Assembly (NCBI RefSeq): GCF_016743335.1
Contig: NZ_WCJE01000024.1
Location: 1 to 35,741 of the forward strand
Reading direction: 5' to 3'
DNA from: Streptococcus suis
GTDB lineage: Bacteria; Bacillota; Bacilli; Lactobacillales; Streptococcaceae
Length of the DNA stretch: 35,741 nucleotides
The notes beneath the pieces were generated by a model, which saw nothing but the letters and a program-made list of their open reading frames with translations, had not been told where the DNA came from and ran no database searches. A program made the translations under genes and the position numbers. Numbering within the stretch: position 1 is the first letter of the stretch; the number at the start of each line of letters is the position of its first letter. This document shows, piece after piece, positions 1-35,741 of the stretch.

Positions 1-16
1 CTTAATATTATATTTC

Positions 17-97
17 GGAGAGATAGCGAAGAGGCTAAACGCGGCGGACTGTAAATCCGCTCCTTCGGGTTCGGGGGTTCGAATCCCTCTCTCTCCA
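17..97 (+). tRNA. tRNA-Tyr (GTA)
   Basis: The gene folds as a complete cloverleaf with a long variable arm. The acceptor stem GGAGAGA pairs with TCTCTCC, the anticodon GTA is at 51-53 and the discriminator base A is at 97. The 3' CCA is not encoded. It is the first of five closely packed tRNAs, so the window starts inside or at the head of a tRNA/rRNA-type operon. Confidence 0.96.
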
Positions 98-104
98 TAC
101 CTTT

Positions 105-175
105 ACGGGCATAGTTTAAAGGTAGAACTAAGGTCTCCAAAACCTTCAGTGTGGGTTCAATTCCTACTGCCCGTG
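105..175 (+). tRNA. tRNA-Trp (CCA)
   Basis: The acceptor stem ACGGGCA pairs with TGCCCGT, the anticodon CCA is at 137-139 and the discriminator base is G175. The T loop GTTCAATTC is intact and no 3' CCA is encoded. It lies 7 nt after tRNA-Tyr, which suggests a common transcript. Confidence 0.96.
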
Positions 176-181
176 TTATAT

Positions 182-255
182 GGCGGGTGTGGTGAAGTGG
201 TTAACACATCAGATTGTGGCTCTGACATTCGGGGGTTCGATTCCCCTCACTCGCC
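182..255 (+). tRNA. tRNA-His (GTG)
   Basis: The anticodon GTG is at 216-218. The acceptor stem GCGGGTG pairs with CACTCGC. G182 lies one base upstream and pairs with discriminator C255, which is the G-1:C73 pair diagnostic of bacterial tRNA-His. It lies 6 nt after tRNA-Trp. Confidence 0.96.
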
Positions 256-266
256 TATTTTAATAT

Positions 267-338
267 TGGGGTATCGCCAAGCGGTAAGGCAAGGGACTTT
301 GACTCCCTCATGCGTTGGTTCGAATCCAGCTACCCCAG
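267..338 (+). tRNA. tRNA-Gln (TTG)
   Basis: The acceptor stem TGGGGTA pairs with TACCCCA. The anticodon loop at 297-303 places TTG at 299-301, and the discriminator is G338. It is the fourth tRNA in the cluster. Confidence 0.95.
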
Positions 339-349
339 TTCAACTATAT

Positions 350-433
350 GCCGGCGTGGCGGAATTGGCAGACGCGCTGGACTCAAAATCCAGTGTCCGC
401 AAGGACGTGCCGGTTCGACCCCGGCCGCCGGTA
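350..433 (+). tRNA. tRNA-Leu (CAA), integration target of the mobile element
   Basis: This class II tRNA of 84 nt has an acceptor stem GCCGGCG pairing with CGCCGGT (one G-T pair), anticodon CAA at 384-386 and a long variable arm. Everything from base 381 (anticodon stem) to 438 is repeated exactly at 10103-10160. The 3' half of the functional gene was therefore presumably supplied by the integrated element, which restores a complete tRNA. The 3' CCA is not encoded. Confidence 0.96.
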
Positions 434-438
434 TAGTT
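381..438 (+). repeat. attL, 58-bp direct repeat with attR
   Basis: The 58 bases from the anticodon stem of tRNA-Leu to 5 nt past its end are identical to 10103-10160. Identity stops abruptly on both sides (G380 versus A10102, A439 versus T10161), as expected for a site-specific recombination core. Confidence 0.93.
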
Positions 439-440
439 AT

Positions 441-469
441 AAAGACAAGGTTTCTAAGCCTTGTCTTTT
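441..469 (+). terminator. tRNA operon terminator (copy 1, element side)
   Basis: The stem AAAGACAAGG (441-450) pairs perfectly with CCTTGTCTTT (459-468) around an 8-nt loop and merges into a T-rich tail. The same 29 bases recur at 10173-10201 beyond the second att copy. This copy is therefore the one carried at the element end and now serves the tRNA operon. Confidence 0.85.
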
Positions 470-497
470 ATTTTGTGCTTGTAGTTTCTCTTGTTTG

Positions 498-510
498 AGT
501 TACTAAAAAT
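498..510 (+). repeat. 13-bp direct repeat, left copy (possible integrase arm site)
   Basis: AGTTACTAAAAAT occurs here and at 10003-10015. The two copies lie 60 bp inside attL and 88 bp inside attR, in the same orientation. Tyrosine integrases often bind short arm-type repeats near element ends, so this is a candidate. The sequence is A/T-rich and could match by chance. Confidence 0.35.
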
Positions 511-532
511 TACTATTTTTTTTGCATTGGAC

Positions 533-571
533 TTGCAATTTGAAAAATTTAGTGCTACACTATGGGTAGTC
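533..571 (+). promoter_or_regulatory. Promoter/operator P-left, near-copy of P-right
   Basis: A -35 box TTGCAA (533-538) and a -10 box TACACT (556-561) are separated by 17 bp. The segment 541-571 matches the reverse complement of 9566-9596 at 28 of 31 positions, including the tail GGTAGTC around the expected transcription start. Such a shared segment suggests that one regulator controls both units. The promoter reads into the 26-residue peptide and the 204-residue gene. Confidence 0.75.
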
Positions 572-615
572 GAGATTGAACAAGATACGCTCTTTTTGAG
601 AAAGGAGGCTTCGTA

Positions 616-696
616 ATGAGGAGCGTTCGAGCAAGATTGCATAGAGGTGCAATTGACACATTAGTAATTTTTGGAGGAAAAATTTATGCCACTTAG
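616..696 (+). CDS. 26-residue leader peptide upstream of the 204-aa gene
   Basis: An ATG preceded by a very strong ribosome site (AAAGGAGG at 601-608, 7 nt spacing) opens a 26-codon frame that ends in TAG. The peptide begins MRSVRARLHRG and is basic at its N-terminus. Its last codons contain the ribosome site of the next gene (GGAGG, 673-677) and overlap the next start codon at 686 in another frame. Translation of this frame would therefore pass across the downstream initiation region. It may be a coupling or leader peptide, or a real small protein. I recognise no family. Confidence 0.5.
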   Translation: MRSVRARLHRGAIDTLVIFGGKIYAT

Positions 697-1300
697 CCCA
701 ATACTTGTTAAAGATATCTGTGATGCTGTTTTGAACGATTGGAGACCAGAGTACGATTTTTTACCAGACCACTTTAGGTTACCACTAACAAAGTCTGAGT
801 TTTATAGTACTTCGTTTAATACTTTAAATAATAGAACCATTAGTGATTATATTAAAGAAAAAAATGAGGGGTCAAAATACTACTATTCTACGTTCAAAAG
901 GAGGGCGGAGATTATTATTAGTAACAATATCTCAAACTTGGTTCTTGGCAACGTAGATAATACTACAATATTAAATGCATTGTCACAAGTTAATTCAAAG
1001 AATGTCAAGGCAGTAACTGAGTTTTTCATAGATAATGATAAATTTGATATTACATTATGGAGTGATTTTCTGCTTGAACATAATCAAATTTTAGGTATAG
1101 AATTTGCTGATGAAATTTTTTTGTTTTCTACCTTGTGCTATATCAGAAATATTATCAGTTTCTATGGATTGCTACCTTTTCAAGTTGAGTTTTCAATAGA
1201 TGACGACTGTATCTTCTTCTATTGTGTGGATTTCACTAATAAGAAGTTCACTTACTTTGTTAGTTTAACTAATCCTTTGGCATCACATTTTCTTAATTAA
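686..1300 (+). CDS. Hypothetical protein, 204 aa, element cargo
   Basis: I do not recognise this protein. The chosen start is the ATG at 686, which has GGAGG 8 nt upstream. The in-frame TTG at 671 lies within that ribosome site. The product starts MPLSPILVKDICDAVLNDW and is predicted soluble. It is rich in F, N and Y, with no signal peptide and no clear membrane segment. It is read away from attL from the P-left promoter and closes with a rho-independent terminator. It forms a transcription unit separate from the main minus-strand operon. That position, between att site and integrase region, is typical of accessory cargo, but no function can be assigned. Confidence 0.75.
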   Translation: MPLSPILVKDICDAVLNDWRPEYDFLPDHFRLPLTKSEFYSTSFNTLNNRTISDYIKEKNEGSKYYYSTFKRRAEIIISNNISNLVLGNVDNTTILNALSQVNSKNVKAVTEFFIDNDKFDITLWSDFLLEHNQILGIEFADEIFLFSTLCYIRNIISFYGLLPFQVEFSIDDDCIFFYCVDFTNKKFTYFVSLTNPLASHFLN

Positions 1301-1305
1301 ATTTG

Positions 1306-1339
1306 AAGAGGTTACGACTAAAAGTCTAAACCTCTTTTT
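1306..1339 (+). terminator. Terminator of the 204-aa gene
   Basis: AAGAGGTT (1306-1313) pairs with AACCTCTT (1329-1336). An inner GACT/AGTC helix closes an AAA loop, and five T residues end the structure. It lies 5 nt after the stop codon. Confidence 0.8.
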
Positions 1340-1373
1340 CTGTTTGACAGTTTATAGTACACTTTGTTAGTTT

Positions 1374-1925
1374 TTAAAGTTCATGATTGTAGATACCTTC
1401 TGCCATACTATTTAAATATAAGACATCAAAATATTTCTTATATTTACTCATCATGTAGCCGAATTTAAGTATGAATTGGAAGTCATCTAGTAATTTTCTT
1501 TCATTTCTATAAAATAAATTTCCGTCTTGTATGATTCCTAATTCTTTTTTATATTTCTCAATTTCATTTAAGATGTATTTCTCTTCTTCTTCAGATAAGT
1601 CTTGTTTTAGAAATATTACAACCTCTGCATTATGACTTTCTTTCCATACTTTTGGCTCGAATTCCATACGATTATATTCACCAATTGCAATATTATTAAA
1701 TTGAAATGTTTCAAAATACCTAGTATATCTTGAAAGTCTTAAAGCAAAACTCACGCTATAAGGGTAATCATCAAATTTCTCTACTTCATTTCTATAATAT
1801 ATATTTCCTTCCTGTATTATGCCGTAACGTTTTTTTAACTTGTTTATTACTTTCTGAATATAAGTTTTATCGTCTTCGCCAAGGTTTTCTTTTATTAGAA
1901 TTTTAACTTCGAAATTATGTTTCAT
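1374..1925 (-). CDS. Hypothetical protein with internal tandem duplication, 183 aa
   Basis: I do not recognise the family. The start at 1925 has AAAGG about 7 nt upstream. An in-frame ATG at 1940 lacks a ribosome site. The protein consists of two homologous halves of about 80 residues. Each half runs from a V-x-I/F-L/I-K-x-x-L strand through a Lys/Glu-rich helix to a GIIQ-D/E-G-N-x-x-YRNE block. Each then continues through F/L-DD and SRYTRYF or SKYKKYF and ends GxYN. Conserved positions recur in the same order, which shows a gene-internal duplication. The protein is charged, probably cytosolic, and lacks a signal peptide. It lies 62 nt downstream of the integrase on the same strand, so it may be at the 3' end of the element's main operon. 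Confidence 0.75.
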   Translation of the reverse strand: MKHNFEVKILIKENLGEDDKTYIQKVINKLKKRYGIIQEGNIYYRNEVEKFDDYPYSVSFALRLSRYTRYFETFQFNNIAIGEYNRMEFEPKVWKESHNAEVVIFLKQDLSEEEEKYILNEIEKYKKELGIIQDGNLFYRNERKLLDDFQFILKFGYMMSKYKKYFDVLYLNSMAEGIYNHEL

Positions 1926-1987
1926 TGTTATACCTTTCATATTATTTAGATTTTGTTGATGTTTCTTTTAGTTAGTATATCAAATTT

Positions 1988-3121
1988 TTATAGCAGGTCA
2001 TCAAGTTTATCAGCCAATGCTTTTTGTTTGCTTGGGTACAAGTGGGAGTAAGTATCAATCGTAGTCGTGATTGAAGCGTGTCCCAGTCTTTCTTTGACTA
2101 CTAGATAATCTTCCCCCTGGTTAATCAGCAGGGAAGCGTGTGAGTGCCTAAAATCGTGTATGCGTATCTTTTTTAGTGTGTCATCGCGTTCAAGGATTTT
2201 CTTGTATTGCTTCTCAATAGCATTTTTCGTAATTGTGAGAGGGTTACTTTGAAACACTTGGAGGGTTAAACTGTCGCTTGTAAATTGTTCCAACAGGTGT
2301 TTTTGTTGCTGTTGCCAATGCTGTAGTTCTTGGCTTAATTTTTTATTTATAATAATCATCCTAGTTCCTGCTTTAGTCTTTGTTGTGCTAATGTGGCTAA
2401 TTCCTTTATTGACATAGATAGATTTTGTGATATGAATTGTATTGCTTGAGAAGTCGATGTCTTGCCATGTTAGTGCTAGTGCTTCTCCAAGTCTTAACCC
2501 TGTAAAGAACAAAACGGTAAATAGTAGTTTGATATTGTATTCTTCAGGCTCAAACAGCGTTAGAAACTGCTGAAATTCTTCAACTGTCCAAAACTGCATT
2601 TTTGTTTTTTCAATTGGTAATTTTTTTAGTAGTTTTACAGGATTTGTAGCGTAATAACCTTTTCGCAAGCCTACGTCAAAGATTTTTTTGAGTAATATCA
2701 TTATTTTATTGATAGTATTTGTACTTAACGGTTTATTTGAATTTTGAGCTACTTTCTGTTTAAGATATTCCCTAAACTGATATATGTCCTCATATGTCAA
2801 TTTTCCAACATTATCAACCTTTGAAAAATAATCTTTAATATGTCTGTTGTAGTTATTATCTTGAGTATTGATATAGCTAATCTTGCGACAATTTATGCTA
2901 TCTTCTTCTTTTAGCAGTTCATAGAGCATAGAAACAGTTATTTTAGCCCCATAGAAGCGTTCTTTTAGCTCTACACTTCTTAGGTAGTGTTCTGCTTCGG
3001 TAGCTTCTTTTTTGGTCTTGTAGCCCTTTCTAACTACTCTACGTTGTTTTAGTGTTATTGGGTCAAAGCCATTGCTAATATCAACTATCCAACCGCCGTC
3101 TTTATCTTTTCTAATTGCCAT
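1988..3121 (-). CDS. int: Tyrosine site-specific integrase
   Basis: This 377-residue tyrosine recombinase should insert and excise the element at the tRNA-Leu repeat. An arm-binding N-terminal domain (about 1-60) is followed by a SAM-like core-binding domain (about 62-155). The catalytic domain (about 170-370) contains the Arg of TGLRLGE (R210), a Lys near 248-250, HDFRH (H322, R325), LGHAS (H348) and the nucleophile Y358 in TYSHLY. All catalytic residues are present and the length is normal, so the enzyme should be active. The gene follows the DUF3173-like gene by 3 nt. This int plus small-gene arrangement is common in streptococcal ICEs and IMEs. Confidence 0.95.
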   Translation of the reverse strand: MAIRKDKDGGWIVDISNGFDPITLKQRRVVRKGYKTKKEATEAEHYLRSVELKERFYGAKITVSMLYELLKEEDSINCRKISYINTQDNNYNRHIKDYFSKVDNVGKLTYEDIYQFREYLKQKVAQNSNKPLSTNTINKIMILLKKIFDVGLRKGYYATNPVKLLKKLPIEKTKMQFWTVEEFQQFLTLFEPEEYNIKLLFTVLFFTGLRLGEALALTWQDIDFSSNTIHITKSIYVNKGISHISTTKTKAGTRMIIINKKLSQELQHWQQQQKHLLEQFTSDSLTLQVFQSNPLTITKNAIEKQYKKILERDDTLKKIRIHDFRHSHASLLINQGEDYLVVKERLGHASITTTIDTYSHLYPSKQKALADKLDDLL

Positions 3122-3124
3122 ATA

Positions 3125-3331
3125 TTACCCCCTAGAAAGAGAGCTATTTTGAACATCAAAACCAAGTAATTCAGTAGCGATAGAAGCAGGGATAGTTCCA
3201 ATACGCTTATTTTGATATACTCTAAATCCTCTTGCTATTAGAAGCTCTTTCCCCTGTCTGATGATACGTTTAGAAGTTCCTTCAGAGAAACCAAGGGCAA
3301 CAAGGTCATTTTTATTTACAGTTGCTATCAT
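3125..3331 (-). CDS. DUF3173-like small protein, excisionase candidate
   Basis: This 68-residue basic protein starts MIATVNKNDLVALGF. It contains a helix-turn-helix-like stretch GFSEGTSKRIIRQGKELLI, followed by a basic segment with the sequence YQNKRIG. The start at 3331 has AAAGGAG about 8 nt upstream; a longer frame from 3352 lacks one. From memory it matches DUF3173, a family usually encoded directly before integrases in streptococcal mobile elements. A role as excisionase or recombination directionality factor is inferred from size, charge and position, not from a known motif. It is nearly continuous with int. Confidence 0.8.
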   Translation of the reverse strand: MIATVNKNDLVALGFSEGTSKRIIRQGKELLIARGFRVYQNKRIGTIPASIATELLGFDVQNSSLSRG

Positions 3332-3344
3332 GTGACTTACTCCT

Positions 3345-4127
3345 TTAATCATCTAATTTTATTTTCTTATACTTTACAAGATTATCGAAATACTGACCGT
3401 CTTTATAAACTTTGCTAGTGTATTCCGTTTCATATAGTACGACTGAACTATCATAGTTGAAAACTTCATAGGTGTAAAACTTATCTTCATCAGGCTTTTT
3501 CAAATTACGTGATGATAAATAGGCTTGTTTACCGAAATTTTCCAACAATTCTTGTCCAATTCCTTTTTCAAAATACTTAGTAACATATCGGCCACGATTT
3601 TCTTTGCTATCAACATCAACTTTATTTATCCGTACTGCTCCGTGTCCCCAAAGCTCTAATAGTTTCTTATGTGGAATATAGGGAACGCTGAAAAGTAGAA
3701 TATGAGCATGCCATGCTCCACGTTTTTGCTTTTCTAATACTGCTATATATCTTAATTGGCTTTTCTTAGTTTTAAATATGTGATAGTTAAAGCGTTTGAT
3801 AAATGTTTTGAGTAAGTCTTTGAATTCGTTTCTCTCGCTGATATTTTCTTTAGTGGTCAAGGTAAGAAAAGAAGTCGTATCATCAAAGTTACAATCGACT
3901 AGGCGGAGTAAGCTCCACTTTGCTTCTAAGCGAGTTTTTTTCATGCGTTCAAGACGTTGTTCTTGTTCTTCTGGTGTTAGTTCGTCAAATGTTCTGCGTT
4001 TTGATTTTTCCTTGTTTTCAGTATTAGTATCTGTAATTGATTTTCCTTTTGAAAATATTGGCTTATCATATTCCCAAATTTCAATATAGGAAGAAGTGCG
4101 GACTATTTTTTTATTATATGAGGTCAT
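3345..4127 (-). CDS. rep: HUH-type replication initiator / probable relaxase
   Basis: This 260-residue protein has the order of motifs of HUH endonucleases. These are a FLTLTTKEN strand (about 87-95), the metal-binding HAH (H140, H142, in WHAHIL) and the tyrosine motif YVTKY (Y181, K184, Y185). Proteins of this kind nick one DNA strand to start rolling-circle replication, and related ones act as non-canonical relaxases in streptococcal IMEs. No MobT, MOBP, MOBQ or MOBV relaxase is seen in the element, so this is the best candidate for processing at oriT. The N-terminal 85 residues are charged and probably an accessory region. A structured intergenic zone with several inverted repeats lies immediately upstream. 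The ribosome site AAGGAA lies about 9 nt before the start. Confidence 0.82.
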   Translation of the reverse strand: MTSYNKKIVRTSSYIEIWEYDKPIFSKGKSITDTNTENKEKSKRRTFDELTPEEQEQRLERMKKTRLEAKWSLLRLVDCNFDDTTSFLTLTTKENISERNEFKDLLKTFIKRFNYHIFKTKKSQLRYIAVLEKQKRGAWHAHILLFSVPYIPHKKLLELWGHGAVRINKVDVDSKENRGRYVTKYFEKGIGQELLENFGKQAYLSSRNLKKPDEDKFYTYEVFNYDSSVVLYETEYTSKVYKDGQYFDNLVKYKKIKLDD

Positions 4128-4147
4128 AAAAAATAGTTCCTTTTTGA

Positions 4148-4305
4148 TTGGCTTTCGCCAAAAGATTGTCTATATAATAAATAAACTAGGAGGAGCAAAG
4201 CTCCTCCCTACTTCTATCATGTGATCCTAAGCACCGCTCCGCTAAACACGCTTCCAGCTTGCCGACCTCCAGTCGGCAGTTTTGCCTAGGTACATGATTA
4301 GAAGT
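4148..4305. promoter_or_regulatory. Cluster of inverted repeats before rep (oriT/origin candidate)
   Basis: Four nested or adjacent palindromes fill the gap between rep and the small phosphoesterase. TTGGC/GCCAA is at 4148-4161. A perfect 8-bp stem GGAGGAGC/GCTCCTCC with loop AAA is at 4189-4207. GCCGAC/GTCGGC is at 4261-4277. The last two stand beside or inside a wider inverted repeat ACTTCTATCATGT (4210-4222) / ACATGATTAGAAGT (4292-4305), which differs by one indel. Stacked hairpins next to an HUH rep gene are typical of a nick site or double-strand origin. A terminator role is less likely because no T-tract follows the stems. Confidence 0.6.
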
Positions 4306-4307
4306 AG

Positions 4308-4829
4308 TTATGTATTATTGTTTAATATTTGGGTTAAACTTATTGGACAAAAATCATTTACATCAACCCCTACATTTATCGCATTGTTCCCCAAAACTTT
4401 TGAATAGTAATCAGGACAATCATTGTGAACATGACCGTATAAAAGAATACTTCCTTGTTTTTTACCCTCCCATTCTAGTATTGGGTAATGGAATAAGATA
4501 AATTTTCTTTTGTTATGTTTAAATGTATAGTAGGGCTTTATAAATACAAATTCAGATGTATCAAAATCAGGGTGATTTATATAATCATCATGATTTCCAT
4601 GAATCAGATATTTTTTTCCCTTAAGTTGTTTTAGGGTATTATTGATTTCTTTAATATCAGCACGGAAAAACATATCTCCAAGAATATACACATCATCGTT
4701 ATTTTTGATTCTATTATTCCAGTTTGTAATCATAGTATTATTCATTTCTTCCACATTTGAAAAAGGTCTATCACAAGCTAAAATAATATTTTCATGAAAG
4801 AAATGAGTGTCAGCAATAAAATATTGCAT
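4308..4829 (-). CDS. Small calcineurin-like metallophosphoesterase
   Basis: This 173-residue single-domain metallophosphoesterase has all the family's metal ligands: DTH (D7, H9), GD (D52), GNHD (N79, H80), H114 in FHYP, and GHVH (H133, H135). It would hydrolyse a phosphomonoester or phosphodiester using two metal ions; the substrate cannot be told from the sequence. Cellular homologues are small cytosolic phosphoesterases of the YfcE type. The start at 4829 has AGGAGG about 8 nt upstream. It lies 11 nt downstream of another phosphoesterase gene of a different subfamily. A pair of metal-dependent phosphatases as cargo is unusual for a 10-kb element. Confidence 0.85.
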   Translation of the reverse strand: MQYFIADTHFFHENIILACDRPFSNVEEMNNTMITNWNNRIKNNDDVYILGDMFFRADIKEINNTLKQLKGKKYLIHGNHDDYINHPDFDTSEFVFIKPYYTFKHNKRKFILFHYPILEWEGKKQGSILLYGHVHNDCPDYYSKVLGNNAINVGVDVNDFCPISLTQILNNNT

Positions 4830-4840
4830 AGGTAACCCTC

Positions 4841-5602
4841 CTAGTAGTTATATGATTGAGTGACGGTATTATAACAAAGAACGGGTATGATATGACTTTT
4901 ACCAACACAACCATCAATAAAATAATGATTTTTTTGGTCATAGTAGATTTTCCCAAGATAGCTTGGGTCATTTGCGACCTCTGAAGAAGCAATGTGTCCT
5001 GAAATAATATCCTTATAAAAAAATCCGATACTTGCTGGAAATTTGTTAGTAAAAATATCAGGATTAGAATACAATTTCCAATTTTCTCCGAACTCTTCAT
5101 CAACTCCAGCATGGACAAATATTTGATTATCAGTCTCATAAAAACGTTCTGAATTAAAATATTTATTTCTAAACCAATCTACTATTGCAGGATATTCAGA
5201 AGTAACACAGTCTCTTATTTTCTTGTTAATTTGGACTAGGCATTCTTCATCAGAAAGAGAAAAATCTGATAAAACTGTATCAACGATATTTTTTCGCCTA
5301 TTCTGACCAATGAAACTAATTATAGTATCATAAGAAGTGTATTTAGAAGCTCCGTCTTCCTCAAAGAGCCACTCAGAAAAATATTCTTCATGATTTCCTA
5401 ATAAAGTGATAACTTGGTCAGGAAACTTCTTTTCTAGTTCAATGATTTTTGATATAACTTGAAAAGATTGTGAACCGCCATCTATGTAGTCGCCAAGCAA
5501 TATAAGTCGATTGTCCGTATCAGATAAATCCACTTTTGACAGGCTTTCAATAAATTCATCATAATGCCCATGAATATCGGACATGGCATAAATTTTAGAC
5601 AT
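4841..5602 (-). CDS. PPP-family (Ser/Thr phosphatase-like) metallophosphoesterase
   Basis: This 253-residue protein has the signature blocks of PPP-type phosphatases: SDIHGHYDEF (D9, H11, H13), GDYIDGG (D38, D41) and GNHEEY (N70, H71, E72). Later histidines follow in FVHAG (about 168) and SGH (about 202). Bacterial members include PrpA-like protein phosphatases and Ap4A hydrolase-like enzymes. Either substrate class is possible. The start at 5602 has AGGAGG 4 nt upstream. It sits in the main element operon between a 107-residue unknown and the small metallophosphoesterase. Confidence 0.85.
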   Translation of the reverse strand: MSKIYAMSDIHGHYDEFIESLSKVDLSDTDNRLILLGDYIDGGSQSFQVISKIIELEKKFPDQVITLLGNHEEYFSEWLFEEDGASKYTSYDTIISFIGQNRRKNIVDTVLSDFSLSDEECLVQINKKIRDCVTSEYPAIVDWFRNKYFNSERFYETDNQIFVHAGVDEEFGENWKLYSNPDIFTNKFPASIGFFYKDIISGHIASSEVANDPSYLGKIYYDQKNHYFIDGCVGKSHIIPVLCYNTVTQSYNY

Positions 5603-5626
5603 ATAACCTCCTACTGAAATGACTTC

Positions 5627-5950
5627 TTACTCATTTCTTATCCATTCTTGAGTTTGCATCCACTTTAATATATCTTCAATTTGTTGAGGTTTGAACTTAT
5701 ATCCACCTTCCCAACTTAAATCTTCTTCAGCGATACGATGTAAAGAATGAAAGTCAATTTGGTGTGAGAACCTTATATAATTTGTATTTTCCCAATATTT
5801 GAGTGGCTCAAACCAAATTCGTTTATTATTAGTATGAGGAGTATCATCAATAAAAAATATCATTACTTCTAATAAATCTTTTATTGCTTGTAATTCTGAA
5901 TCGGAATATTTTCCAGGAGGTTGAGAATAATAGTTGACATCTTCAATCAT
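5627..5950 (-). CDS. Hypothetical protein, 107 aa
   Basis: I do not recognise this family. The protein is acidic and rich in aromatic residues. It begins MIEDVNYYSQPPGKYSD, has a short hydrophobic stretch LLEVMIFFIDD near residue 30 and ends KWMQTQEWIRNE. It has no signal peptide and no cysteine cluster. The start at 5950 has AGGAG 8 nt upstream, so it is clearly translated. It lies 9 nt after the 129-residue gene and 24 nt before the PPP phosphatase, which makes the three a tight cluster. Possible roles include a partner or regulator of the phosphoesterases, but this rests on position only. Confidence 0.7.
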   Translation of the reverse strand: MIEDVNYYSQPPGKYSDSELQAIKDLLEVMIFFIDDTPHTNNKRIWFEPLKYWENTNYIRFSHQIDFHSLHRIAEEDLSWEGGYKFKPQQIEDILKWMQTQEWIRNE

Positions 5951-5959
5951 TGGTTTCTC

Positions 5960-6349
5960 CTATCTTGCATTTACTGCGTAGACATAATTTAAGTAATTAG
6001 CAAAATCCCCCATTCGTTTTCTATCGTCATGAAACTTATCAAACCAAGAGGTATCATTTCCAATTTTTTCAGCGTATCGTTTAATAATTTTGAGTTGAAT
6101 AATAATTGAATCATGAATCCGCGTCCTTGATTTATTAGCAGAATCCTTCTCGGCTAATGGTATAGTTAAGAACTTACCACGTGCCTCGGCATATTGAGCA
6201 CATAGCTCAATTAGTCTTTGCCAGTATTCAAGGAATTCTGAATCATGAATATTTACCGAGCTGATTAAATCCTCATAAATTTTTTCAGCCTGTTCAAAAG
6301 TTATGATTCCTTTGTCTTTTAGAAAATCGTTATAAGTGAAAATTTGCAT
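5960..6349 (-). CDS. Hypothetical protein, 129 aa, helical
   Basis: This is a soluble, mostly helical protein of unknown family that starts MQIFTYNDFLKDKGIITF. Its middle is rich in charged residues, and its C-terminus reads MGDFANYLNYVYAVNAR. The start at 6349 has AAAGGAG 7 nt upstream. It is separated from the 104-residue gene by about 40 nt of A/T-rich DNA containing TTATATTTTAA, so a secondary promoter could start here. It is followed by the 107-residue gene after 9 nt. The pair precedes the two metallophosphoesterases, which suggests a four-gene cargo block. Confidence 0.7.
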   Translation of the reverse strand: MQIFTYNDFLKDKGIITFEQAEKIYEDLISSVNIHDSEFLEYWQRLIELCAQYAEARGKFLTIPLAEKDSANKSRTRIHDSIIIQLKIIKRYAEKIGNDTSWFDKFHDDRKRMGDFANYLNYVYAVNAR

Positions 6350-6390
6350 TGTAAAACTCCTTTATATGTTTTTGTTATATTTTAACATAA

Positions 6391-6705
6391 CTATTTTGTT
6401 ACAGGTAAGACATCAGAGCAAGCAAACCAAAGATTGCCATTGAATTGTCCAACGTTCAAATCTTTAAGTGCAACAGGACAAGTCTTGTTGTTTGCCATTT
6501 CTTGAACAGAAGCAGTAGGGGTTAAAGTGTTGACCTTGACTTGAATCATTTCCATAAAGAAATCTGAGGTTTCATCTTGAATTGATACATTGAGGCGTAA
6601 AGCTATTGGTTTATTGGTTTCTCTGTCTAAGACTTCAGTATATCCTTTTACGGCAAAGAAGCGATTACCAAGGAGCTCAGGTTTCAAAAAATCATTTAGT
6701 TTCAT
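6391..6705 (-). CDS. Small conserved-type protein between TcpA and cargo, 104 aa
   Basis: The ATG at 6705 (MKLNDFLKPELLG) has AAAGGAAA about 6 nt upstream and is preferred over the longer frame from 6795, whose extra 30 codons run through hairpin sequence. The product is soluble and predicted beta-rich, with the end NGNLWFACSDVLPVTK. The layout vaguely recalls DUF961-type proteins found near coupling genes in ICEs, but I cannot confirm that. It lies directly downstream of the coupling ATPase and behind a strong hairpin. A role in mobilization or DNA processing is inferred from context. Confidence 0.65.
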   Translation of the reverse strand: MKLNDFLKPELLGNRFFAVKGYTEVLDRETNKPIALRLNVSIQDETSDFFMEMIQVKVNTLTPTASVQEMANNKTCPVALKDLNVGQFNGNLWFACSDVLPVTK

Positions 6706-6723
6706 AATAGTTTCCTTTCTTAT

Positions 6724-6788
6724 CATCGCTGAGCGATGAGGAACCGATATTTCTACTGAAAATCTTACGAATTTCAGTAAAAATATCG
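6724..6788. promoter_or_regulatory. Two hairpins between tcpA and the 104-aa gene
   Basis: A perfect 6-bp stem CATCGC/GCGATG with loop TGA lies at 6724-6738. Next to it, 17 bases at 6745-6761 pair with 6772-6788 with a single mismatch around a 10-nt loop. On the minus strand the long hairpin comes first, 7 nt after the tcpA stop. There is no T-tract. It could be a processing or attenuation element in the operon mRNA, or a DNA-level site such as oriT or a single-strand origin. Confidence 0.6.
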
Positions 6789-6795
6789 ATTGCAA

Positions 6796-8115
6796 TTAGT
6801 TGGTTTCCTCTAAATATAATTGTAGTTCGCTTATAAAATTAAATTGTTTGGTATCTAAGTAGGGGCTTTCCCAGTATTGAGCGTTTTCTCTTCCTGAACC
6901 CTGCATATAAAGATAGCCAGCTCCCTTTACTTCAATAGGTTTCAAATTGTCAGGAGTAGCAGAGCCAAAGACCATTCTATAACCTTCATTAGAATTGGCA
7001 CCAAGAGCGATTCTCAATCCCAAGTTATCTCTAAGGTCAGTATTTAAGGTTTCGGCTCTCATTTGTTGGGCTGATACAAGGATAAATATACCTGATTGCC
7101 TTCCAAGTAAAATAATTTGTTTAATTCCGTCCATAACTTCGGCAATGATTTCTCTTGATTTTTTATCTATCCCTGACGCTTGAAATGCCCCCATTTCATC
7201 AAAAATCAGCCATAGAGGTTTAAAGCCATGGTCTGCAAAGTTTGAGCCGTATAGAAAGTTATCACGCATATATTGATATCGTTCCTGCATTTCTTCGACT
7301 ACTAAACGGACAATACGAGCGATATTATTAGGAGTGGTTGCTACATATTTTTCTCCAAAGTAATGTGACAAGCTACCCAGGTCAGAGTTTTTTGGGTCTG
7401 CTATGTAGACAGTTGATTGTCGCTTGAGAAGTTCTAAAATCAAGAAAGTAATAAAAACTGACTTTCCACTTCCTGTACCTCCTGAAACCAAAATGTGAGG
7501 GCATTTTACAGGGTCATAGATTATTCCGTATCCTAAATCAATATTAAGGTTGTTAGTCATTTGTTTTTGGCTGTGAGATTGTAGAGTTAATCTTTCTGGT
7601 TTTTTGTAGTAAAAGTGGTACTCTACAAAACTAGGACGGATAATTTTCTCGTCTAATTCAAGTTCGAGAACTCCAGCAAGGACATCATTAAGTGACTGTA
7701 CTTTTTTGCTAAATTCATCGCCTGTAATCAGAGCTTTAATAAGTACGTGACCCTTTTGCCTATCTAGCTCATATTCTAAGGTTGCACTCCTAATAATTTT
7801 TTCATGTCCTGTACTATCTTTTTGAGCAGTATAAAGTCGGTTAGTATATAGCACATACAATAAACTTTCTCTAATTATTAAATAAAAATCTAGGTTATAT
7901 CTGAAAGATTTTAATTTAAGGTGGATTTTATATATAACAAAACCACTTAGTAAGAAGAATGGGATTTGAAGAAAAGCAGGTGCCCTAATATTTACGATAA
8001 TAGTAAATAGAGTGCAGACCGTCAGTCCTAGTATCAACCAATGGACTACTCTTAATCGACGACTTGAAATAATGTAATTTCTTGTTAAATCTGCTATATG
8101 TTTCAGTCTAATCAT
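6796..8115 (-). CDS. tcpA: TcpA-like FtsK/HerA-family coupling ATPase
   Basis: This 439-residue membrane-anchored ATPase would bring the nicked element DNA to a conjugation channel supplied by a helper. Two N-terminal membrane segments (about 25-46 and 50-67) are followed by a cytosolic motor domain. That domain has Walker A GGTGSGKS (about 212-219), Walker B LWLIFDEMG (about 301-309) and a later SAQQ motif. The size and two-TM layout match TcpA-type coupling proteins rather than the longer chromosomal FtsK/SpoIIIE. Such proteins pair with Rep-like relaxases in streptococcal elements. The start has GAGGAG 5 nt upstream, and the gene follows the EEP gene by 18 nt. Confidence 0.87.
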   Translation of the reverse strand: MIRLKHIADLTRNYIISSRRLRVVHWLILGLTVCTLFTIIVNIRAPAFLQIPFFLLSGFVIYKIHLKLKSFRYNLDFYLIIRESLLYVLYTNRLYTAQKDSTGHEKIIRSATLEYELDRQKGHVLIKALITGDEFSKKVQSLNDVLAGVLELELDEKIIRPSFVEYHFYYKKPERLTLQSHSQKQMTNNLNIDLGYGIIYDPVKCPHILVSGGTGSGKSVFITFLILELLKRQSTVYIADPKNSDLGSLSHYFGEKYVATTPNNIARIVRLVVEEMQERYQYMRDNFLYGSNFADHGFKPLWLIFDEMGAFQASGIDKKSREIIAEVMDGIKQIILLGRQSGIFILVSAQQMRAETLNTDLRDNLGLRIALGANSNEGYRMVFGSATPDNLKPIEVKGAGYLYMQGSGRENAQYWESPYLDTKQFNFISELQLYLEETN

Positions 8116-8133
8116 AAAATCTCCTCTCTACTA

Positions 8134-8892
8134 TTAAAGTGAGATAGTTGCAGTTAGGATTGCGTGGTCGGGGTAACCGACTTTATTTTGATAATCAGGA
8201 TTTTTTATGAATTTCCAGGAATAATTTTCATTTGATATAGGGACATTAGCGAAAATATGGTCTAATTTACAATACTTCCAAGAATTTACATCTGATGGAG
8301 TATATGCAGTTAAACCTGATTGACTCATTTCTTTGACAAGTAATGGATAAGAGTAAAATTCCCTAGCTTTTCCTTGGTAGGAATAAACATCATCATTTTG
8401 TTTGAAGAAGCCATTATTAAAGTCGCCTAGAACTATTGTGTTGTCTTGCCTTAAAGGTAAATTTGCAATTAGATTATCTAACTGTATTTTGCGTTCTTTA
8501 AAATCTTTAATAACATCTTTTCCACCAATTTTTATACGAGTACCGATAATATTTAACTCTTTACCAAATATATTTACTGTAACTCGCAAAAAATTTGGAT
8601 TACTATCATCATTATCAATGGTAGTGAATTTACTATCAGTAATTAAAGAACTTTTAATAGCTATTAGAATTTCATTTCCAAAATCAAGAGTACAGTCATC
8701 TACAAAAATTTCATAGCCAATATCTTGTAATCTAGTACAGAATAAATTATGGTTTTCAGTCTTTACATACTCTGTTAGACATATAATATCTGTGTCTAAT
8801 TGTTTTAGTTCAGTTACAACCATATCAGGAATTTGTTCTCCAATCCCTGAGCGTTGGTTGATATTCCAAGTGGAAATCGTAAGTTGTGTCAT
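8134..8892 (-). CDS. Endonuclease/exonuclease/phosphatase (EEP) family protein
   Basis: This 252-residue protein has the full EEP active-site set: STWN (N10), LTEY (E41), LGDFNN (D157, N159), DH (D211, H212) and PDH (D242, H243). The fold is that of exonuclease III, DNase I and sphingomyelinase. The lack of a signal peptide favours a cytosolic nucleic-acid or nucleotide substrate. It could be a DNA end-processing or nicking enzyme for transfer, or a cargo nuclease. It is encoded immediately before the coupling ATPase and after a 34-residue acidic protein, at the head of the main operon. AGAAAGG lies about 9 nt before the start. Confidence 0.85.
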   Translation of the reverse strand: MTQLTISTWNINQRSGIGEQIPDMVVTELKQLDTDIICLTEYVKTENHNLFCTRLQDIGYEIFVDDCTLDFGNEILIAIKSSLITDSKFTTIDNDDSNPNFLRVTVNIFGKELNIIGTRIKIGGKDVIKDFKERKIQLDNLIANLPLRQDNTIVLGDFNNGFFKQNDDVYSYQGKAREFYSYPLLVKEMSQSGLTAYTPSDVNSWKYCKLDHIFANVPISNENYSWKFIKNPDYQNKVGYPDHAILTATISL

Positions 8893-8941
8893 AATAATAA
8901 ACCTTTCTATTAGTAAATCAGCAAGAGGGGGAAATCTCCTC

Positions 8942-9046
8942 CTAGTCGTTTAGTCCGTCAAAAATTTCTCCTTGTTCGTCCTCATCATAATAGCTTTCCA
9001 ATTCTTCGTAGAAGTAATCTAAAGTTTCTTGGTCAATTTCAAACAT
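8942..9046 (-). CDS. 34-residue acidic small protein
   Basis: An ATG at 9046 with GAGGTGG about 3-5 nt upstream opens a 34-codon frame. It begins MFEIDQETLDYFYEELESY, continues with YDEDEQGEIFDGLND and ends in TAG. Roughly half the residues are Asp, Glu or Tyr, and none is Lys or Arg. It is the first gene of the minus-strand operon, 49 nt before the EEP gene. Small strongly acidic proteins can mimic DNA, as anti-restriction proteins do, or act as antitoxin-like partners. Neither is demonstrated here. Confidence 0.6.
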   Translation of the reverse strand: MFEIDQETLDYFYEELESYYDEDEQGEIFDGLND

Positions 9047-9096
9047 GAACCCACCTCGTTCTAATAAATTTAAAGCCAAAATAATTATTCATTTTT

Positions 9097-9106
9097 GACT
9101 ACCCAT
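9097..9106 (-). promoter_or_regulatory. Third copy of the ATGGGTAGTC operator core
   Basis: On the minus strand ATGGGTAGTC stands about 50 nt upstream of the 34-residue gene. It matches the last ten bases of the P-left motif exactly and those of P-right with one change. This suggests that the main operon is under the same regulator. A clear -35/-10 pair could not be fixed, although TTATAAT lies within the preceding palindrome. Confidence 0.45.
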
Positions 9107-9116
9107 TGATTTAAAA

Positions 9117-9147
9117 TTATAATAGATGAAATAAACATCTATTATAA
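9117..9147 (-). terminator. Perfect 12-bp palindrome at the end of the 126-aa gene
   Basis: TTATAATAGATG (9117-9128) pairs perfectly with CATCTATTATAA (9136-9147) around a 7-nt loop. On the minus strand it overlaps the stop region of the 126-residue gene and is followed by TTTTAAAT, which suits a weak terminator. As an A/T-rich palindrome it could equally be an operator for the downstream operon. Confidence 0.5.
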
Positions 9148-9522
9148 ATAAATATCTGTACCTTGCCTTTCTAGTTTGTAAGCTTTCAAAATCATTCGAA
9201 TAATAAATGAACGGTAGACGGTTCTTTTCATTTTTAACACTTTATTGAAATGGTCTCTGATTTCATACATTATATTGATTGTTTCTTCGGTTAAATTAAG
9301 AGTTGTAGGATTGACAGAAGTATAATCTGCTAAAATATCATCAAATTCAGGTTCATTTTGAACAAACTTCCAATTTACTTTCTGAAAATTTTGTTTAAAG
9401 TGTTCAAAAATCTCATCCAGAATTACTCCAGAGGTTTTTTCTTCCCCTTTCTTTAGATATTCTAATTTTAATTCCTCCAAAACGATACGACCTTCTTTAG
9501 ATAATCTCATTTGAATCCTCAT
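9142..9522 (-). CDS. Probable DNA-binding regulator, 126 aa
   Basis: The protein begins MRIQMRLSKEGRIVLEELKLEYLKKG, an N-terminal strand followed by charged helices as in ribbon-helix-helix-like proteins. Its C-terminus KMKRTVYRSFIIRMILKAYKLERQG is basic and helical. I do not recognise an exact family. It is read from P-right, the near-copy of the promoter at the other end of the element, so it is a good candidate for the autoregulator of both. The start at 9522 has AGAGGG 8 nt upstream. An internal ATG at 9510 has no comparable site. Confidence 0.6.
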   Translation of the reverse strand: MRIQMRLSKEGRIVLEELKLEYLKKGEEKTSGVILDEIFEHFKQNFQKVNWKFVQNEPEFDDILADYTSVNPTTLNLTEETINIMYEIRDHFNKVLKMKRTVYRSFIIRMILKAYKLERQGTDIYL

Positions 9523-9565
9523 TAAGAATCCCTCTTTCTAAAAAGTTTTTAATTTATTGAGTATT

Positions 9566-9604
9566 GACTACCTATAGTATAACACTAAATTTTTCATATG
9601 GCAA
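9566..9604 (-). promoter_or_regulatory. Promoter/operator P-right for the 126-aa gene
   Basis: On the minus strand a -35 box TTGCCA (9599-9604) and a -10 box TATACT (9576-9581) are separated by 17 bp. The block 9566-9596 matches 541-571 at 28 of 31 positions, covering spacer, -10 box and start region. The differences are three transitions. The expected start lies inside GGTAGTC. Confidence 0.78.
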
Positions 9605-9721
9605 GCAAAATATAAAAAATATTGACTTCAAGTTAGCCTTAGTATGTGATTGATAATTATTTACAGGGAGGTTATAATAAATTCAACACATAGTAAAATA
9701 ATAATTGGAAAGTGAGACAAA

Positions 9722-10000
9722 ATGGGATATTGGGATGATGTAATTCAATGGGTTGAGGAATGGAGACCTGTTAATTATTCAGTTACTGAAGATGAAGATT
9801 TTGAGACAGTAAAGCAGAGAGTAGTTAGAGACTTTCAATATTATCTAAAATTACTTGATGATGGTACTGAGGAAAGCCGTGATAAAGTTTATAAATCTTT
9901 TACTTTCAGTAAGTTGTTTGGAGAAGAACTTGGAACAGACGAGGAACTTAATCAGTTGAGCAAAGAAATAATGGATAAATTGAAGAAAAGTAAATCCTAA
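9722..10000 (+). CDS. Hypothetical acidic protein, 92 aa
   Basis: I do not recognise this protein. It starts MGYWDDVIQWVEEWRPVNY, is rich in acidic and aromatic residues in the first half and ends with a lysine-rich helix. It has no signal peptide or membrane segment. AAAGTGAG lies about 5 nt before the start. It is transcribed towards attR and divergently from the 126-residue regulator. A TTGACT at 9622-9627 may be its -35 box, but I see no convincing -10. It is the last gene before the right end of the element. Confidence 0.65.
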   Translation: MGYWDDVIQWVEEWRPVNYSVTEDEDFETVKQRVVRDFQYYLKLLDDGTEESRDKVYKSFTFSKLFGEELGTDEELNQLSKEIMDKLKKSKS

Positions 10001-10002
10001 AA

Positions 10003-10015
10003 AGTTACTAAAAAT
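10003..10015 (+). repeat. 13-bp direct repeat, right copy
   Basis: AGTTACTAAAAAT is identical to 498-510. It lies just after the 92-residue gene, inside the right end of the element. See the left copy for the arm-site hypothesis and its weakness. Confidence 0.35.
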
Positions 10016-10059
10016 AAAAAAATCTACCATTTTTTTGATAGAAGTAGTTACTTATAATG

Positions 10060-10076
10060 CCGATTTTATCGGTTTT
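10060..10076 (+). terminator. Short terminator-like hairpin after the 92-aa gene
   Basis: CCGAT (10060-10064) pairs with ATCGG (10068-10072) around TTT and is followed by TTTT. The stem is short, so termination would be weak. It lies 60 nt after the stop codon and 27 nt before attR. Confidence 0.4.
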
Positions 10077-10102
10077 CATCCTATTAAAACTTCGAGTGCC
10101 AA

Positions 10103-10160
10103 ACTCAAAATCCAGTGTCCGCAAGGACGTGCCGGTTCGACCCCGGCCGCCGGTATAGTT
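10103..10160 (+). repeat. attR, 58-bp direct repeat (tRNA-Leu 3' remnant)
   Basis: This is an exact copy of 381-438, starting in the anticodon stem of tRNA-Leu and running past its 3' end. It lacks the 5' half and cannot encode a tRNA. It should be the original chromosomal 3' end displaced by the insertion. Confidence 0.93.
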
Positions 10161-10172
10161 TAAAGTTATTGA

Positions 10173-10201
10173 AAAGACAAGGTTTCTAAGCCTTGTCTTT
10201 T
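10173..10201 (+). terminator. tRNA terminator (copy 2, chromosomal side)
   Basis: The stem AAAGACAAGG/CCTTGTCTTT and its loop are identical to 441-469. The spacing to the att repeat is 12 nt here and 2 nt at the left copy. The homology between the element end and the chromosome therefore reaches beyond the 58-bp core, with one indel. Confidence 0.85.
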
Positions 10202-10246
10202 CTGGCTCATTGTCAACTGTAGTGGGTAGACGAAAAGCTAACACCT

Positions 10247-10276
10247 AGAGAGGACGAAATTCGTTCTCTCTTTTTT
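10247..10276 (+). terminator. Terminator in the gap before adcR
   Basis: GAGAGGACG (10248-10256) pairs with CGTTCTCTC (10262-10270) with one G-T pair, and six T residues follow. An outer ACACC/GGTGT pair extends it. Bases 10161-10347 contain no other gene. The segment around 10204-10231 may be a fragment of an insertion-sequence end. Confidence 0.75.
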
Positions 10277-10347
10277 GGTGTTTCTTTTTTATTAAGAAGG
10301 CTTACGAGTTGCTATGGATAGATATACTCTTTTTCAGTAAATTTTCC

Positions 10348-10387
10348 TTGTTTTTTTGTTTTCTATGTGGTATACTTAACAAGTTAA
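10348..10387 (+). promoter_or_regulatory. adc promoter with AdcR operator
   Basis: A -35 box TTGTTT (10348-10353) and a -10 box TATACT (10371-10376) are separated by 17 bp. TTAACAAGTTAA (10376-10387) is a perfect dyad that fits the zinc-responsive AdcR box TTAACYRGTTAA except at the first central base. It overlaps the -10 box and the start region, so zinc-loaded AdcR would block its own operon. Confidence 0.88.
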
Positions 10388-10409
10388 TTAAAAGGTTAAG
10401 GGGATGCCT

Positions 10410-10853
10410 ATGAATCGTATTGCATTAGAAATTGAGAAGTACCTGCACGAGATTGTTTTGAGTTCGGAGAATCAATTGGAGATTTTGGTTGGATCTTGTC
10501 AAAGCACGGTGAAGTTGACGAATACGCAGGAGCATATTTTGATGCTTATTGAAAAGGCTGCATATACTAATACTGAGATTGCTAAGGAGTTGAATGTTAG
10601 TCAGGCTGCGATCACGAAGGCTACAAAATCATTAGTTGCTCAGGGGTTATTGGTAGCGGTTAGAGATGATAAGGATGCTCGTATTGTTCGCTTTAGTTTG
10701 ACTGAGGCTGCTAAGCCTATTGCTGCAGAGCATGCTCATCATCACGCGCATACCTTGGAAGCTTATGAAGAGCTTTTGGAACATTATAGTCTTGAAGAGC
10801 AGGAGTCAATTGCTCGATTCTTAAGTGAGTTAGTGGAGAAGATTAGAAAATAA
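10410..10853 (+). CDS. adcR: AdcR, zinc-responsive MarR-family repressor
   Basis: AdcR binds zinc and represses zinc uptake genes. The 147-residue protein has the MarR layout: a dimerisation helix (about 1-35), a winged helix (about 40-100) with the recognition region TEIAKELNVSQAAITKATKSL, a wing with RDDKDAR, and a C-terminal His-rich helix with HAHHHAH (about 106-112) that supplies zinc ligands. I chose the ATG at 10410 because AAGGGG lies 6 nt upstream. An ATG at 10404 (two residues longer) follows that motif directly. It is first in adcRCBA and sits behind its own operator. Confidence 0.93.
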   Translation: MNRIALEIEKYLHEIVLSSENQLEILVGSCQSTVKLTNTQEHILMLIEKAAYTNTEIAKELNVSQAAITKATKSLVAQGLLVAVRDDKDARIVRFSLTEAAKPIAAEHAHHHAHTLEAYEELLEHYSLEEQESIARFLSELVEKIRK

Positions 10854-11558
10854 ATGAGATATATTACTGTGGAAGACTTGTCGTTTTACTACGACAAAGA
10901 ACCGGTTTTAGAACATATTCATTATTATCTTGATAGTGGGGAATTTGTGACTTTGACTGGTGAGAATGGCGCAGCCAAGACAACCCTCATTAAGGCGACT
11001 TTGGGGATATTGAAGCCCAAACAAGGGAAGGTTTCTATTGCTGAGAAGAGTATAAAGGGTAAGAAGCTAAGAATGGCCTATTTACCTCAGCAAATTGCAA
11101 GTTTTAATGCTGGTTTTCCAAGCACGGTTTACGAATTTGTAAAATCAGGGCGTTATCCTCGACAAGGTTGGTTTCGTCGTTTGACAGCCCATGATGAGGA
11201 ACATGTTCGGATTAGTTTGGAATCAGTTGGTATGTGGGAACATCGAGATAAGCGCTTAGGTGCTTTGAGTGGTGGGCAGAAGCAACGTGCGGTCATTGCG
11301 CGTATGTTTGCCTCTGATCCAGATATTTTTATTCTGGATGAACCGACAACAGGGATGGATGCAGGGACCAAAGATGCTTTTTACCAGCTCATGCATCATT
11401 CGGCTAAGAAGCATGGGAAGTCGGTTTTGATGATAACTCATGATCCTGATGAGCTGAATAAGTATGCTGATCGAAACATTCACTTGGTTCGTGATCAGCA
11501 GTCTCCTTGGCGTTGTTTCAATGTTCATGAAGCGGATGAGGAGGTTGCCCATGTTTGA
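10854..11558 (+). CDS. adcC: AdcC, zinc ABC transporter ATPase
   Basis: This 234-residue ATPase energises zinc import with AdcB and AdcA. The Walker A segment reads GENGAAKTT (about 38-46), the signature LSGGQKQR is near 139-146 and Walker B is [12 protein letters not shown]. The H-loop follows in MITHD. The third Walker A glycine is replaced by alanine. I recall the same in other streptococcal AdcC proteins, so it is not a local defect. The start codon follows the adcR stop directly, and the end overlaps adcB by 8 nt, as expected for a coupled operon. Confidence 0.93.
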
Positions 11559-12363
11559 TCTATCTGTATTTCATTATGACTTTATGCAGCGTGCTTTCCT
11601 GGCAATCATTGCGATGAGTCTGTTCTCGCCCATTTTGGGGGGCTTTTTGATACTTAGACGGCAGAGTTTGATGTCGGATACTCTTAGTCATGTTTCGCTG
11701 GCAGGGGTTGCATTTGGTTTGGTATTGGGGATTTCACCAACACTTTCGACTGTTCTTGTCGTTATTGTGGCAGCTGTATTTTTAGAGTATTTGCGTACGA
11801 TTTACAAGAACTTTATGGAAATTGGGACGGCTATCCTGATGTCGACTGGTTTGGCTATTTCGCTCATTGTCATGAATAAATCTGGTGGGAAATCAGGGCT
11901 TAGCCTGGAACAATATCTGTTTGGTTCGATAGTGACCATTAGTCAGGAGCAGGTAATTGCTTTGTTTACGATTGCTGTGATTGTCATTGTGCTGACATTA
12001 CTATTTTTACGTCCTATGTATATTCTTACCTTTGACGAGGATACGGCATTTGTAGATGGATTGCCTGTGCGAGCTATGTCCATTGCCTTTAATGTGGTGA
12101 CTGGTGTTGCCATTGCTCTAATGATTCCTGCGGCAGGTGCTTTGCTGGTTTCAACAATTATGGTTTTGCCTGCTTCTATTGCATTGCGACTTGGTAAGAG
12201 TTTTAAAGCTGTTATCTTTACGGGGATGGGCATAGGCTTTTTTGGAATGGTCATGGGGTTGCTGACTTCTTACTATGCAGAAACCCCAGCGAGTGCAAGT
12301 ATTACCTTGATTTTCATTAGTATTTTCTTACTGGTGAATGTTGTTCAAAAATTTAAAAAATAA
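11551..12363 (+). CDS. adcB: AdcB, zinc ABC transporter permease
   Basis: This 270-residue membrane protein of the ZnuB/TroC type has seven or more hydrophobic segments. It starts [18 protein letters not shown] and carries the family block [20 protein letters not shown] (about 38-57), which faces the ATPase. The start at 11551 has GAGGAGG about 5 nt upstream inside adcC. The in-frame upstream start at 11464 would add 29 unrelated residues. It is followed by adcA after 9 nt. Confidence 0.93.
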
Positions 12364-12372
12364 GGAGTTAAG

Positions 12373-13884
12373 ATGAAAAAAGTTGGTTTATTATTCTTTT
12401 CTGTCTCAGCTTTGCTTTTAGGGGCTTGTAGCAATAGCACAGCTTCTGAAGATGGGAAGTTGAATATTGTAACGACCTTTTATCCTGTTTATGAGTTCAC
12501 CAAGCAGGTGACAGGTGATGAAGCTAATGTTGATCTGTTGGTTAAGGCTGGGACAGAGGTTCATGGTTATGAGCCGTCAGCTAAAGATATTGCTCGTATC
12601 CAAGAGGCAGATGCTTTTGTTTATGAAAATGAGAATATGGAAACATGGGTCCATGATGTTGAAAAATCACTTGATACAACAAAGGTTAATGTGATTAGTG
12701 CGACGGAGGGGATGTTGCTTTTGCCTGGCGGTGAGGAGGAACATGAAGGTCACGACCATAGCGAGGAGGGGCATAGCCATGCTTATGATCCGCATGTATG
12801 GTTGTCTCCTGAGCGTGCCATCACACTTGTAGAAAATATTCGTGATAGTTTGGTAGCTAAATACCCAGAAAAGAAAGATGCTTTTGAAACAAATGCGGCA
12901 GCCTATATTGAGAAATTAGATGCTTTGGATGCTAAATATTCTGAAACATTATCTGCTGCGAAACAGAAATACTTTGTTACACAGCATACTGCATTTGCAT
13001 ATTTGGCTTTGGACTATGGTTTGAAACAAGTTTCTATTACAGGTGTTGCTGCAGATGAAGATCCAACTCCATCACGTCTAGCAGAATTGACAGAGTATAT
13101 TAATAAATATGGTATTAAGTATATCTATTTTGAAGAAAATGCGTCAAAATCTGTTGCAGAAACACTTGCCAAAGAGACTGGAGTTCAGTTGGACGTTCTT
13201 AATCCTCTTGAAAGTTTGACGGATGAGGATATGAAAAATGGTAAGGATTATATTTCTGTTATGGAAGATAATCTGACTGCCCTTGAAAAAACAACTTCCC
13301 AAGAAGGTTCTGAAATTTTGCCAGAAGAGGGTGCTGAGACTGCGCAAACTGTTTATAATGGTTATTTTGAAGATAGTGCCGTAAAAGATCGTACTCTTTC
13401 AGATTATGTAGGTGAGTGGCAATCTGTTTATCCATACTTGCTTGATGGTACACTAGATCAGGTCTGGGATTACAAGGCTAAGATCAAAGGTGGTATGACA
13501 GCTGAAGAGTACAAGGTTTATTACGATACTGGCTACAAAACAGATGTTGATCAAATTAACATTACAGATAATACCATGGAATTTGTAGTGGGAGATAAGA
13601 AAGAAAAATTCACGTATAAGTATGTGGGCTACAAGATTTTGACCTACAAAAAAGGAAATCGTGGTGTTCGTTTCTTGTTTGAAGCAACGGATGCAAACGC
13701 AGGTGACTATAAATATGTTCAATTTAGCGACCACAATATCGCACCTGTCAAAACAGGTCACTTCCATATCTATTTTGGTGGAGAGAGCCAAGAAAAACTG
13801 TTGGAAGAATTGGAAAACTGGCCGACCTACTATCCAGTTGGATTGACTGGTTTGGAAATTGGTCAGGAAATGCTGGCTCATTAA
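12373..13884 (+). CDS. adcA: AdcA, zinc-binding lipoprotein with ZinT domain
   Basis: This 503-residue solute-binding lipoprotein captures zinc for AdcBC. A signal peptide with lipobox LLLGAC (Cys19) is followed by a cluster A-1 binding domain with H64, H141 (DPHVW) and a later THTA-type histidine region. A His/Glu/Asp loop lies at about 121-138 (HEGHDHSEEGHSH). From about residue 322 a ZinT domain follows (YFEDSAVKDRTLSDYVGEW), with the final HFHIYFG histidines. The two-domain form is the normal streptococcal AdcA. It is last in adcRCBA, with GGAG upstream of the ATG. Confidence 0.95.
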   Translation: MKKVGLLFFSVSALLLGACSNSTASEDGKLNIVTTFYPVYEFTKQVTGDEANVDLLVKAGTEVHGYEPSAKDIARIQEADAFVYENENMETWVHDVEKSLDTTKVNVISATEGMLLLPGGEEEHEGHDHSEEGHSHAYDPHVWLSPERAITLVENIRDSLVAKYPEKKDAFETNAAAYIEKLDALDAKYSETLSAAKQKYFVTQHTAFAYLALDYGLKQVSITGVAADEDPTPSRLAELTEYINKYGIKYIYFEENASKSVAETLAKETGVQLDVLNPLESLTDEDMKNGKDYISVMEDNLTALEKTTSQEGSEILPEEGAETAQTVYNGYFEDSAVKDRTLSDYVGEWQSVYPYLLDGTLDQVWDYKAKIKGGMTAEEYKVYYDTGYKTDVDQINITDNTMEFVVGDKKEKFTYKYVGYKILTYKKGNRGVRFLFEATDANAGDYKYVQFSDHNIAPVKTGHFHIYFGGESQEKLLEELENWPTYYPVGLTGLEIGQEMLAH

Positions 13885-13892
13885 GAGAGTAA

Positions 13893-13918
13893 GGCTGAAC
13901 GGATTGTTCAGTCTTTCT
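13893..13918 (+). terminator. adcRCBA terminator
   Basis: GGCTGAAC (13893-13900) pairs with GTTCAGTC (13906-13913) with one G-T pair around a 5-nt loop. A T-rich tail follows. It lies 8 nt after the adcA stop. Confidence 0.8.
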
Positions 13919-13920
13919 TC

Positions 13921-13949
13921 TTGACAATTTTTGACTACAAACGTAAACT
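13921..13949 (+). promoter_or_regulatory. copYZ promoter with near-consensus cop box
   Basis: A consensus -35 TTGACA (13921-13926), a 17-bp spacer and a -10 TAAACT (13944-13949) lie before copY. TACAAACGTA (13936-13945) matches the CopY operator TACANNTGTA at all but one fixed base and overlaps the spacer and -10 box. CopY would therefore repress its own promoter. Confidence 0.75.
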
Positions 13950-13982
13950 AAAGTTAGAAAATTATTGTTGGGAGGTGAATGT

Positions 13983-14429
13983 GTGGAGCAGACGATTTCA
14001 GCTGCGGAGTGGCAGGTCATGCGGGTCTTGTGGGCCCAGCCTGGTGCGACTTCCCAGGAAATTATTCAGGTCTTGCAGGAAGGCTTTGATTGGCAGGCGA
14101 CGACCATTAAGACACTTTTGGGGCGGCTGCGGAAGAAAAACTATTTGAGAATGGCTAAGGAAACTAGCAAGTACCACTACTACCCGCTTATCAGTGAAGA
14201 GGACCATTTGCAGGGGCAGGTGGAGCTCTTACTGGCTACCATATGCTCCACAAAGCAGGGACAACTGGTTGAAAACTTGCTAGAGACAGGGATATTTTCC
14301 AAAAAGACTTTAGAAAAGTTGGCGATAAAAATTCGTCAGTTGCAAGAATCAGCACCTGAGCATGTGGTCTGTCAGTGCTTGGCGGGGCAATGTACCTGTG
14401 GTCATCATAAAAAAGGAGAACTACGATGA
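13983..14429 (+). CDS. copY: CopY, copper-responsive repressor
   Basis: This 148-residue BlaI/MecI/CopY-family repressor starts at GTG 13983, with GGAGG 7 nt upstream. The frame upstream of that is the ribosome site itself. The N-terminal winged helix (about 5-75) includes ISAAEWQVMRVLW and the recognition segment TTIKTLLGRLRKK. The C-terminus has the copper/zinc sensor CQCLAGQCTC (C130, C132, C137, C139), the classic CxCx4CxC. In this family zinc favours DNA binding and copper(I) releases it. It overlaps copZ by 4 nt. The copper ATPase usually encoded with it is absent here. Confidence 0.93.
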   Translation: MEQTISAAEWQVMRVLWAQPGATSQEIIQVLQEGFDWQATTIKTLLGRLRKKNYLRMAKETSKYHYYPLISEEDHLQGQVELLLATICSTKQGQLVENLLETGIFSKKTLEKLAIKIRQLQESAPEHVVCQCLAGQCTCGHHKKGELR

Positions 14430-14635
14430 AACAAATCTTGAAGTTGAAAAACCTGTCTTGTCAAAACTGTGTTAAACATGTGACCAATCGCCTCTTGGAC
14501 TTGGATGGGGTGGAAGAGGTGAAAATCCAGCTGGATCAGCAGTTGGCGGAGGTGGAAACCTCTGTAGCCTATGACTTGGAAGGTTATCAAGAGGCCTTGG
14601 AAGATACGGTCTATGAAGTAGAAGAGTTGGTATAA
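14426..14635 (+). CDS. copZ: CopZ-type copper chaperone
   Basis: This 69-residue single HMA domain has the metal site LSCQNCVKH (C12, C15) in the first loop of a ferredoxin-like fold. CopZ carries copper(I) to a CopA ATPase and to CopY. The ATG overlaps the copY stop (ATGA), and AAGGAG lies about 7 nt upstream. No P-type ATPase gene follows before the terminator, so its partner must be encoded elsewhere or be missing. Confidence 0.88.
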   Translation: MKQILKLKNLSCQNCVKHVTNRLLDLDGVEEVKIQLDQQLAEVETSVAYDLEGYQEALEDTVYEVEELV

Positions 14636-14638
14636 GCG

Positions 14639-14665
14639 AAAAAGCAGCCGTCGGGCTGCTTTTTA
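14639..14665. terminator. Bidirectional terminator between copZ and the HIT gene
   Basis: AGCAGCC (14643-14649) pairs with GGCTGCT (14654-14660) around GTCG. It is flanked by A5 before and T5 after, so it serves both convergent genes. It overlaps the last codon of the HIT gene. Confidence 0.85.
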
Positions 14666-15040
14666 TAATGCTTTGAGAAAATGAGTCAGGTCCAGCTGTA
14701 CTTGTGCAAGTGAAATTTGGTCCCAGAAGCCGTCTGATCGAAAGCGTGGAATCAGGTGGACATGGAAGTGGGTTCCAGCATCAAACAAGCGATCGTTGCA
14801 GGCTATGGTCACACCGTCAATTGTCAATGCTTGGCAGAGTTTATCAGTCAAAAAGACTTCCAAGTCCGATAGCTCATAGCGAACAGCAGAAGGGATTTGG
14901 CTGAGCGTGTCATAGTGTTCCTTGCTGATAATCAGTAGATGCCCTGTTTGGACAGGGTCAATATCCCAGACGACCTTGAAATGTTCCGTCTGGTAGAGAA
15001 TATCTTCTTCTTTGAGTTGGTGGCAAAAAATGCAGGTCAT
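14663..15040 (-). CDS. HIT-family nucleotide hydrolase/transferase
   Basis: This 125-residue HIT protein has the catalytic triad motif HFHVHLIPR (H91, H93, H95), with the nucleophile expected at the middle histidine, and an N-terminal CIFC pair (C3, C6). Members hydrolyse dinucleoside polyphosphates or nucleoside phosphoramidates. The substrate is not evident. The upstream sequence AGGAGAAAAGAC gives a ribosome site. It is read convergently with copZ. It is not obviously part of the tyrS unit because a terminator hairpin (15065-15088) lies between. Confidence 0.9.
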   Translation of the reverse strand: MTCIFCHQLKEEDILYQTEHFKVVWDIDPVQTGHLLIISKEHYDTLSQIPSAVRYELSDLEVFLTDKLCQALTIDGVTIACNDRLFDAGTHFHVHLIPRFRSDGFWDQISLAQVQLDLTHFLKAL

Positions 15041-15064
15041 GTCTTTTCTCCTAGGTTAGCAGAA

Positions 15065-15088
15065 AAGGAAATCACATAGGATTTCCTT
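15065..15088 (-). terminator. Terminator of the tyrS-TMEM175 unit
   Basis: AAGGAAATC (15065-15073) pairs perfectly with GATTTCCTT (15080-15088). On the minus strand it is followed by TTTCT, 6 nt past the stop of the channel gene. Confidence 0.75.
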
Positions 15089-15093
15089 GGGAA

Positions 15094-15876
15094 TTATATG
15101 TGTTTTACTCTAACTGCCATTTTTTCTTTCCGCTCCTGCCGTCTCTTTTCGAAGAAGGCTGCTCCTAGGAAAGATACGATTGGGCGTAAAATGTAGAAAT
15201 AAAAGGCAAGTGTCGGATTAAAGTAAGCAAATAGGATAACGACGATGTTGAAAAGGGCGACGGTCACCAATTGTCGTAAGTGTGCCATGGAAACAAACCG
15301 CTTTGTATATGTTGTTCCGGCAAACTTTTCTTGTAGGACAAAGTAATTCAAAATGGATTGACAGAGATTGACTGCAATGGTCACGACCCCATAACCAACA
15401 ACAGCCGTGGTAGTTATGCCTTCCATCATCCACCGAGTAAAGAGGGGAATGAGGGCTAGCGTTGCCATAAAGTTGAATTGAACAATCAAGATTTTGCTGG
15501 TTGCGTGCTCAATCTGTCCCAGAATCTTGTGGTTGTCATACCAAAAATCCGCCACGATGAAAAAGGATACAAAGAAGATGAGGATGCCAGTGAAAAAGTG
15601 ATGTGTATCAACAGTGTCGCTCGGTAAAGGAATTTCCAGCAACATCATGGTGATGATAACCCCAATCACTGCGTCGGAGAACACCTCCAGATGTTCCTTC
15701 AGGCGTTTGGCACGACGTGTCTCATCCTCACGATAGAGTTGGTCCAAAAATGCTTGACGTTCATCGGCAGACAAATGCTCTAACTCAGGATGCAAAAGAC
15801 TGGCTTCCTGAGCCATTTGTTCAAAGTAGTCGTTCAAAAATTCTTGATTTTTAGGATTTTGCTTGGTATTTTTCAT
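15094..15876 (-). CDS. TMEM175-family (DUF1211) membrane protein, potassium channel-like
   Basis: This 260-residue protein has a charged 55-residue N-terminal extension and then about six membrane segments. The hallmark FSD motif (F66-S67-D68, in VFSDAVIGVIITMML) lies at the start of the first segment, as in bacterial TMEM175 channels, which conduct potassium as tetramers. A second landmark is DFWYDNHK after the third segment. The gene follows tyrS by 3 nt, so the two are co-transcribed. The soluble N-terminal extension (HPELEHLSADERQAFLDQL) is longer than I expect for the family. Transport function is inferred from the motif only. Confidence 0.85.
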   Translation of the reverse strand: MKNTKQNPKNQEFLNDYFEQMAQEASLLHPELEHLSADERQAFLDQLYREDETRRAKRLKEHLEVFSDAVIGVIITMMLLEIPLPSDTVDTHHFFTGILIFFVSFFIVADFWYDNHKILGQIEHATSKILIVQFNFMATLALIPLFTRWMMEGITTTAVVGYGVVTIAVNLCQSILNYFVLQEKFAGTTYTKRFVSMAHLRQLVTVALFNIVVILFAYFNPTLAFYFYILRPIVSFLGAAFFEKRRQERKEKMAVRVKHI

Positions 15877-15879
15877 CGC

Positions 15880-17136
15880 TTAATAAGTCAAAACAGAATA
15901 CTTCTTCTTCCCACGACGGATAACGGTCAACTCGCCGTCAATCTTGTCACTGTCAGAAAGGGTATAGTCCAAGTCCTGCACACGCTCACCGTTGACATAA
16001 ATGGCACCATTTTGCACATCTTCACGAGCTTGGCGTTTTGAGTTGACAATACCAGAGGTGACTAGGAGTTCAACGATGTTAAGGTTGTCTTCAGCCTGTA
16101 CAGCGTAGTTTGGAACGTTGCTGAGGCCCTGTTTGAGTTCTTTTGCGGACAGATTTTTGATGTTGCCTGCGAACAATTGCTCGGTGATGTTAAGGGCTTG
16201 GTTATAGGCTTCTTCACCGTGAACCAATGTCACGACTTCCTTAGCCAAAATCTTCTGAGCCAAACGTTCATGACGGGCAGCGTCAAATTGTTTCTCGATT
16301 TCAGCAATCTCATCTAATGACAAGAAAGTAAAGATTTTCAAGAAACGAACAGCATCATCGTCCATGACATTGAGCCAGAATTGGTACATTTCATAAGGGG
16401 AAGTCTTGTCGGCATCCAACCAAACGGCGTTGCCTTCAGACTTACCGAACTTCTTACCTGTCGAGTCGGTGATAAGTGGTACAGTCATGACATGACCAGA
16501 CTTGTCAGCCTTGCGGCGAAGCAATTCAGTACCTGCTGTCATGTTGCCCCACTGGTCAGAACCACCGATTTGTAGGGTCACATTGTGCTTGTCATTAAGC
16601 TCGTAGAAGTCATAGCCCTGCATGATTTGGTAAGCAAACTCGGTGTAGGAAATCCCTGTTTCAATCCGTTTTTTCACAGAGTCCTTGCTCATCATATAGT
16701 TGACCGTGTAGTATTTACCAACATCACGAAGGAAGTCGATAAAGCTGATGTCTGAGAACCAGTCGTAGTTGTTGACCATTTCGGCCTTGTTGTCACCATT
16801 TTCAAAATCCAAGAAGCGAGAAAGCTGACCTTGAATTTTTGTCACCCAACCGTCCACGGTGTCCTTGGTTTGCAAGCTGCGCTCCGCATCCTTGAAGGAA
16901 GGATCGCCAATCAGACCAGTCGCACCGCCAACTAGGGCGTAAGGCTTGTGGCCAGCCAACTGCAAACGACGGCTGGTTAAGATAGCAACCAAGTGCCCCA
17001 AGTGTAAACTATCTGCTGTTGGATCGTATCCAGTGTAATAAGAAACCTGTCCTTCTGTCAATGCTTTTACCAAGGCTTCTTCGTCTGTCGTTTGAAAGAC
17101 CAAGCCACGAGCTTTTAGTTCTTCAAAAATGTTCAT
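15880..17136 (-). CDS. tyrS: Tyrosyl-tRNA synthetase
   Basis: This 418-residue class I synthetase charges tRNA-Tyr. The HIGH-type motif is HLGH (45-48) after [12 protein letters not shown]. The tyrosine-binding region includes [10 protein letters not shown] (189-198), the KMSKS-type loop is KFGKS (229-233), and an S4 RNA-binding domain covers about 350-418. The length is standard. GGAG lies about 9 nt upstream of the start. The 5' leader is only about 85 nt and I see no T-box, so it is probably not tRNA-regulated in that way. It is divergent from the PBP gene. Confidence 0.96.
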
Positions 17137-17226
17137 GTGGGCTGTCTCCTTTAGGTTTAATATACAGGACCATAAATCATTTTATATGATTTTTGGACCG
17201 AACTTCATTTTAAAAAATTTCTCCCT

Positions 17227-17270
17227 ATTATACCACGAAATTGCGGAAAATAAACAAAATTTGGTATAAT
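17227..17270. promoter_or_regulatory. Divergent promoters of tyrS and the PBP gene
   Basis: On the plus strand TTGCGG (17241-17246), an 18-bp spacer and TGGTATAAT (ending 17270) form an extended -10 promoter for the PBP. On the minus strand TGGTATAAT (the -10 proper is 17227-17232) is an equally strong extended -10 for tyrS, with a poor -35. The two promoters overlap, so their firing may interfere. Confidence 0.8.
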
Positions 17271-17289
17271 GGAACGATAAGGAGTTAAT

Positions 17290-19713
17290 ATGACGACTAA
17301 ATCAGATAAGCAAGATTTTAAAAAGAAAATCAGTGCCCTAGGCTTAGGGGATGTAGTAGGAGTTTTCCTTCGGACGCTGAAATTATTATTCAATTCAGTA
17401 GCTGTCTTGGTGTTCCTATTCGGTCTTTTTGGTGCGGGCATAGGAATTGGTTTCGTGGTTAGTCTTTTTGATGACGTTAAGATTCCCAAAACAGAGGAAC
17501 TGGTAGCGAAGGTTTCAGAAGTTAGTCGGATTTCCACCGTTACCTATTCGGATGGTAGCTTGGTGTCGGAAGTTAATTCAGATCTGCTTCGTGTACCCAT
17601 TACTTCGGAAGAGGTCTCGAATTATCTAAAACAGGCTGTAATTGCGACAGAGGATGAAACATTTGAAACCCACAATGGGGTTGTGCCTAAGGCTGTTTTG
17701 CGTGCGGCACTGGGATCAGTTGGTCTAGGTTCATCTAGCGGTGGTTCAACCTTGACGCAGCAATTGATAAAACAGCAACTTGTCGGAGATGCTCCAACCT
17801 TTACGCGTAAGGCTAATGAGATTGTTTCGGCTTTGGCATTAGAGCGGAATATGACCAAGGAAGAGATTTTGACCATTTACTTAAATGTTTCTCCATTTGG
17901 TCGAAATAATCAGGGACGAAATATTGCAGGGGTAGAAGCTGCGGCTCAGGGAATTTTTGGTAAACCAGCGAAAGACTTGACTGTTCCGCAGGCTGCTTTT
18001 ATTGCAGGCTTACCTCAAAGTCCGATTGTTTATTCTCCCTATGCATCAGATGGAACACGTAAATCAGATGAAGATATGATTTACGGTATTGAACGCTATC
18101 AAGATGTTCTCTTTAATATGTATCGGGCGTCATTCTTGACCAAGGAAGAATACGAAACCTACAAAGCTTACGATATTAAACAAGATTTTATTGCTCCAGC
18201 TCCTGTAATGGCGGATACGAAAGATTATCTCTACTACGAGGTCATGGAAGAAGCGCAAGAGGTTATGTTTGATTATCTGGTAAAACGCGATAAGGTTTCT
18301 GAAAATGACTTGAAAAACGATGAAACTAAGGCTTCCTATGAAGAATTGGCTAAGCAAGAATTGAGTCAAGGCGGCTATACGATCAAGAGTACCGTTGATC
18401 AAGTAATCTATGCGGCGATGCAGTCTGTTGTGGCAAATTATGGCTCTGTTTTGGATGATGGAAACGAATATGTCGAGACAGGCAGTGTCTTAATTGATAA
18501 TGCCACAGGGGCCATTTTAGGATTTGTGGGTGGTCGCGATTATGCAACCAACCAAAATAACCATGCCTTTGATACTCTTCGTTCGCCAGCGTCAACCATC
18601 AAGCCTCTGTTAGCTTACGGTATTGCGATTGATCAAGGTTTGATAGGTTCTGCCAGCATCCTTTCCGATTATCCAACGAACTTCTCAAGTGGACAACCGA
18701 TTATGTATGGTTCAGGACGTGGTACTGGTATGATGAACTTACAGACGGCTATTGACCGTTCTGTTAACATTCCTGCTTTTTGGACCTATAAGATGATGAG
18801 AAATGCAGGTGTAGATGCCAAAGCGTACATGGATAAAATGAATTATCATATTCCTATGTACGATATTGAAAGTGTACCGTTGGGCGGTGGTGTTGAAATT
18901 TCAGTATTGACAAATACCAATGCCTATCAAACTTTGGCAAATGGTGGCGTTTATAACAAACATTACATTGTTGAAAGCATTACTGCTTCTGATGGAACAG
19001 TAGTGTATCAGCATGAAGCGGCTCCGGTTCAGGTCTATTCTAAAGCAACTGCAAGTATTATGAACCAGCTTTTGAGACAGGTTGTCAACTCTGGTTATAC
19101 TACGACGTTCAAGAGTCGATTGAGTGGTTTAAACCCACAGGCAGCATCATCTGATTTCGTCGGTAAGACGGGAACAAGTAATGAAGTCAATGACGTGTGG
19201 CTCATGCTATCAACCCCTAGAGTAACTTTAGGTACCTGGGCTGGGAATGATGATAACTCAGAAATGTATGTCTGGACAGGCTACCACAATAATTCACAAT
19301 ATGTGGCCTATATGGTTGATGCGCTTTACAATGTTAATGCGGATATGTTCGCAGGAAAATTTGAATTAGACAGTAGTGTTATTGCTTCTAGTGTCGTTGC
19401 TTCTACAGGTCAACGTGCAGGGACGACACAGGTAAATGGGCGCCAAGTAACAGTTGGTGGTGCGATGACAACTAGTTATTGGGCTAAAAATGGTGCACCA
19501 GTAACGAGTTATAACTTCATGGTTGGGGGGACAGATAGTGACCGAGCACAGGCTTGGAATACAATTATCGGTTCCCAAACGCCAACATCAAGTAGCTCAA
19601 CCCAACGAAGCAGTTCGACTCGGAGTAGAACGAGTTCTTCAGCTAATAACACGAACCAGTCATCAGAAACGCAAACAGCAACTAGTGAGCAAGCGAATAA
19701 TGATTCACCTTGA
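17290..19713 (+). CDS. pbp1b: Class A penicillin-binding protein (PBP1b type)
   Basis: This 807-residue bifunctional cell-wall synthase has a cytosolic N-terminus, one membrane segment (about 35-60) and then a GT51 glycosyltransferase with catalytic ATEDETFETHNG (E121) and GGSTLTQQLIKQQL. The transpeptidase has SxxK in SPASTIKP (about residue 436), an SVN-type motif in DRSVNIPAFW and KTGTSNE (about 625). The C-terminal 50 residues are Ser/Thr/Asn-rich, as in streptococcal PBP1b. GGAG lies 8 nt before the ATG. The stop codon overlaps the -35 box of the next promoter, which leads into the rpoB leader. Confidence 0.93.
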   Translation: MTTKSDKQDFKKKISALGLGDVVGVFLRTLKLLFNSVAVLVFLFGLFGAGIGIGFVVSLFDDVKIPKTEELVAKVSEVSRISTVTYSDGSLVSEVNSDLLRVPITSEEVSNYLKQAVIATEDETFETHNGVVPKAVLRAALGSVGLGSSSGGSTLTQQLIKQQLVGDAPTFTRKANEIVSALALERNMTKEEILTIYLNVSPFGRNNQGRNIAGVEAAAQGIFGKPAKDLTVPQAAFIAGLPQSPIVYSPYASDGTRKSDEDMIYGIERYQDVLFNMYRASFLTKEEYETYKAYDIKQDFIAPAPVMADTKDYLYYEVMEEAQEVMFDYLVKRDKVSENDLKNDETKASYEELAKQELSQGGYTIKSTVDQVIYAAMQSVVANYGSVLDDGNEYVETGSVLIDNATGAILGFVGGRDYATNQNNHAFDTLRSPASTIKPLLAYGIAIDQGLIGSASILSDYPTNFSSGQPIMYGSGRGTGMMNLQTAIDRSVNIPAFWTYKMMRNAGVDAKAYMDKMNYHIPMYDIESVPLGGGVEISVLTNTNAYQTLANGGVYNKHYIVESITASDGTVVYQHEAAPVQVYSKATASIMNQLLRQVVNSGYTTTFKSRLSGLNPQAASSDFVGKTGTSNEVNDVWLMLSTPRVTLGTWAGNDDNSEMYVWTGYHNNSQYVAYMVDALYNVNADMFAGKFELDSSVIASSVVASTGQRAGTTQVNGRQVTVGGAMTTSYWAKNGAPVTSYNFMVGGTDSDRAQAWNTIIGSQTPTSSSSTQRSSSTRSRTSSSANNTNQSSETQTATSEQANNDSP

Positions 19714-19738
19714 TTTTTCCTAGTACTTGTGCTATAAT
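19710..19738 (+). promoter_or_regulatory. Candidate promoter of the rpoBC leader
   Basis: TTGATT (19710-19715), a spacer of exactly 17 bp and TATAAT (19733-19738), preceded by the extended element TGC, form a strong promoter. Its -35 overlaps the PBP stop codon. Transcription from here would give rpoB a 5' leader of about 830 nt, containing the hairpin at 19794-19834 and the repeat array. Confidence 0.8.
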
Positions 19739-19793
19739 AGCGTAAATTATTTGTCGTGTGTCTTGTTTGAAATATTGTCCAGACAAGGCTTGC

Positions 19794-19840
19794 AGCAGTT
19801 AAATCAAACTTTTTCAAAGGAAGATTTAGCTGCTCTTTTT
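19794..19840 (+). terminator. Terminator-like hairpin in the rpoB leader (possible attenuator)
   Basis: AGCAGTTAAATC (19794-19805) pairs with GATTTAGCTGCT (19823-19834), all 12 positions including one G-T pair. C and five T residues follow. It stands about 50 nt after the predicted start of the upstream promoter. It may stop PBP read-through, or act as an attenuator for rpoBC. TTGTC/GACAA pairing at 19776-19787 could form a second small hairpin just before it. Confidence 0.65.
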
Positions 19841-19947
19841 GTGTCTATGAGGAATTTTTTTGAGAATTGTTACCTATTCTTAAAGATTCTAAAAATTCAG
19901 AAAAAGGATGAATATTAGTCATCACATGGCTGTATATAATTGAACTC

Positions 19948-20548
19948 GGGCTACACTCCTGTAGAACTTTGACTTTGTTTACCCCTTGGCGTCGTAAACG
20001 TCTGAACTTTCTTCGACATTCTGTCAAGAAAGTCCTGGTCGTTCTGACGAGGATGCGTCAACGAAATCAAAGATTTCGGACTTACCGCTTATTTTCTTTT
20101 GGAGTGTTAAACGCCCTCGTATCTTTAATTGAACTCGGACTAAATTCGTCGGAAAAAAGATAAATCTCCTAGTGTCTGATGACACTTCGTTGATTTCCTA
20201 TTTTCTCTCGAATTTTACGTCCTCGTATCTTTTAATTGAACTCGGACTAAATTCGTCGGAAAAAAGATAAATCTCCTAGTGTCTGATGGCACTACGTCGA
20301 TTTCCTATTTTTCTCTCGAATTTTACGTCCTCGTATCTTTTAATTGAACTCGACCTAAAACCTGTGTGAAAAAGATAGAGCTCCTTGTGTCTGGTGACAC
20401 GGCGTCACTCTCCTATTTTCACTTTGGTTTTCACGGTCTCGTATCTTTTAATTGAACTCGCCTACAACTCTGTGAAAAAAGATAAACAGCTCCTAGGAGG
20501 CTTGCCTCCGTCGTCGTGTTTCCTATTTTTCTTTGAGTTGTTTACGGC
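19948..20548 (+). ncRNA. Tandem array of five structured RNA units in the rpoB leader
   Basis: Five consecutive units each begin and end with complementary arms: 19948-20116, 20137-20222, 20244-20330, 20352-20438 and 20460-20548. They are separated by a conserved linker of about 20 nt containing GTATCTTTTAATTGAACTC; the copies before units 1 and 2 are shorter. The outer helix is GGGC/GCCC, GGAC/GTCC (twice), GACC/GGTC and GCC/GGC. The next helix is ACACTCC/GGAGTGT, AAATTCG/CGAATTT (twice), AAAACC/GGTTTT and ACAACTC/GAGTTGT. Each pair changes together. Units 2-5 share an inner element, A-rich AAAGATA opposite TCCTATTTT, then covarying AATC/GATT, GAG/CTC or AACA/TGTT. A GC-rich apical hairpin follows (AGTGTC/GACACT in unit 2, GGAGGC/GCCTCC in unit 5). 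No convincing coding frame runs through. I do not recognise a known RNA family. Regulation of rpoBC is inferred from position. Confidence 0.85.
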
Positions 20549-20577
20549 TTAGTATCTTATTACAAAGGAGAAAACTT

Positions 20578-23500
20578 TTGGCAGGACATGAAGTTCAGTA
20601 CGGTAAGCACCGTACCCGTCGTAGTTTTTCAAGAATCAAGGAAGTTCTTGATTTACCAAATTTGATTGAAATCCAAACGGACTCTTTCCAAGACTTTTTA
20701 GATTATGGTTTGAAAGAAGTCTTTGAAGATGTACTTCCAGTTTCAAACTTTACGGATACCATGGAATTGGAATTCGTTGGTTATGAATTGAAAGAGCCTA
20801 AATACACATTGGAAGAGGCGCGTGCGCATGATGCGAACTACTCAGCTCCAATCTATGTGACTTTCCGTCTGGTGAATAAAGAAACTGGCGAGATCAAGAC
20901 ACAAGAAGTCTTCTTCGGTGAGTTTCCAATCATGACTGAAATGGGTACCTTCATCATCAACGGTGCAGAGCGTATCATCGTTTCTCAGTTAGTTCGTTCA
21001 CCAGGTGTCTACTTCAATGATAAAGTAGATAAGAACGGTAAAGTTGGTTATGGTTCAACGGTTATTCCTAACCGTGGAGCTTGGTTGGAATTGGAAACAG
21101 ATTCAAAAGACATTGCCTACACTCGTATTGACCGTACGCGTAAGATTCCGTTCACAACGCTTGTTCGTGCGCTTGGTTTCTCAGGCGATGATGAAATCTT
21201 TGATATCTTTGGCGATAGCGAATTGGTTCGCAATACCATTGAAAAAGATATTCATAAAAACCCAGCAGATTCTCGTACAGATGAAGCCCTCAAGGAAATC
21301 TATGAGCGTCTTCGTCCAGGTGAGCCAAAGACAGCTGAAAGCTCTCGTAGCCTTTTGACAGCTCGTTTCTTTGACCCACGTCGTTACGATTTGGCATCTG
21401 TTGGTCGTTACAAGATTAATAAAAAACTCAACCTCCGTACTCGTTTGCTCAACCAAACACTTGCTGAGCATGTGATTAACGGTGAGACAGGCGAAATTGT
21501 CTTGGAAGCTGGTACTGTATTGAGTCGTGATGTGCTTGAAAAAGTAGAAGCACAATTCGATGAGCTCAACTTGGTAGAATATATTCCAAATGACAACGCT
21601 GTTCTTCTTGAACCAGTTCTTTTGCAGAAATTCAAGATTGTAGCTCCTAAGGATCCAGAACGTGTTGTGACGGTGATTGGTAATGCTAATCCAGCAGAAA
21701 ACGTACGTACAGTAACACCTGCGGACATCTTGGCTGAAATGAGCTACTTCCTCAACTTGGCTGAGGGTCTTGGTCGTGTAGATGATATTGACCACTTGGG
21801 GAACCGTCGTATTCGTGCCGTTGGTGAATTGCTTGCCAACCAAGTACGTATCGGTTTGACTCGTATGGAACGTAACTTGCGTGAGCGTATGTCGGTTCAA
21901 GACAATGAAGTATTGACGCCACAACAAATCATCAATATCCGTCCTGTTACAGCTGCAATTAAAGAATTCTTTGGTTCATCTCAGTTGTCACAGTTCATGG
22001 ACCAACACAACCCACTTTCTGAGTTGTCTCACAAACGCCGTTTGTCAGCCTTGGGACCTGGTGGTTTGACTCGTGACCGTGCTGGTTATGAGGTTCGAGA
22101 CGTTCACTACACTCACTATGGTCGTATGTGTCCGATTGAAACGCCTGAGGGACCAAACATCGGTTTGATCAACAACTTGTCTTCTTATGGTCACCTCAAC
22201 AAGTATGGCTTCATCCAAACACCATACCGCAAGATTGACCGTGCAACTGGTACAGTTACAAACGAAATTGTTTGGTTGACAGCGGATGAAGAAGATGCCT
22301 ACATCGTAGCACAATCAACATCACCACTTGATGAAAACAACCGTTTCGTTGATAAGATTGTTATGGGACGTCACCAAGGTAACAACCAGGAATTCCCAGC
22401 TGATTCAGCAGACTTCATGGATGTTTCTCCAAAACAGGTAGTTGCCGTTGCGACAGCATGTATTCCTTTCTTGGAAAACGATGACTCCAACCGTGCCCTC
22501 ATGGGTGCCAACATGCAACGTCAGGCTGTCCCATTGATTGATCCAAAAGCGCCTTACGTTGGTACTGGTATGGAATACCAGGCTGCCCACGACTCAGGTG
22601 CGGCAATCATCGCTCAACACGATGGTAAGGTTGTTTACGCAGATGCGGACAAGGTAGAAGTGCGTCGTGAAGATGGATCGCTTGATGTCTACCACATTTC
22701 TAAATTCCGTCGTTCAAACTCGGGTACTGCCTACAACCAACGTACCCTTGTAAAATTGGGCGACATCGTAGAAAAAGGTGACTTCATCGCAGATGGACCT
22801 TCTATGGAAAATGGGGAAATGGCTCTTGGTCAAAACCCTATCGTTGCCTACATGACCTGGGAAGGTTACAACTTCGAGGACGCGGTTATCATGTCTGAAC
22901 GCCTTGTGAAAGACGATGTCTATACATCTGTTCACTTGGAAGAATACGAATCAGAAACACGCGATACCAAGTTAGGCCCTGAAGAAATCACACGCGAAAT
23001 TCCAAACGTTGGTGAAGATGCCCTTCGCAACTTGGACGAAATGGGGATTATCCGTATTGGTGCCGAAGTTAAAGAGGGCGACATTCTTGTTGGTAAAGTC
23101 ACACCAAAAGGTGAAAAAGATCTTTCTGCTGAAGAGCGTCTCTTGCACGCGATCTTCGGTGACAAGTCACGTGAAGTACGTGATACCTCTCTTCGTGTAC
23201 CTCACGGTGCCGATGGTGTCGTTCGTGATGTGAAAATCTTTACCCGTGCCAACGGTGATGAATTGCAATCAGGTGTTAACATGTTGGTTCGTGTTTACAT
23301 CGCTCAAAAACGTAAGATTAAGGTCGGAGATAAGATGGCCGGTCGTCACGGTAACAAGGGTGTCGTTTCACGTATTGTACCTGTTGAGGATATGCCATAT
23401 CTTCCAGACGGAACACCAGTTGACATCATGTTGAACCCACTCGGGGTGCCATCACGTATGAACATCGGTCAGGTTATGGAACTTCACTTGGGTATGGCGG

Positions 23501-24150
23501 CTCGCAACTTGGGCATTCATATCGCAACACCAGTTTTCGATGGTGCAAGTTCAGAAGACCTCTGGTCAACTGTTAAAGAAGCAGGTATGGATTCAGATGC
23601 CAAGACCATTCTTTACGATGGACGTACAGGTGAGCCATTTGATAACCGTGTGTCTGTCGGTGTCATGTACATGATCAAGCTTCACCACATGGTTGATGAT
23701 AAACTCCACGCCCGCTCAGTCGGACCATACTCACTCGTTACCCAACAGCCACTCGGAGGTAAGGCTCAGTTTGGTGGTCAGCGTTTCGGTGAGATGGAGG
23801 TTTGGGCCCTTGAAGCCTACGGTGCTTCTAACGTCCTTCAAGAAATCTTGACTTACAAGTCAGATGATGTGACAGGCCGTCTGAAAGCCTATGAAGCCAT
23901 CACCAAAGGTAAACCAATTCCAAAACCAGGTGTTCCAGAATCATTCCGCGTTCTTGTCAAAGAATTGCAATCACTTGGTTTGGATATGCGTGTCCTTGAT
24001 GAAGACAACAACGAAGTAGAATTGCGTGACCTTGATGAAGGTGAAGATGATGACATCATCCACGTAGATGATCTTGAAAAAGCACGTGCAAAAGCCGCAG
24101 CTGACGCAGCCGCAGCCTTTGCCGCAGAAGAAGCAGAAGGCAAAGAATAA
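20578..24150 (+). CDS. rpoB: RNA polymerase beta subunit
   Basis: This 1190-residue catalytic subunit of RNA polymerase starts at TTG 20578, with AAAGGAG 7 nt upstream. The product then begins with the usual [16 protein letters not shown]; upstream codons lie in the leader. The rifampicin region (about residues 464-495, [19 protein letters not shown] then [12 protein letters not shown]) shows the normal residues at the positions equivalent to D516, H526 and S531 of E. coli. No resistance change is therefore visible. The KVTPKGE and [12 protein letters not shown] active-site blocks are intact. The C-terminus is acidic, then Ala-rich. It is followed by rpoC after a structured 177-nt gap. Confidence 0.98.
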
Positions 24151-24152
24151 TT

Positions 24153-24259
24153 AGAATGGATGGAACAAGTTGGTCCAAATCTCAGAACTGAAAGAGATAA
24201 GGACCAACGGTCTTCCTCCGTCTGATTTATAGAAAAATAGCTTACAAGCTATCCATTCT
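24153..24259 (+). promoter_or_regulatory. Structured rpoB-rpoC intergenic region
   Basis: An outer helix AGAATGGAT (24153-24161) / ATCCATTCT (24251-24259) encloses a long hairpin. The hairpin consists of GTTGGTCC (24169-24176) / GGACCAAC (24201-24208) and an inner ATCTC/GAGAT helix. A perfect 7-bp stem ATAGCTT/AAGCTAT (24237-24252) overlaps the 3' outer arm by 2 nt. No T-tract follows, so it is not a standard terminator. It may be a processing site (RNase III type) or a stability element that sets the ratio of the two subunits. Confidence 0.7.
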
Positions 24260-24327
24260 GCTGATTATTGTTCAAGAATTTGAGGTGTGGAAAACCAACC
24301 TCTCACAAGAAAAGAAAGGGATTATTA

Positions 24328-27300
24328 GTGGTTGACGTAAATCGATTTAAAAGTATGCAAATCACGTTAGCTTCACCAAGTAAGGTTCGTTCATGGTCTT
24401 ACGGTGAGGTTAAAAAGCCTGAAACAATCAACTATCGTACACTTAAACCAGAACGTGATGGACTCTTTGACGAAGTCATCTTTGGTCCAACAAAAGACTG
24501 GGAGTGTTCATGTGGTAAATACAAGCGTATCCGTTATAAAGGGATTACTTGTGACCGCTGTGGTGTGGAAGTGACTCGTGCAAAAGTACGTCGTGAACGT
24601 ATGGGACACATTGAGTTGAAAGCACCAATTTCACATATTTGGTACTTCAAAGGGATTCCAAGTCGTATGGGCTTGACCTTGGATATGAGCCCACGTGCGC
24701 TTGAGGAAGTTATTTACTTCGCAGCCTACGTGGTGATTGATCCGAAAGATACACCGCTTGAGCACAAGTCAATCATGACAGAGCGCGAATACCGTGAGCG
24801 TTTGCGTGAATATGGTTATGGTTCATTCGTTGCCAAAATGGGTGCAGAAGCGATCCAAGACCTCTTGAAACAAGTTGATCTTCCAAAAGAAATCGCAGCT
24901 TTGAAAGAAGAATTGAAAACAGCTTCTGGTCAAAAACGCATTAAAGCAGTTCGTCGCTTGGATGTATTGGATGCATTCTACAAATCTGGTAACAAGCCTG
25001 AGTGGATGATTCTCAACATCCTTCCAGTTATTCCACCAGATTTGCGTCCGATGGTTCAGTTGGATGGTGGCCGTTTTGCGGCGTCTGACTTGAACGAACT
25101 CTACCGCCGTGTTATCAACCGTAACAACCGTTTGGCTCGTCTCTTGGAATTGAACGCTCCAGGTATCATCGTACAAAACGAAAAACGGATGCTCCAAGAA
25201 GCTGTGGATGCTTTGATTGACAACGGTCGCCGTGGTCGTCCAATTACAGGACCAGGTAGCCGTCCACTTAAATCACTCAGCCACATGCTTAAAGGTAAGC
25301 AAGGACGTTTCCGTCAAAACTTGCTTGGTAAGCGTGTTGACTTCTCAGGACGTTCCGTTATCGCCGTTGGTCCAACTCTAAAAATGTACCAATGTGGTGT
25401 GCCACGTGAAATGGCTATTGAGCTCTTCAAACCGTTTGTTATGCGTGAAATCGTTGCCCGTGATATTGCTGGTAACGTAAAAGCTGCAAAACGTTTGATT
25501 GAACGTGGAGATGATCGCATTTGGGACATCTTGGAAGAAGTGATTAAAGAACACCCAGTTCTCTTGAACCGAGCACCTACCCTTCACCGTTTGGGGATCC
25601 AGGCTTTTGAGCCAGTTCTAATCGACGGTAAGGCTCTTCGTTTGCACCCGCTTGTCTGTGAAGCCTACAACGCCGACTTTGACGGTGACCAGATGGCGAT
25701 TCACGTTCCATTGTCAGAAGAAGCACAAGCAGAAGCACGTATCCTTATGCTCGCGGCAGAACACATCCTTAACCCTAAAGATGGTAAACCAGTCGTAACA
25801 CCATCTCAGGATATGGTTTTGGGTAACTACTACTTGACCATGGAAGATGCTGGTCGTGAAGGGGAAGGTATGGTCTTCAAGGATGCGGATGAGGCTGTTA
25901 TGGCTTACCGCAATGGCTATGTTCACTTGCATACTCGTGTTGGTATTGCAACAGATAGCCTCGATAAGCCTTGGAAAGACAACCAAAAACACAAGGTCAT
26001 GATGACAACTGTTGGAAAAATCTTGTTCAACGCGATTATGCCAGAAGGTCTTCCATACTTGCAAGAGCCAAACAATGCCAACTTGACAGAAGGAACTCCT
26101 GACAAATACTTCTTGGAGCCAGGTTCGGATATCAAGGCTGCCATTGCAGAATTGCCAATCAACCCACCATTCAAGAAGAAAAATCTCGGTAACATCATCG
26201 CTGAAATCTTCAAGCGTTTCCGTACAACTGAAACATCAGCCCTACTTGACCGTTTGAAAGACTTGGGTTACTATCACTCAACACTTGCTGGTTTGACAGT
26301 GGGTATTGCCGATATCCCAGTTATCGACAACAAGGCTGAAATTATTGAAGAATCTCACGAACGTGTAGAACAAATCAAGAAACAATTCCGTCGCGGTATG
26401 ATTACCGACGATGAGCGTTACGCAGCAGTTACCGACGAGTGGCGTTCTGCTAAGGAAAAATTGGAAAAACGCCTGGTTGAAAAACAAGATCCTAAGAACC
26501 CAATCGTTATGATGATGGACTCTGGTGCCCGTGGTAACATCTCCAACTTCTCCCAGTTGGCCGGTATGCGTGGTCTGATGTCAGCTCCGAACGGACGTAT
26601 CATGGAATTGCCTATCTTGTCTAACTTCCGTGAGGGTCTTTCGGTATTGGAAATGTTCTTCTCCACTCACGGTGCCCGTAAGGGTATGACGGATACGGCC
26701 TTGAAGACAGCTGACTCAGGTTACTTGACTCGTCGTTTGGTTGACGTTGCCCAAGACGTTATTATCCGTGAAGACGACTGTGGAACAGACCGTGGTCTTG
26801 ACATCCGTTCAATTACAGATGGCAAGGAAATGATTGAGCCACTTGAAGAGCGTTTGCAAGGTCGTTACACTAAGAAAACTGTTAAACATCCTGAAACTGG
26901 TGCAGTCATCATAGGACCAAACCAATTGATTACTGAAGATATTGCTCGTGAAATTGTCAATGCTGGTGTTGAACAAGTAACCATCCGTAGCGTATTTACA
27001 TGTAACACTCGTCACGGTGTCTGCCGTCACTGTTACGGTATCAACTTGGCAACAGGTGATGCGGTTGAAGTGGGTGAAGCAGTTGGTACAATCGCTGCCC
27101 AATCGATCGGTGAGCCTGGTACACAGTTGACAATGCGTACCTTCCACACGGGTGGGGTAGCCTCAAACAGCGATATTACGCAGGGTCTTCCTCGTGTCCA
27201 AGAGATCTTTGAAGCCCGTAATCCGAAAGGGGAAGCGGTTATCACTGAGGTCAAAGGTGAAGTTGTCGCCATTGAAGAAGATGCTTCTACTCGTACCAAG

Positions 27301-27975
27301 AAAGTCTTTGTTAAGGGTGTAACTGGTGAAGGTGAGTATGTGGTTCCATTTACAGCCCGTATGAAGGTTGAAGTTGGTGACCAAGTTGCGCGTGGAGCAG
27401 CCTTGACCGAAGGTTCTATCCAACCAAAACGCTTGCTCGAAGTCCGTGATGTCTTGGCGGTTGAAACTTATCTTCTTTCTGAAGTTCAAAAAGTTTACCG
27501 TAGCCAGGGTGTAGAAATCGGCGACAAGCACATTGAGGTAATGGTTCGTCAAATGCTTCGTAAAGTTCGTGTCATGGATCCAGGTGACACAGATCTTCTC
27601 ATGGGTACCCTCATGGATATCACAGATTTTACAGATGCCAATGCTGAAGTGGTTATCGCTGGTGGTATTCCGGCAACAGCTCGTCCAGTTCTTATGGGTA
27701 TCACTAAGGCTTCCCTTGAAACCAACTCATTCTTGTCTGCCGCATCTTTCCAGGAAACAACTCGTGTCCTTACAGATGCTGCTATTCGTGGTAAACGTGA
27801 CAACCTTCTCGGTCTTAAAGAGAACGTTATTATCGGTAAGATTATCCCAGCAGGTACAGGTATGGCCCGCTACCGTAATCTTGAACCACAAGCCATCAAT
27901 GAGGTTGAAATCATAGAAGACACAGTAGCAGAAGAGCTTGCAGCAGAAGCAGAGCTTGAAGCTGTAACTGAATAA
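24328..27975 (+). CDS. rpoC: RNA polymerase beta' subunit
   Basis: This 1215-residue subunit starts at GTG 24328 ([16 protein letters not shown]), with AAAGGG 7 nt upstream. The longer frame from 24268 adds residues read from the intergenic structure and is rejected. Landmarks are the N-terminal zinc site with CSCGKYKRI and CDRCG (about 60-80), the catalytic NADFDGD (about 448-454) that binds magnesium, the second zinc site [11 protein letters not shown], and the trigger-loop region around [11 protein letters not shown]. The length is normal for streptococci. It is co-transcribed with rpoB. Confidence 0.98.
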
Positions 27976-27984
27976 ATTAAGATG

Positions 27985-28016
27985 GTACATCTCTCTTTTC
28001 TAGGGATGTGCTTTTT
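27985..28016 (+). terminator. rpoBC terminator
   Basis: GTACATCTCT (27985-27994) pairs with AGGGATGTGC (28002-28011) using two G-T pairs, and five T residues follow. It lies 9 nt after the rpoC stop. Confidence 0.85.
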
Positions 28017-28126
28017 GATATTCGGAAATGAAGCGCATACATTACTTGATAAGGAATTAACAAGCAGAATGTTTTCTTAAATCAGATGATTTCGATATAA
28101 TGTGTACGAAAAAGGAAGTATGTGTT

Positions 28127-28492
28127 ATGTATCAAGTTATTAGAATGTATGGAGATTTTGAACCCTGGTGGTTTTTAGATGGTTGGGAAGAAGATATAGT
28201 CAGTAAAAAGACCTATGAACGTTATGAGGATGCGCAAAAAGCTTTTCAGAAGGAGTGGGTTAGGTTGTCCGAAAGTTTCCCTAATAAAAAGTGTAAAAAT
28301 GGCACAATGGTGGCTTTTTGGGATGAATCAGACCAGCATTGGTGTGAGGAATGTGATGAATATCTACAACGGTATCATTCGTTGATGTTGGTAGAAGCGA
28401 GAGATAATTTATCGGCTGGTTTTATTAAGCAACCTACGCAACCTCGTGTACGCCCCTGCAAATTAAAACAAAATAATTGCGTAAATGAATAA
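28127..28492 (+). CDS. DUF1033 family protein
   Basis: This 121-residue protein starts MYQVIRMYGDFEPWWFLDGW at 28127 and has the DUF1033 features I remember: a WWFLDGWE block, an aromatic FWDESDQHWCEECDEYLQRYHSL segment and a basic tail. Function is unknown. GGAAG lies about 9 nt upstream, and a TATAAT at 28096-28101 is a likely -10 box with a weak -35. In related streptococci a DUF1033 gene sits between rpoC and the comG-type operon, as here, so position supports the call. Confidence 0.85.
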   Translation: MYQVIRMYGDFEPWWFLDGWEEDIVSKKTYERYEDAQKAFQKEWVRLSESFPNKKCKNGTMVAFWDESDQHWCEECDEYLQRYHSLMLVEARDNLSAGFIKQPTQPRVRPCKLKQNNCVNE

Positions 28493-28494
28493 TA

Positions 28495-28528
28495 AAAAAG
28501 GATTGACCTTTGCGGGTCAATCCTTTTT
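28495..28528. terminator. Bidirectional terminator between DUF1033 and the S66 peptidase
   Basis: GGATTGACC pairs perfectly with GGTCAATCC around TTTGCG. A-rich sequence precedes it and five T residues follow, so it works for both convergent genes. It overlaps the stop codon of the peptidase gene by 2 nt. Confidence 0.88.
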
Positions 28529-29477
28529 AGCTGAATCTGATAGTAAATGCTTCCGCATCAAGCTCAACATGCCCGCCAATCCGAATGGTAAAGAGTGGTT
28601 GGGTATGGGCAAAGTCCAAATCGTAGAGCACAGGAACTTTTTTTAGAATGGGGTGCTTGTCCAAAATGGCCAGCAAAATCTCCTCGGTCATCTTGGTTTC
28701 TTTTGGAAAACGCCCAAAGACAACCGCTTGCGGATTTGGATAGGCTTGCAAAAGGGCTGTTAAATGACGAGCGATAATCAGGTAATCATCATCTTCCGCC
28801 TCTTCTAAAAATAGAATATATTTGTCTGGTCTGGGTGCGAACTCCGTCCCAGTCAGCAGGTTGAGGGTTGAGATGTTTCCGCCAATGGCAATACCAGAGG
28901 CCTGGCCTGGATTGTAGACTTTCCATTCTGTTGGGTAAAAGGTGCGAGGGGCGTCTGGTAGGTACCAAGCGTCGCTAGACCATTCAGGACTCGGAGTCAG
29001 GTCAAAGGAGTCTTGTGTCACAGCCTTGAGCCAAGCCTGAGTCTGGTAATCTTGTCCCTCACGCATCTTAAAGCTGCTATAGGATGGTCCCATGTAAGTC
29101 TGCATACCTGTCTTGGCATAGATGGCATTGAGCAGGGCAGTCGTATCTGAGTAGCCACAGAAAATCTTCGGATGACGGGCAATCAGGTCAAAATTCAGAT
29201 AGGGCAAGAGTTCATTGCAGTTGAAACCGCCAATGGTTGTCAGAATGGCATCGACCGCCTCATCCGCAAAGGCTGCTTCCAAGTCCGCAACACGATTGGC
29301 AATCGGAGCAGAATCGAAGATATCGTTTTCAAAATAATGTTCTGAGAAAGAGAGTTTGAAGCCCAGTTTTTCCAATTTTTCCTTGGCGGCAAGATTGGCT
29401 TCAAAACCACCAATTCTTTCAATAGATGAAAAGGGACTGACTACGCGTATGTGGTCGCCTTTTTTTAATCTTTTCAT
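28527..29477 (-). CDS. S66 family peptidase (LD-carboxypeptidase or MccF-like)
   Basis: This 316-residue S66 serine peptidase has the nucleophile Ser110 in CGYSDTTALLNA. The Glu is in LFLEEAEDD and the His in FAHTQPLF near the C-terminus. Family members trim murein tetrapeptides (LdcA) or inactivate peptidyl-nucleotide antibiotics (MccF). The sequence alone does not separate the two, and no signal peptide is seen. The ATG at 29477 has GGAGG 5 nt upstream. The frame extends to 29489 only by including that site. It lies between DUF1033 and comYA on the opposite strand and is probably monocistronic. Confidence 0.87.
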   Translation of the reverse strand: MKRLKKGDHIRVVSPFSSIERIGGFEANLAAKEKLEKLGFKLSFSEHYFENDIFDSAPIANRVADLEAAFADEAVDAILTTIGGFNCNELLPYLNFDLIARHPKIFCGYSDTTALLNAIYAKTGMQTYMGPSYSSFKMREGQDYQTQAWLKAVTQDSFDLTPSPEWSSDAWYLPDAPRTFYPTEWKVYNPGQASGIAIGGNISTLNLLTGTEFAPRPDKYILFLEEAEDDDYLIIARHLTALLQAYPNPQAVVFGRFPKETKMTEEILLAILDKHPILKKVPVLYDLDFAHTQPLFTIRIGGHVELDAEAFTIRFS

Positions 29478-29535
29478 AAGAACCTCCAAGCTTTTTTATT
29501 ATTTTAACAAAAAAGTATGGAAAATCAAGTTTCCT

Positions 29536-29543
29536 TGCGAATA
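29536..29543 (+). promoter_or_regulatory. cin-box (ComX/SigX-dependent promoter) of comY
   Basis: TGCGAATA matches the streptococcal competence box TACGAATA at 7 of 8 positions. It stands 19 nt before the comYA start, with a short leader and GAGGAGG in between. The comY operon is a well-known late competence target of ComX, so expression should be confined to competent cells. Confidence 0.8.
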
Positions 29544-29562
29544 GATAGGGTGAGGAGGTTGT

Positions 29563-30513
29563 ATGATTCAAGAAAAAGCAAGAAAGATGATTGAGGAGGC
29601 GGTGGCAGATAGGGTCAGTGACATCTATCTGGTTCCTCGTGGTCAGGGCTACCAAGTCTACCATCGTATCATGGACGAGCGAGAGTTTGTGCAAGACTTG
29701 GCTGAGGAGGAAGTAACAGCCATTATCAGCCATTTCAAGTTTTTAGCAGGTTTAAATGTCGGTGAAAAACGCCGTAGTCAGCAGGGTTCCTGTGATTATG
29801 ATTATGGTAGCGGAGAGATTTCGCTTCGCTTATCAACTGTCGGAGATTATCGTGGCAAGGAAAGTCTGGTTATCCGCCTGCTCTATGATAATGACAAGGA
29901 ACTCAAGTTCTGGTTTGAGGCAGCTGAGCGACTTGCAGAAGAAATCAAGGGACGAGGGCTCTATCTTTTTTCGGGTCCAGTCGGCTCTGGTAAGACCACA
30001 CTCATGTACCATCTTGCCAGGCTGAAATTCCCAGACAAGCAGATTTTGACTATCGAGGATCCTGTCGAAATCAAGCAGGAGGACATGTTGCAACTCCAGC
30101 TCAATGAAACCATTGGAGCCACCTATGACAATCTGATCAAACTGTCCCTCCGTCATCGACCAGACTTGCTCATCATCGGTGAGATTCGGGATGCGGAAAC
30201 CGCTCGAGCAGTCATTCGAGCCAGCCTGACGGGAGCTACCGTTTTCTCAACAGTTCATGCAAGGTCTATTTCAGGTGTCTACGCCCGTATGTTGGAACTA
30301 GGTGTCAGCCCTGAGGAATTAAATAATGCCCTTCAAGGCATTGCCTATCAACGTTTGATTGGGGGAGGAGGTGTAGTGGATTTTGCAAAGGGAAATTACC
30401 AAAACCATTCCGCAGCCCAGTGGAATGAACAAATTGATCGCCTTTTTGCAGCAGGACATATCAGTCTTCGGCAGGCAGAAACAGAAAAAATTGCCCTTGG
30501 TTCGCCAGCGTAA
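29563..30513 (+). CDS. comYA: ComYA (ComGA), competence pilus assembly ATPase
   Basis: This 316-residue secretion ATPase of the GspE/PilB family powers the transformation pilus. The N-terminal domain is followed by Walker A GPVGSGKTT (138-146), an Asp box TIEDPVE (163-169), Walker B LLIIGEIRD (202-210) and the His box STVHAR. It lacks the C-terminal zinc finger of long PilB proteins, as Gram-positive members do. It is first in comYABCDEFG behind the cin-box and overlaps comYB by 89 nt. Confidence 0.95.
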   Translation: MIQEKARKMIEEAVADRVSDIYLVPRGQGYQVYHRIMDEREFVQDLAEEEVTAIISHFKFLAGLNVGEKRRSQQGSCDYDYGSGEISLRLSTVGDYRGKESLVIRLLYDNDKELKFWFEAAERLAEEIKGRGLYLFSGPVGSGKTTLMYHLARLKFPDKQILTIEDPVEIKQEDMLQLQLNETIGATYDNLIKLSLRHRPDLLIIGEIRDAETARAVIRASLTGATVFSTVHARSISGVYARMLELGVSPEELNNALQGIAYQRLIGGGGVVDFAKGNYQNHSAAQWNEQIDRLFAAGHISLRQAETEKIALGSPA

Positions 30514-31462
30514 AGTCATTGAACTTTTCAATAATCTCTTTGCCAGCGGTTTTCATCTGGGGGAGATTGTTGATTTTCTCAAACGTAGTCAGCTTCTGGC
30601 AGATCCCTACACCCAGGTCTTGTCAGACGGGCTGTTAGCAGGCAAACCCTTTTCAAGTTTGCTGGCAGATTTGCGTTTTTCAGATGCGGTGGTCACGCAG
30701 GTGGCTCTGGCAGAAGTTCATGGCAATACCAGCCTGAGTTTGAGCCATATCCAGTCCTATCTAGAAAATGTTAGCAAGGTTCGTAAAAAACTGATTGAGG
30801 TGGCGACCTATCCGATTATCTTGCTTGGTTTTCTGCTCTTGATTATGCTGGGCTTGAAAAACTATCTTCTGCCCCAGTTGGAGGAAGGCAATGCAGCGAC
30901 TATGCTAATTAACCATTTGCCGACCATCTTTTTATCTCTCTGTGGACTTAGTTTGGTGGCGGTCTTGGCTGGTCTTGTTTGGTTTCGCAAAACTAACAAA
31001 ATCAAGGTCTTTTCCTGCCTAGCAGCTCTGCCATTTTTCGGAAAACTCATCCAAACCTATCTGACGGCCTATTACGCCAGGGAGTGGGGGAGTTTGATTG
31101 GGCAAGGCTTGGACCTGCCGCAGATTGTGGGCTTGATGCAGGAGCAGCAATCGCAACTCTTTCGGGAGATTGGACAGGACCTGGAGCAGTCGCTTTCCAA
31201 TGGTCAGAGTTTTCACGAACACATTAAGGCTTATGCCTTTTTCAAGCGGGAGCTGAGTTTGATTGTCGAATATGGTCAGGTCAAGTCCAAGTTGGGGAGC
31301 GAGTTGACAGTTTATGCAGCCGAGTGTTGGGAGGATTTTTTCTCTCGGGTCAATAGAGCCATGCAGCTGATTCAACCGCTGGTCTTTCTCTTTGTGGCCT
31401 TAATGGTCGTTCTTATCTACGCAGCTATGTTGCTGCCGATTTATCAAAATATGGAGTTATAA
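30425..31462 (+). CDS. comYB: ComYB (ComGB), pilus inner-membrane platform protein
   Basis: This 345-residue GspF/PilC-type membrane protein has three clear membrane segments: LGFLLLIMLGLKNYLL (about 140), FLSLCGLSLVAVLAGLVWF (about 170) and a C-terminal LVFLFVALMVVLIYAAMLL. Two GspF domains flank them (KVIELFNNLFASGFHLGEI and YYAREWGSLIGQGLDL). I chose ATG 30425, which has a poor ribosome site, so coupling to comYA is likely. A TTG at 30446 would give the length known from S. pneumoniae and is possible. Confidence 0.93.
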   Translation: MNKLIAFLQQDISVFGRQKQKKLPLVRQRKVIELFNNLFASGFHLGEIVDFLKRSQLLADPYTQVLSDGLLAGKPFSSLLADLRFSDAVVTQVALAEVHGNTSLSLSHIQSYLENVSKVRKKLIEVATYPIILLGFLLLIMLGLKNYLLPQLEEGNAATMLINHLPTIFLSLCGLSLVAVLAGLVWFRKTNKIKVFSCLAALPFFGKLIQTYLTAYYAREWGSLIGQGLDLPQIVGLMQEQQSQLFREIGQDLEQSLSNGQSFHEHIKAYAFFKRELSLIVEYGQVKSKLGSELTVYAAECWEDFFSRVNRAMQLIQPLVFLFVALMVVLIYAAMLLPIYQNMEL

Positions 31463-31463
31463 A

Positions 31464-31760
31464 ATGAAAAAATTAATTGAAATGAAGGTAAAAGCTTTCA
31501 CACTGGTAGAAATGTTAGTCGTTTTGGGAATTATTAGCCTGCTCTTGCTCCTCTTTGTACCAAATTTGAGTAAGCAAAAGGATGCTGTCCAGAAGAAGGG
31601 GGATGCTGCGGTTGTCAAGGTAGTAGAAAGCCAGTTGGAGCTTTATGAACTGGAACATGACAAGGAAGCAACGGTGGCAGAGTTGCAGGCGAAAGGCTAT
31701 ATCACTGAAAAACAAGCACAATCCTACAATGAATACAAGGCTCTTAAAGCAAACCAATAA
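31464..31760 (+). CDS. comYC: ComYC (ComGC), major competence pseudopilin
   Basis: This 98-residue class 3 prepilin has a short basic leader MKKLIEMKVKA, cleaved by ComC before FTLVEMLVVLGIISLLLL. That segment keeps Glu5 of the mature protein. The pilin core ends ALKANQ. ComYC forms the bulk of the transformation pilus. It starts 1 nt after the comYB stop. Confidence 0.95.
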   Translation: MKKLIEMKVKAFTLVEMLVVLGIISLLLLLFVPNLSKQKDAVQKKGDAAVVKVVESQLELYELEHDKEATVAELQAKGYITEKQAQSYNEYKALKANQ

Positions 31761-32148
31761 GGCCTTCACCCTGTTTGAAAGCCTGCTGACCTTGTTTGTC
31801 ATCAGCTTTCTGGCAATCAGCCTGTCGGGAACGGTACAGACGGTCTTTCGGTCTGTTCAGGAAGAGATTTTTCTTTGGGAATTTGAAGCTATCTATAAAG
31901 ACAGTCAGAAATTGGCAGCCAGTTCCCATCAAAAAGTGAACCTTGCTATCGGTGAACAGGAAGTTACAAATGGTTATCAGGCTGTAGAGGTACCCAGAAA
32001 TGTAGAGGTCTTGGAGGAGAAAACTATTCAGTTTGAAGAAAATGGTGGAAATTCTTCTCTGACCAAGATTCGTTTTCGGCTTAGTCGAAAGACGGTCACG
32101 TATCAATTATATATAGGGAGTGGTCGCTATAAGAAAACAGAAGAATAA
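31729..32148 (+). CDS. comYD: ComYD (ComGD), minor pseudopilin
   Basis: This 139-residue prepilin-like protein has the leader MNTRLLKQTNKA and the cleavage region before FTLFESLLTLFVISFLAISL. The start at 31729 lies within comYC (32-nt overlap) and gives the usual leader length. The longer frame from 31645 is shadow sequence of comYC. It probably belongs to the pilus tip complex with E, F and G. Confidence 0.9.
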   Translation: MNTRLLKQTNKAFTLFESLLTLFVISFLAISLSGTVQTVFRSVQEEIFLWEFEAIYKDSQKLAASSHQKVNLAIGEQEVTNGYQAVEVPRNVEVLEEKTIQFEENGGNSSLTKIRFRLSRKTVTYQLYIGSGRYKKTEE

Positions 32149-32413
32149 GGCTTATATTTTGCTAGAAAGTCTGGTTGCCCTTGCGACCCTAGTGACTATT
32201 TGTAGCTTGATTTTGTCAGCTGTGGATGCGGGACGTAGGCGACAGGCTTGGGAATTGGAACAACAGGAGGTTCTCAATCTAGCACAGATGGCTGTTCAGA
32301 CCGAGCAAGATGATTTATCCTTAAACGGTGTTACAGTTCAGGTTCAACGAACAGCGGATAAGATGATTGTTTTCCACGAGGGAAAGGAGGTTTTGTCGGT
32401 TGTTAAAAAGTAA
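32120..32413 (+). CDS. comYE: ComYE (ComGE), minor pseudopilin
   Basis: This 97-residue pseudopilin-like protein has leader MVAIRKQKNKA and hydrophobic segment YILLESLVALATLVTICSLIL. The only standard start is GTG 32120, yet the ribosome site AGGGAG (32115-32120) overlaps it. The next in-frame codon at good spacing is ATA 32129. Initiation may thus be by coupling to comYD, with which it overlaps by 29 nt, or at a rare ATA. Confidence 0.85.
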   Translation: MVAIRKQKNKAYILLESLVALATLVTICSLILSAVDAGRRRQAWELEQQEVLNLAQMAVQTEQDDLSLNGVTVQVQRTADKMIVFHEGKEVLSVVKK

Positions 32414-32834
32414 AATTCCTGCTTTTACTCTCTTGGAATGCTTGGTAGCCTTAGTCATCCTATCAGGAAGTCTTCTAGTCTTTGAAAGCTTGTCAAAACT
32501 GCTGGTCCAAGAAGCGCATTATCAAAATCAAACTATTCAAAAGGAGTGGCTGGTCTTTTCTAGCCAGTTGCGGTCGGAGTGGGACCAGGCTGAATTGGTC
32601 AAGGTTGAAAATGGCAAGGTCTATGTCAACAAAGGCGAACAGGCTTTGGCCTTTGGCAAGTCACGGTCGGATGATTTTCGGAAAACCAATGATAAGGGAC
32701 AGGGCTACCAGCCTATGATTTATCAGGTGGACAGCGCAGCTATTTCCCAAGAAAACCAGCTAGTGCGCATCAACTTTAGCTTTAAAAACGGAGAGGAGCG
32801 AACCTTTATCTATGCTTTTAAAGAAAAAAGTTAA
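32400..32834 (+). CDS. comYF: ComYF (ComGF), minor pseudopilin
   Basis: This 144-residue protein starts at TTG 32400, with AAAGGAGG at 32383-32390 (9 nt spacing). The leader LLKSKIPA precedes FTLLECLVALVILSGSLLVF. The conserved central block KSRSDDFRKTN followed by GYQPMIYQV is typical of ComGF. It overlaps comYE by 14 nt and comYG by 23 nt. Confidence 0.9.
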   Translation: MLKSKIPAFTLLECLVALVILSGSLLVFESLSKLLVQEAHYQNQTIQKEWLVFSSQLRSEWDQAELVKVENGKVYVNKGEQALAFGKSRSDDFRKTNDKGQGYQPMIYQVDSAAISQENQLVRINFSFKNGEERTFIYAFKEKS

Positions 32835-33324
32835 GGCGGGCATCCTGCTCTATGCCCTTTTGATGCTGGCAGTTTTTAGTCTCTTGCTCCAGTTTTATCT
32901 CCACCGCCAAGATGCCGAAAGCCGCTTGGTACAGGTGGCAAGGCAAGAAGCGACGGCCTACATCATGGCTCAGATGGTCTTGGACAAGGTCGAAGAGGAA
33001 TTGCAAGAGCGTGAAGCAATTGCCAAGAAGGTAGCAAGTCAAACAGATGAAATGAAGGAAGATAAAGAAACAGCTAGTGAAACGGCTAATATTAAGGAAG
33101 AAGGGGAGGTACAAGAAACAACAAGCACTAAGCCAGAACCAACTACAAAATCAGTTGACACATCATCAACTCAAAACGTGGAAAGCAAACCAATAGGAGA
33201 TAAGGGAGCGGTCACTTTTCAGGAGGGTCAGGCTAACTATCATGTTAAAGACAAGCAATTGTTAGTGATGGTCCTATTAAGGAACGGGGAGCAGTATGAC
33301 TATCAATTTGCAATAAAGAAATAA
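32812..33324 (+). CDS. comYG: ComYG (ComGG), minor pseudopilin
   Basis: This 170-residue protein has a short basic N-terminus MLLKKKVKAG, a hydrophobic segment ILLYALLMLAVFSLLLQFYL and a helical region. An unusual Lys/Glu/Thr/Ser-rich linker (about 80-130) follows, and then a small C-terminal domain ending QYDYQFAIKK. I remember ComGG of other streptococci as shorter, so the linker may be an expansion. It is last in the comY operon; GAGGAG lies about 13 nt upstream. Confidence 0.88.
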   Translation: MLLKKKVKAGILLYALLMLAVFSLLLQFYLHRQDAESRLVQVARQEATAYIMAQMVLDKVEEELQEREAIAKKVASQTDEMKEDKETASETANIKEEGEVQETTSTKPEPTTKSVDTSSTQNVESKPIGDKGAVTFQEGQANYHVKDKQLLVMVLLRNGEQYDYQFAIKK

Positions 33325-33422
33325 AATATGACATGAGAGCAGACTTCCTACTGTAACTAGGAAATCAACTTTGTTGTATATTTGATAAATTGTAGATTAT
33401 GAGGCATAGAGTCTCTTTTGTC

Positions 33423-33451
33423 GCACTTCTGACGTAAAAGAAGTGCTTTTT
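33423..33451 (+). terminator. comY operon terminator
   Basis: GCACTTCT (33423-33430) pairs perfectly with AGAAGTGC (33439-33446) around an 8-nt loop, and five T residues follow. It is about 100 nt after comYG. Confidence 0.85.
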
Positions 33452-33492
33452 ATCATTGGGTGATATGTTTGGTAATTTCATTGAAAAAGTAT

Positions 33493-33522
33493 TTGAAAAC
33501 ACCTAAGGAAATATGTTATAAT
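33493..33522 (+). promoter_or_regulatory. Promoter of the GH25 gene
   Basis: TTGAAA (33493-33498), an 18-bp spacer and TGTTATAAT (extended -10, TATAAT at 33517-33522) lie 30 nt before the start codon. Confidence 0.75.
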
Positions 33523-33551
33523 GACCTTGAATTCAGAATAGGAGATGACGA

Positions 33552-35633
33552 ATGAGAAGTAAATACATGAAAAGTTTAGGGCTTGGTGCGACTTGCTTAC
33601 TAGCTATGAGTGTACCTGTTGCAGCAAACACTACCGAAACCAATCAAAGTTCGGATGTATCGGGAGCGCAAGTTTCTGTTACGCAGGCCACCAGTTCAGA
33701 AGAAATCACAGTCACAGAAACGAATATAAGTTCTTCTGCTCAGACTGATACTAGTACAGCTGCGACAGAAGAACCGAGTGTTTCGCGTCGTTCAGCACCT
33801 GAGACTGAAGAGAGTTCCACTACTGAAGCAAGTTCGGTAACAAGCAGTACTAGCATCACTTCAACAACTACAACGCAAACTGAGTCTGCTCCGGTAACGC
33901 AAGCAGAAGCGACTATTGAGCAAGCCTTATATCGTCTCTATCAGCCGGACTTGCGTGTCCATCTGTATACGAAGGATGCAAATGAATATGCTGTTCTAGC
34001 GGGTCGTGGTTGGCGACAGGAAGGAGAGGCATGGAGATTTGTTTCAAATCAGGGAGAGCCGGTTTATCGTCTCTATCAGCCGGACTTGCGTGTCCATCTG
34101 TATACGAAGGATGCCAACGAATATGCTGTTCTAGCAGGTCGTGGTTGGCGACAAGAAGGAGAAGCCTTCCGTTCTCACGGAAATATTCCAGTTTACCGTC
34201 TCTATCACCCGGGCTTGCGTGTCCATCTGTATACGAAGGATGCAAATGAGTATACAGTATTGGCAGGTCGCGGTTGGCGACAGGAAGGGATTGCTTTTTA
34301 CGGATTAGGGAGTGCAGGAAGTTCAACAGCTTCAAACACACCTGTAGCGCCACAAGTTGCAAAGAAACCAACGGGAACTGTGAGTATTCAGAATAAGAAT
34401 TCTCAAAACGGGAATTTTGATATCATTGTATCGAACGTTGACAGCCCTTTAGGTGTTAGCAGTGTTCTTGTACCCGTATGGTCAGATGAAAAAGGCCAAG
34501 ACGACTTGGTTTGGTACGAAGCTGCAAGACAGGCAGATGGAAGCTATAAAGTATCTGTCCAATCCAAAAACCATGGCTATAGCACAGGAACTTATCAGGT
34601 GCATTTATATCTTGTGCAAAAGGATGGTACAAAAATTGGAATCTCTCCTTCTACCACAACTACAGTAGAAATAAAGGATACCGTTCCAAAAGCTACGGTT
34701 AGAATTGAGAATATTGACAGAACCTATGGTTTCTTTGATGTTCGTATCACAGATTTATATGTTCCTAAAGGAATAGAATCCATCCAGGCAGCCGTCTGGG
34801 CAGATGTTGGTGGTCAAAACGATGTCCAACATTATGAAGCGACAAAGCAATCTGATGGAAGTTATCTTGTCCCAGTTCGAATCAGTAACCATAAATATGA
34901 ACAAGGAAATTACAACATCTCTCTATCCATAACTAGTCAGGGTCAAAAGTACAATGTTGCCCAAGCTAATACCTTGATTAGTTATACAAAAACAGAGATT
35001 CCTAGATTTATCGATGTAAGTAGTCATAACGGGACCTTATCAGTGGCCGATTACAAAACCTTGGCTGCTAACGGCATTTCAGGTGTTGTCGTTAAACTAT
35101 CAGAGGCAGTAAGCTATTTAAACCCTTATGCAGAAGGGCAGGTAAAAAATGCTTTAGCTGCGGGTCTCAAGGTTTCGGTTTATCACTATTCTCATTTTAC
35201 AAGCAAGGAAGAGGCTAAGGCAGAGGCGCAATATTTTGTGGCTGCAGCAAAAAAACTAGGACTTCCTACAAGTACTCTAATGGTTAACGATATTGAAGAG
35301 TATGCAACTCGTAAAAATATCAACGACAACATGAAGGCTTGGGAGGAAGAGATGCGTCGTTTAGGCTATTCAAATCTCATCCACTACACGGGAGCTAGCT
35401 GGCTTGATGATAATTCTCTTGGAGTAGTAGGTCCAATCCAAACTAGTCAATTTGGAATGACTAATTTCTGGGTAGCACAATATCCATACTCTACAATGAC
35501 TCCTGCACAAGCAATGTCCATGTCTCTACATGCACGGACGGCGGCATGGCAGTATACGTCTAAGGCAGAGTTGTTGCCAGGGCGTTCCTTCTTTGATGTG
35601 AATTTAGATTACACAAATCGATTTACTAAGTAG
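33552..35633 (+). CDS. Secreted GH25 muramidase with cell-surface repeats
   Basis: This 693-residue exported lysozyme-type enzyme should cleave the MurNAc-GlcNAc bond of peptidoglycan. A signal peptide (about 1-25, ending VPVAA) is followed by a Ser/Thr-rich spacer (26-120). Three near-identical DUF5648-like repeats follow at about 127, 171 and 215, each with YRLY, VHLYTKDANEY and LAGRGWRQEG. Two GBS_Bsp-like domains (about 276-375 and 380-478) precede the C-terminal GH25 domain (485-693). Catalytic acids are D488 (FIDVSSHNG) and D580/E582 (NDIEEY). There is no LPXTG motif, so retention would depend on the repeats. Its own promoter and terminator make it monocistronic. GGAG lies about 7 nt upstream. 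Confidence 0.92.
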   Translation: MRSKYMKSLGLGATCLLAMSVPVAANTTETNQSSDVSGAQVSVTQATSSEEITVTETNISSSAQTDTSTAATEEPSVSRRSAPETEESSTTEASSVTSSTSITSTTTTQTESAPVTQAEATIEQALYRLYQPDLRVHLYTKDANEYAVLAGRGWRQEGEAWRFVSNQGEPVYRLYQPDLRVHLYTKDANEYAVLAGRGWRQEGEAFRSHGNIPVYRLYHPGLRVHLYTKDANEYTVLAGRGWRQEGIAFYGLGSAGSSTASNTPVAPQVAKKPTGTVSIQNKNSQNGNFDIIVSNVDSPLGVSSVLVPVWSDEKGQDDLVWYEAARQADGSYKVSVQSKNHGYSTGTYQVHLYLVQKDGTKIGISPSTTTTVEIKDTVPKATVRIENIDRTYGFFDVRITDLYVPKGIESIQAAVWADVGGQNDVQHYEATKQSDGSYLVPVRISNHKYEQGNYNISLSITSQGQKYNVAQANTLISYTKTEIPRFIDVSSHNGTLSVADYKTLAANGISGVVVKLSEAVSYLNPYAEGQVKNALAAGLKVSVYHYSHFTSKEEAKAEAQYFVAAAKKLGLPTSTLMVNDIEEYATRKNINDNMKAWEEEMRRLGYSNLIHYTGASWLDDNSLGVVGPIQTSQFGMTNFWVAQYPYSTMTPAQAMSMSLHARTAAWQYTSKAELLPGRSFFDVNLDYTNRFTK

Positions 35634-35653
35634 GGTTATTCCAGATTATATAT

Positions 35654-35710
35654 AGCTCCACAGTCTCTGTGATGGATGTTTTCATTATCGGAACTAGTGG
35701 AGCTTTTATT
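35654..35710 (+). terminator. Terminator after the GH25 gene
   Basis: AGCTCCAC (35654-35661) pairs with GTGGAGCT (35697-35704) and is followed by TTTATT. The large loop contains a small CACAG/CTGTG hairpin that can compete. The last 30 nt of the window show no gene. Confidence 0.6.
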
Positions 35711-35741
35711 GTGTCTACGTATTGCGCTCCCTTACTAGCGA

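Follow-up and report, generated by a model that had tools for sequence, protein, structure and literature searches.

Several dispersed repeats have been described from streptococci, and the sections of the genome survey drawn on here give BOX, RUP and SPRITE as the described pneumococcal repeats (PMC3049150). According to the same sections, BOX was in 2011 reported as nearly absent outside pneumoniae, mitis and suis, and the boxE-boxF elements of S. suis have end modules of 115 and 133 nt around boxB; RUP is 107 bp long, has ends like those of IS630-Spn1 and is found in pneumococcus and little in mitis; SPRITE consists of an 18-bp duplex followed by a U-rich tract, with AAAA/TTTT ends; and RUP and SPRITE, with a mean G+C of 27.5% and 28.1%, are almost absent from S. 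sanguinis (PMC3049150). The palindromic repeats of transcribed intergenic regions mentioned there include BIME, ERIC and Correia (PMC3049150). In a systematic stem-loop survey, pneumococcus has BOX, RUP and Stre-1, and no clusters are listed for S. pyogenes (PMC2267715). A second kind of precedent comes from phage T4, where a hairpin between the Shine-Dalgarno sequence and the start codon of genes 38 and 25 shortens the effective spacing from 22 to 5 nt and from 27 to 11 nt (PMC3014915). Those are single phage genes with 22- and 27-nt spacers, as against the present case of a dispersed repeat of about 100 nt at many chromosomal genes and with a predicted function only.

The present study analyzes an array of hairpin units in the rpoB leader of Streptococcus suis, in a window that comprises the whole 35,741-nt stretch of DNA analysed, and follows related copies through other genomes. 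Like BOX (S. pneumoniae and S. suis, including RepSU1), the element is dispersed, intergenic, hairpin-forming and modular with exchangeable inner parts, but the restricted range of BOX differs from the genus-wide one of the element, which was detected in 32 of 35 other streptococcal genomes. A BOX query found 46 places in the same S. suis genome, and those listed match none of the 34 places of the element when compared by eye; R2, a covariance model of the element used unfiltered, covers 0 of 20 BOX sites, one 47-nt chance-level match touching an edge. Membership of BOX/RepSU1 was rejected. Among four further BOX sites one (L081 735-847) has a full-length chance-level R2 match (8.5 bits, E 9.8, reverse complement), and the best BLAST similarity between element and BOX is 24 nt long, also in reverse complement, with E 0.01; because these two agree in orientation, remote kinship with BOX is possible.

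RUP and SPRITE are likewise about 100 nt long (107 bp for RUP), dispersed and hairpin-forming. As described, they have a low G+C, that of the element being mostly 33-47%, and are almost absent from S. sanguinis, in which the element has 18 matches. Its presence in most genomes of the genus is unlike the distribution of RUP, known here by description, and, again compared by description, it is one long hairpin closed by its outermost helix with no defined U tract, unlike SPRITE. BIME, ERIC and Correia repeats have other hosts and are also set apart by their descriptions; we know of no rule by which any of these splits Shine-Dalgarno sites. The earlier note on this DNA knew of no described RNA family with this form, and Rfam agrees: on the array no family passes its gathering threshold and none matches up to E 1, so that a known RNA family was rejected, and the window as a whole yields only Lacto-rpoB and tRNAs. 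Searched at the level of titles and the beginnings of abstracts, a collection of open-access papers returned no account of the element or of Shine-Dalgarno splitting by a dispersed repeat, and searches on the dnaK-dnaJ intergenic region and on split Shine-Dalgarno sites outside T4 yielded nothing further.

The rpoB leader and the dispersal of its units

The array spans 19942-20556 between a PBP gene and rpoB, and consists, as first noticed in the earlier note, of five consecutive units whose ends pair, all on the forward strand. Unit 1 (19942-20123; type a) is a 182-nt form, measured from P0 strand to P0 strand, with a long apex different from that of units 2-5, and is recognized by its fold and outer-helix ends. 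Units 2 (20131-20229; type b), 3 (20238-20337; type b), 4 (20346-20445; type c) and 5 (20454-20556; type d, short apex) are recognized by the same two features and by covariance-model matches with E values of 2e-23, 1e-24, 1e-23 and 2e-13, respectively, and from unit 2 onward they are direct repeats spaced 107-108 nt apart. Reading 5' to 3' on this strand, a promoter-like TTGATT-17-TATAAT with TG before the second hexamer (19710-19738; a consensus match only) lies just upstream of the Lacto-rpoB RNA (RF01709; 19749-19806; Rfam, 70.8 bits), which shares the rpoB leader yet is separate from the array and upstream of it. There follow a 12-bp stem with a T-run (19794-19840), the five units, the rpoB Shine-Dalgarno AAAGGAG (20564-20570), which is not split, and the TTG start codon of rpoB (20578-24150; LAGHEVQYG...), 21 nt downstream of the 3' end of unit 5. 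The stem after Lacto-rpoB has the strands AGCAGTTAAATC/GATTTAGCTGCT, and its pairs are invariant in 25 distinct streptococcal leaders. These come from 35 of 47 loci, namely those that fit a search pattern in which the final stem bases are already prescribed. Together, stem and T-run resemble an attenuator of rpoBC that has been conserved.

What the leader holds is a tandem cluster of five copies of a structured repeat of about 100 nt that is dispersed through Streptococcus genomes. At the DNA level, six additional places were found in the same S. suis genome, and the covariance model, which misses the long unit 1, found 34 matches there, four in the rpoB leader and 30 elsewhere. The earlier note had proposed a covariance-model search of streptococcal genomes; of 35 others, 32 match at E 0.001. 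Named genomes gave 14 matches in S. pneumoniae, 18 in S. sanguinis, 21-31 in three S. suis, 7 in S. gallinaceus, 13 in S. caballi, 19 in S. vestibularis, 29 in S. massiliensis, 14 in S. halichoeri and 102 in S. merionis, and none in S. zalophi, Floricoccus, two Enterococcus, Ligilactobacillus, Fructobacillus and Gemella. Copy number depends on the search filters, as the 102 for S. merionis compare with 64 for a genome with the same coordinates in the 35-genome search. An order-wide draw of 246 genomes gave 51 with matches at E 1e-5, namely 33 Streptococcus and 18 weaker ones that belong to two other families and have a core in common with the streptococcal element. One genome of this draw has a run of eight units at a spacing of about 122 nt; the runs read comprise two to six units or more. 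In another Lactobacillales family (L319, L321, L324, L326, L336) runs of two to six related units begin 0-5 nt after a stop codon.

The earlier note had suggested a role in polymerase expression, and an array specific to rpoB, acting as a set of binding, antitermination or processing sites, would be consistent with five tandem units in sense orientation in this leader and with a related array in one genome of another family, where it separates rpoB from rpoC. We consider this very improbable. As many as 76 of 80 rpoB loci are without a match at E 0.01, including close S. suis relatives, 30 of the 34 matches in the same genome lie outside the rpoB leader, and antisense copies make up 58 of the 148 that lie between codirectional genes. 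The four occupied named loci are S. suis YS161, S. suis 2187, S. massiliensis and, weakly, S. sanguinis; the rpoB leader of S. suis HCJ31 has no match despite an identical RpoB N-terminus (133 residues). A regulator specific to rpoB was rejected on the dispersal through the genome and the low occupancy of rpoB leaders, and the array probably rides along in a long 5' leader as a polymorphic passenger.

Fold of the unit and the level at which pairing is kept

Each unit folds end to end into one long irregular hairpin. Aligned with MAFFT, 42 copies taken from 11 genomes, every genome counted once, support 29 pairs, far above chance: 94.1% of the cells pair, against 71.8% in shuffled alignments, cells changed on both sides number 278, against 84 in shuffles and 21-50 in slid controls, both-sided changes are present in 26 of the 29 pairs, and the covariation score is 0.595 against 0.184 in shuffles. 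All helices listed in the earlier note were recovered, and its observation that they differ in sequence while pairing is kept stood; the parts that it had taken for constant and single-stranded proved to be paired. The 3' part of the supposed linker, GAAC, and its 5' part, GTATC, are the two strands of the outermost helix P0, which has the form GA-AC-N / N-GT-A-TC with a bulged A and itself covaries (GAAC/GTATC, GAAT/ATATC, GAGC/GCATC, GAGT/ACATC). The A-rich side and TCCTATTTT are likewise paired, on either side of a conserved GATA/CCTA internal loop that, set within A/T-rich helices, is the most constant inner part of the unit.

The apex is exchangeable. Short and long apices have been exchanged between units with common outer helices in S. 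suis YS161 and 2187, where the order of units also differs: the outer helices of unit 1 carry a short apex in S. suis 2187 (L041), and those of unit 5 carry a long apex in both strains. The long apex is a module of about 110 nt with several small hairpins that in some units replaces the short one while the outer helices are kept (window 19942-20123; L040 4369-4765; L041 4663-4868). A third insert, of about 50 nt (TTTTGGCTTTAGCCAATTACA...CTACCTTTAGGT), is common to copies near rpsG in the same S. suis genome (L006) and to S. massiliensis L070.

The covarying copies had been taken in the earlier note as pointing to selection on RNA structure, of which the covariation is upheld and the selection at the level of RNA is weakened. 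Over the 27 pairs of the model, alternative Watson-Crick pairs number 1360, G-U 120 and A-C 62. Pair 11 alone gives 49 of the 120 G-U, and without it the totals, which are sums over copy classes in alignments fitted to the model, are 71 G-U and 57 A-C, with 25 and 16 in sense copies and 26 and 26 in antisense copies; the dnaJ orthologs alone have 14 and 9. The Lacto-rpoB leader of the same genus, a small control of 25 distinct leaders (35 of 47 loci caught by pattern), has 28 alternative Watson-Crick pairs, 17 G-U and 1 A-C. Since G-U and A-C are nearly equal in the element, against 17:1 in Lacto-rpoB, pairing may be kept at the level of DNA. Both arms change jointly, and the wobble intermediates that selection on RNA should leave are few. 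Our interpretation is that well-paired copies spread as DNA and that this is the main way in which pairing is kept, RNA effects being possible at single sites. The lack of a G-U excess is also a warning that covariation among dispersed copies is no proof of RNA-level selection.

Template switching was rejected as the sole source of pairing, as the closest copies (15 pairs at least 93% identical) differ mostly on one side (9 vs 1) and more diverged ones mostly on both; it may have contributed. Spread as DNA is indicated by the absence of wobble asymmetry, the occurrence of copies in both orientations, the occupancy of the rpoB leader in four of 80 loci and the exchange of apices, and the element is short and dispersed with inverted-repeat ends, as MITEs are. 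A search for target-site duplications or a clean empty site found none, the rpoB leaders with and without the array being too diverged. Since, in addition, the places at dnaJ, rplC, carB and fusA-rpsG are common to several species, we propose mobility in the past or present and not specifically in the present.

An alternative explanation could be that the repeat is simply a neutral, MITE-like parasite with a target preference at the borders of coding sequences, tolerated there and playing no part in the mRNA. This is a somewhat unlikely account, although tandem arrays, both orientations and A-C almost as common as G-U are all in its favor, as are antisense copies that adjoin stop codons, seen also in other families at five of the 16 places read. 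What it fails to predict is a Shine-Dalgarno sequence at exactly 4 nt before P0 in all 13 of the class I copies described below, and the element at dnaJ in 25 of the 30 loci read.

Placement at coding sequences and the proposed split ribosome-binding site

Placement was read from 190 distinct copies in 13 genomes, 90 sense and 58 antisense between codirectional genes and 42 of other classes, with orientation set by script from open reading frames. These are the best-scoring copies and include orthologs and five genomes of the S. suis clade, so that the counts are not independent events. Clear ends were present in 158 copies, 105 sense and 53 antisense, those longer than 130 nt or failing the end patterns being excluded. 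Of the sense copies, 49 have the hairpin 3' end 0-11 nt upstream of a start codon (at least 3 of these start assignments, L157, L159 and L200, are doubtful), with a peak of 34 copies at 6-8 nt and none at 12-15 nt. Among the 53 antisense copies, 29 have their 3' end 0-8 nt from the stop codon that closes the upstream gene, and none has it at 9-99 nt; none of the 158 copies brings its 5' end within 29 nt of coding sequence. P0 variants with GAG in the 5' strand (GAGC/GCATC, GAGT/ACATC) were seen in 19 of the 53 antisense copies and 2 of the 105 sense copies.

A Shine-Dalgarno-like motif occurs in the 40 nt on the far, 5' side of the hairpin in 43 of the 49 start-abutting sense copies, compared with 7 of the 56 remaining sense copies and none of the 53 antisense ones. 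A stricter pattern retains 42 of the 49. In 13 of these (class I), which we take to represent seven genes, the motif ends exactly 4 nt before P0 and lies 8, 10 or 12 nt from the start when only nucleotides outside the hairpin are counted. In the other 29 (class II) it is 13-35 nt 5' of P0, and where sequences were read or folded the gap is filled by an extra small 5' hairpin. The Shine-Dalgarno is thus too distant from the start, with a predicted hairpin between. Family models identify the downstream genes as pheT, alaS, carB, prfA, dnaJ, dihydrolipoyl dehydrogenase, deoD, parC, purB and proS, truncated PheT and dihydrolipoyl dehydrogenase pieces scoring just below the cut-offs. Start codons are supported in nine of these ten genes by a family model that begins within 8 residues of the start; the dihydrolipoyl dehydrogenase model begins at residue 127.

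Patterns detected are consistent with a structured repeat, likely spread as small mobile DNA, whose hairpin is predicted to rejoin the Shine-Dalgarno and the start codon, i.e. a hairpin-bridged split ribosome-binding site, and this is the reading we favor, with moderate confidence. If P0 forms in the mRNA it would close the base of the hairpin on itself, so that a folded class I copy would leave 8-12 nt between Shine-Dalgarno and start, the same distance as with the repeat absent, and ribosomes would initiate across about 100 nt of folded RNA. P0 pair 5 is Watson-Crick in only 35 of the 49 start-abutting copies, and class II would need the extra 5' hairpin to be assumed. At rpoB, where the Shine-Dalgarno is 3' of the array, bridging is unnecessary. 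A bolder version, to which we give a little less than an even chance, is that the repeat amounts to a "translational intron": a genus-wide mobile hairpin that inserts into the few bases which separate the Shine-Dalgarno from the start codon in core genes (dnaJ, prfA, pheT, alaS, parC, purB, proS), is never spliced and would be skipped as its closed base restores the distance, pairing being kept since only self-closing copies would be harmless enough to spread.

Streptococci, including pneumococcus, carry a structured, dispersed repeat that Rfam misses in front of core genes of translation and of chaperones, and such a repeat can come to occupy the most sensitive few bases of essential genes. 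If ribosomes do initiate across the hairpin, bridged initiation, known from two T4 genes, would turn out to be common in a bacterial genus and open to direct testing there, and any expression model that looks for the Shine-Dalgarno close to the start would be wrong for genes bearing the element.

The split arrangement was followed at dnaJ and prfA in the best 30 loci of 58 genomes for each gene. Because a first labelling of five remnants was circular, relying on their lack of a near Shine-Dalgarno, the element was re-called with R2, which has no Shine-Dalgarno in the model, the Shine-Dalgarno being scored separately. R2 finds the element immediately upstream of the start at 25 of 30 dnaJ and 5 of 30 prfA loci. 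In all 30 of these the 24 nt next to the start contain no Shine-Dalgarno, and one stands 60-200 nt upstream. Of the loci without an R2 match and with a start found (it was not found in four of the 60 loci, 1 dnaJ and 3 prfA), 24 of 26 carry a near Shine-Dalgarno, and in the two exceptions (dnaJ L278 and L280) the ends resemble changed remnants. R2 confirms three of the five remnants (L274, L285, L291) and misses L278 and L280.

It is possible that the hairpin masks the site instead of bridging it, because RNAfold pairs at least two Shine-Dalgarno bases in 21 of 26 dnaJ leaders, mostly AAGG with UCUU after P0, in the minimum-energy fold. The 3' tail of the hairpin would then pair with the Shine-Dalgarno at start codons and block translation until the pairing is opened, whether by temperature, by a protein or by a ligand. 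Both dnaJ and dnaK, which are heat-shock genes, host copies, as such a switch might lead one to expect. We nonetheless regard masking as unlikely, since the bases of the tail vary (TTAT, ATAA, ATTA, CTAT) while P0 covaries and many of the hosts are housekeeping genes (pheT, alaS, prfA, parC, purB).

Copies lie in the transcribed spacers of core operons: by family models they follow rpsH, rpsG, rpsO, pdhC and dnaK, and others are at what are presumably rpsJ-rplC, a 23S-5S spacer, a tRNA cluster and carA-carB, named by reading. An intercistronic element for mRNA stability or RNase III processing, like BIME or Correia repeats, would fit the many copies between genes of translation operons (after rpsH, rpsG and rpsO, and by reading at rpsJ-rplC and the 23S-5S spacer), and a hairpin right after a stop codon could shield the upstream mRNA. 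Such an element leaves placement at start codons with a split Shine-Dalgarno unexplained, and we assign it a low probability. The favored reading, bridging, for its part does not explain the abutment of antisense copies to stop codons, which points to an insertion preference or a second role.

Some places are common to pneumococcus and S. suis, namely rpsJ-rplC (sense), rpsG-fusA (antisense), carB and dnaJ. At L003 and L015 of the genome under study (C79) an antisense copy lies between apparent 23S and 5S rRNA and would belong to the rRNA precursor. Shortened or strongly altered elements that keep their 3' end lie at the Shine-Dalgarno/start position in L291 (prfA) and in L274, L278, L280 and L285 (dnaJ).
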